Part shown: positions 1-64,000 of the stretch, piece after piece | How the letters are laid out: each line of letters begins with the position of its first letter | How positions within the stretch are numbered: position 1 is the first letter of the stretch | From: an uncultured Oscillospiraceae bacterium | GTDB taxonomy: Bacteria > Bacillota > Clostridia > Oscillospirales > Acutalibacteraceae | Length of the DNA: 64,000 nt | Assembly: GCA_949289045.1 (NCBI GenBank) | Contig: CASEMN010000002.1 | Location: 186,001-250,000 of the forward strand | Reading direction: 5' to 3' | Translations under genes and position numbers: made by a program | Notes under the pieces: generated by a model | Database searches by the model: none | What the model saw: the letters and a program-made list of their open reading frames with translations, nothing else | What the model was told of the DNA's origin: nothing

Positions 1-1254
1 AAGTCCGCAGAGAAGTTTAACGGTAGTCGTTTTACCTGCTCCGTTAGCACCCACAATGGCTATTTTCTCACCTGCCCCTATTTTAAAGGAAAGATGTGAG
101 ACAGCGTCATGAACACCATCGTAAGAAAAGCTTACATCGTCAAATTCCACAGTGCATTCTTCAGGGAATTTTTCCAATGGCTTTGCATTACTGAAATCCT
201 CTTCTTTTTCAATACATTTACGGTAATCGTCGGCATAGAGATGGTTTGAATAAAGCTCGCCATAGGTCTGTGCAACCTGAAAAATCCATGAGTTTGCTCC
301 GCTTATGACTGAATAGTAAAAAGCAAAATCTCCCGCCGTAAGTCTGCCTTTTGAATAAAGACTTATGAGAATTGCAAAAACCGATAAATCACGGGCAAGA
401 AAAACACCATAAGTCAGAGTATTATAAATAAAATGCTTCTTATTAGCACTGTTTTCAAACCTTTTATAATCACCTATAAGCATATCTATAAGGGGTGTAA
501 ACCAGTTTGCCACATTGAATATCTTCATATCCTTTGCGGCTTTTAAATCAGAGCCTTTTCCAGTGGATAGATACCTTGCTTTTCTGGTCTTACCCAAATA
601 TTCTCTGTTCTCTTCTATCGACACTTTTTTCGATAAAACGCAAAAAATAAAATTAACGGCTGCCGAGAAAATGCATACAGCTAAAATCAACGGGTCTGCC
701 AAAGCTACAAGTGCGAAGAACGCTGCTATTCCCGTAAGGGCAATTATCATTTTCTGAATATTATAGAGAAACTGCGATAAACCCATATCTCCGTAAAAAA
801 CACTCGAAACTGCCTTATCAAAAATCTTTCTCTTTTCATAGCTTTCAATATCTTCATAACTTACGGAAAGATTCTTCCTAATGATGTTTCCTAAAATGGT
901 ATATCTCCACTTTTCACTGTAACGCATAATCTGCATTTCGTTTTTGTAGGACATAGCCTGAAAAATGATGTTCATGGCTGCAAAGGCGAAAAATGAAATG
1001 AGCAGAGTTTTTGCATCTGCATCACCTGTAATGCAGTCGATTATTATTTTAAGTATAAACGTTGCCGCAAGGGGAATAAAAACCGCAGGTACTATTCCAT
1101 AAACAAAGGTCATTATAAGTTTAAATTTGCTGTCGTTGTTAACATCAAGCATCATCTTAAAAAGATATTTGATATTCTGATAAAAAGAGTATTTTGTTTT
1201 TTCATTTGCTGGTGCGTTCAAATTTTCCATCTCCTCTCGACTATGATAATACAT
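1..1254 (-). CDS. ABC exporter (fused membrane and ATPase domains), cut at window edge
   Basis: Reading leftwards, the protein has an N-terminal transmembrane region with several hydrophobic helices over about the first 300 residues. The start of an ATPase domain follows, with a Walker A motif ([10 protein letters not shown]) a few residues before the window edge. The rest of the ATPase domain lies outside the window. This is the usual order of a half-size ABC-B type exporter, which works as a dimer in the membrane; the substrate cannot be told. Two in-frame ATG codons compete, at 1254 and 1230. The second has GAGGAG directly touching it, too close for a normal site, so the upstream ATG was taken, without certainty. 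It is separated from the murE-like gene by a terminator. Confidence 0.8.
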
Positions 1255-1372
1255 TATTTTCTCTTTTAAAAGTGAATTTCTGCACGAACGGTATCATATA
1301 GAGCACGAATGGTTAATTTTGCAATTCTTTTCGCTGCTTAAGATGATGAAACAGTTTTAGAGAATAAAAAAT

Positions 1373-1400
1373 CCCGGCAGGAATTTTCATTCCCGCCGGG
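1373..1400 (-). terminator. Intrinsic terminator after the murE-like gene
   Basis: A 12-bp stem (CCCGGCGGGAAT with ATTCCTGCCGGG, one G-T pair) with a four-base loop is followed on the minus strand by ATTTTTTATT. It ends the murE-like transcript before the ABC exporter gene. Confidence 0.9.
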
Positions 1401-1421
1401 TAAAAGCTTTATAGACCTATT

Positions 1422-2891
1422 TTATTTTTCGTTTTTGATCTCTTCCCAGAGCTCTTTTACAACAACTCTTTCATCAAAGGGATACTTTACGCCGTTGATT
1501 TCTTCATAATCCCAGTGACCCTTACCGATAAGGAGAATTATATCTCCATCTTCGGCCATTTTCATAGCGTGCTTAATGGCAGTTCTGCGGTCAACAATCT
1601 CAGTGTACTTGCCGGTTGTTCTGTCAAGGCCCACTTTGATTTCGTTGTTTATATCCTCTACCTTTTCAAATCTCGGACAGTTTGAAGTGAGAATTGTAAA
1701 ATCAGCCATATTGCCCAGTATCTCACCTGCATCAGCTCTGCGGATTTTTGTACGGTTTCCGTCGGAGCCGAAAACAGCGATTATGCGATTGGGATTATAT
1801 GCCTTAACTGCGGAAATAAGGTTCTGAACACCAATTCCGTTATGGGCAAAGTCAAGAAGCACAGTAAAGGGAGCGTCAATTTTAACTCTTTCGGCTCTGC
1901 CTCTTATCTCGATTTCTTCGAGAGCGGTTGAAATAACGCTCTTATCTACTCCGCACATATGGCAGACACAGGCAGCTGAAAGGGAATCATAAATACTGAA
2001 TTTACCGGGAGAACCTACGGTGATTTCGTCCTCGTATTTACCCTTTGTGCTGTATTTTACACCCATGTATCCGGGCTTCATAACAGTTTCAAAGCTGTCT
2101 ACAACTATATCGTTGAAATCGCCGAAACCGAATTTTACAATATCACAGGTATGTCCTTCAAGAACCTTGTCAATCTGAGGATCGTCGCCGTTGACAATAC
2201 CAACCTTACACTGTCTTAAAAGAAGGCTCTTGCAGTAAAGGTACTCTTCAAGACTCTTATGCTCCCAGGGGCTTATATGGTCACGGGAAATATTGAGGAA
2301 AATACCGTAATCAAATACAAAACCGGCAGTTCTGCGAAGCATAAGTCCCTGTGAGGAAGCTTCCATTACAACATATTTACAGCCTGCATCGTACATTTCA
2401 CTGAACAGTCTCTGAACCTCGTAGGATTCGGGAGTTGTGTTGATTGTCTTTTTCTTTTCATCGCCGATAAGAGCGCCGATACTTCCGATAAGGCCTGTTT
2501 TATAACCTGCCTTTTCGAGAATAGCCTTTATCATATATGTGGTTGTAGTCTTGCCCTTTGAACCGGTTACGCCAATTGTAACAAGCTTTTCGGCAGGATA
2601 TCCATAATAGGCCGCTGCCATTTCTGCAAGGGCTGTTCTTGTATCATTAGTTTTAATTACTGTAACATTATCCGGAACTTCAACATCATCTTCACACACA
2701 ATTGCAATTGCGCCTTTTTCCACTGCTTCACCTGCAAGAGTGTGGCTGTCAAGCTTGGCGCCTTTGATGCATACAAATGCGCCGTCCGGCACAAGACGTC
2801 TTGTGTCATAGATAACGTCGGATATTTCAATATCCGTACTTCCGCTGATTACTTCATAGTCAAGCTTAGAAATAAGCTCGCTTAATTTCAT
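1422..2891 (-). CDS. MurE-like UDP-MurNAc-peptide ligase, divergent paralog
   Basis: 489 residues, the normal MurE length, with N-terminal, central ATPase and C-terminal Mur ligase domains. The ATP loop is GVTGSKGKTTTT (residues 107-118), and a lysine in CKSLL (221) fits the carbamylated lysine of Mur ligases. MurE adds the third amino acid to the cell-wall peptide in the cytoplasm. The substrate-site motifs are not canonical: the usual DNPR reads NCPR (404-407), and the usual DYAHTPD reads DFAHNGIG (347-354). The arginine that contacts diaminopimelate in classical MurE is kept. The gene stands alone between two terminators rather than in a mur cluster. It may be a second, specialised ligase, with the housekeeping MurE elsewhere. 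Confidence 0.75.
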   Translation of the reverse strand: MKLSELISKLDYEVISGSTDIEISDVIYDTRRLVPDGAFVCIKGAKLDSHTLAGEAVEKGAIAIVCEDDVEVPDNVTVIKTNDTRTALAEMAAAYYGYPAEKLVTIGVTGSKGKTTTTYMIKAILEKAGYKTGLIGSIGALIGDEKKKTINTTPESYEVQRLFSEMYDAGCKYVVMEASSQGLMLRRTAGFVFDYGIFLNISRDHISPWEHKSLEEYLYCKSLLLRQCKVGIVNGDDPQIDKVLEGHTCDIVKFGFGDFNDIVVDSFETVMKPGYMGVKYSTKGKYEDEITVGSPGKFSIYDSLSAACVCHMCGVDKSVISTALEEIEIRGRAERVKIDAPFTVLLDFAHNGIGVQNLISAVKAYNPNRIIAVFGSDGNRTKIRRADAGEILGNMADFTILTSNCPRFEKVEDINNEIKVGLDRTTGKYTEIVDRRTAIKHAMKMAEDGDIILLIGKGHWDYEEINGVKYPFDERVVVKELWEEIKNEK

Positions 2892-3017
2892 TTTTCATCA
2901 TTCCTTGTTTATGAAATCGGCACCCTCTTAGGTACAGAAACAGTTTATCACAAATTCCCGAAAAAAACCACTCGAAATGTAAATTCCTTACAAATTATAT
3001 ATTTTTGATATAAAAAA

Positions 3018-3041
3018 CACCGCAGCCGGAAAGCTGCGGTG
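3018..3041 (-). terminator. Intrinsic terminator after the ABC permease
   Basis: A perfect 9-bp stem (CACCGCAGC with GCTGCGGTG), six-base loop, then six T on the minus strand. It ends the adaptor-permease transcript. Confidence 0.92.
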
Positions 3042-3055
3042 TAAATATAAACTTA

Positions 3056-4294
3056 TCAGTCTCTGCGAAGAGCTTCGATAGGAGCCATCTTGGCTGCCTT
3101 TCGTGCCGGATACATTCCGAAGAATATTCCGATTGCACTTGAAAAACCGATTGCTATTACAATTGACATTATACTTATCTGAAGAGGAATTGCCATTATA
3201 TATGAAACAAGTTTTGCGCCGACAATTCCGAGTATGATTCCGATTATTCCGCCTATAAGACAGATAATTACGGACTCAGTAAGGAACTGAAGAGAAATAG
3301 TTGAAGTTTTTGCGCCGAGGGCTTTTCTAATACCTATCTCTCTCGTTCTTTCAGTAACCGAAACAAGCATAATATTCATAACGCCTATTCCGCCGACTAA
3401 AAGAGATATTGCGCTAACTGCGGCAATAAATGTTGTGAAAACGCTTATAACCGTATTTAACAGGTCGATGTATGTCGCCATATTGGTGACGGCATATACA
3501 TCACGGTCGTGGTTATTATGGCGGGCCATAAGCACATTGGAAGCTGTGCTACCTACGGCATCAAGCTGATTTTCATCAACGGCGGAAATATAAAGCATTT
3601 CATATTTATCGTTATTTCCCATAAGCGAAGAAACAACGTTGCCGGGAGCCATAATCATTCCGCCGGAAACACCCATACTTCCCATCATGCTCATGCTGCT
3701 CAGCTGATCAGTGTCCATTCCGAAACTGCCTGCAACATCGGTGACACCTATTATTTTAAATTTTACCGACCGTCCGCTGACAGTGTAAGTTAGATATTTA
3801 CCCACACAGTTTTCTTCACCGAAAAGCTGCTTTGCGCTCATAATATCTATTACAGCTACTGCACGCTGTGCGTCATACTCTTCCTGAGTAAAATATCTAC
3901 CATATTTACAGGAGGTTTTCAGCAGCGACGCTACGTCTGCATCGCAACCTATTGCTGCACCCATACCGGTGTTTCCCTCAGCGTCAATAGTACCCATTGA
4001 AATAGTAACCGGGGTAACATATTCAACGCTTTCGAGATTTCTTATAGCCTCAATATCGCTGTAAGTTATATAATCGCTGGAGGTTGCAGCGTTAGTTTTT
4101 ACAGATATGCTTACGACGCTCGCTCCCATATCTTCTATCATGCCGATAATATAATCACGGCCGCCGGTACCTACGGTTATAATGGCTATAACTGAAGCAA
4201 CGCCGATTATTATTCCCAGCATTGTAAGAAGGGAACGCATCATATTAGTGCGGATGCTGAAAACCGCTATTTTTATATTTTCTTTAATATTCAC
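3056..4294 (-). CDS. MacB/FtsX-type ABC transporter permease
   Basis: 412 residues. One transmembrane helix lies near residues 20-40, then a large extracytoplasmic domain to about 280, then three helices close to the C-terminus. This is the MacB/FtsX permease layout, with the typical phrase NIMLVSVTERTREIGIRKAL after the second helix. Such permeases act in mechanotransmission-type export of peptides, toxins or lipids together with an ATPase and an adaptor. The adaptor is the gene just upstream (18-bp gap), so the two form an operon. No ATPase gene is present next to them, which is unusual. The permease type is clear; the substrate is unknown. Confidence 0.88.
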   Translation of the reverse strand: MNIKENIKIAVFSIRTNMMRSLLTMLGIIIGVASVIAIITVGTGGRDYIIGMIEDMGASVVSISVKTNAATSSDYITYSDIEAIRNLESVEYVTPVTISMGTIDAEGNTGMGAAIGCDADVASLLKTSCKYGRYFTQEEYDAQRAVAVIDIMSAKQLFGEENCVGKYLTYTVSGRSVKFKIIGVTDVAGSFGMDTDQLSSMSMMGSMGVSGGMIMAPGNVVSSLMGNNDKYEMLYISAVDENQLDAVGSTASNVLMARHNNHDRDVYAVTNMATYIDLLNTVISVFTTFIAAVSAISLLVGGIGVMNIMLVSVTERTREIGIRKALGAKTSTISLQFLTESVIICLIGGIIGIILGIVGAKLVSYIMAIPLQISIMSIVIAIGFSSAIGIFFGMYPARKAAKMAPIEALRRD

Positions 4295-4312
4295 GGTTTT
4301 GCCTCCGTTTTA

Positions 4313-5833
4313 TTATGAATTTTTCTCTACTTTAACCTTTGCGCCGTCAGTAAGAGTTGTGGGAGGATTCTTTACTACAAACTCTCCCTCCTGAAGACCT
4401 GATTCGATCTGATAATATGTGTCGTCAGTAGTACCGAAGGTGATTTCTCTTACGGAAACTGTTTCGGTTTCGCTGTTATAAACATATACACTGCTGGCCT
4501 TTGAATCAGGAATAAGAGCTTCAACAGGAATTGCAATCTGCTCTTTTGTTTCACCGATTTCAACATCAATATCAACATCAAAGCCTTCAATTACGCTCTC
4601 ATCGGGATTTTCAATTGAAACCTTAACCTGGCATCCAGCAGAGCTTGAACCTGTAAGTCCGCTTGTTATGGAGCTTAAATCGAAAGAACCTGAAGAAGAA
4701 CCTGAGGTTGCCGTAGGACTGATATAAATAATCTCTCCGTCAAAGGTTCCGCCCATTGTAGTAACGGTAGCTTTCTGGCCTACTTCAAGTTTAAGAATAT
4801 CGTATTTGCCTGCGATAAAGGTTGCAACATATTTTGAAGTGTCAGCTACAACCATTCCCGTCTGTCCTGCGCCTGTGTTTCCGAGCATTGAAAGAATAGA
4901 ACTCATATCCATTTGTGTATCTCCGCTTGTAAGCATTGAAAGGAGTGAGCTCATATCAAAACCGCTGCTCTGTTCTGTTCCAAAAGTCTCCCCAGCCTTT
5001 ACGCTGACCTTAGTCACAAGTCCATCGCTTTCAGCAACCCAGCCTTTGGCGATAACCTCTTTTTTAGCTACGCTCTTATCAAGATCAGCTTTTGCCGTAT
5101 CTACAGCCATTTTAACTATTTCGTCAAAAGAAAGACTACTCTGGGTTTTAAAAAGTTCGTTCTGCACTTTAAGCTGAAGAAGCTCAGTTTCACAAGTTAT
5201 AAGCTTGCTTATTTTATCAGAGAAATCGCTGACTTTATCTGCTCCAGTGCTGATATCGGGAATTGAATTTAAAATCTGCGTAAGAGCCGCCTGAAGCTCC
5301 TCCGGGGACATTTCAGAAAGCTTAGCAATAATTTCATCAATGTCTACATTGGGAACTTCCGGAAGGGTACCGCTCATTGAAGTAAGTTCCTTTTTAAGGG
5401 TTTCCGCTTCTTTTTCAAGAGTAGCTATCTGCGAAGTAAGATTTTTAACCTGCTGCTCAGCAGTAACTTTTCCGTTTACAACTGAATTATAAGATTCCAG
5501 CGCTTTTGAGTAAGATTCCTGTTTTTCTGCAATTTCTTTATCTATTGCAGATGTGTCAAAGGTGGCAAGAACATCTCCTTTTTTAACTGTATCGCCCTCT
5601 TTGACGTTTACGGTTTTAACTAACGTTCCGCTGTACATTGTATACTGGGTATCACCGTCGGAAACAATCTCACCCGTTGTTGTAAAATGCTGAGACATCG
5701 CACGAGGCTTAACCTCTACCAGGTTAACCGTTATTCCGGAATCCGGGACAACAAACATTAGAATTAGCAGTACCACAACTAAAACGCCTGCTACGCTTCC
5801 TATTATTATCCCGTTCCTCTTTTTTTTGCTCAT
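4313..5833 (-). CDS. MacA/HlyD-type periplasmic adaptor-like protein
   Basis: About 506 residues. A basic N-terminus is followed by a single transmembrane helix near residues 10-30. A biotinyl-lipoyl-like segment follows (VNVKEGDTVKKGDVLATFD), then a long helical, probably coiled-coil hairpin, then beta-rich domains. This is the membrane fusion/adaptor family that works with MacB-type permeases. A Gly/Ser/Met-rich insert sits in the middle, with repeated SSLLSMLTSGDTQMD-like text. An upstream ATG at 5845 is in frame, but GGAG lies 7 bases before the ATG at 5833, so that start was chosen. The permease follows directly. Confidence 0.82.
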   Translation of the reverse strand: MSKKKRNGIIIGSVAGVLVVVLLILMFVVPDSGITVNLVEVKPRAMSQHFTTTGEIVSDGDTQYTMYSGTLVKTVNVKEGDTVKKGDVLATFDTSAIDKEIAEKQESYSKALESYNSVVNGKVTAEQQVKNLTSQIATLEKEAETLKKELTSMSGTLPEVPNVDIDEIIAKLSEMSPEELQAALTQILNSIPDISTGADKVSDFSDKISKLITCETELLQLKVQNELFKTQSSLSFDEIVKMAVDTAKADLDKSVAKKEVIAKGWVAESDGLVTKVSVKAGETFGTEQSSGFDMSSLLSMLTSGDTQMDMSSILSMLGNTGAGQTGMVVADTSKYVATFIAGKYDILKLEVGQKATVTTMGGTFDGEIIYISPTATSGSSSGSFDLSSITSGLTGSSSAGCQVKVSIENPDESVIEGFDVDIDVEIGETKEQIAIPVEALIPDSKASSVYVYNSETETVSVREITFGTTDDTYYQIESGLQEGEFVVKNPPTTLTDGAKVKVEKNS

Positions 5834-5917
5834 TTTTTTCTCCATTACTTAAAACACCACTTTCGTACTATGTTAAACTTACCCAGTCTTACATTACGCA
5901 TGGTATGATTATAAACT

Positions 5918-5944
5918 AAAAAGCCATCTATGTGATGGCTTTTT
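5918..5944. terminator. Bidirectional terminator after purD
   Basis: An 11-bp stem (AAAAAGCCATC with GATGGCTTTTT) and a five-base loop. On the minus strand it ends the purine operon just upstream of the adaptor gene. Confidence 0.88.
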
Positions 5945-5962
5945 GTATTAACAAATTATGAA

Positions 5963-7225
5963 TTATTTATTACCGATGTCGGTGCGATAATGGGCACCTT
6001 CAAAAGTTATTTTTTCAACTGCCGCATATGCCTTTTTAAGAGCCTCTTTAAGGTCTGTGCCTAAAGCCGTTACGCCAAGAACTCTTCCTCCGGCAGTTTT
6101 AAACACTCCGTCTTCAAGAGCTGTTCCCGCATGGAAAACACATGCTCCTTCAACCTGTCCTTTTGAATCGAGACCTTTAATCTCTATTCCCTTAGGATAT
6201 GAGCCGGGATATCCGCCGGAAGCCATTACAACACAGGCACAAGCCTCATCGCTCCACTGGATATCAAGATCGCTAAGCTTCTCGTCGATTACAGCGTCCA
6301 CAATATCGCAAAGGGGAGTTTTAAGTCTCGGCAGTACAACCTGAGTTTCAGGGTCACCGAAACGTGCATTGTACTCTATTACCTTTGGACCATCGGCAGT
6401 GAGCATAAGTCCGAAATAAAGGCATCCCTTAAAGGTTCTTCCCTCTTTGTTCATTGCTTCAATTGTGGGAAGGAAAATTTCCTTCATACATCTGTCGGCA
6501 ATTTCGGGAGTGTAATAGGGGTTGGGACTTATTGTACCCATTCCGCCTGTGTTGGGGCCTTTATCTCCGTCATAAGCTCTCTTGTGGTCCATTGAAGAAA
6601 CCATGGGCTTTACACATTTGCCGTCTGTAAATGCAAGAACTGATACTTCAGGGCCTGTTATAAACTCTTCAATTACAACCTTATTGCCGGAAGCGCCGAA
6701 TTTCTTATCATCCATAATTGTATGAACGGCATCCTCAGCCTCCGCTTCGTTCTGGGCGATAATAACACCCTTACCGAGTGCAAGACCGTCAGCTTTGATT
6801 ACAACGGGATATTTATTCTGCTCTTTGATATAGCTGAGAGCATCTTTTGAGTTTTCAAAAACTTCATATCCGGCAGTGGGAATTGAATATTTCTTCATAA
6901 GGTTCTTTGAAAAGACCTTGCTGCTTTCAATAATTGCTGCGTTTGCACGGGGACCGAAAGCTCTTATGCCCTCTTTCTCCATTGCATCAACCATACCTGC
7001 TGCAAGTGGATCGTCGGGAGCTACAAAAACACAGTCAACTTTAAGTTCCTTTGCAAGAGAAACCATGCCGTCAATATCAGTAGCTCCTACTGAGAAACAC
7101 TGAGCATCGCAGGAAATTCCTCCGTTGCCGGGAGCACAGTATACCTTTTCTACCTTTTCGCTTTCAAGAAGCTTGCGGATAAGGGCGTGTTCACGTCCGC
7201 CGCCGCCTACCATAAGTATTTTCAC
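5963..7225 (-). CDS. purD: Phosphoribosylamine-glycine ligase
   Basis: 420 residues, the full family length. It catalyses ATP-dependent ligation of glycine to phosphoribosylamine, step 2 of purine synthesis. The N-terminus MKILMVGGGGREHAL is the PurD nucleotide-fold signature, and the ATP-grasp core includes the stretch around GPNTGGMGTISP. The start is a GTG with AGGAGG eight bases upstream. It is the last gene of the purine operon, 17 bp after the transformylase gene, and is followed by a terminator. Confidence 0.97.
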   Translation of the reverse strand: MKILMVGGGGREHALIRKLLESEKVEKVYCAPGNGGISCDAQCFSVGATDIDGMVSLAKELKVDCVFVAPDDPLAAGMVDAMEKEGIRAFGPRANAAIIESSKVFSKNLMKKYSIPTAGYEVFENSKDALSYIKEQNKYPVVIKADGLALGKGVIIAQNEAEAEDAVHTIMDDKKFGASGNKVVIEEFITGPEVSVLAFTDGKCVKPMVSSMDHKRAYDGDKGPNTGGMGTISPNPYYTPEIADRCMKEIFLPTIEAMNKEGRTFKGCLYFGLMLTADGPKVIEYNARFGDPETQVVLPRLKTPLCDIVDAVIDEKLSDLDIQWSDEACACVVMASGGYPGSYPKGIEIKGLDSKGQVEGACVFHAGTALEDGVFKTAGGRVLGVTALGTDLKEALKKAYAAVEKITFEGAHYRTDIGNK

Positions 7226-7242
7226 GGTAATAGCCTCCTTTA

Positions 7243-8421
7243 TCAGTGATGGAAAAGGCGGATTCCTGTAAACGCCATTGCCATTGAATATTTGTTGCAG
7301 GTTTCGATTACGTTATCGTCACGGATAGAGCCGCCGGGCTGTGCAATATACTCAACGCCGCTCTTCTTGGCTCTTTCGATATTGTCACCGAAGGGGAAGA
7401 ATGCATCCGAACCGAGAGAAACGCCGCTCATTGTGGCAAGCCACTCTTTCTTCTCCTCTTTTGTAAGAGGCTCGGGCTTCTCATCAAAGAAATTCTCCCA
7501 AACGCCGTCAGCAAGAACATCCATATAATCGTCGGAAACATAGACGTCGATTGTGTTGTCTCTGTCGGGACGGCGGATATCAGCCTTAAATTTAAGACCC
7601 AGGGTCTTGGGATGCTGTCTTAAATACCATACATCAGCCTTATTGCCTGCAAGACGTGTGCAGTGAACTCTTGACTGCTGTCCAGCACCTACGCCGATTG
7701 CCTGTCCGTCTTTGACATAGCATACGGAGTTTGACTGAGTATATTTAAGAGTGATAAGGGAGATAAGAAGATCTCTCTTTGCCTCTGCGGGGATGTTCTT
7801 ATTCTCTGTAACAACGTTTTCAAGAAGGCTTTCATCTATTGAAAGCTCGTTTCTGCCCTGCTCAAAGGTGATGCCGAAAACATCCTTGTGCTCAATGGGA
7901 GCAGGAGTATAGTTTTCGTCAATCTTTATGATATTGTATGTGCCCTTTCTCTTACCCTTGAGGATTTCGAGAGCTTCATCCTCATAGCCGGGAGCTATGA
8001 TTCCGTCGGATACCTCACGGGCAATAAGCTTAGCTGTGGGAACGTCGCAGACCTCTGAAAGAGCGATAAAATCGCCGTAGGAGGACATTCTGTCAGCTCC
8101 TCTTGCTCTTGCGTAAGCTGTTGCAAGAGGTGAAAGCTCAAGGTCATCTACAAAGTAAATCTTTTTAAGGGTATCGCTCAGGGGTACGCCGATTGCAGCG
8201 CCTGCGGGGCTTACGTGCTTAAAGGAAGCCGCAGAGGGCATTCCTGTAGCCTTTTTAAGCTCTCTTACAAGCTGCCAGCTGTTGAATGCATCGAGAAAGT
8301 TAATGTAACCGGGTTTGCCGTTGAGAACCTCGATAGGCAGCTCGCTTGAATCTTTCATAAAAATTTTTGACGGCTTCTGATTGGGGTTGCAGCCGTATTT
8401 AAGCATAAGCTCTTTTGCCAT
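7243..8421 (-). CDS. purH: Stand-alone AICAR transformylase (C-terminal half of PurH)
   Basis: 392 residues from the chosen start. It corresponds to the AICAR formyltransferase half of PurH, which transfers a formyl group from 10-formyl-THF to AICAR. The N-terminal IMP cyclohydrolase domain of ordinary bacterial PurH (about 200 residues) is missing. Recognisable core motifs are SFKHVSPAGAA near the N-terminus and QPGGSIRDD near the C-terminus. An ATG at 8436 overlaps the stop of the preceding gene. The ATG at 8421, with GGAGGAG about eight bases before it, is the better start. The missing cyclohydrolase activity is supplied by the purO gene immediately upstream. Confidence 0.93.
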   Translation of the reverse strand: MAKELMLKYGCNPNQKPSKIFMKDSSELPIEVLNGKPGYINFLDAFNSWQLVRELKKATGMPSAASFKHVSPAGAAIGVPLSDTLKKIYFVDDLELSPLATAYARARGADRMSSYGDFIALSEVCDVPTAKLIAREVSDGIIAPGYEDEALEILKGKRKGTYNIIKIDENYTPAPIEHKDVFGITFEQGRNELSIDESLLENVVTENKNIPAEAKRDLLISLITLKYTQSNSVCYVKDGQAIGVGAGQQSRVHCTRLAGNKADVWYLRQHPKTLGLKFKADIRRPDRDNTIDVYVSDDYMDVLADGVWENFFDEKPEPLTKEEKKEWLATMSGVSLGSDAFFPFGDNIERAKKSGVEYIAQPGGSIRDDNVIETCNKYSMAMAFTGIRLFHH

Positions 8422-8435
8422 TTCTTTCTCCTCCA

Positions 8436-9149
8436 TTATTTGTTTTTATTTACAATTCTTGTTTCAGTCTTGCCGGTTTCAATGTCGATATAACGGACAA
8501 AAAGGGAAACCTTATTGTTTTCGTTAAGTCCTTCCCATACCTTTTCGGTAAGTGAATCGATATCGCCTTTAAGCTCAACCTCAACAGGCTCGCCCTCAAA
8601 GGAGGGAATGGGATTACCGTCATGCTTATATGTATGGATAATATGTCCTCTGCCGCTGAGAGGTGAAGTATATTCATAAAAATATCTTCTTACGCTTTCA
8701 GGGTTGCCGTTTGCGCTTTTGAGGATTGAAAGCTTATAGAAAAGCTCGCTCTTTGCGATATCAGCTTCACCTGAAATTCTGGGGGTAAAGTTAGGCTCAT
8801 CGGGCTCAAATGTACGTGTTCTGAGAGCTTCTTCAAAGGTTTTGCCCTCTTTAAGGAAGTCATAAACAGTATCGGTCTGGTCTCCGTTTGTCACAACTGT
8901 TTTGCTGCCTAATACTCTTACGGGAGAATAAATAATAAGTGAAGGATCGGAAAGCTTTGCCGGATCAAAGGCCTGAGTTTTAATTCCCTCATCCTCCGTT
9001 ACAAAAACTCTGTTTCGGCTGTTTTCACTTCTGCCCATAATGAAATATACGATTACAGCGTTTTTGCCGTCCTCACTTTTTCCTATAAGCACGCCTCTTC
9101 CGGGATATTCGTTTGAGGAAAGATAATTTTTCAAATCAGCAACCTGCAT
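8436..9149 (-). CDS. purO: PurO-type IMP cyclohydrolase
   Basis: 237 residues, unrelated to the MGS-like cyclohydrolase domain of PurH. The sequence (YPGRGVLIGKSEDGKNAVIV near the start, then YFIMGRSENSRNRVF) matches the PurO family first known from archaea, which closes FAICAR to IMP, the last step of the pathway. Context supports this: it sits inside the purine operon between purN and a transformylase that lacks its own cyclohydrolase domain. GGAGG lies seven bases before the ATG. Its stop codon lies about 15 bp before the next gene's chosen start. Confidence 0.9.
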   Translation of the reverse strand: MQVADLKNYLSSNEYPGRGVLIGKSEDGKNAVIVYFIMGRSENSRNRVFVTEDEGIKTQAFDPAKLSDPSLIIYSPVRVLGSKTVVTNGDQTDTVYDFLKEGKTFEEALRTRTFEPDEPNFTPRISGEADIAKSELFYKLSILKSANGNPESVRRYFYEYTSPLSGRGHIIHTYKHDGNPIPSFEGEPVEVELKGDIDSLTEKVWEGLNENNKVSLFVRYIDIETGKTETRIVNKNK

Positions 9150-9188
9150 GGCTCTGCCTCCTGTAATTTAATATTATTTATTTTACTC

Positions 9189-9815
9189 TCAATCTTCCAC
9201 AACAGTTGTGTTTCCGGTAACTTTTATTTTGCCTTCGCAGAAAAGAGAAACAGCTTTGGGAAGAATTTCCCACTCGGCATTTTCCATAACTCTGCGCTGT
9301 AAAACCTCCGGAGTATCACCGTTCTTAATCTCAACTGCTTTCTGGAGAATTATGGCTCCTCCGTCGGGAATAAGATTTACAAAATGAACCGTTGCCCCTG
9401 TCACTTTAACGCCCTTTGCAAGAGCCATTTCGTGAACTTTAAGGCCGTAGCAGCCCTTTCCGCAAAATGAGGGTATAAGTGACGGATGGATATTTATGAT
9501 TTTATTTTCATACTCTGAAATAACGGTTTCACCGAGAATAGAAAGGAAACCTGCAAGGACTACAAGGTCAGCCCCACACTTTTTAAGCTCTGAAAGGAGA
9601 GCCTTGTCGTAATCATCAGAGTTTTCATAGGATTTTCTTGCCACAACGGCTGTTTCTATTCCCGCATTTGCAGCACGGGTGAGGGCATAAGCCCCCTCCT
9701 TGCTTGCAATAACTTTGACTATTGTTCCGTTTTTAATCTTTCCGGCTTTTTCAGCGTCAATAAGTGCCTGAAGATTGGTTCCTCCGCCGGAAACAAGCAC
9801 AGCTATTTTCAGCAT
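9189..9815 (-). CDS. purN: Phosphoribosylglycinamide formyltransferase
   Basis: 208 residues. It transfers the formyl group of 10-formyl-THF to GAR, step 3 of purine synthesis. The N-terminus [17 protein letters not shown], the catalytic-loop text [11 protein letters not shown] and the segment TGATVHFVN are PurN signatures. The start overlaps the last seven bases of purM, which suggests translational coupling. purO follows after a short gap. Confidence 0.96.
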
Positions 9816-10840
9816 ATCTCTATACCCTTTTCGCCCTGCTTCATCTCACCGATAATATGAGCCTTTTCGCCGCAGCTTTCAAGGATTCTTACAGCCTCGT
9901 CAGCTTTATCGGGAGCAACTGCGATGCAAAGACCGATACCCATATTAAATGTGTTGAACATATCTCTCTCGGGGATACCCTCGTTCTGGATAATCTTGAA
10001 AATGGGCTTTACGGGAACCTTGCTCTTTTCGATAACAGCGGTAAGGTCGCCCTCGATCATACGCGGAATATTCTCATAGAATCCGCCGCCTGTAATATGT
10101 GAAATTGCGTGAACGTCAACTTTTGACATAAGCTCAAGAAGAGGCTTTACATAAATCTTTGTGGGAGTGAGAAGCTCTTCGCCGAGAGTTTTGCCAAGGT
10201 CGTTCATATGAAGGTTAAGGCGCTCCTCAGATATACGGAAAACCTTTCTGACAAGTGAGAATCCGTTTGAATGAAGACCGGAGGACTCAACACCTATAAG
10301 GGCATCACCTGCACGGAGGTTTTTGCCGTCAACAAGCTTATCTCTATCACCCATACCTACGCAGAAACCTGCAAGGTCATATTCGTCAACAGGATAGAAG
10401 CCGGGCATCTCAGCGGTTTCGCCGCCAACAAGAGCACAGCCTGCCTGTACGCAACCCTCAGCAACACCTTTAACTATCTGCTCAACTTTTTCAGGTATAT
10501 TTTTTCCTACCGCAACATAGTCAAGGAAGAAAAGAGGCTTTGCACCTGAACAAGCAACATCGTTTACGCACATTGCAACGCAGTCGATACCTACTGTATC
10601 ATGTTTATCCATGAGAAAAGCAATTTTAAGCTTTGTTCCCACTCCGTCGGTGCCGGAAACAAGCACGGGATTTGCAATACCTGTCATATCGGGTGCAAAC
10701 ATTCCGCCGAAGCCGCCGATTGCGGACATAACACCGGGAATTCTTGTTCTCTCAACATGGGATTTAATAAGCTCTACTGATTTATAGCCGGCGGTTACGT
10801 CAACGCCCGCATCTTTGTAGCTTTTGCTGAAGCTTTCCAT
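9809..10840 (-). CDS. purM: Phosphoribosylformylglycinamidine cyclo-ligase (AIR synthetase)
   Basis: 343 residues, standard length. It forms AIR from FGAM using ATP, step 5 of the pathway. Typical features are [12 protein letters not shown] at the N-terminus, DGVGTKLK, the [11 protein letters not shown] phosphate loop, and [10 protein letters not shown] in the second half. A strong AGGAGG lies before the ATG. It lies between purF (16-bp gap) and purN (7-bp overlap). Confidence 0.97.
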
Positions 10841-10856
10841 TTTGTAGAATCCTCCT

Positions 10857-12293
10857 TTATTTTTTAGACTCGTTTATTTTCTTGCTGAATTTATCTTCAA
10901 AGATAGAATCCTTAATTTCTACGGGATATTTGCCTGTAAAGCATGCATCACAGAAATCACACTTTGAGCCCACTGCAATCTTGTGAAGATTTTCAAGGCT
11001 CAGATAGCCGAGAGAATCAGCGCCGATTTCCTGACGGATCTCGTCAAGAGTGAGACGGCAAGCGATAAGATATTCACGTGAGCTGATATCTGTACCGAAA
11101 TAGCAGGGATTGAGGAAAGGCGGTGAGGAAATACGCATATGAACCTCTGTGGCTCCTGCCTTTCTGAGAAGCTCAACAATGTGAGCGCTGGTTGTACCTC
11201 TAACGATTGAGTCATCTATCATGACAACTCTCTTGCCCTTTACGGCTGCTGAAAGAGGATTAAGCTTAATATGAACGCTCCTCTCTCTCTGTTCCTGAGT
11301 TTCCTGAATGAAAGTTCTGCCTATATAGCGGTTCTTTATGAAACCGAATGCAAAGGGAATACCTGACTCCTCAGAATAACCGATTGCGGCATCAAGACCT
11401 GAATCGGGAACACCGATAACAACATCGGCTTCAACGGGATGCTCCTTTGCCAGATAGCGTCCAGCCATACGGCGTGCCATATGAACGCTTGCTCCGTCGA
11501 TTACGGAATCGGGACGTGCAAAGTAAACGTGCTCGAAAATGCAAAGTGAAGTTTTCTGTCCGCAATGGTCCTCAATGCTGCGGATACCGTTTTCGTCGAT
11601 GATGACGATTTCACCGGGTTTAACGTCACGGACGAACTCAGCGCCAAGGCTGTCAAGAGCACAGGTTTCGGAAGCGAGCATATAGCTGTTTCCGCTCTTA
11701 CCTATGCAAAGGGGACGGAAGCCGTGAGGGTCTCTTACGCCGATAAGCTTACGGGGTGAAACAACAAGGAAAGAATATGCACCCTCAAGCTTGTTCATTG
11801 CAACAGAAATTGCCTCTTCAACGCTGCCCTCGGTAAGTCTCGCCTTTGCAATAAGATAACCGATAAGCTCAGCGTCGCTGTTTGTCTGGAAAATAGCGCC
11901 TGTTGTCTGAAGCTCACGTTTGATTTCTTCAGTGTTTACAAGGCTGCCGTTATTTGAAATAGCCAATGTGCCCTTTGAATAACGCATAACAAGAGGCTGA
12001 GAGTTAATCGGAATAGAATCTTTACCGGCAGAATAGCGGACATGACCGAGACCAATATCTCCCCTGCCGTTTGCTGTAAGCTTTCTGAGTGTATCAGCAT
12101 CGAAAACATCGGGAACAATGCCCATTCCCTTTTCACAGTCGATTATTCCGTCGTTGTTAACTGCAATACCGCAGCTTACCTGACCTCTGTGCTGGAGGGC
12201 AAAAAGAGCAAAATATGCTTCATTTGCCACATTGAGATCGTCTTTGTTATAAATGCCGAACACACCGCATTCTTCATGTATTTTGTCAAACAT
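10857..12293 (-). CDS. purF: Amidophosphoribosyltransferase
   Basis: 478 residues. It catalyses the committed first step of purine synthesis, forming phosphoribosylamine from PRPP and glutamine. The N-terminal glutaminase nucleophile is the cysteine of EECGVFG (residue 9), preceded by a short propeptide. The PRPP-binding loop reads [14 protein letters not shown]. The C-terminus holds a CDFCDACF cysteine cluster, as in Bacillus-type Fe-S enzymes of this family. GGAGG precedes the ATG. It is the second gene of the operon, about 50 bp after purE. Confidence 0.97.
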
Positions 12294-12345
12294 ATATATC
12301 AGCCTCCAAAGTGATTTTGCAAATTAATAATAACAGCTATAAATT

Positions 12346-12840
12346 TTAAGCCTTAAGGCTCTCTGCAAGTGCCTTATCCTTTGCGATAACAGCCTTTTCC
12401 ATATCAGATTTCATTTCATCAAGCTTCTTTGCAAGTGTCTCATCAGAAAGAGCAAGCATCTGTACTGCCAGAATTGCAGCATTTTCAGCGCCGTCTATTG
12501 CTACAGTTGCAACGGGAATACCTGAGGGCATCTGAACTGTTGCAAGAAGAGCATCAAGTCCGTCAAGAGTGGAAGATTTTACAGGAATTCCGATAACGGG
12601 AAGAGTGGTATGAGCTGCAAGAACACCTGCAAGATGTGCAGCTTTTCCAGCCGCAGCTATAATTGCTCCAAAACCATTTTCTTTTGCCTTTGATGAAAAT
12701 TCTGCCGCCTGAACCGGAGTTCTGTGAGCTGACATTACATGAACCTCTGTTTCAACTCCAAACTCGGCAAGCTTTTTTATAGCTTTTCCTACTACCGGTA
12801 AATCACTGTCGCTGCCCATTATTACAGCTACCTTTTTCAT
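12346..12840 (-). CDS. purE: N5-carboxyaminoimidazole ribonucleotide mutase
   Basis: 164 residues, first gene of the purine operon. The N-terminus VAVIMGSDSDLPV and the SAHRTP motif define PurE, which moves the carboxyl group of N5-CAIR to give CAIR (step 6). The glycine-rich loop reads GKAAHL instead of the more usual GGAAHL. The segment ending IPVATVAIDGAENAA looks like the bacterial mutase class, which needs PurK; no purK is present here. Expression is probably controlled by the structured leader and terminator upstream. Confidence 0.96.
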   Translation of the reverse strand: MKKVAVIMGSDSDLPVVGKAIKKLAEFGVETEVHVMSAHRTPVQAAEFSSKAKENGFGAIIAAAGKAAHLAGVLAAHTTLPVIGIPVKSSTLDGLDALLATVQMPSGIPVATVAIDGAENAAILAVQMLALSDETLAKKLDEMKSDMEKAVIAKDKALAESLKA

Positions 12841-12889
12841 ACTCTCGACATCCTTTCAAAATTTATAAATTTGGTGGTTTTTCCAAAGT

Positions 12890-12916
12890 AAAAAGGCTGC
12901 GGTTATAACGCAGCCT
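12890..12916 (-). terminator. Leader terminator (attenuator) in front of purE
   Basis: On the minus strand a perfect 8-bp stem AGGCTGCG / CGCAGCCT with a seven-base loop is followed by five T. It lies between the purE promoter and the purE start codon, about 50 nt from the ATG, so it can only act as a conditional terminator. AAAAGGC (12966-12972) upstream can pair with GCCTTTT, the 3' edge of this terminator, for seven pairs, and is a candidate antiterminator. Confidence 0.85.
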
Positions 12917-12921
12917 GCTTT

Positions 12922-13017
12922 TCACCTTTTGGTTTTTGACACACTGATACTGGGCTTAATAGCGTGCCTTTTATTCAGTTTTGTGTTTAAAGGCGAAACT
13001 GAAAAACAGGTCACCAC
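12922..13017 (-). CDS. Possible leader ORF inside the purE leader
   Basis: On the minus strand a GTG with AGGTGAG just upstream opens a 31-codon frame whose TGA lies six bases before the attenuator stem. The peptide has no obvious amino-acid bias. It overlaps the predicted aptamer-like fold, so it may be accidental. It is recorded because a translated leader would be an alternative way to work the attenuator. Confidence 0.2.
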   Translation of the reverse strand: MVTCFSVSPLNTKLNKRHAIKPSISVSKTKR

Positions 13018-13034
13018 AAACTCACCTACCCAGT
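12949..13034 (-). promoter_or_regulatory. Structured purE leader, riboswitch candidate of unassigned class
   Basis: On the minus strand the transcript folds inside an outer stem ACTGGG (13034-13029) with CCCAGT (12954-12949). Inside are a short stem AGGT/ACCT and an 8-bp hairpin TTCAGTTT/AAACTGAA (13003-12996 with 12981-12974). The hairpin loop contains GCCTTT (12994-12989), which can pair with AAAGGC (12971-12966) just after the hairpin, giving an H-type pseudoknot. The same AAAAGGC can instead pair with the terminator. I could not match it to the guanine, PRPP/ykkC, THF, ZTP or T-box consensus. Confidence 0.5.
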
Positions 13035-13054
13035 TATCTCGTCAATACCTAATT

Positions 13055-13083
13055 ATTCTATTGCAAAACAGGGATAATTTCAA
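13055..13083 (-). promoter_or_regulatory. Promoter of the purine operon
   Basis: On the minus strand TTGAAA (13083-13078), a 17-bp spacer and TAGAAT (13060-13055). The predicted start near 13048-13050 is about 210 nt before purE, leaving room for the leader. Confidence 0.75.
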
Positions 13084-13186
13084 TAGATTGCAACAGCATT
13101 TGATTTTTTTCTACATATAGATTGATTAACACCTTTAGTTGTGCATAATGTTTTGTATACTTTGCCTTTATTCGGCATTATGCCAA

Positions 13187-13215
13187 TTGACAGGCGTCTA
13201 ACATTCCTATATCAT
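13187..13215 (+). promoter_or_regulatory. Promoter of the lipoprotein gene
   Basis: TTGACA, 17-bp spacer, TATCAT, about 35 bp before the start codon. A small palindrome GGCATTATGCC lies just upstream of the -35 box. Confidence 0.65.
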
Positions 13216-13248
13216 TTATTTGTGAAAATATGCGTACGAGGTGATTAA

Positions 13249-13848
13249 ATGAAACACGCAGTAAAATCCATAGCCTGTGTCCTCCTTGCCCTTGCTCTTA
13301 CTCTTACTTTTTTCGGATGCATGGCTGAACAAAACATGGTTACAGACGGAATTAAAAAATTCGATGAAATATCTTCTGATTATAAAATTCCCGAAGACGA
13401 TATTCAGATTTCTGAATCCAGCGACAGCTCCACAATAAACTACACCTATGCTTTTGATATTTCCGCAGGAAGCTCTAAAATCACCCTTTTAGCTTCCGCA
13501 GATAAAAAATCAAAGGAATTCATTAAAAGCTCGGTTTGGTTTGTTGGCTCAGGTCAGAACGCCAACGGAGAAATAGACCAGAGCACTGTCGATGATTTCT
13601 GCAAAATTTCCGGATATTCTATCCTTTCTTTTACAGAGCTTACAGAGGCTGACGTAGACACGATTATTGAAGAACTTAAAGTAAATCTTCCTGAGTCCTA
13701 TAACGGAAAAACATCTCTTACAAAAGACGTAGGAAACTACCGTTTTGGTTTTTCCTCTACAGCTATAATGACAGGCTTTACTATTGTGAACTTAAACGCC
13801 AAAGCAAACTCCTCCTCTGAGGATGTAACAGCAAAAGCCGCTCAGTAA
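13249..13848 (+). CDS. Putative lipoprotein of unknown function
   Basis: 199 residues. A basic N-terminus and hydrophobic stretch end in FFGC (Cys24), a plausible but weak lipobox, suggesting a lipoprotein anchored on the outer face of the membrane. The rest is soluble and rich in Ser, Asp and Lys; I recognise no domain. GAGGTG lies seven bases before the ATG. It is a single-gene unit with its own promoter and terminator, transcribed away from the purine operon. Confidence 0.75.
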   Translation: MKHAVKSIACVLLALALTLTFFGCMAEQNMVTDGIKKFDEISSDYKIPEDDIQISESSDSSTINYTYAFDISAGSSKITLLASADKKSKEFIKSSVWFVGSGQNANGEIDQSTVDDFCKISGYSILSFTELTEADVDTIIEELKVNLPESYNGKTSLTKDVGNYRFGFSSTAIMTGFTIVNLNAKANSSSEDVTAKAAQ

Positions 13849-13864
13849 AATTAACACAAAAATT

Positions 13865-13887
13865 ACCCGTCGGAAAATCCGGCGGGT
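13865..13887. terminator. Bidirectional terminator between converging genes
   Basis: A 9-bp stem (ACCCGTCGG with CCGGCGGGT, one G-T pair) and a five-base loop, with T-rich flanks on both strands. It serves the lipoprotein gene and the converging QueG-like gene. Confidence 0.85.
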
Positions 13888-13903
13888 TTAATTTTTCTGA
13901 TAT

Positions 13904-14599
13904 TCACTTTCGGAGCTTTCCCGCAGGACAAACCTTCATGCAAATTCCGCAGACGGCTCCCCTGCCTATCATTTTAAACTCTTTTTTCATAAAAGTACTG
14001 CACTTTTCGGGGTCGAAGATTTCGCTTCTATCTACCCCCGGATACCAGTCTTTTCCCTTTATGGCTCCTGAAGGACAGGCATCTGTGCAGAGATCACAGC
14101 CGATACAGATGTTTTCCGAAATCGGCACTTCTCTCTCCAGGGGACAGTCTGTGAAAAGTGAGCCGAGACGGACTCTCGCTCCGTATTCTCTGTGGAGGAA
14201 CAATGAATTTTTTCCCACTGTTCCAAGTCCCGAAAGATACGCAACCTTTTTATGGGAATAGCGGCCGCAGTAATTCCAGCCGTCCTTATTTATGCTCTGA
14301 GAAGCGGCAACGGTAATATAACGGTATCCCCTTTTTTCGAGGAACATTCCCGCTCTCAAAAGCAGAGAATCAATAAGAGCATTGACCGCTCTGTAGTGGC
14401 TGAAATAAGTATGAGTTGGGGCGCCGTCTATTTCGTCAATTATTGCGTCGGAAAGCTTTACTACAACGCTCACACCCCAGCGGCAGGAACCGAAATCCCC
14501 GTCGTCAATTTCCGCAAAGCCTACATCTGAAGCTCCCGCTGAAAGAAGAAATTCTTTCAGCTCTTTTTGTATATCAGTCAATTGAATTTCCCCTTTCAT
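13904..14599 (-). CDS. QueG-like protein with two 4Fe-4S clusters
   Basis: 231 residues. The central text (YSHKKVAYLSGLGTVGKNSL, then a GARVRLGSLFTD segment) resembles epoxyqueuosine reductase. The C-terminal part has two cluster motifs: CIGCDLCTDACP, and a second made of CGICMKVCP plus the Cys of a CSTF segment. True QueG, which performs the last step of queuosine synthesis in tRNA, is longer, so this is a shorter relative whose substrate is uncertain. It lies 24 bp downstream of the pyridoxamine kinase gene on the same strand. Confidence 0.72.
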   Translation of the reverse strand: MKGEIQLTDIQKELKEFLLSAGASDVGFAEIDDGDFGSCRWGVSVVVKLSDAIIDEIDGAPTHTYFSHYRAVNALIDSLLLRAGMFLEKRGYRYITVAASQSINKDGWNYCGRYSHKKVAYLSGLGTVGKNSLFLHREYGARVRLGSLFTDCPLEREVPISENICIGCDLCTDACPSGAIKGKDWYPGVDRSEIFDPEKCSTFMKKEFKMIGRGAVCGICMKVCPAGKLRK

Positions 14600-14623
14600 T
14601 AAGCTTTTAAAAGTTTAATATTT

Positions 14624-15448
14624 TTATTTGAGTCTGTCAATAAGGAAGGGCATTGCTGTTTCAAAATCAACGCCGTAGAAATCTTCCCCTACTCTGTTAA
14701 AGGTTATCTTGATACACTCAACTGTATAATCAGCGGCAAGTTTTACGGCATCCTCCATGCTCTTTCCTCTCATAAGTGCACCTACAAAGGTTGAGGAGAA
14801 TACATCACCTGTACCATGATAACCTACAGGTATTTTTTCGTGGCTGTACATGCTTCTCTCGCCTGTTTTACAGTTATAGCAGATAACTCCGTATTTGCCA
14901 TCCAGCACAACGCCTTTAAGCACTACCTTTTTGCTGCCAAGAGCCGCAAGCTTTTTGAGAAGCTCATCAATGTAGCTTTCGTCATACTCTGTTTTATATT
15001 CGCTGCCTGTAAGGAAGCTTGCCTCAGTGATGTTGGGAAGAATGATATCTGCCTTGCCGCAGAGCTTTGCCATCTCCTTGGGGAATTCGCTGTCAAAAGC
15101 AGGATAGAGCTTTCCGTTATCAGCCATAGCAGGGTCAACAACTACAAGAGTGTCGTCTTTAAGCTTGTCGATAACCGACATAACAGTAGCTATCTGCTGA
15201 CCTGAAGCGAGGTAACCGGTGTAAATACCGTCAAACTTAATTCCCTCATTTTTCCAGTGGTCAGTAATAGGCACAATCTGATCGTCAAGATCCTTGCAGG
15301 TAAAGCCCTTAAACATTGTATGGGTGGACAAAACAGCAGTTGGAATAATAGCAGCTTCAACACCCATTGCTGAAATTATCGGAAGAGCAACTGTAATTGA
15401 GCACTTTCCGAGACATGAAATATCCTGAATTGTAACAATTCTTTTCAT
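14624..15448 (-). CDS. Pyridoxamine/pyridoxal kinase
   Basis: 274 residues of the PfkB-like ribokinase superfamily, close to PdxY/PdxK: the N-terminus IVTIQDISCLGKCS, the central VVVDPAMADNGKLY, and the GYHGTGDVFSS anion-hole motif near the C-terminus. It phosphorylates B6 vitamers to make pyridoxal phosphate in salvage. An in-frame GTG at 15457 exists, but GAGG lies eight bases before the ATG at 15448, which is preferred. It is upstream of the QueG-like gene and may share its transcript. Confidence 0.88.
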   Translation of the reverse strand: MKRIVTIQDISCLGKCSITVALPIISAMGVEAAIIPTAVLSTHTMFKGFTCKDLDDQIVPITDHWKNEGIKFDGIYTGYLASGQQIATVMSVIDKLKDDTLVVVDPAMADNGKLYPAFDSEFPKEMAKLCGKADIILPNITEASFLTGSEYKTEYDESYIDELLKKLAALGSKKVVLKGVVLDGKYGVICYNCKTGERSMYSHEKIPVGYHGTGDVFSSTFVGALMRGKSMEDAVKLAADYTVECIKITFNRVGEDFYGVDFETAMPFLIDRLK

Positions 15449-15478
15449 AACTGACACCTCTCTTTTCTTTATGGATAC

Positions 15479-15507
15479 ATGATAGCAGAAAAAGTGTCAT
15501 AGTTAAA
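15479..15507 (-). promoter_or_regulatory. Likely promoter of the pyridoxamine kinase gene
   Basis: On the minus strand TTTAAC, 17-bp spacer, and TATCAT preceded by TGC (an extended -10). About 30 bp upstream of the chosen ATG. The -35 match is poor. Confidence 0.45.
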
Positions 15508-15552
15508 TATACAATTTTCAGTCATTTTAAAGAGGTCAATTTTGAGAATAAC

Positions 15553-16041
15553 TTAAAAATCCTCCAACTCTGAAAAGACTACCTTTTCTTTCTCAGCAGC
15601 GCCGCAGTATAAATAGTCGGTATATCTTCCTTTTTCCATATAGTGTTTAAGCACATACTCGGCTGTATACGGCATTTTCTTTTCTGTAACTTTTTCAAAT
15701 TCCACCCATTGCAGCTTTCCTTCACTACAATAGTTCTGAACGCTAACCCCATTACGCAAATCAGCGAAAAAATAGTAGTTTATACGTATTTCACCGTTCT
15801 TATTTCTAAGGGTTATATACCTGAGTTTTATATTTTCCAAATCATTCTCATCAAGATTTATTTCTTCTTTCAGTTCTCTAAGCATTGCTCTTTTAGCGTC
15901 ATTAAACTCATCCTTCTCAAAATGTCCGCCTATGCCGCACCAGGAGGGGGCTACAACCCGTGAACCGATTCTGTACAGCATCAGCATTTTATTTTCCGCC
16001 ATAATGTAAACCGACGCCATATTTCTTAAATGTCCATCCAT
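15553..16041 (-). CDS. Nudix hydrolase
   Basis: 162 residues. A Nudix-box-like region runs from GGHFEKDEF to LRELKEEINL, carrying the REL-EE glutamates that bind the metal. The distance between the first Glu and the RE pair appears two residues longer than in the consensus. The N-terminal text (YRIGSRVVAPSWCGIGGHFE) is like 8-oxo-dGTP diphosphatase relatives. The substrate is unknown. GGAG lies eight bases before the ATG. It is a single gene between intergenic gaps. Confidence 0.8.
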   Translation of the reverse strand: MDGHLRNMASVYIMAENKMLMLYRIGSRVVAPSWCGIGGHFEKDEFNDAKRAMLRELKEEINLDENDLENIKLRYITLRNKNGEIRINYYFFADLRNGVSVQNYCSEGKLQWVEFEKVTEKKMPYTAEYVLKHYMEKGRYTDYLYCGAAEKEKVVFSELEDF

Positions 16042-16109
16042 TTGAAAATCTCCTTTGCATTAATCGGTTTGATAATATCACAGTGTCAATAAAACATCAA
16101 CGACAAAAA

Positions 16110-16135
16110 AGGCTCCGTCCTTTAAGACGAAGCCT
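16110..16135. terminator. Terminator after the ECF S-component gene
   Basis: A 10-bp stem (AGGCTCCGTC with GACGAAGCCT, one mismatch) and a six-base loop. On the minus strand it is followed by six T. Confidence 0.88.
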
Positions 16136-16184
16136 GATTTTTATTATATATACTTACTGTTTTCGTTTCTTTATCGTATTTTAA

Positions 16185-16997
16185 TTATACTCTTGTCTTT
16201 ACCTTTTTAAGGGCCATGCTCACAGGAACGGCAATTATTACAGCTGCTACAATTTCAAGAACTGCATTGATTGTAAACGCTGCAAGGACATATTTAAGGA
16301 AACCACCAAAGGACATGACGGTAATTCCGAGCTCCTTGCCGAACTCTCCACCGTGGAAAATATAAATAGCTCCCATTACGAAAATCGTATTGGTAATGCA
16401 GCCTGCAATTGCGGCGATTCCTGCGGGTATGTTATTCTTTTTGCCTTTTGCATCCTCCTTTTTAGGATCAAAAACAAGATAAAGGCAGCCTGCAATTATA
16501 AGAGCAAATACAACAACACCTATCAGAGCAACTGCAAAACCTGCCCATTGTGCCTGCTTTGCAAAGCTTACAGCGGAAATTACTGCAACACCTGCAAGAA
16601 GAGCGGCAATAACAGCAGCAATTGTCTGAGCAGTTTTGCCTATTTTATCGGCTTTTGCAGCAATGGCAAAAACAGCTCCTGCTACAAATCCCGCAAGAAC
16701 ACGGGGAATAAGTGATACCGCCGGGTTCCAGAAAATAGCGCCCTCAAGAGGTGACGGCGGAGCCAGAACTGCTTTCACAATACATGAAACTCCCCACACT
16801 GCGCCAAGGATTGCGCCGGATTTTGGTCCCATAACAATTGCGCCGATAATAACGGGAATGTGAATAATCGTGATACTCAGAACACCGTAGCTGATGTATC
16901 CAATATTTGGCACAAAGGTTAAAAGGATGATGAGCGCTGAAAGCACTCCCAGCTGAGTGAGCGTTAGGACACTCTTGGTTGATTTTTTGCTTTTCAT
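16185..16997 (-). CDS. ECF transporter S component, probably pantothenate (PanT-like)
   Basis: 270 residues, very hydrophobic, with about six or more membrane helices. The N-terminal half (ALIILLTFVPNIGYISYG, then GPKSGAILGAVWGVS) is typical of energy-coupling-factor substrate-binding subunits. The gene directly follows coaX, a pantothenate kinase, so pantothenate is the likely vitamin. Uptake would use ECF ATPases and EcfT encoded elsewhere. It is longer than most S components (about 180-200 residues), because of an extra hydrophobic and charged segment around residues 115-190. AAGGAGG precedes the ATG. Confidence 0.82.
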   Translation of the reverse strand: MKSKKSTKSVLTLTQLGVLSALIILLTFVPNIGYISYGVLSITIIHIPVIIGAIVMGPKSGAILGAVWGVSCIVKAVLAPPSPLEGAIFWNPAVSLIPRVLAGFVAGAVFAIAAKADKIGKTAQTIAAVIAALLAGVAVISAVSFAKQAQWAGFAVALIGVVVFALIIAGCLYLVFDPKKEDAKGKKNNIPAGIAAIAGCITNTIFVMGAIYIFHGGEFGKELGITVMSFGGFLKYVLAAFTINAVLEIVAAVIIAVPVSMALKKVKTRV

Positions 16998-17006
16998 AAA
17001 TTATTA

Positions 17007-17074
17007 CCTCCTTGCTGCTGCTCCATTAAATAAAGGATGCAGCGCCGGGGCGTGATTTATTCACGCCTTACTGC
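17007..17074 (-). promoter_or_regulatory. Structured 5' leader of the pantothenate transporter gene
   Basis: On the minus strand GGCGTGA/TCACGCC forms a 7-bp hairpin inside GCAG (17074-17071) paired with CTGC (17042-17039), separated by an internal loop. The same CTGC can instead pair downstream: CTGC-A-TCC (17042-17035) with GGAGCAG (17024-17018), right beside the ribosome binding site AAGGAGG (17013-17007). Two mutually exclusive folds next to a ribosome binding site suggest translational control. No known class was recognised. Confidence 0.35.
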
Positions 17075-17148
17075 GAAACGAAAACAGCGGTATAATCTGA
17101 AAAATTTATTTTAACTGCCAAGGAACAGCATATAAAATGTAAAACAAA

Positions 17149-17922
17149 TCACTTTGACGAATTTCTATCGTATAAAATCTTTAATCCTTTAAGTATGAGT
17201 TCTCCGTCAAAACTTACCTTTCTGCGGCAGTTGCGGACTATTTCCCCGGCAAAGCCGCCTGTTGCAACTATGCTTTTAACAGGACATTTAAGCTCATCCT
17301 CTATTCTGTCCGCCATGCCGTCAAGCATTGCGGCTGTGCCAAACACTGTGCCGGACTGCATACAGTCTATTGTATTTGTGCCGATTGTGTGGGCGGGAGC
17401 TGAAAGACTTATACCTGGAAGCTGAGAAGTTTTTGTAGCGAGAGCCTCAACGGAAATTCCCACTCCTGCGGCAATAGTACATCCTCTGAAATCTCCGTTT
17501 TCATCTATTACGCTGATTTTTGTAGCTGTACCCAAATCCATAACAAGACATGGCAGCGAGAAAAGCTCAATTGCGGCAACTGCTCCCGCAACAAGGTCGG
17601 CTCCCAACTCTCCGGGATCATCGGTGCGAATATTAAGTCCCGTTTTAATTCCGGGTCCTACCATGAGAGGAGTACGACCCGTTACAAATTCCACGGCTTC
17701 TTTAACTGCCCTTGTAAGCTCCGGCACAACGGAACCAATAATAGCACCTGAAAAATCAGAGCCTTTCACACCGTTAAGACGTAAAAGGTCGTGGAACTCC
17801 GCCGCATATTGATCCCTTGTTCTTCTCCGGTCTGTAGAAAGACGAAGTACAAACATAAGCTCCTCTTTTTTATATGCGCCTAAAGTTATATTTGTGTTTC
17901 CTATATCAACTGTTAATACCAT
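17149..17922 (-). CDS. coaX: Type III pantothenate kinase
   Basis: 257 residues. The N-terminus VLTVDIGNTNITLG is the phosphate-binding signature of CoaX, and a DLGTATKISVID segment and GAxxxGxxLSxxAL-like stretch follow as in the family. It phosphorylates pantothenate, the first step to coenzyme A; type III enzymes need a monovalent cation and are not inhibited by CoA. A TTG sits one codon upstream; the ATG at 17922 has GGAGG seven bases before it. The predicted pantothenate transporter follows. Confidence 0.95.
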   Translation of the reverse strand: MVLTVDIGNTNITLGAYKKEELMFVLRLSTDRRRTRDQYAAEFHDLLRLNGVKGSDFSGAIIGSVVPELTRAVKEAVEFVTGRTPLMVGPGIKTGLNIRTDDPGELGADLVAGAVAAIELFSLPCLVMDLGTATKISVIDENGDFRGCTIAAGVGISVEALATKTSQLPGISLSAPAHTIGTNTIDCMQSGTVFGTAAMLDGMADRIEDELKCPVKSIVATGGFAGEIVRNCRRKVSFDGELILKGLKILYDRNSSK

Positions 17923-18011
17923 CAAAGCACCTCCGCAAGGTTTTCTTTTATCTATTTTTAAACGCCTTTTTAAGATTCAAAAACTGTTTTACGTAATTAT
18001 TCAACGCTGGT

Positions 18012-18040
18012 ATTATATCTCAAAAACAATGATAAATCAA
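18012..18040 (-). promoter_or_regulatory. Promoter of coaX
   Basis: On the minus strand TTGATT, 17-bp spacer, TATAAT. It is followed by an untranslated leader of about 85 nt in which I see no clear structure. Confidence 0.72.
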
Positions 18041-18157
18041 TTTAAGGTTGAAAACTTAACCGATAATTACTATTATATATTGATATAAGAAAAAGAGTTT
18101 TATAATTACAGCAATCAATATTAATTTGAGTTTCTGTGATTTTTAAAGGAAATAAAA

Positions 18158-19042
18158 ATGGAAAAGTGCAGTCTTTGTCCGAGAATGTGTAAAGTAAAAA
18201 GAGAAAAAGAATTACCCTCCCAAGGCTTTTGTAAAATGCCCGACTCCCCGGTTTTAGCAAGAGCCGCTCTTCACTTTTGGGAAGAGCCCTGCATAAGCGG
18301 CGAAAAAGGTTCAGGTACTGTTTTTTTCTCTGGCTGCTCTCTGGGATGCGTCTTTTGTCAGAACAGCAAAATAAGCACTGGTGGCTTCGGTACTCCTGTA
18401 ACAGAACAGCGGCTTTCGGAAATTTTTGACGAGCTTATTGCCCTCGGAGCAAACAATATAAACCTTGTAAATCCCACCCATTTTGCCGCTTCCATAAGGA
18501 GGGTTCTCAAAAAGAAGAAGCCTTCTGTTCCCGTAGTATATAACAGCTCCGGATATGAAAGAGTTGAAACACTTCGCTCCCTTGACGGACTTATAGACGT
18601 ATACCTTCCCGACTTTAAATATGTCAGCAGCAGCGTTTCCGCAAAATACTCCGGAGCGGCTGATTATTTTGACTTTGCGTCAAAGGCAATTGAAGAAATG
18701 ATCCGTCAGGTAGGTGCTCCCCGGTACGATGAAAAAGGACTTATCACTAAAGGAGTTATAATAAGACATCTTATTTTACCGGAGCATACAAAGGAGTCCA
18801 TTAAAGTTTTAAGGTATATTTGGGAAAATTATCCTAAAAATATACCCGTAAGCCTTATGTGCCAATATACCCCCTGTTCAAGAGCTGAGGAGTTTCCAGA
18901 AATAAACAGAAAAATAACTAAAAGGGAATATGAAAAAGTCATAAACGCAATGCTGGAAATGGGCTTTGAAGACGGCTTCCTTCAGGAGATAACTTCAGCG
19001 CAAAAAAAGTACATTCCGGATTTCGACCTTACCGGAATTTGA
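18158..19042 (+). CDS. Radical SAM protein, PflA-like
   Basis: 294 residues. The radical SAM cluster motif is C60-x3-C64-x2-C67 (CSLGCVFC), and an N-terminal cysteine set CSLCPRMC precedes it. The layout is that of the PflX-type pyruvate formate-lyase activating enzyme-related family, which cleaves S-adenosylmethionine to make a radical. The target protein or substrate is not known, and no glycyl radical enzyme is adjacent. AAAGGA lies before the ATG. It is transcribed divergently from coaX. Confidence 0.87.
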   Translation: MEKCSLCPRMCKVKREKELPSQGFCKMPDSPVLARAALHFWEEPCISGEKGSGTVFFSGCSLGCVFCQNSKISTGGFGTPVTEQRLSEIFDELIALGANNINLVNPTHFAASIRRVLKKKKPSVPVVYNSSGYERVETLRSLDGLIDVYLPDFKYVSSSVSAKYSGAADYFDFASKAIEEMIRQVGAPRYDEKGLITKGVIIRHLILPEHTKESIKVLRYIWENYPKNIPVSLMCQYTPCSRAEEFPEINRKITKREYEKVINAMLEMGFEDGFLQEITSAQKKYIPDFDLTGI

Positions 19043-19201
19043 TTGTGTTAAATAAATATAAAAAATAACTATCTATTGTCAAATTTCACAAATTTCTATA
19101 GAATTAATCGAAAAAAATAAATATATTTAGTCTTTTTGTTGGACATTATTCTATCTTTTTTGTCAATTACTACAAAATTCTTTCAAATAGTAACAAAATA
19201 G

Positions 19202-19230
19202 TTACAAAATTTCAAAACTTATGCTATAAT
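19202..19230 (+). promoter_or_regulatory. Promoter of the alpha/beta hydrolase gene
   Basis: TTACAA, 17-bp spacer, TATAAT with the extended TGC. The upstream region (19043-19200) is very AT-rich, with imperfect repeats of AGT(A/T)ACAAAAT; no gene is visible in it. Confidence 0.6.
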
Positions 19231-19282
19231 ATTTTGCGTAAATTGAAGATGTTAAATTACACTAACATGAATGATATTTTTT

Positions 19283-19305
19283 AGAGCTGACATAGCTCCA
19301 GCTCT
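19283..19305 (+). terminator. Hairpin in the hydrolase leader, attenuator-like
   Basis: AGAGCTG and CAGCTCT form a 7-bp stem followed by TTTTGATTATTT, 28 bp before the hydrolase start and downstream of its promoter. It may be a weak attenuator or only a structured leader. Confidence 0.4.
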
Positions 19306-19332
19306 TTTGATTATTTCCCTTACGGAAGGAGC

Positions 19333-20298
19333 ATGAACATTATGAATATTTCTGTTAACGAGTATACTTTTCCGTCCTCTTCAGGACTTGCCGATATCTA
19401 CGCCCGCTCTTACGCCCCTGTTCAGGAGGATGAAATAAAGGGCATTGTTCAGATTTGCCACGGTATGGCTGAACACAGCGGAAGATACGATGAATTTGCA
19501 AGATTCCTGAGCAGCAACGGATTTGCAGTTTTTATTAACGACCATCTCGGTCACGGTCTCTCTGTTAAAAATGACAGTGAACTTGGATATTTTGGTGACA
19601 AAACCGGACGTCACGACCTTGTAAACGATGTAAAACTTTTAACCGACATTGCCCGCAGCACATACCCTGATAAACCGTTTTTTATTTTCGGACACAGTAT
19701 GGGTTCGTTTATTGCAAGACGCTACACAGAGAAATTCGGCATGAATATTAACGGAGCAATTTTCTGCGGAACAAGCGGAACAAATCCCGCCGCAGGCATC
19801 GCCGTTAAAATCGCTGAATTTGTAGCTTCAAGAAAAGGCGTGCATCACAGAAGCGAATTTATTAACAAAATTGCCTTCGGCGGCTATAACAAGCACGTTG
19901 GCGAAAAGCGTACTGATTTCGACTGGCTTACCCGTGACGAATCTATTGTTGACGCTTATATTGCCGACCCCAAATGCGGTTTCCTTTTCACAGCTGCCGG
20001 TTACAGAGACCTTTTCGACATTCTGCGCAGCGTTTCCACACGTTCGTGGTACAATAACGTTCCTTTTATTCTGCCGATTCTTCTTATCTCCGGAACAGAA
20101 GATCCGGTAGGTGAATACGGAAAGGGAGTGAGACAGGTCTTTCACGATCTCAAAAAGACAGGCCACAAAGACGTAACACTTAAACTCTATGAAAACGACA
20201 GACACGAAATTTTAAATGAACTTAATAAGCAGCAGGTTTTTGACGATGTGCTTAGTTGGCTCTGTGAAGTTTTGGCCAAACAACAGCCTCAGTCATAA
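19333..20298 (+). CDS. Alpha/beta hydrolase, monoacylglycerol-lipase-like
   Basis: 321 residues. The nucleophile elbow is GHSMG (Ser122), the oxyanion region reads ICHGMAEHSGRY, and a NDHLGHGLS segment is typical of the lysophospholipase/monoglyceride lipase group (serine aminopeptidase S33 clan). A late SGTEDPVG and NDRHEILNE supply the probable Asp and His. It has no signal peptide and is likely cytoplasmic. An ATG three codons downstream (19342) has slightly better spacing to AAGGAG and could be the real start. The flavodoxin-like gene follows 48 bp later. Confidence 0.85.
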   Translation: MNIMNISVNEYTFPSSSGLADIYARSYAPVQEDEIKGIVQICHGMAEHSGRYDEFARFLSSNGFAVFINDHLGHGLSVKNDSELGYFGDKTGRHDLVNDVKLLTDIARSTYPDKPFFIFGHSMGSFIARRYTEKFGMNINGAIFCGTSGTNPAAGIAVKIAEFVASRKGVHHRSEFINKIAFGGYNKHVGEKRTDFDWLTRDESIVDAYIADPKCGFLFTAAGYRDLFDILRSVSTRSWYNNVPFILPILLISGTEDPVGEYGKGVRQVFHDLKKTGHKDVTLKLYENDRHEILNELNKQQVFDDVLSWLCEVLAKQQPQS

Positions 20299-20346
20299 AG
20301 TAAATAAATGAAGCTTTTTAACTAAATCAAAGTGAGGAAGATTTGA

Positions 20347-20823
20347 ATGAAAACGCTTTTCATCTATTACTGTTCGGATTCTCAAATAGGAAAGATTTGC
20401 GCCGAAAGCGCAGACAGCAAGTATGTTGATGTTATTGAAATTTCTCCACGATATTCCTGCGGATTCACCAGAAAGCTTTCACGTGCTTTAAGCGGCGAAG
20501 GTGTAAGAATTAAGGAAAATGATATAGATTTTTCAAAGTATGATAGCGTAATTGTTGCATCAACCCTTATCGGCGGTGTACTTTCGCCGGTTGTTAATGA
20601 ATTTCTTCATACTACCAACCTTTACGGAGTTGAAGTTACAGGAGTGCTCATAAAGGGAAGTGTTTTTTCACGCCACACCGCTGAGGTATTCAGAAAACGC
20701 ATTGCTCTCGCCGGCGGTAACTGCCGCAGCGTAGTTACAATTCCGGCAAAGGAAATTAAGAAAAATCACTCCAATGTTATGGAATATGTTAAGAATGCTG
20801 TCATCAAGGCGGAATCTTTCTAA
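20347..20823 (+). CDS. Flavodoxin-like protein
   Basis: 158 residues. The N-terminus TLFIYYCSDSQIGKI replaces the classic flavodoxin phosphate loop, and the pattern of a beta strand ending in VIVASTLIGG followed by a helix fits a flavodoxin fold of the protoporphyrinogen-oxidase-like group. It may bind FMN for electron transfer, but the exact role is unknown. It is co-directional with the hydrolase gene and followed by a very strong terminator. Confidence 0.65.
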   Translation: MKTLFIYYCSDSQIGKICAESADSKYVDVIEISPRYSCGFTRKLSRALSGEGVRIKENDIDFSKYDSVIVASTLIGGVLSPVVNEFLHTTNLYGVEVTGVLIKGSVFSRHTAEVFRKRIALAGGNCRSVVTIPAKEIKKNHSNVMEYVKNAVIKAESF

Positions 20824-20843
20824 AAGTCCCCTTTCAAAATTCT

Positions 20844-20885
20844 AAAAGATGCTCTGTACAGTAAGGATTGTACAGAGCATCTTTT
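20844..20885 (+). terminator. Strong terminator after the flavodoxin-like gene
   Basis: A perfect 16-bp stem starting AAAAGATGCTCTGTAC, a ten-base loop, and a T-run that forms part of the stem. Confidence 0.92.
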
Positions 20886-20911
20886 ATTAATATTCTATTG
20901 CAAAAATAAGA

Positions 20912-20936
20912 GCCTGAAATCTTTTAAGATTCAGGC
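20912..20936 (-). terminator. Terminator after the GtrA-family gene
   Basis: On the minus strand GCCTGAA/TTCAGGC with further inner pairing, followed by CTTATTTTTG. Together with the neighbouring hairpin it separates converging genes. Confidence 0.75.
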
Positions 20937-20946
20937 CCTTTTATTA

Positions 20947-21486
20947 TCAGTTTTCTTTCTTTTCAACTTTGCGCATTATTACGAATTTTTCAAGAGGGAA
21001 CAATACTACAAAGTTAAGAACACTAAAGCACATTTTTGCAATGTTTGTTGCAAGGTCATAACCCATGTTAGCGCTTTCCTGAAGCATGTAGCTTATCTGG
21101 GGAGCAAAATAGGTCTGTGCGCAAATAAGCGCAACAATTACAACGAAATAAACTACTACGCTGAAAGTGAGGTTCATGTTTGAACCAAAGGTCTTTTTTC
21201 TGTTTACAACGAAGGAGATTATCTGTGCAACGGTTGTAGAAACAAGGAACGCAATCATTGTTCCGAGACCTTCTACGCCGTCTCCCTTATAATGGAATAC
21301 AAACCAGTTAAAAGGCTGCATATTGAGATTTGTTATTGCATCAATATGGTTCATAATATTGAGTATTGCAAATTCGGAAATCATTGCAATAAGACTTGCA
21401 AAAGTAAATTTTACAAACTGCCATATTGTGACAAAACCAGAACCCTTTTCCTCCGTCTTCTTATCGAGCTGATCAAGCTTTCCCAT
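20947..21486 (-). CDS. GtrA-family membrane protein
   Basis: 179 residues with four predicted membrane helices (about 25-45, 72-95, 110-130 and 145-165). The phrase FVVNRKKTFGS after the second helix is the GtrA signature. GtrA-like proteins are thought to help move lipid-linked sugars across the membrane in surface glycan synthesis; no glycosyltransferase is adjacent here. AGGAG lies before the ATG. It is a single-gene unit. Confidence 0.82.
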   Translation of the reverse strand: MGKLDQLDKKTEEKGSGFVTIWQFVKFTFASLIAMISEFAILNIMNHIDAITNLNMQPFNWFVFHYKGDGVEGLGTMIAFLVSTTVAQIISFVVNRKKTFGSNMNLTFSVVVYFVVIVALICAQTYFAPQISYMLQESANMGYDLATNIAKMCFSVLNFVVLFPLEKFVIMRKVEKKEN

Positions 21487-21674
21487 AACGTCACTCCTTA
21501 GGAATATTTGTTTTATATTTTAGCACAGCAAATGGCTAAAAAGCAATAAAATAAAACTATATTTTACTTTTATTTACAAAAATTTATGTCTATTTTTTCA
21601 CAATGTTTTTTGCGTACATTTATAAAGTTATTGCTTTTTTTCTGAAAAAGGTATTAATAATTGAAAATCAATGC

Positions 21675-21680
21675 TATAAT
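21675..21680 (+). promoter_or_regulatory. Extended -10 promoter of nagB
   Basis: TATAAT preceded by TGC, 49 bp before the nagB ATG. No good -35 hexamer lies at the right distance. Confidence 0.5.
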
Positions 21681-21728
21681 GTATGTGATTTGAGCACAGA
21701 ATCGATTAATTATTTGGAGGAACTTAAC

Positions 21729-22448
21729 ATGAAAGTAATCGTTTTAGATAACGCCGCTCAGATAGGCGAAGAAGTAGGTAAGATTTTTGTAAATCAGGTA
21801 AATAATAAACCCGATTCAGTTCTTGGACTTGCAACAGGTATGTCCCCCGTACCTACATATGACTACATGGCAAAAGAATATGCAGCCGGAAACGTAAGTT
21901 TTAAAAATGTCACCACTTTTAACCTTGACGAATACTGCGACCTTCCCAAAAGCGACAAAAACAGCTTTTATTCCTTTATGGTTGACAATCTTTTCTCCCG
22001 CACTGATATTGACCTTGATAAGGTAAACTTCATTGACGGAAACGCTGAAGAAAAAGCTGAGTGTGAGCGCTATGAAAAGGCAATTGAAACTGCCGGCGGA
22101 ATTGACCTTCAGCTTCTTGGAATCGGTACAAACGGACATATAGGCTTCAACGAGCCTGCCGACGAATTCACACAGCACACCTACAAGGTAAAACTTACAG
22201 ACAGCACAATCGCTTCCAACCAGAAATTTTTTGGCGATGTTCCCATGCCCCGCTATGCAATGACAATGGGTATAGGCAGCATTATGAAGGCTAAAAAAAT
22301 CGTCCTCATAGCCACAGGCGAAAGCAAGGCAAAGGCAGCTTATGCAATGGTCAAGGGAGAAGTTTCCCCCTCCTGCCCTGCTTCCGTGCTTCAGAACCAT
22401 GAGGATGCAGTAATCTTCCTCGACAAGGAAGCTGCAAAGCTTCTTTAA
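21729..22448 (+). CDS. nagB: Glucosamine-6-phosphate deaminase
   Basis: 239 residues. It converts glucosamine-6-phosphate to fructose-6-phosphate and ammonia in amino-sugar breakdown. Key text includes LGLATGMSPVPTYDYM, TTFNLDEYCDL with the catalytic Asp, and GIGTNGHIGFNEP. The frame is open further upstream, but the ATG at 21729 has GGAGG eight bases before it and matches the family start. It is monocistronic, with its own promoter and terminator; nagA is not in the window. Confidence 0.96.
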   Translation: MKVIVLDNAAQIGEEVGKIFVNQVNNKPDSVLGLATGMSPVPTYDYMAKEYAAGNVSFKNVTTFNLDEYCDLPKSDKNSFYSFMVDNLFSRTDIDLDKVNFIDGNAEEKAECERYEKAIETAGGIDLQLLGIGTNGHIGFNEPADEFTQHTYKVKLTDSTIASNQKFFGDVPMPRYAMTMGIGSIMKAKKIVLIATGESKAKAAYAMVKGEVSPSCPASVLQNHEDAVIFLDKEAAKLL

Positions 22449-22488
22449 TAACCAGTTTCAGTTCAAATAAAATTTAAAACAATACACT

Positions 22489-22521
22489 AAGGGATGCTTC
22501 ACATAAAGTGAGGCATCCCTT
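22489..22521 (+). terminator. Terminator after nagB
   Basis: AAGGGATGC and GCATCCCTT pair with a further TCAC/GTGA step, then five T. Confidence 0.9.
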
Positions 22522-22562
22522 TTTCTCATTCAGATGTTGATATTTCTTTTTACTTTTGCCTT

Positions 22563-23381
22563 TCAGCTTATCTTTTCTGCCGCATACAAGAACTCATCTG
22601 TGTCACCGTCAATGGCCACAATGGGGTTTAAGTCAATCAACACCGCTTCATCGTTTCCGCTGAATTCATACACTTTCATTCCACCAACCGTTCCGAGATA
22701 ATCTCCTTTCTGGGGTTCCGGGTAAAAATATGCCTGTCTGTCAACGATACCGTATTTTTCACCGTCAATTTCAAACTCACCATCAAAAATAAAATCATAC
22801 CTGATTATCATACCGTTAGCCTTAATTGCAAAACTTTCATTAATTGGAACGCCTTTAATGGAATAAACGGTCACTTTATATTCATTTTGCATCTCGGTAT
22901 ACTCAGCGCCTAAGTCAGCTTGCATTAATCCACTTTCACAATTGGCTGAATATAATCTATGATTGAGTATCATGTAATAAGGAATGCAAACCCCCATTGA
23001 CACGCCTGAATCTATTTTCGATGACGATGTTGCATCCTCAGTCGAAGCTCCTTGCGTTTCCCCGGGAATGGGAGCCGCACTCAGGGTAGTATCATCGTCT
23101 GTAATAAATAAAGAATTTCCGCTATCCGTACTGTTCTCTCCGATAATCGGTGGCTGCTGAAAGACGTTTCCTTTATTGATGGCTGCAACTGCGGCAATTA
23201 TCACAAATGCTGCCACAGCACAGACTGCGGCACGGCGATGTGTTTTCCTGTAGCTTCTTCTCTGCTTATTTGTATCCATATAAACTAAAATGGGTTCGCT
23301 TTTTATCCTTTCCCACACACTTTCGGGAGCATAAATCTTCATTGCATCTTTCATATATTTTTCTATTTTACGGCGTTTCAT
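22563..23381 (-). CDS. Probable anti-sigma factor, membrane-anchored
   Basis: 272 residues. A basic cytoplasmic segment of about 50 residues contains MKIYAPESVWERIK, followed by one membrane helix (about 50-70) and an extracytoplasmic domain with a Ser/Thr/Asp-rich linker. No zinc-binding HxxxCxxC motif is evident. It overlaps the end of the sigma factor gene by 14 bp, the typical arrangement of a sigma/anti-sigma pair. The role is inferred from position and topology. A TTG at 23387 is in frame; the ATG at 23381 with GGAG nine bases before it is preferred. Confidence 0.65.
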   Translation of the reverse strand: MKRRKIEKYMKDAMKIYAPESVWERIKSEPILVYMDTNKQRRSYRKTHRRAAVCAVAAFVIIAAVAAINKGNVFQQPPIIGENSTDSGNSLFITDDDTTLSAAPIPGETQGASTEDATSSSKIDSGVSMGVCIPYYMILNHRLYSANCESGLMQADLGAEYTEMQNEYKVTVYSIKGVPINESFAIKANGMIIRYDFIFDGEFEIDGEKYGIVDRQAYFYPEPQKGDYLGTVGGMKVYEFSGNDEAVLIDLNPIVAIDGDTDEFLYAAEKIS

Positions 23382-23922
23382 CTGCAAACACTCCTTTTTC
23401 CTTAAAATAGCGTTTCAGTTTTTTAATAGCATATCCGTACTTTGAACGCACTGACAAATAAGACATTCCGAGAACTTTTGCAATTTCAGTTTGCTTGAGA
23501 CCCGAAAACATGTAAAGCGAAACTATCATTCGTTCATCCTCGCTGAGAGAACTTAACGCTTCCATCACAATAACCGTATTTTCTGTTTTTTCTCTTTCGT
23601 CTTCCTTTTTGGAAAATGAAGCTAAAGTTTCATCATCAACACAGATACATTTCGAATTCGCCTTGATGCTGTCCATACAGCAGTTTCTGGCTATACTGAA
23701 AATCCACGCTTTGGGATTTGTTCCGCCTTTGTAATTTCTCGCCGACTGCATAACGGCGAGAAAGGTTTCCTCTTGTACGTCTTCTGCAAGCTGATAATCT
23801 TTAACTAATGACAGCGCAAACAAATAAATCGGATTTTTCATTTCATCATATAATTGCCTTAGTGCCTCACGGTTACCTTTTGCAATTTCACATATACACA
23901 AATCTAATTGCCTGCCCGTCAT
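23368..23922 (-). CDS. ECF-type RNA polymerase sigma factor
   Basis: 184 residues. Sigma region 2 is visible (LFALSLVKDYQLAEDVQEET) and region 4 near the C-terminus (LSEDERMIVSLYMF, then a helix-turn-helix around KQTEIAKVLGMSYLSVRSK). ECF sigma factors direct RNA polymerase to a small regulon in response to a signal, usually held by the co-encoded anti-sigma factor. The frame is open 40 codons upstream, but GGGG lies eight bases before the ATG at 23922. The anti-sigma gene is translationally coupled downstream. Confidence 0.88.
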   Translation of the reverse strand: MTGRQLDLCICEIAKGNREALRQLYDEMKNPIYLFALSLVKDYQLAEDVQEETFLAVMQSARNYKGGTNPKAWIFSIARNCCMDSIKANSKCICVDDETLASFSKKEDEREKTENTVIVMEALSSLSEDERMIVSLYMFSGLKQTEIAKVLGMSYLSVRSKYGYAIKKLKRYFKEKGVFADETP

Positions 23923-24116
23923 TTTCTCATCCCCTTTATGTCTCTGATTATATATCTCTTTGAAACTGTAAAATGCATAATTATTTTCATTTATTATAAT
24001 ACCGTTCACTGAGAAACGATATTGTGTTACTTTCCGCTTCACGCTAATTTTTGGATAAAATCAGGGTATATCTAACTATAGTAGGAAAAAACTGCCTTCT
24101 CTTTCCCTGCCCCGTC

Positions 24117-24145
24117 TTGTTTTTAAATTTAAATAATGGTAGAAT
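24117..24145 (+). promoter_or_regulatory. Promoter of metG
   Basis: TTGTTT, 17-bp spacer, TAGAAT. The leader is about 30 nt, too short for a T-box. Confidence 0.6.
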
Positions 24146-24179
24146 AATTTGTAATATTCTGTTTCACAAGGAGGAACAA

Positions 24180-26117
24180 ATGATGAGTAAAGAAAAATTC
24201 TACATCACCACACCCATTTACTATCCGTCTGCCAATCTGCATATAGGTCACGCTTACTGCTCAGTTATGGCGGATACAGTCGCCAGATATAAGCGAATGC
24301 AGGGTTACGATGTAATGTTCCTCACAGGTACCGACGAACACGGACAGAAAATTGAGGAGATTGCAAAGAAAAACGGCGTAACGCCTAAGGAATACGTCGA
24401 CAAGGTAGTTGCGGGAATCAAGGATTTGTGGACGCTTATGAACGTAAGCTACGACCGTTTTATCCGCACAACCGACGATTATCATGTAAAGGCTGTTCAG
24501 AAGATTTTCCGTGCTCTCTACGAAAAGGGAGATATCTACAAGGGCGAGTACAAGGGAATGTACTGCACCCCCTGCGAATCTTTCTGGACTGAAACCCAGC
24601 TTGTTGACGGCAAATGTCCCGACTGCGGACGTGAAGTAAAAGCTGCTTCCGAAGAGGCATATTTCTTCCGCCTTTCAAAGTATCAGGATAAGATTTTAAA
24701 CCTTCTTGAAGAGCATCCTGAGTTCCTTGAGCCTGCATCACGCCGCAACGAAATGATAAACAATTTCATCCGTCCCGGCCTTGAGGATTTGTGTGTTTCA
24801 AGAACCTCTTTCAAATGGGGCGTTCCTGTAGATTTCGATGATAACCATGTAGTTTATGTTTGGGTTGACGCTCTGTCAAACTATATCACCGCTCTCGGCT
24901 ACGGCTCCGATGACACATCCCTTTATGAAAAATACTGGCCTGCCGATATCCACCTTGTAGGTAAGGAAATTGTACGTTTCCACACAATCATCTGGCCTGC
25001 AATGCTTATGGCTCTTGACCTTCCCCTTCCCAAAAAGGTTCTCGGTCACGGCTGGCTTAACTTTAACGGAGACAAGATGAGCAAATCAAAGGGCAACGTT
25101 GTTGACCCCTCCATACTCTGCTCACGCTACGGCGTTGACGCTATCCGTTATTTCCTTTTAAGGGATATCCCCTTCGGCTCTGACGGAAACTTTACAAACG
25201 AAGCCCTTATTAACCGCATTAACTCCGACCTTGCAAATGACCTTGGAAACCTCGTTTCAAGAACTGAGGCAATGGTTGGAAAGTATTTCGGCGGAGTCCT
25301 CCCCGAAGACAGAGAAGCCGGAGATTTTGATGATGATCTTATTGCAACTGCCGTTGCTGTTAGAGAAAATGTCGAAAAGCAGATGGAAACTCTCCAGTTC
25401 CCCAACGCTCTTTCAGAAATCTGGAAACTTATTTCCAGAACCAACAAGTATATTGACGAAACCATGCCCTGGGCTCTTGCAAAGGATGAAGATAAGAAAG
25501 CAAGACTTGGTGCGGTTATGTACAATCTCTGCGAAAGCATCCGCATTATCTCTTCTCTTATTGTTCCTTTCCTTCCCACAACTGCACAGACAATTCAGGA
25601 AAGATTTGTATGCGACAAAGCTCTTTTCTCCTACGATAATGCCGCTTCATGGGGACTTCTTCCCGCCGGCACAGAGATTAAGAAGGGCAGCATAATCTTC
25701 CCCCGTCTCGACCTTACAAAGGAACTTGATGAGCTTGAAAAGCTCACAAAGAAGCCTGAGCCTGAGAAAAAGGAAATCCCCGGCATTGCTGAGATGATTT
25801 CTATTGATGATTTCGGCAAGGTTGATTTGAGAGTTGCGGAAATCAAGGACTGCTTCCCTGTTAAAAAGTCAAAGAAACTGCTCCAAATAACCTTGGATGA
25901 CGGTACAGGAACTCCCAGAACAGTTGCTTCCGGAATTGCCCCCTGGTACAAGCCCGAAGACCTTATCGGTCATAAGGTAATGGTTGTGGCAAACTTAAAG
26001 CCCGCAAAGCTCTGCGGAGTTGAAAGCTGCGGAATGATTCTTGCAGCTGACTGCGACGAAAACGATGTAAAGGTAGTCTTTGTGGACGGTATGCCCAACG
26101 GAGCAAAAATCAGATAA
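24180..26117 (+). CDS. metG: Methionyl-tRNA synthetase
   Basis: 645 residues. The class I signatures are HIGH (21-24) and KMSKS (299-303). A single zinc knuckle has CTPC (Cys129, Cys132) and CPDC (Cys146, Cys149). The last 110 residues are an EMAP/Trbp111-like tRNA-binding domain (KVDLRVAEIKDC). It charges tRNA-Met in the cytoplasm. Two adjacent ATG codons follow AGGAGG; the first was taken. tatD follows 70 bp later, beyond a hairpin. Confidence 0.97.
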   Translation: MMSKEKFYITTPIYYPSANLHIGHAYCSVMADTVARYKRMQGYDVMFLTGTDEHGQKIEEIAKKNGVTPKEYVDKVVAGIKDLWTLMNVSYDRFIRTTDDYHVKAVQKIFRALYEKGDIYKGEYKGMYCTPCESFWTETQLVDGKCPDCGREVKAASEEAYFFRLSKYQDKILNLLEEHPEFLEPASRRNEMINNFIRPGLEDLCVSRTSFKWGVPVDFDDNHVVYVWVDALSNYITALGYGSDDTSLYEKYWPADIHLVGKEIVRFHTIIWPAMLMALDLPLPKKVLGHGWLNFNGDKMSKSKGNVVDPSILCSRYGVDAIRYFLLRDIPFGSDGNFTNEALINRINSDLANDLGNLVSRTEAMVGKYFGGVLPEDREAGDFDDDLIATAVAVRENVEKQMETLQFPNALSEIWKLISRTNKYIDETMPWALAKDEDKKARLGAVMYNLCESIRIISSLIVPFLPTTAQTIQERFVCDKALFSYDNAASWGLLPAGTEIKKGSIIFPRLDLTKELDELEKLTKKPEPEKKEIPGIAEMISIDDFGKVDLRVAEIKDCFPVKKSKKLLQITLDDGTGTPRTVASGIAPWYKPEDLIGHKVMVVANLKPAKLCGVESCGMILAADCDENDVKVVFVDGMPNGAKIR

Positions 26118-26130
26118 CTTAATTTACAAC

Positions 26131-26160
26131 ATAAATGCCGGCAAAACTGTCGGCATTTAT
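26131..26160 (+). terminator. Hairpin between metG and tatD
   Basis: A perfect 10-bp stem (ATAAATGCCG with CGGCATTTAT) and ten-base loop, with a poor T-tract. It may be a partial terminator. Confidence 0.55.
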
Positions 26161-26187
26161 TGATTAACTTAAAAAGGATTATTTCAA

Positions 26188-26964
26188 ATGGAATATATTT
26201 TTGACTCTCATGCTCACTATGACGATGAAGCTTTCGACGAAGATCGTTTTGAGATTATTGAATCCCTTAAAGAAAAAGGAGTATGCGGCGTTATAAACTG
26301 CGGATGCACTCCCGAAAGCACAGAAACAGCTTTAGCTCTTTCTGAAAAGTTTGATTTTGTCTATTTTGCAAGCGGTATTCATCCCGAAAACATCCCCGCT
26401 CCCGAAGAGGACGAAAAAGTTTTCGCTAAAATTAAGGAACTGGCAAAACATAAGAAATGTGTTGCCATAGGTGAAATCGGTCTCGACTATCACTATGAGG
26501 ACGGAGCTCCCCGTGAAAGACAGATTGAATGGTTTGAAAAGCAGCTGATTCTTGCCAATGAGCTTTCACTGCCTGTTATAGTCCACGACAGGGACTCACA
26601 TGCGGATATTTTAGAGCTTCTAAAGAAACAACGTCCGAAAGGCGTGGTACACTGTTTCAGCGGAAGCCTTGAAATGGCTCAGGAAGTGCTGAAACTGGGA
26701 ATGTACATAGGTCTCGGCGGCGCTGTCACTTTTAAAAACGCCAAAAAGCCCGTACGTGTTGCAGAGGGAATCCCCATTGACAGACTGCTTCTTGAAACCG
26801 ACTGCCCCTATATGGCTCCCGTTCCATTCAGAGGCAAGAGGTGTGACTCTTCATTGATAGCTTTCACAGCTCAAAAGATAGCTGAAATCAGAGGCATCAC
26901 CACAGATGAAGTTCTGAGAGCAGGAAAAATAAACGCCTGTACGCTTTTCGGTATAGAAGCGTAA
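26188..26964 (+). CDS. TatD-family metal-dependent hydrolase
   Basis: 258 residues. The metal-binding HxH is at His8 and His10 (FDSHAHYDD), followed by GEIGLDYH, VIVHDRDSHAD, HCFSGSLEMA and the late LLLETDCPYMAP. These are the TatD motifs. Family members act as 3'-5' exonucleases or D-aminoacyl-tRNA deacylase-like enzymes. A position next to metG is common in Firmicutes. AAGGA lies before the ATG, and a strong terminator follows. Confidence 0.93.
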   Translation: MEYIFDSHAHYDDEAFDEDRFEIIESLKEKGVCGVINCGCTPESTETALALSEKFDFVYFASGIHPENIPAPEEDEKVFAKIKELAKHKKCVAIGEIGLDYHYEDGAPRERQIEWFEKQLILANELSLPVIVHDRDSHADILELLKKQRPKGVVHCFSGSLEMAQEVLKLGMYIGLGGAVTFKNAKKPVRVAEGIPIDRLLLETDCPYMAPVPFRGKRCDSSLIAFTAQKIAEIRGITTDEVLRAGKINACTLFGIEA

Positions 26965-26983
26965 ATTTCACCGTAAAAATTTA

Positions 26984-27009
26984 TCCCCTTGCAGCTGACT
27001 GTAAGGGGA
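26984..27009 (+). terminator. Terminator after tatD
   Basis: An 11-bp stem (TCCCCTTGCAG with CTGTAAGGGGA, one G-T pair), loop CTGA, then ATTTTTT. Confidence 0.92.
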
Positions 27010-27121
27010 ATTTTTTATAAAAAGTTATGTGCAACTGGCGGTTGCTAATATTTCAAAGGATACTTGGTCGACATTCCTTTAGTTCACTGGTACAATCGGA
27101 TCAAAGAAAGGGAGTGAGTTT

Positions 27122-27751
27122 ATGACACTCGGACAAAAGATTTTTGAACTGAGAAACGAGCAGAAAATGTCACAGGGAGATTTAGCAAAAAAACTCAATG
27201 TATCAAGACAGTCAATTTCAAAATGGGAAACTGATGCCAGCGTCCCGGAGCTTGACAAACTCATTATGCTCAGCGATTTATTTCACATAACAATGGATGA
27301 GCTTGTAAAGGATGAACTTCCCGAAAAGAGCACTGATGGAGAAAAGGAGAGCACGGAAAAAAACAGTCCCGAAACAGTAATTATAAATAAACAGATGAGC
27401 ACACAGAAAATAATAGGTTTTATACTCCTTGGTGCGGGAATTATTTCTCTGCCATTTATGTTTCTTGTAGGCTACAGTGCACTAATTTTCAGCATCCCTT
27501 TTTTAATTTTCAGCATCATATGCTTTTTCATCAAAAAACATGCAGGTCTTTTTATCGCATGGATACTGACAATTGCTGCGTTAATATTTTTTCCAACCTG
27601 TACAAGTGTAAACATTTTCTTTTTTCTCTATGGCAGTCTGTATTATAAGATGTTTACATTGCAGACATTTGTTGCTGTCTGCCTATGGATCTGGATTATT
27701 TTGCTTATTATCTACACTGTAATAACCATAAAAAAGAGAAAACTTAAATGA
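27122..27751 (+). CDS. XRE-family regulator with membrane domain
   Basis: 209 residues. An N-terminal helix-turn-helix of the XRE type occupies residues 1-65 (MSQGDLAKKLNVSRQSISKW). A charged linker and four membrane helices follow (about 97-117, 120-137, 141-160 and 172-195). Membrane-tethered XRE proteins of this kind are common in Clostridia; targets are unknown. The neighbouring mgtA locus is a possible target by position only. GGGAG lies before the ATG. Confidence 0.82.
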   Translation: MTLGQKIFELRNEQKMSQGDLAKKLNVSRQSISKWETDASVPELDKLIMLSDLFHITMDELVKDELPEKSTDGEKESTEKNSPETVIINKQMSTQKIIGFILLGAGIISLPFMFLVGYSALIFSIPFLIFSIICFFIKKHAGLFIAWILTIAALIFFPTCTSVNIFFFLYGSLYYKMFTLQTFVAVCLWIWIILLIIYTVITIKKRKLK

Positions 27752-27782
27752 TTTTAAAATCTATTTTTCTTTATTCCAAATA

Positions 27783-27811
27783 TTGACATTGTAAAATCAC
27801 GGTGCTATAAT
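27783..27811 (+). promoter_or_regulatory. Consensus promoter of the mgtA locus
   Basis: TTGACA, 17-bp spacer and TATAAT, both hexamers perfect, with an added extended TGC. It is the strongest promoter seen in the window, and transcription would start just before the M-box. Such a promoter needs downstream control. Confidence 0.88.
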
Positions 27812-27820
27812 ACCTAAAGT

Positions 27821-27975
27821 ATTCGGTAGGTGAGGCTCCTACAGGGATATGGATTGCTGCCGCGGAATCGTGGAGACACGATGAGAAGGTTTGAACAGGC
27901 TGTATCGAAAAGCAAGGTACAGCATAATGCAATTTCACCGCCCTGTAAAGCTAAAGCTCAAACGAAGATATAAGA
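27821..27975 (+). promoter_or_regulatory. M-box (ykoK) magnesium riboswitch
   Basis: The conserved M-box segments are present in order: GGTAGGTGAGGCTCCTAC, then ATTGCTGCCG, three arms of the expected size, and near the end CCCTGTAAAGCTAAAGCTC. This RNA binds several Mg2+ ions and stops transcription when Mg2+ is plentiful. It lies between the promoter and a terminator and upstream of a Mg2+ transport ATPase, which agrees with the known role. Confidence 0.93.
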
Positions 27976-27982
27976 GTTTATG

Positions 27983-28018
27983 CTCCCGTATGTTCTTGCC
28001 GAATATACGGGAGTTTTT
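27983..28018 (+). terminator. M-box expression-platform terminator
   Basis: CTCCCGTAT and ATACGGGAG form a 9-bp stem followed by five T. It sits directly after the aptamer, as expected for an off-switch at high Mg2+. Confidence 0.92.
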
Positions 28019-28047
28019 ATTTTGCAAAGAAAGAGAGGTGCGCCAGA

Positions 28048-28140
28048 ATGGATAACGGTCATCACCGAAGTTTTATTTTAATAAAGAGAATGATGGTTAA
28101 CGAAAAATATGCTTTCAGGCGCACTTTGCCTGTGGCTTAG
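28048..28140 (+). CDS. Small leader ORF between the M-box and mgtA (30 aa)
   Basis: ATG with GAGGTG seven bases upstream opens a 30-codon frame: a start MDNGHHRSF, a basic middle (IKRMMVNEKYAF), and an end RRTLPVA. No homolog is recognised. Codons 13-18 contain the sequence that can pair with the following terminator, so ribosomes on this ORF could decide whether that terminator forms. The ORF's own ribosome binding site can pair with GGCGCACT near its end (28117-28124). It resembles in principle, but not in sequence, the mgtL leader peptide of enteric bacteria. Confidence 0.5.
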   Translation: MDNGHHRSFILIKRMMVNEKYAFRRTLPVA

Positions 28141-28176
28141 ATTTTGTGCGGCAAAATGAAATTGACCATCGTTTTC
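28086..28176 (+). promoter_or_regulatory. Antiterminator pairing upstream of mgtA
   Basis: GAGAATGATGGTTAA (28086-28100) can pair over 15 consecutive bases (three G-T) with TTGACCATCGTTTTC (28162-28176). The second strand contains the whole 5' arm of the next terminator, so the two structures exclude each other. The sequence between them can form its own TTTGCC/GGCAAA stem. Confidence 0.55.
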
Positions 28177-28201
28177 GGGCTTTGAAAACGGTGGATTTTT
28201 T
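28166..28201 (+). terminator. Second intrinsic terminator in the mgtA leader
   Basis: CCATCGTTTTC and GAAAACGGTGG form an 11-bp stem (one T-G pair), seven-base loop, then ATTTTTT. It is 240 bp before mgtA and after the M-box terminator. Since mgtA has no visible promoter after it, this must be a conditional terminator. Confidence 0.82.
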
Positions 28202-28291
28202 ATGTCCTTTTTCAGAAAACAACGCCTTAAAGGCGATTACATAGATATTATTTTGAAAAAAGAGGTGACGGATAATGGACGCAGGAAGTAG
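28202..28291 (+). CDS. Possible small ORF (29 aa) after the second terminator
   Basis: ATG follows the terminator's T-run; GGTGG in the terminator's 3' arm could serve as ribosome binding site. The frame ([20 protein letters not shown] and nine more residues) overlaps the start of the next small ORF by 17 bp. It may be a real short peptide or chance. Confidence 0.25.
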
Positions 28292-28373
28292 TAATGGTAT
28301 TAAACCGAAAGGGCGAAATTCAGAGAAAAGTAAAGAAGCGGAATTATCCGTACATCTTACCATCAGGGAATAA
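28275..28373 (+). CDS. Small ORF (32 aa) just upstream of mgtA
   Basis: GAGGTG lies seven bases before an ATG that opens a 32-codon, charged frame ([13 protein letters not shown] to LTIRE). It ends 67 bp before mgtA, 20 bp before the strand that can hide the mgtA ribosome binding site. I do not recognise it. An ATG inside it at 28294 is in frame with mgtA, but that would give the ATPase an unusual 49-residue extension. Confidence 0.4.
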
Positions 28374-28392
28374 AAGCCCTTTGATTTGTACC

Positions 28393-28434
28393 GTACTTCC
28401 TTTAGCTTATTTAGCAAAAATTAAACGGAGGTAC
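28393..28434 (+). promoter_or_regulatory. Hairpin hiding the mgtA ribosome binding site
   Basis: GTACTTCC (28393-28400) and GGAGGTAC (28427-28434) can form eight pairs (one T-G) across a 26-base loop, burying the GGAGG used by mgtA. This could add translational control. Confidence 0.4.
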
Positions 28435-28440
28435 TGTAAG

Positions 28441-31134
28441 ATGAAGAAAATAATCAAAAGAAGAATTGCGGCAGATTTTGTCCGCAGAGATGAAATAAAA
28501 GCAAAAATGATATTTGCCGCTACTCATGCGGAAAGAGAAGCACTGAAATTTTTAAACGCACTGCCTGAAGGTCTCACCGAGGATTTTGTAGAAGAGTCAA
28601 GAGAAAAAAACGGCAAAAACACTGTAACCCATGGAAAAAAGGAATCTCTTTTCAAAAGAATCTGCGGCGCATTTATAAATCCCTTTACTGCTATTTTATT
28701 TGTCCTTGCACTGGTTTCAGTTGTGACTGATATAATTTTAGCGGCACCCGAAGATAAAAACTATGTGACAGTTATAATCATTACAACAATGGTCATGATT
28801 TCAGGTCTTCTTCGTTTCATTCAGGAGACAAGAAGCGGCAATGCGGCTGCAAATCTTTCAAAAATGATTTGCACAACCGCCTGTGTGGAAAGAGCGGAGA
28901 CAGGAAAAAAAGAAATCTCCATTGACGACATTGTTGTAGGCGATATAGTTCATCTTTCCGCTGGGGATATGATTCCCGCCGATGTGCGTATTTTGTCGGC
29001 AAAGGATTTATTTGTAAGCCAGTCGGCTCTTACGGGCGAAAGCGAGCCCGTTGAAAAACAGGCAAATGTCTCATCAGGTTCAGAAGCTCTTACAGAGATT
29101 TCAAACCTTGCCTTTATGGGCAGCAATGTAATAAGCGGCAGTGCAAAAGCTGTTGTTGTGGCAGTGGGCAACGATACCATGCTCGGAACAATGGCAAAGG
29201 ATTTAAGCGTAAAACCGCCGAAAACCACCTTTGAAAAAGGAGTCAATGCGGTTTCCTGGGTACTTATTAGATTTATGCTCGTAATGGTTCCGGTGGTACT
29301 GTTTATAAACGGATTTACCAAGGGCGACTGGCTGGATGCTCTTTTGTTTGCAATATCCGTAGCTGTAGGTCTTACCCCCGAAATGCTGCCCATGATTGTT
29401 ACCACCAACCTTGCCAAAGGCGCTGTAACTATGGCTAAGAAAAAGGTAATTATCAAAAATCTCAACGCCATTCAGAACTTAGGTTCCATTGACATACTGT
29501 GCACCGATAAAACAGGCACACTCACTCAGGATAAAGTGGTTTTGGAATACTATCTTGACATAAACGGCAACGAGGATAAAAGAGTGCTTCGCCACGCTTT
29601 TCTCAATAGCTACTTTCAGACAGGTCTTAAAAATCTCATCGACATTGCAATTATTTCCCATGAGGAAGGCCTTGACAGTGACGCACTGAAAACAGAATAT
29701 ACAAAAGTGGATGAAATCCCATTTGACTTCAACCGCCGCAGAATGAGCGTAGTTGTTGCAGACAGCAGCGGCAAAACACAGCTTATTACAAAAGGCGCTG
29801 TTGAGGAAATGCTCAAATGCTGCTCTCATGCGGAGATTGACGGCAAAGTAGTTGCCCTCACAGAAGAGACTCGCACATTCATAACAAGAAAATCAGATGA
29901 CCTTAACGGCAAGGGAATGCGTGTTATTGCAGTTGCACAGAAAACAAATCCCGCTCCCGTTGGACAGTTCAGTGTAAAGGACGAATCCGACATGGTGCTT
30001 ATAGGCTTCCTTGCATTCCTTGATCCCCCTAAAGCCACTACCATGAGTGCAATCAAAGCACTTAACGACAACGGTGCAGATGTAAAAATACTTACGGGAG
30101 ACAACGAAAAAGTAACAGTAAGCATAGCAAAACAGGTTGGACTTAAAGTAAACGAGATTCTGCTCGGCTCAGATCTTGATAACCTTACCGATGAAGAACT
30201 TAGCGAAAAAGCGGAAAACATTACAGTATTTGCAAAGCTTTCTCCTGAGCAGAAAGCAAGGATCGTGAGAATTCTCCGTCAGAACGGCCACAGTGTAGGC
30301 TACATGGGTGACGGAATTAACGACGCAGCCGCCATGAAAGCAGCCGATGTAGGCATATCTGTAGATACGGCAGTGGATATTGCAAAAGAATCAGCAGATG
30401 TAATACTTCTCGAAAAGGATTTGAATGTTCTGGAGGACGGAATCATAGAGGGCAGAAATACATATGCCAACATGATTAAATACATAAAAATGACCGCTTC
30501 CTCAAACTTCGGAAATATGTTTTCCGTACTGGCAGCGAGCGCATTTCTCCCCTTCCTGCCAATGGCTGCAATCCACCTTATCCTCCTTAACCTTATTTAT
30601 GACCTTTCCTGCACTGCAATCCCCTGGGATAACGTTGACAAGGAATTTGTGAAAAAACCACGTAAATGGTCTGCTTCATCAGTAAGCAAATTCATGCTGT
30701 GGATAGGTCCCACAAGTTCGGTTTTTGATATTACAACATATCTGCTTATGTATTTTGTAATCTGCCCCATGGTAACAGGCGGACAGCTTTTCCATCAGTT
30801 AACTGATCCTACTGCTCAAGCGCTTTACATTGCGACATTCCAGGCAGGCTGGTTTGTTGAATCCATGTGGAGCCAGACTCTTGTCATACATATGATTAGA
30901 ACACCTAAAATCCCCTTTGTACAAAGCCGTGCTTCCTTACCTGTAATGCTTCTCACCTTTACAGGCATCGCCTTTGTTACAGCTATCCCCTTTACTCCCT
31001 TAGGAAGCCTTTTGGGGCTCGCCCCTCTTCCCCCTGTCTATTTTGCATGGCTTGCCCTTACAATCGCCTGCTATATGTGCCTTGCAACTTTCATGAAGAA
31101 AATGTATGTAAGAAAATATGGCGAGCTGCTGTAA
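28441..31134 (+). CDS. mgtA: Mg2+-transporting P-type ATPase
   Basis: 897 residues, the same length as enteric MgtA. P3B-type ATPase motifs: TGES (198-201), the phosphorylated DKTGT (Asp356), GDGIND (623-628), and about ten membrane helices, four of them in the N-terminal half. It imports Mg2+ at the expense of ATP. The start with GGAGG nine bases upstream was chosen although the frame is open to 28294. Control by the M-box riboswitch upstream strongly supports Mg2+ as substrate. It is monocistronic, with a strong terminator after it. Confidence 0.96.
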
Positions 31135-31158
31135 AGGGAAGTTCATAACAAAAAATAC

Positions 31159-31187
31159 AGGCTGATTATTTAAACTATAATCAGCCT
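31159..31187. terminator. Bidirectional terminator after mgtA
   Basis: A perfect 11-bp stem (AGGCTGATTAT with ATAATCAGCCT), with T-runs on both strands. It serves mgtA and the converging membrane gene. Confidence 0.93.
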
Positions 31188-31218
31188 GATTTTTATTCTT
31201 AATTTGATAAGTTTAATC

Positions 31219-31731
31219 TTATGCAAACAGTCCGGCAATAACTTCCGGAAGTCCGTAAGAAAGAGTTGCTATTATAACACCGGCAATAAATACACCGGCA
31301 GCAATAGCGGGGAATGACTTTTTAATGGGTAAATCCATAAGGGCAGCTACAAGAGCTCCTGTCCAGCCACCTGTTCCGGGAAGAGGTACGGCAACAAAAG
31401 TCAAAAGTCCCAAAACAAGATTGTTCTCTACTTTCTTACTCTTCTTTGCTGCTCTCTCCTCGAGTTTGAGAACAAGACCTTTTAAAATGTTATGTTTTTT
31501 CATAAACTCGAAAATTCGCTTAATAAGAAGAAGTATAAAGGGAATAGGCAAAATGTTTCCTATAAAACAGATTGCAAACGCAGGAAGCAGCGGAACTCCA
31601 AGTACGGATGCCGCAATAAGTCCGCCTCTTAGCTCCAGAATTGGCATAAGGGAAATTACAAAAATTGTAAGCTCCGCCGGAATAGTGTCGCTGAAAAAGG
31701 CTAACATCTGATTTACTAAAGTTTCTGTCAT
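31219..31731 (-). CDS. Small multidrug export protein family membrane protein
   Basis: 170 residues with about four membrane helices. The segment ISLMPILELRGGLIAA, with Pro and Glu-Leu-Arg-Gly-Gly, and the later VAVPLPGTGGWTGALVA are hallmarks of the COG2426/Sm_multidrug_ex family. The family name comes from weak evidence, so the real function is unknown. GAGGTGG precedes the ATG. The Nudix-fusion gene lies 33 bp upstream on the same strand. Confidence 0.85.
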   Translation of the reverse strand: MTETLVNQMLAFFSDTIPAELTIFVISLMPILELRGGLIAASVLGVPLLPAFAICFIGNILPIPFILLLIKRIFEFMKKHNILKGLVLKLEERAAKKSKKVENNLVLGLLTFVAVPLPGTGGWTGALVAALMDLPIKKSFPAIAAGVFIAGVIIATLSYGLPEVIAGLFA

Positions 31732-31764
31732 TTTACCACCTCGTTGATCCTTTCATTAATAGGT

Positions 31765-32493
31765 TTAAATTCTTTTTTTCTGCATAAAGGCATAAGCCTT
31801 TTTGAGAATGGATTTGTCGTTTTCAAACTTCAGGGTCTTCATAGCTTCATCGTAGTTAAGCCATACGGAGCTTTCAATCTCCTCTTCCTGCAATGATACA
31901 TCCTTTGTATCGCTTTTTGCAAGAAAAATAGTTACGTTTTTTTCGACCTTTCCCTGAATTGTATAATCTGAACGTGAAGCAAATTCAGGAATCAGTTTTA
32001 CTTTAAGACCTGTCTCTTCGAAAACTTCTCGAAGGGCGGTTTCTTCAAAGCTCTCGCCCTTTTCAACGTGTCCTTTGGGAAATCCCCAATGAGCGCTTCT
32101 CTTATTTTTTATAAGAAGGAAGGTTCGCTCGGCCCCTTTGCCGTTAAAGACCACTGCTCCACATGACCTTTCATAAAGACAGTCAAGGGTGTAAGTACCG
32201 GGCTTTTCAGCAAAACTTATAGCCTGTTCAATCTCGTTGACAATAAACCTTTTACTCTTTGGTGAGACAACAAGAATGTCATCGCCGGATTTGTGGTGAA
32301 CAACCGCAATTATTCTTCCGTCAAAACTTTTGACTGGATGGTCAATACCCATAATATACGCCATCATAACTCCGCCTGAGCTTCCGGAAACACCTTCAAC
32401 GGCGCCGAAATTAAGCCCGTATTTAAAACCTTTCTCCGGGTCGGCAGAATGCATGGCTCGGGTTACCCTGACCTTTGCATATTTACCTAACAT
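31765..32493 (-). CDS. Inorganic-pyrophosphatase-like / Nudix fusion protein
   Basis: 242 residues. The first 110 residues (KVRVTRAMHSADPEKGFKYG, then a Gly/Ser loop and YIMGIDHPVKSFDGRIIAVV) look like a shortened family I inorganic pyrophosphatase fold. The C-terminal 130 residues are a Nudix domain with a complete box (GHVEKGESFEETALREVFEE), resembling Ap4A or nucleotide pyrophosphohydrolases. The fusion suggests coupled breakdown of a nucleotide and its pyrophosphate, but this is inference, and the pyrophosphatase active site looks incomplete. A TTG nine codons upstream is possible; the ATG was chosen. Confidence 0.72.
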   Translation of the reverse strand: MLGKYAKVRVTRAMHSADPEKGFKYGLNFGAVEGVSGSSGGVMMAYIMGIDHPVKSFDGRIIAVVHHKSGDDILVVSPKSKRFIVNEIEQAISFAEKPGTYTLDCLYERSCGAVVFNGKGAERTFLLIKNKRSAHWGFPKGHVEKGESFEETALREVFEETGLKVKLIPEFASRSDYTIQGKVEKNVTIFLAKSDTKDVSLQEEEIESSVWLNYDEAMKTLKFENDKSILKKAYAFMQKKRI

Positions 32494-32651
32494 TCTGATA
32501 CCGCTTTCTTTCAAATTCAAAACGTCTTATTTACTGCTTTCATTTTCGGTAGGTAGCAATTAACGTCTTGTGACAATACAGGTTTATTATACCAATTTCA
32601 TCCATTTCTTACAAGTAGTTATCCCTTACTTTTAAATTTTTCCCACTAATA

Positions 32652-32680
32652 TTGTTTTTAATTTATAAATATGTTATAAT
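32652..32680 (+). promoter_or_regulatory. Promoter of the HAD phosphatase gene
   Basis: TTGTTT, 17-bp spacer, TATAAT, 36 bp before the start codon. Confidence 0.65.
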
Positions 32681-32716
32681 TTTTATGTATGCGGAAAAGG
32701 AAACAGGTGATTTATT

Positions 32717-33541
32717 TTGAAAACTCTTTATATAACTGACCTGGACGGTACTTTCTTGAATCCTGACGGAAATGTAACTGAAACATCGGCATCACTGATA
32801 AACAAAATGATTGACGATGGGCTGCTTTTTACAGTGGCAACTGCAAGAAGCCGTGTTTCCGCAAGCAAAATTTTGAATTCTTTAAACCTTAATATACCGG
32901 TAGTTCTTATGAACGGAGTATTCATATTTGATCCGGTAAAAGAAAAATATCTTTCGGCAAATCCAATAAGTGAAGAAAAAGCGGAAGAAGTTATAAAAAT
33001 TTTTGAAAAACACTGCCAAACTCCGTTTATGTTCTCCTTTTCAAAGGGCAACATAGACCTTCAATATACAGCATTTTCCAACAAAGCACAAGAGGACTTT
33101 TACGAGGAGAGAAAACATAAATATAAAAAGTTCCAAAAAGTTTCTGATTTATCCGTTTCTGGAAAATCTGTGGTATATTTTGCGAATTTAGTTAGCTATG
33201 AACAAGGAAAACCTCTTTTTGACGAAATTTCACATCTAAACGGTGTCTCAGCCGTTTTTTATGAAGATACATACTATGACTGCTGGTATCTTGAAGTTTT
33301 CAGCGACAAATCAAGTAAACCCGGCGGCATGGAATTTATAAAAAAATACACTAACGCAGACAAAACTGTGGCTTTCGGCGATAATCTCAATGACATCGCT
33401 ATGCTTAAAGCTGCAGATTATTGCTGTGCTGTTTCAAACGGAAGAAAAGAGGTGCGTGATATAGCAGATAGGACTATAGGAAGCAACAGCGACGATGCTG
33501 TAGCAAAAGAAATTTTCAAAATGTTTTACGGAAAACAATAG
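32717..33541 (+). CDS. Cof-type HAD phosphatase
   Basis: 274 residues. HAD motif I is DLDGTFL with the nucleophile Asp near residue 8, and motif IV is FGDNLNDIAML near the C-terminus, with a C2-type cap between them. Cof-like phosphatases act on sugar phosphates or phosphorylated cofactors; the substrate is unknown. It starts with TTG, with AGGTGA about seven bases upstream and no nearby ATG alternative. It is a single gene with its own promoter. Confidence 0.87.
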   Translation: MKTLYITDLDGTFLNPDGNVTETSASLINKMIDDGLLFTVATARSRVSASKILNSLNLNIPVVLMNGVFIFDPVKEKYLSANPISEEKAEEVIKIFEKHCQTPFMFSFSKGNIDLQYTAFSNKAQEDFYEERKHKYKKFQKVSDLSVSGKSVVYFANLVSYEQGKPLFDEISHLNGVSAVFYEDTYYDCWYLEVFSDKSSKPGGMEFIKKYTNADKTVAFGDNLNDIAMLKAADYCCAVSNGRKEVRDIADRTIGSNSDDAVAKEIFKMFYGKQ

Positions 33542-33561
33542 GATTTATTCGCCCGTTTATA

Positions 33562-33591
33562 TTGTAATGTATATAACATTAATGATATAAT
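33562..33591 (+). promoter_or_regulatory. Likely promoter of the HD-protein gene
   Basis: TTGTAA, 18-bp spacer, TATAAT, 65 bp before the start. Confidence 0.55.
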
Positions 33592-33656
33592 ATATAAGAT
33601 ATGCAGCTGCATGTCATTTTTTATGGAATCATACTTTTCAGAATATTTTTAAGGTT

Positions 33657-34217
33657 GTGATTGAAATATCAAGATTTGATAAAGCGTATATGCGCTCATA
33701 CAAAATAAATCCGCAGTCAGAAAAAGAATTTTTCGACTGCATAAGTGATATTTATTTTACAGATGAGGTTCAGAGCCTTGCTGTTTACGAACAGCATCTG
33801 GATATAAACAGACTTCAGCATATTACCAGCGTTGCATATTTAAGCTACCTTATCTGCAAAAAAATGGGTTGGGATTATGTTTCCGCTACAAGAGGAGCAG
33901 TTCTCCATGACCTTTTCTATTATGACTGGCATGAAAAGGACGCCTCCCACAGGCTTCACGGTTACCGCCATCCCGGTTTTGCTCTTAAAAATGCAGAGGT
34001 GCTTTGCGGGGATAAACTCACCGACCTTGAGAGAGAAGTAATCCGCCGCCATATGTGGCCCCTCACCCCTACCCCGCCTATGAAAAAAGAGGCTTTTGTA
34101 GTAAGTATGTGTGACAAGTATTGCGCCACAAAAGAACTTATTGTTTCTATTGTGCCCAAACAGGCTCATCGTTTTCATTTAGAGACAGGAATAGTTCCTT
34201 CCCGTCCAAAAGCCTGA
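33657..34217 (+). CDS. HD-domain phosphohydrolase
   Basis: 186 residues. An HD-type metal site is visible: RLQHITSVAYLS gives the first His, AVLHDLFYYDWH the HD pair, and RHPGFALKNAE and IRRHMWP further His residues. HD proteins hydrolyse phosphate esters of nucleotides; the substrate is unknown. The start is uncertain: GTG at 33657 has AAGG only two bases away. The next gene follows by 14 bp, so the two are probably co-transcribed. Confidence 0.75.
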   Translation: MIEISRFDKAYMRSYKINPQSEKEFFDCISDIYFTDEVQSLAVYEQHLDINRLQHITSVAYLSYLICKKMGWDYVSATRGAVLHDLFYYDWHEKDASHRLHGYRHPGFALKNAEVLCGDKLTDLEREVIRRHMWPLTPTPPMKKEAFVVSMCDKYCATKELIVSIVPKQAHRFHLETGIVPSRPKA

Positions 34218-34231
34218 CAGGAGGTACTTTT

Positions 34232-35059
34232 ATGTTAGAAAAAATCGCTTTAATCGCTATTTACTTTTTCTTTTACAGCGCCTTGGGCTGGCTTGTAGAA
34301 TCAATATACTGCTCAATAGCCGCAGGAAAAATTATAAACAGAGGTTTCCTTACAGGTCCTATATGCCCAATTTACGGCACAGGCGCCGTTGTTATGACTC
34401 TTGTTCTCGCTCCCCTCAAGGAGTATCCCATTTTGGTATTTATTGTAGGACTTGTAGTATGTGACATCGTGGAATTTGCCACAAGCTACATTATGGAAAA
34501 ACTTTTCCATGCCCGCTGGTGGGACTACTCAAACAAATGGCTCAATATTCAGGGACGTATTTGTTTCAGGCACTCTATGTACTGGGGCATTGCTTCCGTT
34601 CTTTTCATCTACTTTGTCCACCCCAATATCGGAGAAAAAATATTCTCCGATATGCCGGCAAAATATCTTTATATAATCCTTGCTGTTATCCTTGTAATAT
34701 TTGCCTTTGACCTTGCCAACGCAGTACGCAAAGCTATGGATATTAAGGCCATGATGGATAAACTTAAAAAACTAAGGGATAACATTACGGCGAAATACGA
34801 AGAGTCTTCCGAAAGCGCTGCAAAACGCCGCGAAAGACTTAAACAGCTGATTTCTGAATATAACGATCAGATTACTGAAAACATTAACTCGATTACCAAC
34901 TATTTTAAACGTGACCACGCTAAGGATGATAAACATAACCGCATGGTTGACAATTATCCGAACCTTGAAAGCGGCTCAAAAAAGCAGCTTGATAAAATCA
35001 ACAGTCTTATTGATGAAATAAAAAGGCTTATTTTTGAAGACGACAGTGAAATGTATTAA
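34232..35059 (+). CDS. CmpB-like (putative ABC transporter type IV) membrane protein
   Basis: 275 residues. The N-terminal 160 residues have about five membrane helices and the signature YSALGWLVESIYCSIAAGK followed by GPICPIYGTG and WWDYS. These define the ABC_trans_CmpB family, common in Firmicutes and of unknown function. The C-terminal 110 residues are charged and helical, probably coiled coil, and cytoplasmic. GGAGG lies about eight bases before the ATG at 34232. Confidence 0.85.
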   Translation: MLEKIALIAIYFFFYSALGWLVESIYCSIAAGKIINRGFLTGPICPIYGTGAVVMTLVLAPLKEYPILVFIVGLVVCDIVEFATSYIMEKLFHARWWDYSNKWLNIQGRICFRHSMYWGIASVLFIYFVHPNIGEKIFSDMPAKYLYIILAVILVIFAFDLANAVRKAMDIKAMMDKLKKLRDNITAKYEESSESAAKRRERLKQLISEYNDQITENINSITNYFKRDHAKDDKHNRMVDNYPNLESGSKKQLDKINSLIDEIKRLIFEDDSEMY

Positions 35060-35072
35060 TCAGAATAAAGTT

Positions 35073-35102
35073 AAAGCGCAGAGCTGTAAATCTCTGCGCT
35101 TT
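35073..35102. terminator. Bidirectional terminator after the CmpB-like gene
   Basis: A perfect 11-bp stem (AAAGCGCAGAG with CTCTGCGCTTT), with TCTTTTTG on the plus strand. It also lies at the end of the converging polysaccharide operon. Confidence 0.88.
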
Positions 35103-35111
35103 TCTTTTTGT

Positions 35112-36530
35112 TTAATTGTAGCCGTAACCTTGCTTTTTTCCATATCCGTAACCTGAATACCCACCGTAACCGCCGGCTGAAGAAGTTTTTTCTACATTGT
35201 TGTAAACGCTTCCCAAAATGGGCGTACCGCTGTCAGAAATTGCGGAAACCGCATCCTGAATAAATGATACCGGTGTGGCGTCGTCACGCACTACCAAAAG
35301 AACGCTGTCGGAATAACCTGCTACTATTATGCTGTCCGTTACAACATTCACCGGCGCCGTATCTACAATCACATAATCAAAGCTTTCTTTAAGGCTTCTG
35401 AAAAGCTCTCCAGCCTTTTGGCCGGAAAGAAGCTCGGAGGCATTATCGTCGGCTATTCCGGAAGCCAAAACATATATTCCGTATCTCTTAATAAAGCGAA
35501 CCGCTTCATTTGCAGGTATTCTCCCCTTTATTACATCCAGAACGCTTCGGCTTTCGGGAGTGCTTATGCTAAGCGCCTTCGCAACTGCAGGCTTTCTTAA
35601 ATCGCCGTCCACAAGTAAAACACTTTTTCCGTTTTGTCCCAGGGCAATTGCTAAATTTACCGCAACTGTAGTTTTTCCTTCATTTTCGCTGGCACTTGTT
35701 ACCATAATAGTTTTATAACCTTTTTTTCCGGCAAGTATTTCTATTTTTGTTCTGATTATTTTATAAGCTTCTATAAATCCAAAACCGGTGGACAGGTCGG
35801 TAATTAAAAGACTTCTTTTTTTGCCTTTTCTCCTGTCCTTTTTTATGTGTCCGACTCTGCCTATTACAGAAAGTCCTAACTCTGTTTGAATGTCCTTTTG
35901 GCTGCGTATAGTTGCCCTTGACAAATCCGAAAGCACTATAATTATTACTGAGACAGCAACACCTATAAAAAATCCCAAAACTCCCAGTATCGCAACATCA
36001 GAGTTGCTGTCAGGGGCAGAGGCTGCCGAAGCTCCGCTGAAAATTTCCAAATTGGTATTTTTAACACTTTCAACATATGGAGCATAACTTGTCTCAATAG
36101 CTCTCGCTACGGCGAACGATGTTTGAGCAGACGGCGTTGTAACCCCAAGCTCCAATATAAGAGTATCAGCGGGAACTACAATAGAGATATTTGAGCGAAG
36201 TTCTCTAACAGAATAATTGGCGCCGGATTTTCTTATAACATCTGTCAGAAATTCATCGCTTGTAAGAATGTACTTAAACGTTGAATTCAGCGTAGAAGAA
36301 GCCGTAACGTCTCCGCTTGAAATACTCCCTGTAATTTCGCCCTCGTTTCTGTTGCTGGAAATAAAAACTACCTTTGAAGTATATTGCGGTTTATAGGAAA
36401 CAGCTCCCGCAACAGCTCCGCCCACAGCAAAGGAAAGGGCAAAAACTACAACAAGCCACCACTTTTTCATAAGCAGTCTGAAAAAGCGGAAAAAATTTAT
36501 TTCTATTCCTGTTTTAACCTCGTTTTCCAA
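35112..36530 (-). CDS. Polysaccharide co-polymerase fused to tyrosine kinase (Wzc-like)
   Basis: 472 residues. A Wzz-like chain-length domain with membrane helices near 25-45 and 178-200 is followed by a bacterial tyrosine kinase domain: Walker A SENEGKTT (281-288), Walker A' LLVDGDLRKP (305-314), Walker B YVIVDTAPV (386-394). The last 20 residues form a tail with six tyrosines, the autophosphorylation cluster. It controls length and export of a surface polysaccharide. In most Firmicutes the two parts are separate proteins. The start is TTG with AAGGAGG seven bases upstream. It is the last gene of a three-gene locus. Confidence 0.92.
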   Translation of the reverse strand: MENEVKTGIEINFFRFFRLLMKKWWLVVVFALSFAVGGAVAGAVSYKPQYTSKVVFISSNRNEGEITGSISSGDVTASSTLNSTFKYILTSDEFLTDVIRKSGANYSVRELRSNISIVVPADTLILELGVTTPSAQTSFAVARAIETSYAPYVESVKNTNLEIFSGASAASAPDSNSDVAILGVLGFFIGVAVSVIIIVLSDLSRATIRSQKDIQTELGLSVIGRVGHIKKDRRKGKKRSLLITDLSTGFGFIEAYKIIRTKIEILAGKKGYKTIMVTSASENEGKTTVAVNLAIALGQNGKSVLLVDGDLRKPAVAKALSISTPESRSVLDVIKGRIPANEAVRFIKRYGIYVLASGIADDNASELLSGQKAGELFRSLKESFDYVIVDTAPVNVVTDSIIVAGYSDSVLLVVRDDATPVSFIQDAVSAISDSGTPILGSVYNNVEKTSSAGGYGGYSGYGYGKKQGYGYN

Positions 36531-36543
36531 GGAAATTCCTCCT

Positions 36544-37773
36544 TCAATTTCTTCTCTTTAGCTTTTTACTGCTCTGCATATATGAAAACCACGGCAGAAG
36601 CCATGAAATTGTCAAATAGACATGATCGGTTTTTGAATAAAAGCTTACTGTTCCAACATGAGAAATAAGCATTGCGATAACCAAGGTAAAGGAAAGTATT
36701 TTATAAACATTTCTTTCTAACAGCCCCTTAACCGATTTTAAAATAATAACCGGATAAATCCAGTAATAAGCGATGAAACCGATAATTCCGTAACTTACGA
36801 GAAGCTCAACAAAATTATTATGGGTATAATGGGACGTTCCGTAATCCTCCGAAAACAACTTTATAAAAGCTCCGCCTCCGTAACCTGTCAGAGGTCTTGT
36901 GAGAAAAATTTCAATACCTTTCGCCACATATAGTTCCCTTTTTGCAACGCTGCCGTCGGGGGTGCTGCCGGAAAAATAATACTGAACCAAATCGCCCATG
37001 GTTTTGCCTATTGTATCAGAAAGAAAAGGAATGTTTTTAATTGCCACTATAACAATAACAGGAACTAAAAGACAGATAAGGATATTCCTCACTAAATGCT
37101 TTCTGCCGGAACTTAAAAGTATAACCATAACCGATACCGCCACAAGGGTTATTATTCCCCTTCTTGAGCTCGAAAGTATCACCATAAGAAAAAGAAAAAA
37201 ATAACATAAATAATACTTTTTTTCTCCTCCTGTAAAAGCTAAAACAAGGGAAATTATCGCCCCTATTATTTCGATTCCGCTGGTAATGTTTCGGTTATAA
37301 TAAAAATTTCCTATATCTCCGGCAAACCATTGAGACACCGGAGTAAAAATTAAAATAGTCACGGCCAAAAACACTACGGAAAATACTGTTAAATTAAGTA
37401 TACGGCGCATTCTTCCGCTGTTTGTGACATAATCGGTGAGAAAATACGCTGTAATTAAATTTTGAAATAGTCTGAAAGCAATATCTAGAGTATCTCCTAA
37501 AGAGACAGCCCAAAGAACAGATAAAGCAGCTACAAGTACAAAAATAAGATTCCAAACGGTAAACATATTTATGCTTAAAGAACGGGTACGCAGAATTTTT
37601 CCGAGGGAATAATAAGAGCCCGCTCCGAGAAAGAGAAGATAAAAAGCATAGTATATACCTATTCCCCAACCCGGTACTGTATAAAAAGCATAGCCGCACA
37701 TATGGAGTAAAAAAGCCGTTTCGAAAATAAGCTCATTTGCATTTCCTTTTATTTTTACAATGCTGTTTTCCAT
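36544..37773 (-). CDS. O-antigen ligase/polymerase (Wzy-like)
   Basis: About 409 residues with around ten to twelve membrane helices. A long outer loop holds GRPLTGYGGGAFIK-like text (TRPLTGYGGGAF) and YTHNNFVELLVSYG, which are hallmarks of the O-antigen ligase/Wzy family. It probably joins polysaccharide repeat units on the outer face of the membrane. A GTG at 37785 is in frame; neither start has a good ribosome binding site, so the ATG was chosen. It lies 13 bp upstream of the Wzc-like gene and about 105 bp downstream of the glycosyltransferase. Confidence 0.85.
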   Translation of the reverse strand: MENSIVKIKGNANELIFETAFLLHMCGYAFYTVPGWGIGIYYAFYLLFLGAGSYYSLGKILRTRSLSINMFTVWNLIFVLVAALSVLWAVSLGDTLDIAFRLFQNLITAYFLTDYVTNSGRMRRILNLTVFSVVFLAVTILIFTPVSQWFAGDIGNFYYNRNITSGIEIIGAIISLVLAFTGGEKKYYLCYFFLFLMVILSSSRRGIITLVAVSVMVILLSSGRKHLVRNILICLLVPVIVIVAIKNIPFLSDTIGKTMGDLVQYYFSGSTPDGSVAKRELYVAKGIEIFLTRPLTGYGGGAFIKLFSEDYGTSHYTHNNFVELLVSYGIIGFIAYYWIYPVIILKSVKGLLERNVYKILSFTLVIAMLISHVGTVSFYSKTDHVYLTISWLLPWFSYMQSSKKLKRRN

Positions 37774-37879
37774 TTTAAACGCCACATGATACTAAGACAG
37801 CGTCAAACGCTGAAGCACAAAAGCTTTTCATACCCGTACCATTCCTTTCAGAATATTTTTCGCTTCTTTCCCCTTTAAA

Positions 37880-39145
37880 TCAGGAAATTATTTTGGCCGC
37901 AAAATCTGAATAATTTTTTTCGGCGTTATATTTTTTCATCCACATATTACGGGAAGATTCCGACATTTTATCAATTTCACTTCTTTTAAGAGACATGAAC
38001 TCCATAATTTCTTTTATCAGCTCACTATCTGAAAAATCTTTATTAATAAGTTTACCCGTAACTCCGTTTTCCACCGCTTCCTTAGTTCCTCCGCAGTCGG
38101 TCGCCATAACAGGTATTCCAAAGGAAGCCGCTTCCATAATAGAAACAGGCACCCCTTCGCTTTCGCTGACATTTAAAAACATATCCGGAGAATTACTCAG
38201 ATAAAATTCGTTTACCTGTTTATTTGTCATCTGACCTTTAAATTCAAAAGTCACTTTTTTACCAGACAGTTTTTGCTCTGTATAAGTTTTGAGTTTTTGG
38301 AGCTTTTTTCCCGAACCGCCTATATGAATCCACTTTATACTTTTTGCTCCGGTGTAAAGCGAAAGAGCGTCTGCAACCCTCCAAACACGCTTTACTGGAT
38401 TTAATGAGGAACAGGTAACTATCGTAAAAATTTCCCGCTCACTTTTTGGGCTTATTCCGTAATCCTTTGTGCCCAGAAAAGAACAACTTATTTTCCCTGC
38501 GAAAGAGGGATACTTTTCTTTAAGATGTTTTTCTCCGTGTTTAGAGCAGGTAAATACTTTATCGAGGTTTTCCAGAAGATACTCACGTTCAGGAAGATAT
38601 TTAAGAGGATCTCTCTCTTCATAAATATCGTATCCGTGGGCTCGTGAAATTACTTTTTCGGCATTAATACCAAGGCTTAAAAGCTTCTTTTTTATTTCTA
38701 CCGCAACATTAGCCGTAACAAAAAGCCAATAACTGTAAATAATAACTCTGTCATATTTTTTCAGCTCTTCAACAGGAAGCTTATTCATAACCTGCCTGTA
38801 CTGCCTACGGGTTCTGGAAAGAAAGTATTCACGAAAAAGCTTCTTTCTGAAATCTTTATCAGTTATATCATCATGGGCAATGTTCTTCCCTTTACTGAAA
38901 AACATATTCATTGAAGCTCGAATTAAATCTTCCGCTCTTTCGCTTTTTCTCGAACGCATCCCCGTAATAAATGCAGCGGTATTACTTGGAACATCTCTTG
39001 TAAGAGTATCATTTACGTTTGCGTCCAATGCACAGATTATAACTTTGTCAAAGCTGCGGCTGACAATTTCAATTTCGTTTTCAATGAAATATTCTCCCCC
39101 GTCAAAAGGATATGTATTTGTAAGCATAATGAGACAATTTGACAT
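37880..39145 (-). CDS. Glycosyltransferase family 4-like
   Basis: 421 residues with a GT-B fold. The C-terminal donor site has SESEGVPVSIMEAASFGIPV, with the E-x7-E glutamates, and the acceptor domain carries SRAHGYDIYEER. It transfers a nucleotide-sugar unit during exopolysaccharide or capsule assembly at the cytoplasmic membrane face; the sugar is unknown. GGGAGG lies eight bases before the ATG at 39145, better than the upstream in-frame start. It is the first gene of the small polysaccharide locus. Confidence 0.87.
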   Translation of the reverse strand: MSNCLIMLTNTYPFDGGEYFIENEIEIVSRSFDKVIICALDANVNDTLTRDVPSNTAAFITGMRSRKSERAEDLIRASMNMFFSKGKNIAHDDITDKDFRKKLFREYFLSRTRRQYRQVMNKLPVEELKKYDRVIIYSYWLFVTANVAVEIKKKLLSLGINAEKVISRAHGYDIYEERDPLKYLPEREYLLENLDKVFTCSKHGEKHLKEKYPSFAGKISCSFLGTKDYGISPKSEREIFTIVTCSSLNPVKRVWRVADALSLYTGAKSIKWIHIGGSGKKLQKLKTYTEQKLSGKKVTFEFKGQMTNKQVNEFYLSNSPDMFLNVSESEGVPVSIMEAASFGIPVMATDCGGTKEAVENGVTGKLINKDFSDSELIKEIMEFMSLKRSEIDKMSESSRNMWMKKYNAEKNYSDFAAKIIS

Positions 39146-39292
39146 ATTGCCGCCTCCCGAAGTTATAAATTTAAATTTAATTTTCCTCAAAACCCTTTAT
39201 TTATTCATCGTTTTCCGGCCTTATAGAAGGCTTAAATCATTTGTTAAAAATGCAGAATTGTCGCATAATGTTAAAAAAACGTGAATACAGTA

Positions 39293-39321
39293 TTGATTTT
39301 GTATTAATTTTCAAATATACT
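39293..39321 (+). promoter_or_regulatory. Promoter of xpt
   Basis: TTGATT, 17-bp spacer, TATACT, about 60 bp before the start. Confidence 0.6.
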
Positions 39322-39333
39322 AATTGTATGAAT

Positions 39334-39354
39334 TCAGCGGTAGATAACTGCTGA
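39334..39354 (+). promoter_or_regulatory. Hairpin in the xpt leader
   Basis: TCAGCGGT and ACTGCTGA form eight pairs (one G-T) around a five-base loop, followed by TAATTTTATT. It lies between promoter and gene and may be a weak attenuator. No purine riboswitch core is present. Confidence 0.4.
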
Positions 39355-39381
39355 TAATTTTATTCCTAAGGGCGTGATAAA

Positions 39382-39954
39382 TTGGAACTTCTTGAACAGC
39401 GAATTATCCGTGACGCCACGGTCATCGGTGACGATATTCTTAAAGTTGATATGTTTTTAAACCATCAGATTGACGTTGACCTTCTCAACGACATGGGTAA
39501 AGAATTTTACAGACTTTTCGGAGATATGGGCATTACAAAAATTCTTACAATTGAGGCTTCCGGCATAGGAATAGCCTGTATTGCCGCCCAGTATTTTTCC
39601 GTTCCCGTAGTATTCGCCAAAAAGGGAAACCATAAAAATGTAGGCAGCAACGTTTATACATCTGAGGTTTTTTCTTTTACAAAAGGAGTTTCCTATACAA
39701 TTACCGTTTCTCAGGATTATATTAATCCGGAAGATAACATACTGGTAATAGATGATTTTCTCGCTAACGGTAAGGCAATAATGGGTCTTAAGGACATAAT
39801 AGATCAGGCGGGAGCATCCCTTGCAGGAGTTGGAATAGCAATTGAAAAAGGCTTCCAGCCCGGCGGAAAAATGATAAGGGATAACGGAATTAAAGTCGAA
39901 TCTCTCGCTATTGTGGATTCAATGAAGGACGGAAAAGTTAAATTCCGCCGCTGA
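39382..39954 (+). CDS. xpt: Xanthine phosphoribosyltransferase
   Basis: 190 residues, the usual length. The PRPP-binding loop reads ILVIDDFLANGKA and the N-terminal text LLEQRIIRDATVIGDDILKVD is the Xpt signature. It converts xanthine and PRPP to XMP in purine salvage. It starts with TTG, preceded by AAGG. The BMP-type nucleoside transporter operon begins 59 bp downstream on the same strand, so uptake and salvage are probably co-expressed. Confidence 0.95.
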   Translation: MELLEQRIIRDATVIGDDILKVDMFLNHQIDVDLLNDMGKEFYRLFGDMGITKILTIEASGIGIACIAAQYFSVPVVFAKKGNHKNVGSNVYTSEVFSFTKGVSYTITVSQDYINPEDNILVIDDFLANGKAIMGLKDIIDQAGASLAGVGIAIEKGFQPGGKMIRDNGIKVESLAIVDSMKDGKVKFRR

Positions 39955-40013
39955 GTAAGGTTTTCAAAGGACAAGAAGTCCGGTGAATAAACAAAAAATG
40001 GAGGTAAGAAAAA

Positions 40014-41177
40014 ATGACTAAGTTCAAGAAAATTGTCGCCCTTGTATTGGCTCTTGTACTTGTTTTCGCTCTTGCAGCTTGCGGCGGAAACACTGATACA
40101 ACTCCCTCAGGCGACGGCACATCAACAGGCGAAAAGCAGCCTATGCCCGCTATCGCTAAGGACGACATCAAAGTCGGCGTTCTCCACATCGGTGATCCCG
40201 CAGACGGAGCAGGTTACTCCTATGCTCACGATTCCGGTATCGTAGAGATGCAGAAGGCTATCGGCCTCAGAGACGATCAGATCATCCGTAAGAACAACGT
40301 TGCCGACGATAACGACACAGCTATCGAAACAGCTCTCAACGAGCTTATTGAGGCAGGATGCAATATCATCTTCGCAACAAGCTGGGGCTACATGGAGAAG
40401 GTTAACGAGGCTGCAACAGCTCACCCCGAAATTATCTTCTCACACTGCTCCGGATATATGTCAAACGACACTAACTTCAACAACTACTTCGGACAGATTT
40501 ATCAGGCACGTTACCTTGCAGGTATCGTAGCAGGACTTAAGACTGAATCCGATAAGATCGGCTATGTTGCCGCTCAGGATAACAACAATCCCGAGGTTAC
40601 AGGCGGTATTGACGCTTTCGCACTTGGCGTTAAGAGCGTTAACCCCGACGCTAAAATCTATGTAAAGGTTACTAACACATGGTTTGACCTTCAGAAGGAA
40701 AAGGCAGCAGCTGTTGCTCTTCTCGACGAGGGATGCGACGTTATCGCACAGCATCAGGATACAACTCAGCCCATGGTTGCCGCTCAGGAGAGAGGCGCTT
40801 ACGGTATCGGCTATAACTCAGATATGGCCGTTCAGGTTCCGGACGCAGTTCTTACATCTGTTGTATGGCACTGGGGCGTTTACTACACTGCCGCTGTTCA
40901 GGCTGCAATTGACGGCACATGGACTGCTGACAACTATTTTGACGGCATGAAGGAAGGCCTTCTCGGTCTTACAGACCTTACAGACCTCTGCGCTGAAGGA
41001 ACAAAGGAAAAGGTTGACGAGGCAACTCAGAAGATCCTTAACGGTGAGCTTCAGGTATTCGCAGGCGAGATTAAGGACAACGAAGGCAACGTAAGAGTTA
41101 AGGCAGGAGAAAGCCTTGACGACGCTTACATCGCAGGCGAAATCAACTGGTATGTTGACAACGTTGTTGTTAAATAA
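40014..41177 (+). CDS. BMP-family nucleoside-binding lipoprotein
   Basis: 387 residues. The signal peptide ends in a lipobox with Cys23 (LAACGG), so it is anchored on the outer face of the membrane. The mature part matches the BmpA/PnrA family, with GDPADGAGYSYAHDSG at the ligand site and a DVIAQHQDTTQP segment. It captures purine nucleosides for the ABC importer encoded by the next three genes. GGAGG precedes the ATG. Its codon choice is more biased than that of its neighbours, suggesting high expression. Confidence 0.93.
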   Translation: MTKFKKIVALVLALVLVFALAACGGNTDTTPSGDGTSTGEKQPMPAIAKDDIKVGVLHIGDPADGAGYSYAHDSGIVEMQKAIGLRDDQIIRKNNVADDNDTAIETALNELIEAGCNIIFATSWGYMEKVNEAATAHPEIIFSHCSGYMSNDTNFNNYFGQIYQARYLAGIVAGLKTESDKIGYVAAQDNNNPEVTGGIDAFALGVKSVNPDAKIYVKVTNTWFDLQKEKAAAVALLDEGCDVIAQHQDTTQPMVAAQERGAYGIGYNSDMAVQVPDAVLTSVVWHWGVYYTAAVQAAIDGTWTADNYFDGMKEGLLGLTDLTDLCAEGTKEKVDEATQKILNGELQVFAGEIKDNEGNVRVKAGESLDDAYIAGEINWYVDNVVVK

Positions 41178-41201
41178 TCTCAGGATAAATTAACAGCTAA
41201 T

Positions 41202-41302
41202 CACAAGGCTTTCGGGTCCAATGCCTGAAAGCCTTGTGTAAGTTAAAAATAAGAGCTTTTGTGCAAACATTTAAAATTCTTAATATTGAAGAATTTTAAA
41301 TG
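41202..41302 (+). promoter_or_regulatory. Two tandem hairpins between binding protein and ATPase genes
   Basis: First hairpin 41202-41238: CACAAGGCTTTC with GAAAGCCTTGTG plus three inner pairs. Second hairpin 41268-41302: CATTTAAAATTCTT with AAGAATTTTAAATG, a perfect 14-bp stem. Neither has a good T-run. They probably stabilise the upstream mRNA or partly reduce read-through, giving more binding protein than transporter. Confidence 0.7.
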
Positions 41303-41343
41303 CCTGCATAATCAATTAACATATATAAGAAGGTGGGATTTGT

Positions 41344-42885
41344 TTGGACGATAAAAAGAATGTACCCTATGCTATCCAGTGCAAGGGAATTACCAAAACA
41401 TTCGGCCCAGTTGTGGCAAACGACAATATCGAGCTGACTGTTAAATCGGGAGAAATACTCGCCCTTCTCGGTGAAAACGGTTCCGGTAAAACTACCCTTA
41501 TGAACATGCTTTCAGGTATATATCACCCGGATTCAGGTTCAATTTTCGTAAGGGGTCAGGAAGTAAGCATAGCCTCCCCCAAGGACTCGCAAAACCTTGG
41601 AATCGGTATGATACATCAGCACTTTAAACTTGTTGATGTATTCAGCGCAAAAGACAACATAGTGGCAGGCACTAAAACAGACAAACGTCTCAGCGGTAAA
41701 AAACTTTCCGAAAAAGTTAAAGATATAAGCAAAAAATACGGCCTTGAAATTGACCCTGATAAAAAGACATACAATATGTCCGTAAGTGAAAAACAGACTG
41801 TTGAAATCCTTAAGGTTCTTTACAGAGGCGCTGATATTCTCATTCTCGATGAACCTACGGCTGTACTTACTCCCCAGGAAACTGACAAGCTCTTTGCAAT
41901 TCTTCGCAATATGAAGGAGAACGGCTGTGCCGTTATTATCATCACTCATAAACTCAACGAGGTTATGGCTATAAGTGATCGCGTAACAATTCTCCGTAAG
42001 GGAAAAAGTGTTGCAACGGTAAACACAGCAGAAACCAACATTCAGGAACTGACGGAGCTTATGGTGGGCAGAAAGGTAAGCCTCGAAATAGACAGACCGA
42101 AAGTTGAACAGACAGAGAACCTCTTTGAAGTTCATCACCTTATGGTTAAAAACGACGAGGGATATTACGCCCTTAACGATGTTTCCTTTAACCTTAACGG
42201 AGGAGAGATTTTAGGCGTTGCCGGAGTCGCAGGCAGCGGACAGAAAGAGCTTTGCGAAGCTATTGCAGGCCTTATTCCGGCGGATAAAGGTGCTGTTCTC
42301 TATAAGAAAGAAAACATCATCGGAAAATCCCCTGCCGAAATCATTAAAATGGGCATAAGCATGAGCTTTATCCCTGAGGACAGACTTGGAATGGGTCTTG
42401 TAGCATCAATGGGCATGACCGAAAACATGATGCTCAAAACCTACAAGAATACAAAGTCCCCCTTTGTTGATAAGAAACCCTCCAGAGAGCTGGCTCTAAA
42501 ACTTATCGACCAACTGGAAATTGTAACACCCGGCGTCAATACCCCCGTTTCACGTCTTTCCGGCGGTAACGTTCAGAAGGTTCTTCTGGGACGTGAAATT
42601 GAATCAAATCCCAATCTTTTAATAACAGCTTATCCCGTAAGAGGTCTTGATATCAACTCCTCCTACACAATATATCACCTTCTCAACGAACAGAAAAAGA
42701 AAGGCGTTGCGGTACTTTACATTGGCGAAGACCTGGACGTGCTTCTCGAACTGTGCGACAGAATTATGGTTCTGTGCCACGGCGAAATTACAGGTATTGT
42801 AAAATCGGACGAGGTTACAAAAGAGGAAATCGGCCTTATGATGGCCGGAGAAAAGAAAGCAGGAAAGGACGGTGCAACGGCATGA
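41344..42885 (+). CDS. Nucleoside ABC importer ATPase (two ATPase domains)
   Basis: 513 residues with tandem ATPase domains. The first has a complete Walker A (GENGSGKTTL) and Walker B (ILILDEPTAVL). The second has a degenerate loop (GVAGSGQKEL) and a signature LSGGNVQKVLLGREI. This is the sugar/nucleoside type, like NupA/YufO. It powers uptake of nucleosides delivered by the BMP lipoprotein. The start is TTG with AAGGTGG eight bases upstream. Its stop overlaps the next start (ATGA). Confidence 0.94.
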   Translation: MDDKKNVPYAIQCKGITKTFGPVVANDNIELTVKSGEILALLGENGSGKTTLMNMLSGIYHPDSGSIFVRGQEVSIASPKDSQNLGIGMIHQHFKLVDVFSAKDNIVAGTKTDKRLSGKKLSEKVKDISKKYGLEIDPDKKTYNMSVSEKQTVEILKVLYRGADILILDEPTAVLTPQETDKLFAILRNMKENGCAVIIITHKLNEVMAISDRVTILRKGKSVATVNTAETNIQELTELMVGRKVSLEIDRPKVEQTENLFEVHHLMVKNDEGYYALNDVSFNLNGGEILGVAGVAGSGQKELCEAIAGLIPADKGAVLYKKENIIGKSPAEIIKMGISMSFIPEDRLGMGLVASMGMTENMMLKTYKNTKSPFVDKKPSRELALKLIDQLEIVTPGVNTPVSRLSGGNVQKVLLGREIESNPNLLITAYPVRGLDINSSYTIYHLLNEQKKKGVAVLYIGEDLDVLLELCDRIMVLCHGEITGIVKSDEVTKEEIGLMMAGEKKAGKDGATA

Positions 42886-43976
42886 ACAGCGTAAGGACAA
42901 AAAACCACGAGCCTTTTATAAGAGTAGTCAAAAAACCGGAAATGCCGACGTCCAAAGCGGTTATTCTGAGAATTGCCTCCTTTGTACTGGCCATTGCCGT
43001 AGGCGGTCTTTTCATTCTCGCAATTGGTCACAATCCCTTTGAGGTTTATAAAGAAATGGTAATGGGCTGCTTCCGCAGCAAAATTGCTCTCCAGGGAACA
43101 GTTAAAATTATAGTTCCCCTGCTTATCACTTCTCTCGGCGTAACTCTCGCTTACAAGATGAAATTCTGGAACATCGGCGCAGAGGGCCAGATGCTCATGG
43201 GCGGTATTTTTGCCTCCTACTTTGCTCTTTTCCAGAACGATATGCCTCACTGGGCACTTTTGATTGTATCTTTCCTTGCCGGATGCATAGGCGGTGCAAT
43301 CTGGGGAATTATTCCCGCCTTCTTCAAGGTCAAGTTCGGCACAAACGAAACCCTCTTCACCTTGATGCTTAACTATATTGCACTTTATATCATTGACTTC
43401 CTCCGCCACGAAACATGGCGTGACCCCGGCGCAAGAGGCTTCCCGAAAATTGCCTCCTTTGCCTCCAACGCCAGAATCGGCGCAGTTTTCGACCTTCAGG
43501 GCGGCTGGGTAGTTGCACTTATTATGGTTGTTGCCGTTTTCGTACTTCTCAAATATACAAAGTTTGGCTATGAAATCAGCGTTGTAGGTGAAAGCCAGTC
43601 CACAGCAAGATATGCCGGAATGAGCGTTAAAAAGGTTGTAATCCTTACAATGGCTCTCAGCGGTGCAATCTGCGGCAGCGCAGGTATGATAAAAGCTATG
43701 GGCAGTGACTATACCCTTACTCTTGGTCTTGCCGACGGCGTAGGATTTACAGCAATTATAGTCGCATGGCTCGGACAGCTTAACCCCTTTATCATTCTTC
43801 TCATCACAATCTTTTTCAGCATCATTGAAAAGGGAAGCGGCGTTATTCAGTCCACCTTTAACATATCGGTATTTACCTCCGACGTTTTACAGGGAATTAT
43901 TCTTTTCTTCATAATTGCAAGTGAATTCTTCACAAGATATTCTTTCGCTTTCAAAAAAGGAGGTAAAAGCAAATGA
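42882..43976 (+). CDS. Nucleoside ABC importer permease 1
   Basis: 364 residues with about eight to ten membrane helices. It belongs to the branched/monosaccharide-type permease family (YufP-like), with text such as AYKMKFWNIGAEGQMLMGG typical of nucleoside permeases. The frame is open further upstream, but the ATG at 42882, overlapping the ATPase stop by four bases, gives the family N-terminus. It pairs with the next permease. Confidence 0.93.
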   Translation: MNSVRTKNHEPFIRVVKKPEMPTSKAVILRIASFVLAIAVGGLFILAIGHNPFEVYKEMVMGCFRSKIALQGTVKIIVPLLITSLGVTLAYKMKFWNIGAEGQMLMGGIFASYFALFQNDMPHWALLIVSFLAGCIGGAIWGIIPAFFKVKFGTNETLFTLMLNYIALYIIDFLRHETWRDPGARGFPKIASFASNARIGAVFDLQGGWVVALIMVVAVFVLLKYTKFGYEISVVGESQSTARYAGMSVKKVVILTMALSGAICGSAGMIKAMGSDYTLTLGLADGVGFTAIIVAWLGQLNPFIILLITIFFSIIEKGSGVIQSTFNISVFTSDVLQGIILFFIIASEFFTRYSFAFKKGGKSK

Positions 43977-44929
43977 CAATGTTTATTAACTTTCTCTATG
44001 CTGCAATAACCTCCGGTACTCCCCTTATGTTCGGTACCTTAGGCGAAATCATCACCGAAAAAGCCGGAAACCTCAACCTTGGTGTTGAAGGTATGATGGC
44101 GATTGGCGCAATTGCCGGTTTCTATGTAGGCTATACAACAAACAGCGTTATTTTAGCTGTTATCGCTTCTTTTGTGGCCGGTATCTTTGCCGCCCTTATC
44201 TATGCGTTCCTTACTGTTACACTTAAAGCAAACCAGAACGTTACAGGTCTTACCCTTACAATTTTCGGCATAGGTCTTTCAAACTTCCTTGGCGACTACA
44301 TAAGAACTGCTGCCGGAGAAACCACCCTTCAGCTTTCAACAGAATTTACCGCAAAGCTCGCAACATACAAAATCCCGCTCTTAGGAGATATTCCCTATAT
44401 CGGACATCTCTTTTTTGACCACAATCCCTTTGTTTACTTCGGCGTTATACTCTGCATAATAGCAGGTATTTACGTTAAATACACAAGAGCCGGTCTTAAT
44501 ATGCGTGCAGTGGGTGAAAACCCGGCGGCGGCAGATGCGGCAGGAATCAATATCAACTTTGTAAAGTATTTCAATATACTTTTAGGCGGCGGAATCTGCG
44601 GTATAGGCGGCGCTTATATCTCACTGGTTCTCTGCGGCGGCGTTTGGACACAGAGCTGCGTCGACGGTCTCGGATGGATTGCAGTTGCTCTCGTTATCTT
44701 CGCAAACTGGAATCCCTTTGCATGTATCCTCGGTTCTTTTGTATTCGGCGCATTCCGTGTACTTAAGTTCTATGTACCCAAAGAGGTTATCAGCATACCC
44801 GACGCAATATTCGATATGCTCCCCTTCCTTATTACAGCGATTGTTCTTGTCATCACTTCAATCCGCAAGAGTAAGGAAAGAAGCCAGCCCGCAGGCTGCG
44901 GAGTAAACTATTTCAGAGAAGAAAGATAA
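43973..44929 (+). CDS. Nucleoside ABC importer permease 2
   Basis: 318 residues with about eight to nine membrane helices (YufQ-like). The phrases TEKAGNLNLGVEGMMAIGA and RAVGENPAAADAAGI are typical. The start overlaps the previous stop by four bases and is preceded by AAAGGAGG. The last gene of the salvage operon, followed by a strong terminator. Confidence 0.93.
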   Translation: MTMFINFLYAAITSGTPLMFGTLGEIITEKAGNLNLGVEGMMAIGAIAGFYVGYTTNSVILAVIASFVAGIFAALIYAFLTVTLKANQNVTGLTLTIFGIGLSNFLGDYIRTAAGETTLQLSTEFTAKLATYKIPLLGDIPYIGHLFFDHNPFVYFGVILCIIAGIYVKYTRAGLNMRAVGENPAAADAAGININFVKYFNILLGGGICGIGGAYISLVLCGGVWTQSCVDGLGWIAVALVIFANWNPFACILGSFVFGAFRVLKFYVPKEVISIPDAIFDMLPFLITAIVLVITSIRKSKERSQPAGCGVNYFREER

Positions 44930-44952
44930 ACTGAAATAAAACTCAAAATCAC

Positions 44953-44993
44953 AAAACTCCTTTTAGAACAGAAAGTTCTGAAAGGAGTTTTTT
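44953..44993 (+). terminator. Terminator after the nucleoside importer operon
   Basis: AAAACTCCTTT and AAAGGAGTTTT pair, with an inner AGAAC/GTTCT step, followed by a T-run. Confidence 0.92.
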
Positions 44994-45112
44994 ATGCCCA
45001 AATTTGAATTTATATTCGAAATTTGCGAAAAACACAGATTTTTTGTCCAATTAATGATAGGATGAATCGTTATTATTAGTAAAACAAAATTTATTAAAGA
45101 AAGGTGAGCGAT

Positions 45113-45694
45113 GTGAAAGAACTCAGTAAAAAAACAAAGATCATTTTTTCAGTATTTGCATTAATTTTTGTTATACTTATTGCAACCCAGTTCATTTGGC
45201 CCGTAAGGGTTTCTTTTGACAGTGAAAGCACAAGACAGTCTTATGAAGAAGCTGAGGGTTTAGAGTACAGCTGTAAAATGTTAAGAGAACAGGGAGACCC
45301 ATACGAAGAGCTTTTATCAGATTATCCTTTTGAATTCAGTGATGACGAAGAATACAGAATAATTTATGTATATTTCAATGTAACAAATTACTATCTGGGA
45401 TTTATAGAAAACCCTGAAATTAAAGTCAGAAACCTTCCAAGAGATAACAGTGATTTTGTAATGAGATTAAATAACGCCGTAGGAGAAACATTTAAGCTTG
45501 GTGAAGATTTTTATGTGCCTCTCAGAATTATTGTAAAAACCGATGGACTTACAAACGAAGAGATTGCAGAAAAAATTAAAAACCTCGATTTGGAACTCGA
45601 ATACAGCAGGAGATACTTGGATTTACCTCCAAAAACGTTTAAAGTAACTATTCCTGATAATTTTGAGCTTCCTTCTCAAATAAGAGAAGAATAA
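45113..45694 (+). CDS. Hypothetical membrane-anchored protein
   Basis: 193 residues. One membrane helix near residues 8-28 is followed by an acidic extracytoplasmic domain with many Tyr, Glu and Asp. I recognise no domain. A GTG three codons upstream is in frame; the GTG at 45113 has AAGGTG seven bases before it and was chosen. It is a single gene with its own terminator. Confidence 0.65.
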   Translation: MKELSKKTKIIFSVFALIFVILIATQFIWPVRVSFDSESTRQSYEEAEGLEYSCKMLREQGDPYEELLSDYPFEFSDDEEYRIIYVYFNVTNYYLGFIENPEIKVRNLPRDNSDFVMRLNNAVGETFKLGEDFYVPLRIIVKTDGLTNEEIAEKIKNLDLELEYSRRYLDLPPKTFKVTIPDNFELPSQIREE

Positions 45695-45701
45695 AATACG
45701 A

Positions 45702-45733
45702 AATCCCCGTACAGTTTTGACTGTGCGGGGATT
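45702..45733 (+). terminator. Terminator after the hypothetical membrane protein
   Basis: A 13-bp stem (AATCCCCGTACAG with CTGTGCGGGGATT, one T-G pair), then CACTTTTTT. Confidence 0.92.
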
Positions 45734-45833
45734 CACTTTTTTAGCAGGTAAAATTATTTATTGTTTCATCTAAGGCATTTATGATATCTTGTCGACGTCG
45801 TTTGGTGTATAACTTGGGTACAAACTCAGCATC

Positions 45834-46595
45834 CTAGACTTTTTTAAGTTCTACTTTTGTCTGTCCGTCAGCTTCCGTAAAAATAAACTGAACAGATATT
45901 TTTTCACTGCTGCCTTTAGGGGTGTAATCTTTCATTATGAATCCGTCATCTGTCATCTCAAGTTCATAGGGCAAACCCTCATAGAATTTCATAAACTCTT
46001 CCTTTGAAGCTATAAGGGTATGTATCTGGGTGCTGCCAATCCATGGACCGCTCATATGCATTGGGAACGGTACTTTATAGCCATAGCAAACAGCTTTCAT
46101 GGGTACAAAATTAATCTGTTTTCCGTCCCTGCCTTCTACCCCCTCGGTAGAAATTCCATCGGTAAGGATTAATGACTCATCAGCCTCTAAAAAAATTCCT
46201 TCTGTATATAGGGGAAGTTTTTCTCCGTCGCTGTCGGGATGAATATACAAAATCCTCATCATTATGGTTTTACCTTCGGAGTCAGTAAGAAGCACTCTGT
46301 CAGTACCTGTCCATTCGCATTTGAGTTCAGGGTTTTCTGCTTTTACCTTTTCAACTATTTCTGAAAAAGGCAAGTCACTGAGAAAGGATGTAATACCATT
46401 CTGGTCACCGTATCCCGGCAAATTAGAAATGTTAAGAGTGATATTTCTGGGGACTTTTACAAGCACAGTTGTTCCATCCCAGCTGTCAGCAGCAAAAGTT
46501 TTTGTTTTGGCATAAATGGGATTATAGCAGGAGCAAAGAAACACAGTTGATAAAATCACAATCGCTGCCATAAGAGCCGATAGATATTTTTTCAT
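45834..46595 (-). CDS. Putative lipoprotein of unknown function
   Basis: 253 residues. The signal peptide ends in FLCSC, with Cys23 the likely lipid-modified residue. The mature part has no domain I know. CAGGAGG lies before the ATG. It follows the small membrane protein gene by about 30 bp on the same strand, so the two probably form an operon. Confidence 0.7.
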   Translation of the reverse strand: MKKYLSALMAAIVILSTVFLCSCYNPIYAKTKTFAADSWDGTTVLVKVPRNITLNISNLPGYGDQNGITSFLSDLPFSEIVEKVKAENPELKCEWTGTDRVLLTDSEGKTIMMRILYIHPDSDGEKLPLYTEGIFLEADESLILTDGISTEGVEGRDGKQINFVPMKAVCYGYKVPFPMHMSGPWIGSTQIHTLIASKEEFMKFYEGLPYELEMTDDGFIMKDYTPKGSSEKISVQFIFTEADGQTKVELKKV

Positions 46596-46625
46596 AGTGA
46601 TACCTCCTGAGTTTTTATTTCCAAT

Positions 46626-46937
46626 TTAATTATCTTTTGATTTTTTTATTATGAAACCCAAAGTAGAAAAAACAATTGCCATAAAGGAAAGAGCACCAGT
46701 AACTATATTTCCTCCGATTAAACTGTATATTCCAAAAATGAAACTGCATAAAAGGACGATTGCAAAGCTGCATATATTTAAAATTTCGTCCTCAGAAACA
46801 CAAATATGCTGTCCCGTTATTGCACCGAAAATTAAAAGCAGAATAAGAAATGCATGGGATATATCTCCCTTTACTAAAAAAATCAGAAAAAGTACCGTTG
46901 AAATTCCGCAGGAAATAATGACACCTGTCTTTTTCAT
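46626..46937 (-). CDS. Small hypothetical membrane protein
   Basis: 103 residues, mostly four hydrophobic segments, with a short polar loop around residues 42-52 and a basic tail (KKSKDN). Function unknown. GGGGTGAG precedes the ATG. It lies upstream of the lipoprotein gene. The 227 bp to its right hold only the proS terminator and AT-rich sequence. Confidence 0.6.
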   Translation of the reverse strand: MKKTGVIISCGISTVLFLIFLVKGDISHAFLILLLIFGAITGQHICVSEDEILNICSFAIVLLCSFIFGIYSLIGGNIVTGALSFMAIVFSTLGFIIKKSKDN

Positions 46938-47094
46938 ACTTTCTCACCCCGCTAAACTAATGCGTTTACTATGTTTTTGGATTTAATTTATGCAAGGTAG
47001 ATATACAGTTCGCCTTCTCTCCTCTATATACTATAACGAAACAAAATCAACATTTGCGACAATTATTTTAATTTTTATCGTCTACATCTATATA

Positions 47095-47131
47095 AAAAAC
47101 TTCCGACTGCATAATGCAATCGGAAGTTTTT
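47095..47131 (-). terminator. Terminator after proS
   Basis: A long stem (AACTTCCGA with TCGGAAGTT and inner TGCAT/ATGCA) followed on the minus strand by six T. Confidence 0.92.
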
Positions 47132-47164
47132 CTGTATTCATATTCTAATTTAACTAAACTTAAA

Positions 47165-48601
47165 TTAATATGCCTTGCCCCAGTAGAGCATCTTATCAGC
47201 AGGCTTTCCGCAGCATACGCATACATCGGAAATTTTCTCCTGCTCAAAGGGAATACATCTTGATGTAACTCCTACAACCTCTTTGAGCTTTTCTTCACAG
47301 GCAAGGTCACCGCACCACATAGCCTTGATAAAGCCAGGCTTATTATCGGCAATCTCTTTCATCTCGTCAAGGTTCTTTGCGGTGTATGTCATCTCCTCAC
47401 GGCGCTTGAGAGCCTTCTCATAAAGTCCGTCATGGACAGCCTGAAGAAGCTCGGGAATACGTGTTTCAAGCTCGTCAAGGGATACAAAAATCTTTTCTCT
47501 GTTATCTCTGCGAACAATTACGCACTGGTTCTTTTCGATGTCCTTAGGACCGATTTCAAGACGAAGGGGCACGCCTTTCATCTCATATTCAGCAAACTTC
47601 CAGCCTGCTGAATTGTCGCTTGTATCAGCCTTTACACGGCAGAATTTTGAAAGTCTCTCTCTGAGCTCCTCAGCCTTTTCGAGAACACCCTCTTTATGCA
47701 TTGCAATAGGTACAATGATAACCTGAGTGGGAGCTACTGCGGGAGGCAGCACCAGTCCGTTATCGTCACCGTGAGTCATAATAATAGCTCCGATTATACG
47801 GCTCGACATACCCCATGAGGTCTGGTAAGGATACTGAGGCTTATTGTCACGGCCTGTAAACTGAATATCAAAGGCCTTAGCAAAGCCATCGCCAAAATAG
47901 TGGCTTGTACCGCTCTGGAGAGCCTTACCGTCATGCATAAGCGCCTCAATAGTATAAGTAGCCTCCGCTCCGGCAAACTTCTCCTTATCGGTCTTCACGC
48001 CCTTTATAACGGGTATTGCAAGGCATTTCTCCGCAAAGTTTGCGTATACGTTCAGCATACGTTCTGTCTCTTCAAGAGCCTCCTGTGCAGTCTCATGCAT
48101 GGTGTGTCCTTCCTGCCAGAAGAACTCCATTGTACGAAGGAAAGGTCTTGTAGTCTTTTCCCAGCGGACAACTGAACACCACTGGTTATAGAGTTTCGGA
48201 AGGTCACGGTAAGAGTGAATTATCTGAGCATAATGGTCGCAGAAAAGAGTCTCAGAAGTAGGTCTTACGCAAAGACGCTCAGCGAGCTTCTCTTCTCCTC
48301 CATGGGTTACCCATGCAACTTCAGGAGCAAATCCCTCAACGTGGTCCTTCTCCTTTTGAAGAAGACTTTCAGGAATAAACATGGGCATCATTACGTTTTC
48401 ATGTCCTAAACGCTTAAATTCAGCGTCAAGGGTATCTCTTATATTCTCCCAGAGAGCGGTTCCGTATGGGCGGATTACCATACATCCCCTTACTCCTGAG
48501 TATGAGGCAAGCTCTGCCTTTTTAACAACATCGGTATACCATTTAGCAAAATCAACATCCATGGATGTAATTTCTTCTACCATTTTTTTCTGGTCTGCCA
48601 T
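47165..48601 (-). CDS. proS: Prolyl-tRNA synthetase (archaeal/eukaryote-like ProS type)
   Basis: 478 residues, too short for the bacterial type with its insertion (YbaK) domain. Class II motifs are visible: [31 protein letters not shown] (motif 2), and the C-terminal zinc-binding-like domain ending MLYWGKAY with CVCCGKP. It charges tRNA-Pro. The ATG at 48601 with AGGCGG seven bases before it was chosen over an upstream TTG. It has its own promoter and terminator. Confidence 0.95.
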
Positions 48602-48654
48602 TTTTTTCCGCCTTTCTTTCTGCAAAAACGCATCAAATCGAATTATACCGTTTA

Positions 48655-48683
48655 ATTATATCCTTAATCGCTTTGTTTTTCAA
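48655..48683 (-). promoter_or_regulatory. Promoter of proS
   Basis: On the minus strand TTGAAA, 17-bp spacer, TATAAT. The leader of about 45 nt leaves no room for a T-box. Confidence 0.72.
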
Positions 48684-48727
48684 GGAATAATATTAAATTT
48701 ATATCCATGTCCTTTTATAAAAACTAA

Positions 48728-48750
48728 GCCGCACCCGTTGAAGGTGCGGC
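48728..48750 (-). terminator. Terminator after acpP
   Basis: A perfect 8-bp stem (GCCGCACC with GGTGCGGC), followed on the minus strand by TTAGTTTTT. Confidence 0.87.
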
Positions 48751-48779
48751 AAGGCATATATATTATGTTACGCCGTTAC

Positions 48780-49007
48780 TTAGATGTTCTCTTCTACAAA
48801 CTTAACGATATCTCCGACGGTTTTTACGTTCTCAATTACCTCATCGGGAACTTCGATTTCAAACTCGTCTTCAATTGACATTACGATATCGACAACATCA
48901 AGACTGTCGGCGCCGAGATCTTCCATCACCAAAGATTCCATCGTTACTGCGTCTGCGTTCTGCTCAAGCTGCTCGCAGAGAATATCTCTGATTTTCTCAA
49001 AAACCAT
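48780..49007 (-). CDS. acpP: Acyl carrier protein
   Basis: 75 residues, acidic and helical. The phosphopantetheine attachment site is Ser35 in GADSLDVVD. It carries growing acyl chains in fatty acid synthesis. GGAG lies eight bases before the ATG at 49007, so the seven upstream codons are not used. It stands alone rather than in a fab cluster, with a strong promoter and a leader of about 115 nt. Confidence 0.96.
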   Translation of the reverse strand: MVFEKIRDILCEQLEQNADAVTMESLVMEDLGADSLDVVDIVMSIEDEFEIEVPDEVIENVKTVGDIVKFVEENI

Positions 49008-49127
49008 ATTTACATCTCCTTCACTCAAAATTTCGGTTTTTCCGCACTTTATCGCCTCGCCCCGGTGGACATTTGCCGCCGCCTGTGCTAAACTTTTTCT
49101 GGCAGAAAAACAATCTTTACAATAGAG

Positions 49128-49156
49128 ATAGTAGTAATATTTTTACTCTTTGTCAA
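49128..49156 (-). promoter_or_regulatory. Promoter of acpP
   Basis: On the minus strand a perfect TTGACA, 17-bp spacer, TACTAT. Confidence 0.75.
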
Positions 49157-49191
49157 GTACATTTTAGAATTTTTTCTTTTAAGGTGATATT

Positions 49192-50025
49192 ATGCGTTTT
49201 GCGGTTATAGGACATCCAATAGGACACACCATGTCTCCATTCATTCACAAGCGTCTTTTTGAAATTTCCGGCGTCGAGGCAGAATATTCTGTTATGGATA
49301 TCGCTCCTGAAAACTTTGCATCTGAGTTTAAAAATATAAAAAGTCTAAACGGATGCAATCTTACAATTCCCCATAAATCGGCGGTAATTCCCCTTCTCGA
49401 TGAGCTTCACCCTTGGGCAAAACTTTTCGGTGCCGTCAACACCGTTAAATTTGGAGAAAAGAATATCGGCTACAACACCGACTGCATAGGATTTACGAAA
49501 GCTCTTGAAACAGCCAAAATACCTCTTTCAGGCAATGTCATTTTGTGCGGAAACGGCGGAGCTGCAAGAATGATGGCTTTTGTCTGTGCCGAAAAGGGTT
49601 GCAATCTCACATTTTCAGTAAGGGAAAGCGGAATAAAAAAGGCAGAAAAAATAAAGGAAGAAATCCATAAAGCTTTTAAGGATGCAGAAGTTTCAGTCTC
49701 ACTTTCAGAAAATGTAACAGGAAATTTTGATTTGCTTTTGAACGCCACTCCCTGTGGGATGTTCCCAAAAATTGACGCTATGCCCGTAAGGGAAAAGGTA
49801 TTGTCAAAATGCGAAAATGTATTCGACTGCATATATAATCCCAACGAAACACAGCTTTTAAAAAAAGCAAAGGCAAACGGCTCCGGAACAGCTTACGGAA
49901 TGCCTATGCTTCTCTGGCAGGCTGCGGCGGCTCAGGAAATCTGGAACGGTGTTAAGTTTTCAGAAGATGACGTTAACTCCCTTGTGGAAGAAGCTGTAAG
50001 GGAAATGGAAAGGATTTTCAGATGA
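49192..50025 (+). CDS. aroE: Shikimate dehydrogenase
   Basis: 277 residues. The N-terminus GHPIGHTMSPFIHKRLF binds shikimate, NLTIPHKSAVIPLLDE contains the catalytic Lys, and GNGGAARMMAF is the NADP loop. It reduces 3-dehydroshikimate to shikimate. AAGGTG precedes the ATG. aroK overlaps its end by four bases. Confidence 0.96.
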   Translation: MRFAVIGHPIGHTMSPFIHKRLFEISGVEAEYSVMDIAPENFASEFKNIKSLNGCNLTIPHKSAVIPLLDELHPWAKLFGAVNTVKFGEKNIGYNTDCIGFTKALETAKIPLSGNVILCGNGGAARMMAFVCAEKGCNLTFSVRESGIKKAEKIKEEIHKAFKDAEVSVSLSENVTGNFDLLLNATPCGMFPKIDAMPVREKVLSKCENVFDCIYNPNETQLLKKAKANGSGTAYGMPMLLWQAAAAQEIWNGVKFSEDDVNSLVEEAVREMERIFR

Positions 50026-50528
50026 ATATTTATCTTTGCGGATTTATGGGGTGCGGTAAGAGCACCGTAGGAAAAATTCTTGCAGAAAAGCTCTCAATGA
50101 AATTTACCGATATGGATACTGCCATAGAAGATTTTTACAAAATGACAATTCCGGAAATATTTGCTTCTTACGGCGAAGAAGGCTTCAGGGAAAGAGAAAC
50201 CGAAATCTGCCGGATGCTTTCAGAGAAGGATTCCCTCATAGTTGCCTGCGGCGGCGGAGCAGTTCTCCGAAAGGAAAATGTGGACATTATCAAAAAGGAC
50301 GGTATAATTGTCTTTCTGAAAGTGCCGGAAGAAAACCTTATTAATCGCCTTAGGAATGATCCTACTCCGAGACCTGTTATTCAAAATAAATCCGATGAGG
50401 ATATTTTAGAGATATACAGGGGACGGCTTCCCAAATACCTTGAAGCGGCGGAGAAAATCGTCGATTGCTGCGAAAATCCGGAGGAAAACGCAGAGCGTAT
50501 TTTAGATGCTGTTAAAGAAAAAATATGA
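50022..50528 (+). CDS. aroK: Shikimate kinase
   Basis: 168 residues. Walker A is GFMGCGKST (7-15), followed by DMDTAIE (Mg2+ and shikimate site), GFRERE, and CGGGAV; a late RNDPTPRPV fits the lid region. It phosphorylates shikimate. Coupled to aroE (ATGA overlap). A separate promoter and leader follow before aroF. Confidence 0.96.
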   Translation: MNIYLCGFMGCGKSTVGKILAEKLSMKFTDMDTAIEDFYKMTIPEIFASYGEEGFRERETEICRMLSEKDSLIVACGGGAVLRKENVDIIKKDGIIVFLKVPEENLINRLRNDPTPRPVIQNKSDEDILEIYRGRLPKYLEAAEKIVDCCENPEENAERILDAVKEKI

Positions 50529-50549
50529 TTTTCACATTGCAAAAAACTA

Positions 50550-50578
50550 TTGACAGAGCGAAAAAAAGGTATTATATT
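50550..50578 (+). promoter_or_regulatory. Promoter of the aroF-pheA operon
   Basis: TTGACA, 17-bp spacer, TATATT, 22 bp after aroK. Confidence 0.78.
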
Positions 50579-50610
50579 AAACACAATAAGTATATTCGGG
50601 AGATTTAGCC

Positions 50611-50712
50611 ATGACTGTTTCGTGTGCAAAAAAGAATTATTTCTTTTACTTTACACTCAGCTTCTTTTTTAGCTGGGGCTTTTTTGCTGCGAAAAAATAT
50701 GCTGTGAGTTAA
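50611..50712 (+). CDS. Aromatic-rich leader peptide of the aroF operon
   Basis: A 33-codon ORF, with GGGAG eight bases before its ATG. Twelve of 33 residues are aromatic: eight Phe, three Tyr and one Trp, in runs such as NYFFYF, SFFF and SWGFF. It is followed by an intrinsic terminator and then by a DAHP synthase gene. This is the classic design of ribosome-mediated attenuation. Low charged tRNA-Phe or tRNA-Tyr would stall the ribosome and prevent termination. Confidence 0.82.
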   Translation: MTVSCAKKNYFFYFTLSFFFSWGFFAAKKYAVS

Positions 50713-50744
50713 CTTTCGTAATATGCCAAAATAAAAGGACATTT

Positions 50745-50777
50745 AACGAGGCTCATAGCATTGAGCCTCGTTTTTTT
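50745..50777 (+). terminator. Attenuator terminator before aroF
   Basis: A perfect 11-bp stem (AACGAGGCTCA with TGAGCCTCGTT), six-base loop, seven T. It lies between the leader peptide and aroF. TTTCGTAATATG (50714-50725) just after the leader stop can pair imperfectly with CATTTAACGAGG (50740-50751) as a weak antiterminator. Confidence 0.9.
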
Positions 50778-50807
50778 GTTTCGTTTAACTTTAAGGAGGA
50801 ATAAAAA

Positions 50808-51818
50808 ATGATTATTGTACTTAAATCAGGAGTTACAGAAAAACAGATTAAGGATTTTTCAGAGGAACTTTCAGTTCATGGCGTTTCCGTCAACACGTGG
50901 AGAGGTACTCAGTCCACCGTACTCGGTCTTATCGGTGATACAGCATCAATTGATATAGACTACGTTCAGGCGCAAAATATTGTTGAAAGCGTTAAAAGAG
51001 TTCAGGAGCCCTACAAAAAGGCTAATAGAAAATTTCATCCTGATGACACCGTAATAAAAATAGGCGATACTCAAATAGGCGGCGGAAACCTTACAATAAT
51101 GGCAGGCCCCTGCTCCGTTGAAAGCGTACCTCAGATGCACGAAGTTGCTCAGAGAGTAAAGGCAGCCGGTGCTACCTTCCTTCGCGGCGGCGCATTCAAA
51201 CCCCGCACTTCCCCTTACGCTTTCCAGGGACTGCGTGACGAAGGACTTAAAATGATGCTCGAAGCCAAAAAGGAAACAGGGCTTCCCATCGTCACAGAAA
51301 TTATGAGTGCTGAACATATTTCGCTTTTCGAGGACGTTGACGTTATTCAGGTCGGCGCAAGAAACATGCAGAACTTTGAGCTTCTCAAAGAACTCGGAAA
51401 ACTTGATAAACCCATTCTCCTTAAAAGAGGTCTTGCAAACACCATTGAAGAAACTCTCATGAGTGCAGAATACATTATGAGCGGCGGAAACGAAAAGGTC
51501 ATTCTTTGCGAAAGAGGTATCCGCACCTTTGAAACATACACAAGAAACACCCTCGATATTTCCGCAATTCCCGCTTTCAAGCGTCTTTCACATCTTCCCG
51601 TAATTGTTGACCCCAGCCATGCGGCGGGCATTACCTGGATGGTAGAGCCTCTCGCTCTTGCAGCCGTTGCAGCAGGCGCTGACGGACTTATGATAGAAGT
51701 TCACAACAATCCCAAAAAAGCCCTTTCAGACGGCGCTCAGTCCCTTACACCTGATCAGTTTGATGAAACTGCGGCAAAAGCTCTCGCCCTTGCAAAATCA
51801 ATGGGTAGAAATGTTTGA
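50808..51818 (+). CDS. aroF: DAHP synthase (type I-beta, with N-terminal regulatory domain)
   Basis: 336 residues. It makes DAHP from phosphoenolpyruvate and erythrose-4-phosphate, the first step of aromatic synthesis. The N-terminal 70 residues form a ferredoxin-like domain linked to feedback control in Thermotoga-type enzymes. The barrel contains MAGPCSVES, LRGGAFKPRTSPY, VGARNMQNF and VDPSHAAG. AAGGAGG precedes the ATG. First gene after the attenuator, and aroB follows. Confidence 0.96.
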   Translation: MIIVLKSGVTEKQIKDFSEELSVHGVSVNTWRGTQSTVLGLIGDTASIDIDYVQAQNIVESVKRVQEPYKKANRKFHPDDTVIKIGDTQIGGGNLTIMAGPCSVESVPQMHEVAQRVKAAGATFLRGGAFKPRTSPYAFQGLRDEGLKMMLEAKKETGLPIVTEIMSAEHISLFEDVDVIQVGARNMQNFELLKELGKLDKPILLKRGLANTIEETLMSAEYIMSGGNEKVILCERGIRTFETYTRNTLDISAIPAFKRLSHLPVIVDPSHAAGITWMVEPLALAAVAAGADGLMIEVHNNPKKALSDGAQSLTPDQFDETAAKALALAKSMGRNV

Positions 51819-51832
51819 GAGAAGAGAATATT

Positions 51833-52876
51833 ATGGAAAAAATAAGAGTTAATACAGGAAGAAAATACGATATTTTCATTGAAAGAAACATTCTCTCTTC
51901 CTGCGGTCAAATAGTTAGAAGCGTTTCAAACGCAGCTACTGCTGCAATTGTCACCGACAGTAATGTGGCTCCCCTTTACCTTCAAAAAGTTAAAACTTCT
52001 CTCGAAAAAGAGGGTTTCAGAACCGTAACCTTCTTTTTCCCGGCAGGAGAAACCTCTAAAACAATTTCCACTGTTACGGATATTTTGAATTTCTTCGCAG
52101 AAAACTCCATGACCCGCTCCGACATCGCAGTAGCTCTCGGCGGTGGAGTTACGGGAGATCTCACAGGCTTTGCCGCTGCAATCTATATGAGAGGCATTGA
52201 ATTTGTACAGATTCCCACCTCTCTCCTCGCTCAGATCGACTCTTCCGTAGGCGGAAAAACGGGAGCCGACCTGCCGTCAGGCAAAAACTTATGCGGAGCT
52301 TTTCATCAGCCCTCTGCGGTCATTATCGACCCGGAAGTGCTTAAAACTCTGCCATCAAAATTTTTCTCCGATGGAATGGCAGAAGCTATAAAGTACGGCT
52401 GCATTGCGGACGAAAGTCTTTTTGAAGAAATCAAAAAAGGCATCAACACAGAAAACGCCGATTCAATGATTTACAGATGCGTCGATATTAAAAGAGAGAT
52501 AGTCGAACACGACGAAAAAGAAAAAGGAGAGCGTATGCTCCTTAATTTCGGCCATACATTAGGTCATTCCGCTGAAAAGCTAAGCGACTTTACACTTACC
52601 CACGGTGAAGGAGTGGGCATAGGAATGTACATTATGGCAAAATCGGGAGAAAAACAGGGAGTTACCGAAAAGGGAAGCAGCGAAAAAATAGCAGAGCTTC
52701 TTAAAAAATACTCTCTTCCCCTTTCCTGTGATATAAGCCTTCAAGACCTTTGCACAGGCGCTCTTACAGATAAGAAAAGGTCGGGAAGCAATATAAACAT
52801 TGTTCTCCTTAATAAAATCGGCTCTGCCTTTACAAAAAAGCTGCCCGTAGAAGAGCTTTATGATTTTGTCAAATAA
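51833..52876 (+). CDS. aroB: 3-dehydroquinate synthase
   Basis: 347 residues. The NAD-binding segment ALGGGVTGDLTGFAAA, the barrel of IPTSLLAQIDSSVGGKTG, and metal-site text such as NFGHTLGHSAE are AroB signatures. It converts DAHP to 3-dehydroquinate. The frame is open to 51815, but the ATG at 51833 matches the family start. It lies 14 bp after aroF. Confidence 0.96.
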   Translation: MEKIRVNTGRKYDIFIERNILSSCGQIVRSVSNAATAAIVTDSNVAPLYLQKVKTSLEKEGFRTVTFFFPAGETSKTISTVTDILNFFAENSMTRSDIAVALGGGVTGDLTGFAAAIYMRGIEFVQIPTSLLAQIDSSVGGKTGADLPSGKNLCGAFHQPSAVIIDPEVLKTLPSKFFSDGMAEAIKYGCIADESLFEEIKKGINTENADSMIYRCVDIKREIVEHDEKEKGERMLLNFGHTLGHSAEKLSDFTLTHGEGVGIGMYIMAKSGEKQGVTEKGSSEKIAELLKKYSLPLSCDISLQDLCTGALTDKKRSGSNINIVLLNKIGSAFTKKLPVEELYDFVK

Positions 52877-52889
52877 ACGGTGAAAATAT

Positions 52890-54164
52890 ATGAAAGAAGC
52901 TATAATTTATCCATCCGTTCTTAACGGCGAAGTAACCGTACCACCCTCAAAAAGTGTTCTCCACAGAGCTATAATCTGTGCAATGCTTGCGAAGGGAAAA
53001 AGTGTTATAAAAAACGCTGCATTTTCAAAGGATATAACAGCCACAATCAACGCTGCAAAGGCAATTGGTGCTGATATAACCTTTGACGGAGAGACAATAA
53101 CTGTAAACGGAGGAACCTTTACAAAGGAAAAAGCAGAAATTAACTGCTTTGAATCCGGTTCAACTCTTCGATTTATGGTTCCCGTTGCCGCATCCCTCGG
53201 AATAGATGCAGTTTTTACCGGCGAAGGACGGCTTCCCAAAAGGCCAATAAAAGAACTCACCGAGATAATCTCCTCAGGGGGAGTTAAATGCAGCGGCGAC
53301 GCTCTTCCCCTCGAAATAAACGGAAAACTTCGTGCTGGTGAATACAAAATCAGAGGAGATATAAGCTCCCAGTATATTACAGGACTTCTTCTCTCTCTCC
53401 CACTTTGTGACGGAGACAGTAAAGTAGAACTCCTTACCCCTCTCCAGTCAAAGGGATATGTAGACATAACCATAGGCGTTATGGCGGATTTCGGCGTTAA
53501 CGTAACTCCCACGGAAAACGGCTGGATTATTAAAGGCAATCAGCTTTACACTCCCCGTGAGTTTACCGCTGAGGGCGACTGGTCTCAGGCAGCGTTTTTT
53601 CTTGTGGCTGCCGCACTGAGTAAAGAAAGCGAAATTGCCGTTAAGGGACTAAATCCCCTTTCAAAGCAGGGTGACAAAGAAATTTTCGATATTTTAGACC
53701 GTTTTGGTGCAGATATAAAATGGAATGACGGGAAAGTGATGTGTAAAGGTAAAGAACTTAACAGCCTTAATATAGACGCTTCTCAGATACCGGATCTTGT
53801 GCCGATTTTAGGGGTTTTAATGGCCTTTTCCGAAAAGCAGGGAGAAATCTTTGGAGCAGAAAGGCTACGTATTAAGGAAAGCGATCGCCTTTACACCCTG
53901 TGCAACGGACTTTTAAAGCTGGGCTTTAAAGTTCGGGAAACTGACGGCGGAATAATTTTCAGTTCCGGCTCTCATGGTACAGGTGAATGTAAAATAAAAG
54001 GCTTTAATGACCACAGAATTGTAATGGCTATGTCCGTTGCGGCTCTCTATTACGGTTATAAAATTACCATAGACGATGCACAGAGCATAGAAAAATCATA
54101 TCCTCGTTTTTTTGAGGATTACAATAGACTGGGAGGAAAAGCAGATGTCATCAATATATGGTGA
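52890..54164 (+). CDS. aroA: EPSP synthase (3-phosphoshikimate 1-carboxyvinyltransferase)
   Basis: 424 residues. N-terminal VPPSKSVLHRAI, central ESGSTLRFMVPVA and RLPKRPI, and late RIKESDR plus FNDHRIVMAM mark the substrate sites. It joins phosphoenolpyruvate to shikimate-3-phosphate. GGTG lies before the ATG. aroC begins inside its last codons (20-bp overlap). Confidence 0.96.
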   Translation: MKEAIIYPSVLNGEVTVPPSKSVLHRAIICAMLAKGKSVIKNAAFSKDITATINAAKAIGADITFDGETITVNGGTFTKEKAEINCFESGSTLRFMVPVAASLGIDAVFTGEGRLPKRPIKELTEIISSGGVKCSGDALPLEINGKLRAGEYKIRGDISSQYITGLLLSLPLCDGDSKVELLTPLQSKGYVDITIGVMADFGVNVTPTENGWIIKGNQLYTPREFTAEGDWSQAAFFLVAAALSKESEIAVKGLNPLSKQGDKEIFDILDRFGADIKWNDGKVMCKGKELNSLNIDASQIPDLVPILGVLMAFSEKQGEIFGAERLRIKESDRLYTLCNGLLKLGFKVRETDGGIIFSSGSHGTGECKIKGFNDHRIVMAMSVAALYYGYKITIDDAQSIEKSYPRFFEDYNRLGGKADVINIW

Positions 54165-55251
54165 AAAACTTAAAATATCCGTTTTCGGTGAAAGTCACGG
54201 CGCAGGAATAGGCGTTGTAATAGACGGTATTCTTCCCGGAGCCGAGATAGACCTTGAAGAAGTCAGATTTCAGATGTCGAGGCGCAGTCCCGGAGGCGTT
54301 GAAGGCTCCACAAAGCGCAATGAAGCCGATGAATTTGAAATACTCTCCGGTATGCTTGAAAACAGAACAACCGGTGCTCCTTTATGTGCCTTTATCCGCA
54401 ACACAAATACCCGCTCCGGAGATTACGGAAATATCGCACTGCTTCCCCGTCCATCACATGCCGATTATACTGGCTTTGTAAGGTACAATGGCTTTAACGA
54501 CATAAGAGGCGGAGGTCATTTTTCAGGCCGCCTTACGGCTCCCATAGTCTTTGCAGGCAGTGTTTGCAGGCAGATTTTGGAGAAAAATGGCATCATGATC
54601 GGTGCACATATATACAGAATAGGTAGTGTAAAGGATACTCCATTTACAGATTGTGAAATTCCCTCGGAGCTTTTAAAAAGCCTTACAAGGGAAAGATTTT
54701 GCACAATAGATAAAGAAGCCGCCGAAAAAATGAAGGTGGAAATCGAAAGAGCAAGGCTTCAGGCTGACAGCATAGGGGGAATTGTAGAATGTGCTGTAAC
54801 AGGACTTCCCGCCGGCATAGGTTCACCTATGTTTGAAACAGTTGAGGGGCGTTTGGCTTCAATGATGTTTTCGGTTCCCGCAGTAAAGGGAATAGAATTC
54901 GGCAAAGGCTTTGAAATTTCCGAAATGCTTGGCTCTCAGGCAAATGATCCATTCTACTATGATGAAAACGGCGAAGTTAAAACGAAAACTAATAACAACG
55001 GCGGAATTTTAGGCGGTATCACTACGGGAATGCCTCTGATTTTCAGAACCGCTATAAAGCCTACGTCATCCATAGGCAAGGAGCAGGATACAATTAACTT
55101 ATCAGAAAAGAAAAACGATAAGCTCATAATAAAGGGACGTCATGACAGCTGCATTGCAGTACGTGCTGTTCCCGTTATAGAGGCAGCTGCAGCAGTTGCT
55201 ATAACTGATATACTTTTAAGCGAAGGATTTTTTTCACAAAGAGAGGATTAA
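54145..55251 (+). CDS. aroC: Chorismate synthase
   Basis: 368 residues. FGESHGAGIGVVIDG at the N-terminus, RRSPGG, RPSHADY, GGGHFSGR and the late GRHDSCIAVRAVPV are the chorismate synthase signatures. It removes phosphate from EPSP using reduced FMN. GGGAGG lies eight to nine bases before the ATG at 54145, inside the end of aroA. Confidence 0.96.
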   Translation: MSSIYGEKLKISVFGESHGAGIGVVIDGILPGAEIDLEEVRFQMSRRSPGGVEGSTKRNEADEFEILSGMLENRTTGAPLCAFIRNTNTRSGDYGNIALLPRPSHADYTGFVRYNGFNDIRGGGHFSGRLTAPIVFAGSVCRQILEKNGIMIGAHIYRIGSVKDTPFTDCEIPSELLKSLTRERFCTIDKEAAEKMKVEIERARLQADSIGGIVECAVTGLPAGIGSPMFETVEGRLASMMFSVPAVKGIEFGKGFEISEMLGSQANDPFYYDENGEVKTKTNNNGGILGGITTGMPLIFRTAIKPTSSIGKEQDTINLSEKKNDKLIIKGRHDSCIAVRAVPVIEAAAAVAITDILLSEGFFSQRED

Positions 55252-55254
55252 TAA

Positions 55255-56403
55255 ATGGGTTATTTAGACGAGGTAAGAAAAGAGATTGACGAAATAGACG
55301 AAAAGCTGCTTCCCCTGATTATAAGGCGTATGGACGCCGCAAAAAAGGTGGCAGCAATCAAAAAGGAACACAATATTCCTGTACTCAACTCCCAAAGGGA
55401 GGACGAAATACTTAAAGAGATGAGCGAAAAAGGTGGAGAATACTCTGCGGCTGTAAAAATCGCCTATTCAACTTTTATGGATATAAGCAGAGCTTTACAG
55501 CACGAAATTTTAGGTTCAGGAGAAGCTCTGAGAAAGGAAATCACCACAGGATGCTCGGAAAAAGGCGCAGAAAATCCCAAAGTAATCTGTCAGGGCACTG
55601 AGGGAGCTTATTCTGCCAAGGCTGCGGAGCTGTTCTTTAACAATACTCCCGGATACAGCCGCTTTTTCTGCCAGAGCTTTGAGGAGATTTTCTCTTCCGT
55701 CGCTTCCGGAGAAGCCGATTTCGGAGTTGTACCAGTTGAAAATTCTACAGCCGGCTCCGTACACGAAAATTTTGACCTTATAATGAAATACAGGCTGTTC
55801 ATTGCAGGAGCCATTGACCTTCCCGTTTGCCACTGCCTGTGCGCCGCCGAGGGAGCTGAAATGGATACCATAAACGACGTTATCTCCCATCCTCAGGGAC
55901 TTATGCAGTGCAAGGAGTTTACGGAAAAGCATGGATTTAACACCATAAGCGCCGAAAACACCGCATTTGCCGCCGAAAGAGTATCCCAAAGCGGCAGAAC
56001 GGATATCGCCGCCATTTGCTCAGAGGAAGCCGCTAAAAAATTCGGACTTAAAATTCTCCAGAAGAATATTCAGTCCGTTCCCCACAACACCACCCGTTTT
56101 CTTATTCTCTCAAAAAAGCTGATTATCCCTGAAAATGCAGATAAGATCAGCCTTATCTTTTCAATTCCTCACGTTACCGGTTCACTTTACCGCATTCTCG
56201 GCAGATTTGCCATATGCGGCCTTAACCTTACAAAACTGGAATCAAGACCGGCCAAGGACTCAGGTTTCAGTTACTTTTTCTATCTGGATTTTACAGGTTC
56301 TGTACGTGACAGTGAAACCATGAACCTTTTATGCGCTCTTTACGATGAGCTTCCTGAGTTCACGTTTTTAGGAAATTTCCGTGAAATAACTAAAAAAATG
56401 TGA
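55255..56403 (+). CDS. pheA: Bifunctional chorismate mutase / prephenate dehydratase
   Basis: 382 residues. Residues 1-85 are an AroQ-type chorismate mutase (VRKEIDEIDEKLLPLIIRRM), about 105-285 the prephenate dehydratase (CQGTEGAYS, PVENSTAGSVHE, NTTRFLIL), and about 300-378 an ACT domain with the ESRP motif that binds phenylalanine for feedback. It commits chorismate to phenylalanine. The last gene of the aro operon, just 3 bp after aroC, which explains a Phe-rich leader peptide upstream. Confidence 0.96.
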   Translation: MGYLDEVRKEIDEIDEKLLPLIIRRMDAAKKVAAIKKEHNIPVLNSQREDEILKEMSEKGGEYSAAVKIAYSTFMDISRALQHEILGSGEALRKEITTGCSEKGAENPKVICQGTEGAYSAKAAELFFNNTPGYSRFFCQSFEEIFSSVASGEADFGVVPVENSTAGSVHENFDLIMKYRLFIAGAIDLPVCHCLCAAEGAEMDTINDVISHPQGLMQCKEFTEKHGFNTISAENTAFAAERVSQSGRTDIAAICSEEAAKKFGLKILQKNIQSVPHNTTRFLILSKKLIIPENADKISLIFSIPHVTGSLYRILGRFAICGLNLTKLESRPAKDSGFSYFFYLDFTGSVRDSETMNLLCALYDELPEFTFLGNFREITKKM

Positions 56404-56444
56404 ATCGATATTTTAGCACCTGAAAATCATATAAAATAAATGCA

Positions 56445-56484
56445 AAAACACGGCTTCGGATATTATATCCTCAGCCGTGTTTTT
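56445..56484. terminator. Bidirectional terminator between pheA and araD
   Basis: AAAACACGGCT and AGCCGTGTTTT pair, with an inner GGATAT/ATATCC stem, and T-runs on both strands. It ends both converging operons. Confidence 0.92.
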
Positions 56485-56508
56485 TATCTGCAATTTATGT
56501 AATATTTA

Positions 56509-57204
56509 TCAGCCCTGACCGTAATAGGCATTTGCCCCGTGCTTTCTGAGATAATGCTTATCAAGCAGTTCCTGCTGCATAGGCAAAATACCAGAATCAA
56601 GCTGCAAGCAGTGGAAAGCCATAAATGCCACCTCTTCAAGGACAACGGCATTGTGTACGGCTTCCATGGCGTCCTTGCCCCAGGCAAAGGGACCGTGGGA
56701 AGCTACCAAAGCAGCGGGAACCTGAGAGGGATCTATCCCTTTTAAACGCAGGGTTTCAATTATCACGTTACCCGTTTCCTTTTCATATTCTCCGTTAATC
56801 TCTTCCGGAGTCATAAGGCGGGTACAGGGAATTTCACCGTAGAAATAATCGCCGTGGGTAGTGCCTAAAGCAGGTATTCCCCTTTTTGACTGAGCAAAGG
56901 TAGTAGCCCAGCGTGAATGGGTATGTACAATACCGCCAATTGACGGAAAAGCCTTATAAAGAGCCACATGGGTAGGTGTGTCGGAGGAAGGCTTATACTT
57001 TCCTTCCACAACTTTACCGTCCAAATCCACAACTACCATATCCTCGGGCTTCATAGTGTCGTATTCGACCCCTGAGGGCTTAATAACTACAAGTCCTGTC
57101 TCTTTGTCAATGGCGGATACATTGCCCCATGTGAAAGTGACAAGCCCGTATTTTGGCAGCTCTAAATTAGCTTTGCAGACAAGTTCCTTTAAATTTTCAA
57201 GCAT
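56509..57204 (-). CDS. araD: L-ribulose-5-phosphate 4-epimerase
   Basis: 231 residues, typical length. Class II aldolase-fold metal site: [12 protein letters not shown], then THGDYFYG, and SHGPFAWG. It converts L-ribulose-5-phosphate to D-xylulose-5-phosphate. GAGGTGG precedes the ATG. Last gene of the isomerase-kinase-epimerase operon, 10 bp after the kinase. Confidence 0.95.
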
Positions 57205-57214
57205 TCAATCCACC

Positions 57215-58744
57215 TCAGATAACTTCAACGGCTTTGCCCTCTACTTTAAGCAATGCCTTATATTTTTTAATATAGCTATTGAATCCCGCAACATCTGCTG
57301 CCTCAGGCTCGAGAGTTGAGCCGATGACATCGGCGAATACACGGTTATTAAGATAATCCTCCAGAGTTTCGCCTTTATCCTTAGTGACTTTGTATGCTGA
57401 AAGCAAAGCCATACCGTAAGGTCCGCCCTCACCTGCTGTTTCCATACAGGTAACAGGTGCATTGCAGGCAGCGGCCATGTACTTTTGTCCCACAACGGGA
57501 GTTTTAAACAGTCCGCCGTGTCCTGTAAGGCTGTCGATTTTAACATTTTCCTCTGCCAGAATATCCATGCCGATTTTTAAAGTTGACATGGTGGAATATA
57601 AAGTGGCACGGAAAAAGTTTGCAAGAGTAAATTTACTGTCAGGAAGACGAACTACCATGGGACGACCTGCATCAAGGTGTGTTACACCCTCGCCTGCCAT
57701 ATAATTGCAGACAAGTACGCCGCCGCAGTCTGCATCTCCCTCAAGGCTCTTTTCGTAAAGTTTAGTGTACACTTCTCCCTTTGAAGGCTCGGCTCCGAAA
57801 AGCTCGGCTGTCTCGCCCAGTACACTGACCCATGCATTGCTGTCGTTGGTACAGTTATTGCAGTGAACCATGGCTACGGCCTTGCCAGTGGGAGTAGTGA
57901 CCAAATCTATTTCTTCGTATACCTTTTTCAGCGGACGCTCAAGAACCACCATTGAGAAAATTGAAGTACCCGCTGAAACATTACCGGTTCTCGGCGCCAC
58001 GGCGTTTGTAGCAGTCATACCGGTTCCGGCATCTCCCTCCGCAGGAGCAAAGGGGATACCAACGGGCAGCAAATTATCAATAAGTTTTGCACCGCTCTCA
58101 GTTAAAGCACCCGCATCGTCTCCCGCCACAAGAACTTTCGGAAGAATGTCGGGAAGGCTCCAGGGCATACTGCGAACTGCCGGGAGATTATTAAACTTTT
58201 CAAGCATTTTTGCGTCATAGTCAAGAGTTTCGGAATCGATTGGGAAAATTCCCGATGCCTCTCCTATTCCCACAGCATTGACGCCTGTAAGCATATAATG
58301 AATATATCCTGCAAGGGTTGTGATGTGAGCAATTTTTTCAATATGCTCTTCACCGTTCAGCACTGCCTGATACAAATGGGCAACAGACCACCGCTGGGGA
58401 ATATTGAAACTGAAAAGCTCTGTAAGCTCTCCGGCCGCCTCGGCAGTCATGGTATTCTGCCAGGTTCTGAAAGGCACAAGAAGATTCCATTCCTTATCAA
58501 ATGCCAGATAGCCGTGCATCATTGCAGAAACGCCCATGGATGCAATTTCCTCACGGTTTTTAACCTTTGAAAGAGCTTCTTTTAGTCCCTGCCATGCTTC
58601 CGCCAGATCATAGGTCCAAATGCCATTTTCAAAGGTGCTTTCCCAAACATAATCTCCGGAAGATATCGGCTTATATGTCTCATCAATCGCTACGGCTTTT
58701 ATTCTTGTAGAGCCGAATTCTATACCTAAATACTGCTTACTCAT
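57215..58744 (-). CDS. FGGY-family sugar kinase, probable L-ribulokinase
   Basis: 509 residues. N-terminal LGIEFGSTRIKAVAID is the phosphate-1 motif of FGGY kinases, GNVSAGTSIFSM the adenosine/phosphate-2 region, and LTGHGGLFKTP the late FGGY signature. By position between a sugar isomerase and araD it most likely phosphorylates L-ribulose, but xylulose cannot be excluded from sequence alone. GGGG lies before the ATG, three bases after the isomerase stop. Confidence 0.85.
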   Translation of the reverse strand: MSKQYLGIEFGSTRIKAVAIDETYKPISSGDYVWESTFENGIWTYDLAEAWQGLKEALSKVKNREEIASMGVSAMMHGYLAFDKEWNLLVPFRTWQNTMTAEAAGELTELFSFNIPQRWSVAHLYQAVLNGEEHIEKIAHITTLAGYIHYMLTGVNAVGIGEASGIFPIDSETLDYDAKMLEKFNNLPAVRSMPWSLPDILPKVLVAGDDAGALTESGAKLIDNLLPVGIPFAPAEGDAGTGMTATNAVAPRTGNVSAGTSIFSMVVLERPLKKVYEEIDLVTTPTGKAVAMVHCNNCTNDSNAWVSVLGETAELFGAEPSKGEVYTKLYEKSLEGDADCGGVLVCNYMAGEGVTHLDAGRPMVVRLPDSKFTLANFFRATLYSTMSTLKIGMDILAEENVKIDSLTGHGGLFKTPVVGQKYMAAACNAPVTCMETAGEGGPYGMALLSAYKVTKDKGETLEDYLNNRVFADVIGSTLEPEAADVAGFNSYIKKYKALLKVEGKAVEVI

Positions 58745-58747
58745 ATT

Positions 58748-60220
58748 TTAACCCCATGGATTCTCAGTTGCATAAGGAAGTGATTTCGGCTGATTGTAGG
58801 ATATATCCTTAACGCCAAGGTACTTGAACACCTCGTAAAGAGCCTTGCCGTAATGTCCGAAAGCTACTGCTCCGTGGTGAGGATAGCGTTTCTGAATGAG
58901 CACATGACGATAGAAGCGTCCCATTTCGGGAATTGCAAATACACCTATGCCGCCGAAAGAACGTGTCTTAACGGGCAGCACCTCGCCCTGAGCAATATAG
59001 GAACGAAGATTGCCCTCGCTGTCGCACTGGAGACGATAGAAAGTGATGTCGGAAGCTGCAATATCTCCCTCAAGAGTACCTCTTGTAAAGTCGGGCTCGG
59101 AATCCTTCGGCTCAAGAAGGCGGTGCTGAATAAGCTGATACTTAACGGCACAGTCGCTGCACATCTTGCAGCTGGGAGTGTTGCCGCAGTGGAAGCCCAT
59201 AAAGGTATCGGTAAGCTTATAATCGAATTTACCAGCTATATCCTCGTCATAAATATACTTAGGAACGGAGTTATTGATATCAAGAAGTGTAACTGCGTCA
59301 TCGGAAACACAGGCGCCGATATATTCGCTGAGTGCACCGTATATATCGACTTCGCATGCTACGGGAATACCCTTTGCAGCAAGGCGTGAATTTACATAGC
59401 AGGGCTCAAAGCCAAAGGTCTCAGGGAAAGCCGGCCAGCATTTATCGGCAAATACCACATATTTTCTCGCACCCTTGTGCTCCTCAGCCCAGTCAAAAAG
59501 TGTCAGCTCAAACTGAGCCATTCTCTGGAGCAGGTCGGGATAATAACGTCCCTCACCCATTTCCTTTGCCATATCGTCACAGACTTCCGGAATTCTGGGA
59601 TCGTTAGCATGAGCTTTGTATGCAACAAGCAAATCGAGCTCAGAATTTTCCTCAATTTCCACACCCAGCTCATAAAGTCCCTTTATGGGAGCGTTGCAGG
59701 CGAAGAAATCCTGAGGACGTGGTCCAAAAGTTATGATTTTAAGATTCTGTACTCCTACTATACCTCTTGCTATAGGAATAAACTCTTTAATCATTTCCGC
59801 AGCTTCTTCAGCTGTACCAACGGGATACTCGGGAATATATGCCTTCAAGTGGCGCATACCCAGATTGTAAGAGCAGTTGAGCATACCGCAGTAAGCGTCA
59901 CCGCGGCCGTTGATAAGGTCTCCGTCACCTTCAGCAGCCGCAACATACATAACAGGGCCACTGAACTTCTGAGCGATAAGTGTTTCGGGAGTTTCAGGGC
60001 CGAAATTTCCAAGGAATACTGCAAGAGCGTTGCATCCGGCTTTTTCTACATCTGCCAAAGCTGCAAGAGCATCCTTCTCATTCTCAACGGTAATAGGACA
60101 TTCGTACAGTCCCTCACCATAGGCGGCGACGATATTCTTTCTGCGCTGATTTGACAGCTCAATTGGGAAACAGTCGCGGGATACGGCAATAATGCCAAGT
60201 TTAATTTCTGGAATATTCAT
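58748..60220 (-). CDS. L-fucose/L-arabinose isomerase family protein
   Basis: 490 residues. It does not have the usual bacterial AraA sequence; it looks like the fucose-isomerase-type family (VSRDCFPIELSNQRRKNIV, FLGNFGPETPETL, KCWPAFPETFG with the likely metal Glu/Asp, and GFHCGNTPSCKMC). Context with a kinase and araD suggests L-arabinose to L-ribulose. The cysteine-rich CKMCSDC segment is unusual for a sugar isomerase. AAAGGAGAGG precedes the ATG. It is the first gene of the operon. Confidence 0.85.
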   Translation of the reverse strand: MNIPEIKLGIIAVSRDCFPIELSNQRRKNIVAAYGEGLYECPITVENEKDALAALADVEKAGCNALAVFLGNFGPETPETLIAQKFSGPVMYVAAAEGDGDLINGRGDAYCGMLNCSYNLGMRHLKAYIPEYPVGTAEEAAEMIKEFIPIARGIVGVQNLKIITFGPRPQDFFACNAPIKGLYELGVEIEENSELDLLVAYKAHANDPRIPEVCDDMAKEMGEGRYYPDLLQRMAQFELTLFDWAEEHKGARKYVVFADKCWPAFPETFGFEPCYVNSRLAAKGIPVACEVDIYGALSEYIGACVSDDAVTLLDINNSVPKYIYDEDIAGKFDYKLTDTFMGFHCGNTPSCKMCSDCAVKYQLIQHRLLEPKDSEPDFTRGTLEGDIAASDITFYRLQCDSEGNLRSYIAQGEVLPVKTRSFGGIGVFAIPEMGRFYRHVLIQKRYPHHGAVAFGHYGKALYEVFKYLGVKDISYNQPKSLPYATENPWG

Positions 60221-60945
60221 GTCTTTCCTCTCCTTTATTTAAAGCAAATTTGCAATATTAAAGCCTTTATTTATGTATGACTTCAATTGATTTTTTCATG
60301 TTTAAATAATTTTGCTGTTTTAATTTATTTAACTGAAAAATAAACGTACACTTTTAATTTTTAAACACAATTATACTCTGATATTGTATATTTAATTAAA
60401 ATTATACGTTAAATTATACTGGAATTTTGTGAGAAAAACAAGTACCGTAAGGCATAATGAAGTTATAATTAACAGAGATTTTATGAACTTTTATACTGCA
60501 AAAAACCTTATGTCAGACAGTACTTAAAGCCGTACTATTAAAAATATAAATCAGCTGTCAGAAACTGAATTTTTTTCGTTCATTTGCCGGAAAAAGCACA
60601 GAGAAACTCTAACCTTATAAATAGGACATACCAAAAAGCTGAAAGATATTGAAAGTTACGTATTTCTATGATAAAATGAAGCGTTGTGATAAACTTATAT
60701 TTAGTCTGTAAGAAGTTAGTTTATTAAACGCTTTTCTGTATATTTTGAAGGGTATATACACTGCAAACAGAATTTAATTTGCGTTTTAAAAAAACCTTAC
60801 AGATTATTAGGCAATACGATTATTAAAACAGCAATAACCCAAGCTGCATCGTCTTAAATAAAAGGCGTAAAAAGGGCGTAGAAAAAATTTACAGAAAGGC
60901 AGAATGCCTTTAAAATCAAAGGTTTCTGAACAGGTAGATGGAATT
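60221..60945. other. AT-rich intergenic region between sugar operon and ychF
   Basis: No credible gene. It should hold the sugar-operon promoter, which I cannot place with certainty. A weak half-match to an AraR-like site, ACGTAC (60344-60349), occurs but lacks the flanks. A plus-strand promoter lies at 60649-60677. After it, AAGCGTT..ATAAACT (60679-60695) can pair with AGTTTAT..AACGCTT (60718-60733), followed by a T-rich stretch. Confidence 0.5.
60649..60677 (+). promoter_or_regulatory. Plus-strand promoter upstream of ychF
   Basis: TTGAAA, 17-bp spacer, TAAAAT preceded by TGA. It would give ychF a leader of about 260 nt, or drive a short RNA ending at the hairpin near 60733. Confidence 0.45.
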
Positions 60946-62040
60946 ATGAAATTAGGTATCGTAGGTTTGCCAAACGTCGGCAAAAGTACTCTTTTCAATG
61001 CAATTACAAACGCCGGAGCTCAGTCGGCAAACTATGCTTTCTGCACAATTGAGCCCAATGTCGGCGTTGTTGCCGTTCCCGATGAAAGACTTGATAAGCT
61101 CACCGAAATGTATTCTCCCGACAAAACCACTCATGCAACAATCGAGTTTGTCGATATTGCAGGTCTTGTAAAGGGTGCATCAAAAGGCGAAGGTCTCGGA
61201 AACAAATTCCTCTCTCACATCCGTGAGGTTGATGCCATAATCCACGTTGTCCGCTGCTTTGATAACGACGATATTATCCACGTTGAGGGAAGCGTTGACC
61301 CCGCAAGAGACATTGAAACCATTAACCTTGAGCTCATCCTCTCCGATATAGAAATGGTCGAAAGAAGAATTGACCGCTCCTCAAAGGCTATGAAAGGCGA
61401 CAAATCCCTTGCCGGCGAAGTTGAGTTCCTTAAAAAACTTAAAGCTCACCTTGAAGAAGGTCTTTCTGCACGTTCTCTCGAATGTGATGAAGACGAAAAA
61501 GCTATTATGGACTCTGTAGCTCTCCTCTCATCAAAGCCCGTCATCTACGCCTGCAACATGAGCGAAGAGGACTTTATGAATAACATAGAAACCAATGTCC
61601 GCTTTAACGCAGTACGTAAAATAGCTGAAGAAGAGGGCTCTGAGGTACTTCCCATCTGTGCAGAACTTGAAGCTCAGATTGCACCCCTTGAAAAGGAAGA
61701 AAAAGAGCTTTTCCTCAGCGAGTTAGGTCTTGAAAAAAGCGGCCTTGACAGGCTTATTAAGAGCAGTTATCATCTTTTAGGACTTATTTCCTACCTTACC
61801 GCCGGAAAGCCGGAGGTTCGTGCCTGGACAATTAAAAACGGTACTAAAGCTCCTCAGGCTGCCGGAAAGATACACTCCGACTTTGAAAGAGGATTTATCC
61901 GCGCCGAAGTTATCGCTTATGACGATCTTATAGAGTGCGGCAGTATGGCGGCAGCAAAGGAAAAGGGCCTTGTAAGAAGCGAAGGCAAGGAATACGTCAT
62001 GAAAGACGGAGATATTGTTCTTTTCAGATTCAACGTTTAA
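60946..62040 (+). CDS. ychF: Redox/ribosome-associated GTPase-like ATPase
   Basis: 364 residues, full length. The Obg-family G1 motif is GLPNVGKST (7-15), G3 is DIAGLVKGASKGEGLGN, and the specificity region reads ACNMSEED rather than NKxD, which fits the ATP preference of YchF/OLA1. The C-terminal TGS domain ends in VMKDGDIVLFRFNV. It binds ribosomes and takes part in stress response. The frame is open to 60904, but the ATG at 60946 gives the family N-terminus. The PC4-like gene follows 20 bp later. Confidence 0.95.
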   Translation: MKLGIVGLPNVGKSTLFNAITNAGAQSANYAFCTIEPNVGVVAVPDERLDKLTEMYSPDKTTHATIEFVDIAGLVKGASKGEGLGNKFLSHIREVDAIIHVVRCFDNDDIIHVEGSVDPARDIETINLELILSDIEMVERRIDRSSKAMKGDKSLAGEVEFLKKLKAHLEEGLSARSLECDEDEKAIMDSVALLSSKPVIYACNMSEEDFMNNIETNVRFNAVRKIAEEEGSEVLPICAELEAQIAPLEKEEKELFLSELGLEKSGLDRLIKSSYHLLGLISYLTAGKPEVRAWTIKNGTKAPQAAGKIHSDFERGFIRAEVIAYDDLIECGSMAAAKEKGLVRSEGKEYVMKDGDIVLFRFNV

Positions 62041-62060
62041 TTATTAAGGAGGATTTTATT

Positions 62061-62294
62061 ATGGCAGAGATTAAATATGAGATAACAGAGGAAATCGGCG
62101 TACTTTCAGAGAATCCCAAGGGCTGGACAAAAGAGCTTAACCTTGTAAGCTGGAACGACAGAGCACCTAAGTTTGACCTTAGAGAGTGGGCTCCCGATCA
62201 CTCAAAAATGGCTAAGGGAATAACCCTTAACTTTGACGAAGCAAAGGCTCTCAGAGATTTTCTTAACGACTTCAATTTCGACGAGGAAGAATAA
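62061..62294 (+). CDS. PC4/YdbC-like ssDNA-binding protein
   Basis: 77 residues. The text (GWTKELNLVSWNDRAPKFDL, then REWAPDHSKMAKGITL) matches the YdbC/PC4 family, small proteins that bind single-stranded nucleic acid as dimers. AAGGAGG lies before the ATG. Probably co-transcribed with ychF; a strong terminator follows. Confidence 0.87.
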   Translation: MAEIKYEITEEIGVLSENPKGWTKELNLVSWNDRAPKFDLREWAPDHSKMAKGITLNFDEAKALRDFLNDFNFDEEE

Positions 62295-62308
62295 ACTAAA
62301 AGATATGC

Positions 62309-62344
62309 AAAAGGCTGTTATGGAAAAATCCGTAACAGCCTTTA
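62309..62344 (+). terminator. Terminator after the PC4-like gene
   Basis: AAAGGCTGTTA and TAACAGCCTTT form an 11-bp stem (extended at the loop), followed by ATTTTTTT. Confidence 0.92.
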
Positions 62345-62361
62345 TTTTTTTGGTTTTTACT

Positions 62362-63741
62362 TTAAAAACTTTCAATCTCTTTTCCGTTTACGGTTCCCGC
62401 TCTGTAAGAATCCAAAGCACCTTTACCTGTAAAACGGTCAAAGATGAGATTTTCAGTATTATCCGCATCGACGGCATATTTATATGTGTCACAGACATTG
62501 CCCCAAAGCATCTTTGTCTTTGAAACTGTGATGTTCTTAGCGTATCTTATAAAGAAGCCTGCATTGTCGTACTTTTCAACACCGTAATCTATACAGGGTC
62601 TTAAATCATAGCATCCACATGGCCATTTTGAAGTTTTTGTAACTTCAACGGAGCAGTTTTCAAAAGTGATATCCTCGATATAGTTTTCGCTGTTACCGTG
62701 AATCAAAACTCCGTTTTCGCCCTTTGCAGTAATGTTGAAGAAACGGACATTTTTGATTTTACCACTCTTTGTGTTTTCGTCACGGTTAAAAGTGGTTATG
62801 GTAATTGGCTCCGCAGTGCCCCACCAGTCGGAACAGAAACGGCGGGTTTCGATAATGCAATTTGAAAAGCTCACATTTTCAACGTTTCCACCGTCTCTAA
62901 TCTGAATTGAAAGACCACGGTTAGAACGGCTGATTATGCAGTTATCAACTATTACGTTTCTGAAATCTCCTACACCCTCAGTTCCGATTTTTATAGCCGC
63001 AGAGGTAGAAACAAGAGTACAGCCTGAAATGATTATGTTTTCACAGGGACCGTATTCGCTGTTGCCCTTTGATGATTTAAGACAGATACAGTCGTCGGCA
63101 CACTCAATATGGCAATTAGTAATCCTTACATTGCAGCAGTGATCAGGGTCTATTCCATCGCTGTTTGCAACGTCAAGGTCGTTGAGAATCCTTATTTTAT
63201 CAATTTCCACATCATAGCAGCCTGCCGGATGAAGAGTCCAGAAGGGAGCATCTTTTATAGTTACGTCCTTAAAGCTTATGTGCTTACTGTTCTCAACGTA
63301 GATAACCGTGGGACGGGGATAAAAATCACCTGTCACATAATACTGGCTTTTGCGGTTTACAAAGCTGTGACCGTTTGCATCAATGGTTCCCTCACCTGTT
63401 ATGGAAGCGCCGTCGGCTTCATATCCGTAGATAAACACAAAGCTGGGCTTTCCCGTTACAGGGTTACCAACAAGAGCGGTTTTAGGGTCATTTATCATAT
63501 TACAAGGTCTTATATAGCCCTCAATATCAGAAGTAGCTTTTAATACTGCTCCCTTTTGAAGATGAAGCTCTACATTTTTCTTAAGGCTTACGGAGTCTGA
63601 ATAGTAAACCTTTCCGCTTTCGAGAACTACGGTTCCTCCGCCGTTTTCGCTGCAGGTATCAATAGCTTTCTGAATGGCGGCGGCATCATTTGTTTTTCCG
63701 TCACCTAAAGCTCCGAAATCTTCTACTTTATATAATTTCAT
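62362..63741 (-). CDS. Glycoside hydrolase family 28-like (pectin-type)
   Basis: 459 residues forming a right-handed beta-helix. The GH28 acid residues are present: NSDGID (193-198) and ADDC (215-218). The usual GHG histidine site, where GHGxSIGS is expected, reads TSAAIKIGTE, and the usual RIK reads IRD (281-283). It has no signal peptide, so it probably acts inside the cell on short galacturonate-containing oligosaccharides, or on another glycoside. AGGAGGG precedes the ATG. The partial membrane gene is 28 bp upstream on the same strand. Confidence 0.85.
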   Translation of the reverse strand: MKLYKVEDFGALGDGKTNDAAAIQKAIDTCSENGGGTVVLESGKVYYSDSVSLKKNVELHLQKGAVLKATSDIEGYIRPCNMINDPKTALVGNPVTGKPSFVFIYGYEADGASITGEGTIDANGHSFVNRKSQYYVTGDFYPRPTVIYVENSKHISFKDVTIKDAPFWTLHPAGCYDVEIDKIRILNDLDVANSDGIDPDHCCNVRITNCHIECADDCICLKSSKGNSEYGPCENIIISGCTLVSTSAAIKIGTEGVGDFRNVIVDNCIISRSNRGLSIQIRDGGNVENVSFSNCIIETRRFCSDWWGTAEPITITTFNRDENTKSGKIKNVRFFNITAKGENGVLIHGNSENYIEDITFENCSVEVTKTSKWPCGCYDLRPCIDYGVEKYDNAGFFIRYAKNITVSKTKMLWGNVCDTYKYAVDADNTENLIFDRFTGKGALDSYRAGTVNGKEIESF

Positions 63742-63769
63742 AACTCATTACCCTCCTTAAACGCTGGGG

Positions 63770-64000
63770 TTAAAACAGTCCGGGAAAGAACGGAAGTATC
63801 ATACCGGGAATAAGAAGCTGAATAAGAGCTACTATTCCCCAAATTACAAGTCCGATAATACCGAGAACAACCGCTATAAGAAGAATTACAAGAACTATTA
63901 AAGCGGCAAGAATCCACGGACCTTTTTTGCTCTTCTTGACTGTATTTTCGTATTTTGGCTTTTTCTCCTCTTCAATAAGCTCCGGGTTCGGATTTTTCTC
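63770..64000 (-). CDS. Membrane protein fragment, C-terminal part only
   Basis: The last 76 codons of a gene that begins beyond the right edge. A charged stretch rich in Lys and Glu is followed by GPWILAALIVLVILL and further hydrophobic residues, one or two membrane helices, ending PFFPGLF. I do not recognise the family. It is upstream of the GH28 gene in the same direction and may be part of that operon. Confidence 0.6.
   Translation of the reverse strand, partial: EKNPNPELIEEEKKPKYENTVKKSKKGPWILAALIVLVILLIAVVLGIIGLVIWGIVALIQLLIPGMILPFFPGLF

Follow-up and report, generated by a model that had tools for sequence, protein, structure and literature searches.

M-box riboswitches are normally sufficient for control. 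In enteric bacteria, a terminator stays usable as long as mgtL is translated completely, and drop-off of ribosomes at acidic codons under low Mg2+ opens mgtA (PMC11282234). In the mgtQ leader, Asp2 and Glu5 are required for translation of mgtB, which proceeds via an alternative hairpin that frees the ribosome binding site (PMC8092293). Leader-ORF attenuation, tandem attenuators (PMC3641672), M-boxes and M-boxes accompanied by upstream ORFs (PMC12810186) are already known. Here, we describe an mgtA locus of an uncultured Oscillospiraceae bacterium and propose, with moderate confidence, that the gene lies behind three stacked gates: an M-box, a transcriptional leader-ORF switch and a translational leader-ORF switch. 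Translation of the two leader ORFs probably decides, via alternative RNA folds that many gut Clostridia have conserved, whether the pump is made.

The window, by which we mean the whole 64,000-nucleotide stretch of DNA analyzed, carries in order a promoter, an M-box, terminator T1, leader ORF1, terminator T2, leader ORF2 and mgtA, all on the + strand. The sigma-70-type promoter (27783-27811) reads TTGACA-17-TATAAT, 12/12 with a TG extension. The aptamer that follows (27815-27975) scored 103.2 bits against RF00380, whose gathering score is 44 bits; this score, together with the terminator expression platform T1 directly downstream (27982-28014; predicted -21.5 kcal/mol), identifies it as an M-box Mg2+ riboswitch. 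The mgtA gene (28441-31134) encodes a Mg2+-translocating P-type ATPase of 897 amino acids (TIGR01524, 1172.7 bits; cut-off 610.75). Between 27700 and 28500 we counted three terminator-like sites, T2 among them, against an expectation of 0.7 ± 0.9. A search of 28015-28445 against Rfam returned no family covering the leader stretch, and the leader peptides had no match above cut-off among Pfam and NCBIfam models.

ORF1 (28048-28140) starts with ATG, comprises 30 codons encoding MDNGHHRSFILIKRMMVNEKYAFRRTLPVA and is preceded by the Shine-Dalgarno (SD) sequence GAGAGG at 28033-28038. This short ORF with its ribosome binding site lies 5′ of the intrinsic terminator T2, a stem-loop at 28166-28194 with a contiguous 11-bp stem (dG -14.2) and a U-tract at 28195-28201 (tail ATTTTTT). 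Codons 13-18 of ORF1 (28086-28100), which we call segment 2 or the antiterminator, are complementary to segment 4 (28162-28176), which includes the 5′ arm of T2, and the two structures are mutually exclusive. The predicted duplex contains 15 consecutive pairs, three of them G-U, with an energy of -19.7 kcal/mol vs. -14.2 for T2. Such a pairing was rare when the ORF segment was dinucleotide-shuffled 500 times (P 0.002), and in a scan of the leader in 45-nt windows, none of the 75 others paired with the T2 arm as well as the antiterminator does. An earlier sequence-only reading had proposed the 30-codon ORF, a second 11-bp terminator and the 15-base pairing, and all three were recovered at exactly its positions. 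We also considered whether early ORF1 codons (28058-28066) pair with the antiterminator in a trp-like manner; this pairing is good in the window, its conservation is not clear (P 0.03 to 0.09), and it was set aside.

We then compared loci with an M-box and mgtA in other Clostridia. The order M-box, T1, ORF1, T2, ORF2, mgtA is shared by L058, L059, L062, L063, L064, L065 and L040, and probably by L139. Related layouts occur in L073, L099, L100 and L136, and in L083 and L042 a sole leader ORF is followed by a terminator; the ORF1-T2 unit stacked behind an M-box thus recurs in several lineages. ORF1-like ORFs ahead of a terminator were found at 14 loci besides the window, with peptides such as MDDGHSIS, MDYGSSLG, MDAGSRRK, MDEYRRYK and, from a GTG start, VYHSRRY. 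In 14/15 loci, whose selection was in part by eye since recognition of T2 and the ORF came first, the ORF1 stop codon lies 10-40 nt 5′ of the T2 stem. In L136, the ORF1-like frame (TDTPDSKRK...) has ACG as its first codon, at the spacing expected from a good SD, so that either a non-standard start is used or the start codon has been lost.

An unrestricted duplex search gave noisy partners, and segments were therefore restricted and then tested against shuffles. Dinucleotide shuffles of each ORF segment placed the pairing of segments 2 and 4 (2:4) below 0.05 in 10/15 loci, with a combined Fisher P of 8e-12; taken alone, L062, L099, L100, L139 and L042 remained above 0.05. The control pairings 1:4 and 3:4 at the T2 loci were null (P 0.15 and 0.07, shuffles). 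The energies of the loci's own pairs summed to -304 kcal/mol vs. -215 ± 15 for permuted partners, a sum reached in 0/100000 permutations; since shared GC content can inflate such own-versus-other comparisons, the shuffle tests are the ones we rely on. When eight loci were aligned by hand on the 2:4 core, 92% of cells paired and 5/11 pairs had changed on both sides. The covariation score was reached by 0/500 shuffles, and the signal disappeared when the partner was slid by 1-3 columns. The sequences of this layout differ between loci yet stay complementary, as in ATGATGG with CCATCGT in the window and ACGACGG with CCGCCGT in L062. The antiterminator keeps no fixed reading frame, as expected of an RNA element. 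The T2 stem also shows changes on both sides across loci, with a shuffle control less decisive than that for 2:4. The sequence-only reading had tied its attenuator to conservation of the ORF, the pairing and the 11-bp stem in relatives; the first two hold across the loci compared, and the stem does so less decisively. On sequence grounds, the antiterminator pairing is not due to chance, and ORF1 and T2 look like a real leader-ORF attenuator.

Closer relatives provided a further view of this unit. In the sister species G002 (L003), the stretch is 83% identical, and mgtA and ORF2 are deleted. There, the M-box scores 33 bits vs. 103 in the window, ORF1 is frameshifted with a stop at codon 15, and T2 is intact. 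Decay of the M-box and ORF1 after loss of mgtA fits relaxed selection on the unit. These data bear on the simplest alternative, in which the M-box and T1 alone regulate mgtA and ORF1, T2 and ORF2 are remnants or products of chance. M-box riboswitches normally suffice and the sister species retains T2 despite the loss of mgtA, but the covariation and shuffle tests, the recurrence in several lineages and the decay of the ORF1 frame where mgtA is gone make this explanation highly improbable. More distant members of the family, at their M-box-mgtA loci, carry a single leader ORF directly 5′ of mgtA, with starts such as MDSGSSSG, MDAGGRC, MDTDGGS, MEPGSTG and MGAAHSDD. ORF2 is therefore a general feature, and ORF1 with T2 an extra unit. 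The families of two T2-positive genomes, when searched, held no further mgtA. A search of 98 relatives with the ORF2 peptide matched the window alone: such peptides are too short and too divergent, so that neighborhood and nucleotide searches were needed.

Leader ORF2 (28275-28373; MDAGSSNG..., 32 residues) is more widely conserved than ORF1. Downstream of it, an anti-Shine-Dalgarno sequence, GTACTTCC (28393-28400), pairs in a predicted hairpin with the mgtA SD, GGAGGTAC (28427-28434), and would sequester it. GGAAGTA in codons 4-6 of ORF2 (28284-28290) is complementary to the anti-SD at 28394-28400 with 7/7 pairs. Across 52 loci, the anti-SD/mgtA SD pairing was strongly supported (P 3e-19), as was pairing of leader codons 1-12 with the post-ORF2 region that holds the anti-SD (P 4e-10); neither the last 12 codons (0.47) nor the start region (0.19) gave a signal with the same region. 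Among 57 leaders, defined as the SD-start site nearest mgtA and chosen blind to the peptide, 47 have an acidic codon 2, compared with 1/52 control sites, and 55 keep frame 0 open over 25 codons or more, compared with 20 and 6 for the other frames. Both leader ORFs of the window have an acidic second codon. Serines in codons 2-16 of the leaders are encoded by AGY in 115/151 cases vs. 23/97 in later codons and 601/1426 in mgtA, and pairing of the early codons with the anti-SD may explain this bias. The attenuator stacked behind the M-box that the sequence-only reading envisaged is supported by covariation, stop-codon position and recurrence, but its picture was incomplete: there are two tandem leader ORFs, and both ORF2 and the hairpin hiding the mgtA SD had been missed.

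Between T2 and ORF2 lies a small conserved hairpin, ACGCCTTAAAGGCG (28222-28235), followed by ATAGATATT; equivalents of this hairpin (AACGCC..GGCGAT) with ATAGATATT (28222-28255) are present in L058, L059, L063 and L040. Just 3′ of the T2 U-tract (e.g. 28200-28212), a conserved ATGCCC/GCGCCC element precedes a T-rich stretch, and it is conserved in distant leaders, also in L042, L096, L104 and L139.

A second conserved helix, which we term 1:3, pairs the SD/start-codon region of a leader with the 3′ end of its own ORF, a feature absent from a plain trp-type scheme. In leader unit 1, segment 1 (28037-28044) overlaps the ORF1 SD and pairs with segment 3 (28118-28125), GGUGCGCC with GGCGCACU. In leader unit 2, segment 1 (28262-28277) comprises the ORF2 SD (28262-28267) and start codon and pairs with segment 3 near the ORF2 3′ end (about 28343-28358), where ACGGATAAT and ATTATCCGT form nine Watson-Crick pairs. 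For ORF1-type leaders the combined P was 1e-6 (shuffles), the ORF1 of the window alone giving 0.06; for 52 ORF2-type leaders of unrelated sequence it was 2e-34 (shuffles). In the latter set, own pairs summed to -1180 vs. -836 ± 24 for permuted ones, with the start codon paired in 50/52 and the SD likewise in 50/52. Helices 1:3 and 2:4 use different, interleaved bases, so that both together would form a pseudoknot, and they could be present simultaneously in this form. In Lactococcus cremoris (L077), a leader ORF contains a hairpin within its 3′ end, and its start-site latch is very long, which is possibly a different use of the same parts.

The possibility that 1:3 and 2:4 form together also supports another explanation, namely a structured RNA element, such as a Mg2+-binding pseudoknot, that acts without translation, the ORFs being incidental or coding for functional small proteins. 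The AGY bias of the early serines points the same way, indicating constraint on the RNA sequence as such. However, the open frame, the acidic codon 2 and the SD are conserved far above control, the ORF1 stop codon is close to T2 at nearly all loci, and a helix that hides the leader start site is most sensible if the leader is translated. The C-terminal halves of the leader peptides, which are not conserved, further argue against a small-protein function. We therefore regard an element independent of translation as quite improbable.

Next, we examined which genes such leaders precede. In a blind nucleotide search of 394 genomes of the order, the motif AGGTGAN{2,7}ATGGANNNNGGNAGT gave 29 matches, some of them near-duplicates from one genus, and the reversed pattern gave 1. 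Of these 29, 23 were located just upstream of mgtE-type genes, five upstream of mgtA and one upstream of an unrelated region; MgtE_N and CBS domains were confirmed in four of the mgtE-type loci. Scanning for M-boxes showed that 19/20 mgtE loci lack one, although the upstream sequence of one of these spans only some 250 nt. In many relatives of the same order (L169-L195), mgtE is preceded by MDAGSSxG-type leader ORFs and no M-box, which suggests riboswitch-independent Mg2+ control. Similar leaders also occur in M-box-mgtE loci and one M-box-corA locus, the mgtE and corA of M-box loci being recognized by eye from N-terminal sequences. In L031, an M-box precedes an apparent corA along with a leader-like ORF, MDGDGGIRSTSYELK. 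At the mgtE loci, the 1:3 helix (P 2e-11) and the anti-SD pairing (P 8e-6) were supported, and 2:4 was weak (P 0.01). Taken together, comparison across loci shows the architecture: the leader ORFs, the four pairings and how they covary, and the association with Mg2+ transporters.

Other mgtA leaders (L068, L078, L081, L084, L093, L108, L110, L147, L153, L157 and others) have in common a long hairpin, GCAAGGAAATCGCAAGG...GTGATTTTCCTTGC, that is conserved, resembles a terminator and seems to be a regulatory element of its own; in some, frames resembling MgtC or a response regulator are found nearby.

In the mechanism that we propose, gate 1 would be the M-box with T1. At gate 2, segment 2 would capture segment 4, preventing termination at T2, and at gate 3 the early ORF2 codons would capture the anti-SD and free the mgtA SD for translation. 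During full translation of a leader, ribosomes would occupy segments 1 and 2, allowing T2 or the SD hairpin to form and keeping mgtA off. If ribosomes aborted early, helix 1:3 would shut the leader start site and 2:4 would form, turning mgtA on, and this start-site latch would keep the RNA untranslated. Low Mg2+ would favor such abortion by destabilizing ribosomes at the acidic N-terminal codons, as in enteric MgtL and MgtQ. By analogy with these systems, we infer the on/off polarity of gates 2 and 3 and Mg2+ as their signal. The anatomy suits the enteric logic, with an acidic codon 2, an antiterminator beyond the initiating ribosome and a stop codon near T2. ORF1 has a single acidic residue near its start, so that strong Mg2+-dependent destabilization of ribosomes is not obvious.

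Folding calculations are compatible with more than one use of this architecture. In the window, the T2 form is predicted at -49.0 and the antiterminated form at -48.0, a difference of no more than 1 kcal/mol. Masking a ribosome footprint at codons 4-20 of ORF1 led to predicted termination at most positions, with one exception, and the antiterminator formed when the footprint was at the start codon or near the stop; polarity thus depends on timing and is left unfixed by the calculation. The same RNA architecture could follow another ribosome logic, sensing a general slowing of translation or amino-acid shortage, or having full translation open mgtA and a mid-ORF stall close it. The footprint outcomes near the stop codon and mid-ORF agree with this logic, and ORF1 contains His5-His6 and arginines. 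Nevertheless, the His codons are not common to other ORF1s, the leader goes with mutually unrelated families of Mg2+ transporters and not with a biosynthesis pathway, and the functionally nearest known systems run the opposite way (PMC11282234, PMC8092293). We consider a different logic rather unlikely and favor the Mg2+-responsive polarity. A broader generalization is tentative: a leader-ORF family starting M-[DE]-x-G-S... might control mgtA, mgtE and corA in Clostridia and beyond, often replacing the M-box. Ribosome failure on the first codons would produce a pseudoknot that latches the leader's own start site and captures a terminator or anti-SD, making the ribosome the Mg2+ sensor, two of which would be stacked behind a riboswitch in the window.

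In the literature searched, which lacked preprints and most subscription journals, we found no description of the window's leader type in Gram-positive bacteria and none, for clostridial Mg2+ transporter genes, of leader ORFs that contain an antiterminator, nor any of leader-ORF stacking behind an M-box or of a start-site latch; coverage was incomplete, and this absence holds only for the literature searched. According to the same literature, Mg2+ sensing by ribosome failure on a leader ORF is established solely in enteric bacteria. In Clostridia, three unrelated families of Mg2+ transporters are preceded by a leader of comparable logic that shows no evident sequence relation, and the system would offer a direct test of the ribosome as a general Mg2+ sensor. 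As a component of leader-peptide regulation, the start-site latch would be new. In the window, a riboswitch for the same ion stands ahead of the stacked leader ORFs, raising the question of why both sensors serve one gene.

Compared with known systems, the locus shares with enteric MgtL of E. coli and Salmonella (PMC11282234) a leader ORF that precedes mgtA and has an acidic codon early on and, as proposed here, a link between leader translation and mgtA transcription. MgtL uses Rho-dependent termination without an M-box, whereas the window has the intrinsic terminator T2, an M-box ahead and two leader ORFs. The window's peptides share no evident sequence with MgtL beyond the acidic codon 2, common to most of the leaders, and the destabilizing acidic/proline motif EPDP of MgtL is absent from ORF1 and ORF2. 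In the Salmonella mgtCBR operon, mgtM and mgtP (PMC3641672) are likewise two tandem leader ORFs before a Mg2+-related operon, but their attenuators respond to ATP and proline, without an M-box. The pe20 M-box of M. tuberculosis with uORF2/Rv1805A (PMC12810186) also combines small upstream ORFs with a translational gate; there, uORF2 is itself the M-box target and termination is Rho-dependent, with no intrinsic T2 or ORF-internal antiterminator described. Salmonella mgtQ before mgtB (PMC8092293) comes close to gate 3, being a short Asp2-bearing ORF with alternative pairings and with a hairpin in which the ribosome binding site is hidden: ORF2 has Asp2, and the transporter's ribosome binding site lies in a hairpin that competes with an ORF-internal pairing. 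This likeness is one of architecture and not of homology, as mgtQ has 8 codons and pairings 1:2, 2:3 and 3:4, whereas the window's leaders have about 30 codons and pairings 1:3, 2:4 and 4:5, with no evident sequence relation. Relative to the classical M-box (RF00380), gate 1 of the window is an ordinary M-box with its terminator, and two further gates follow.
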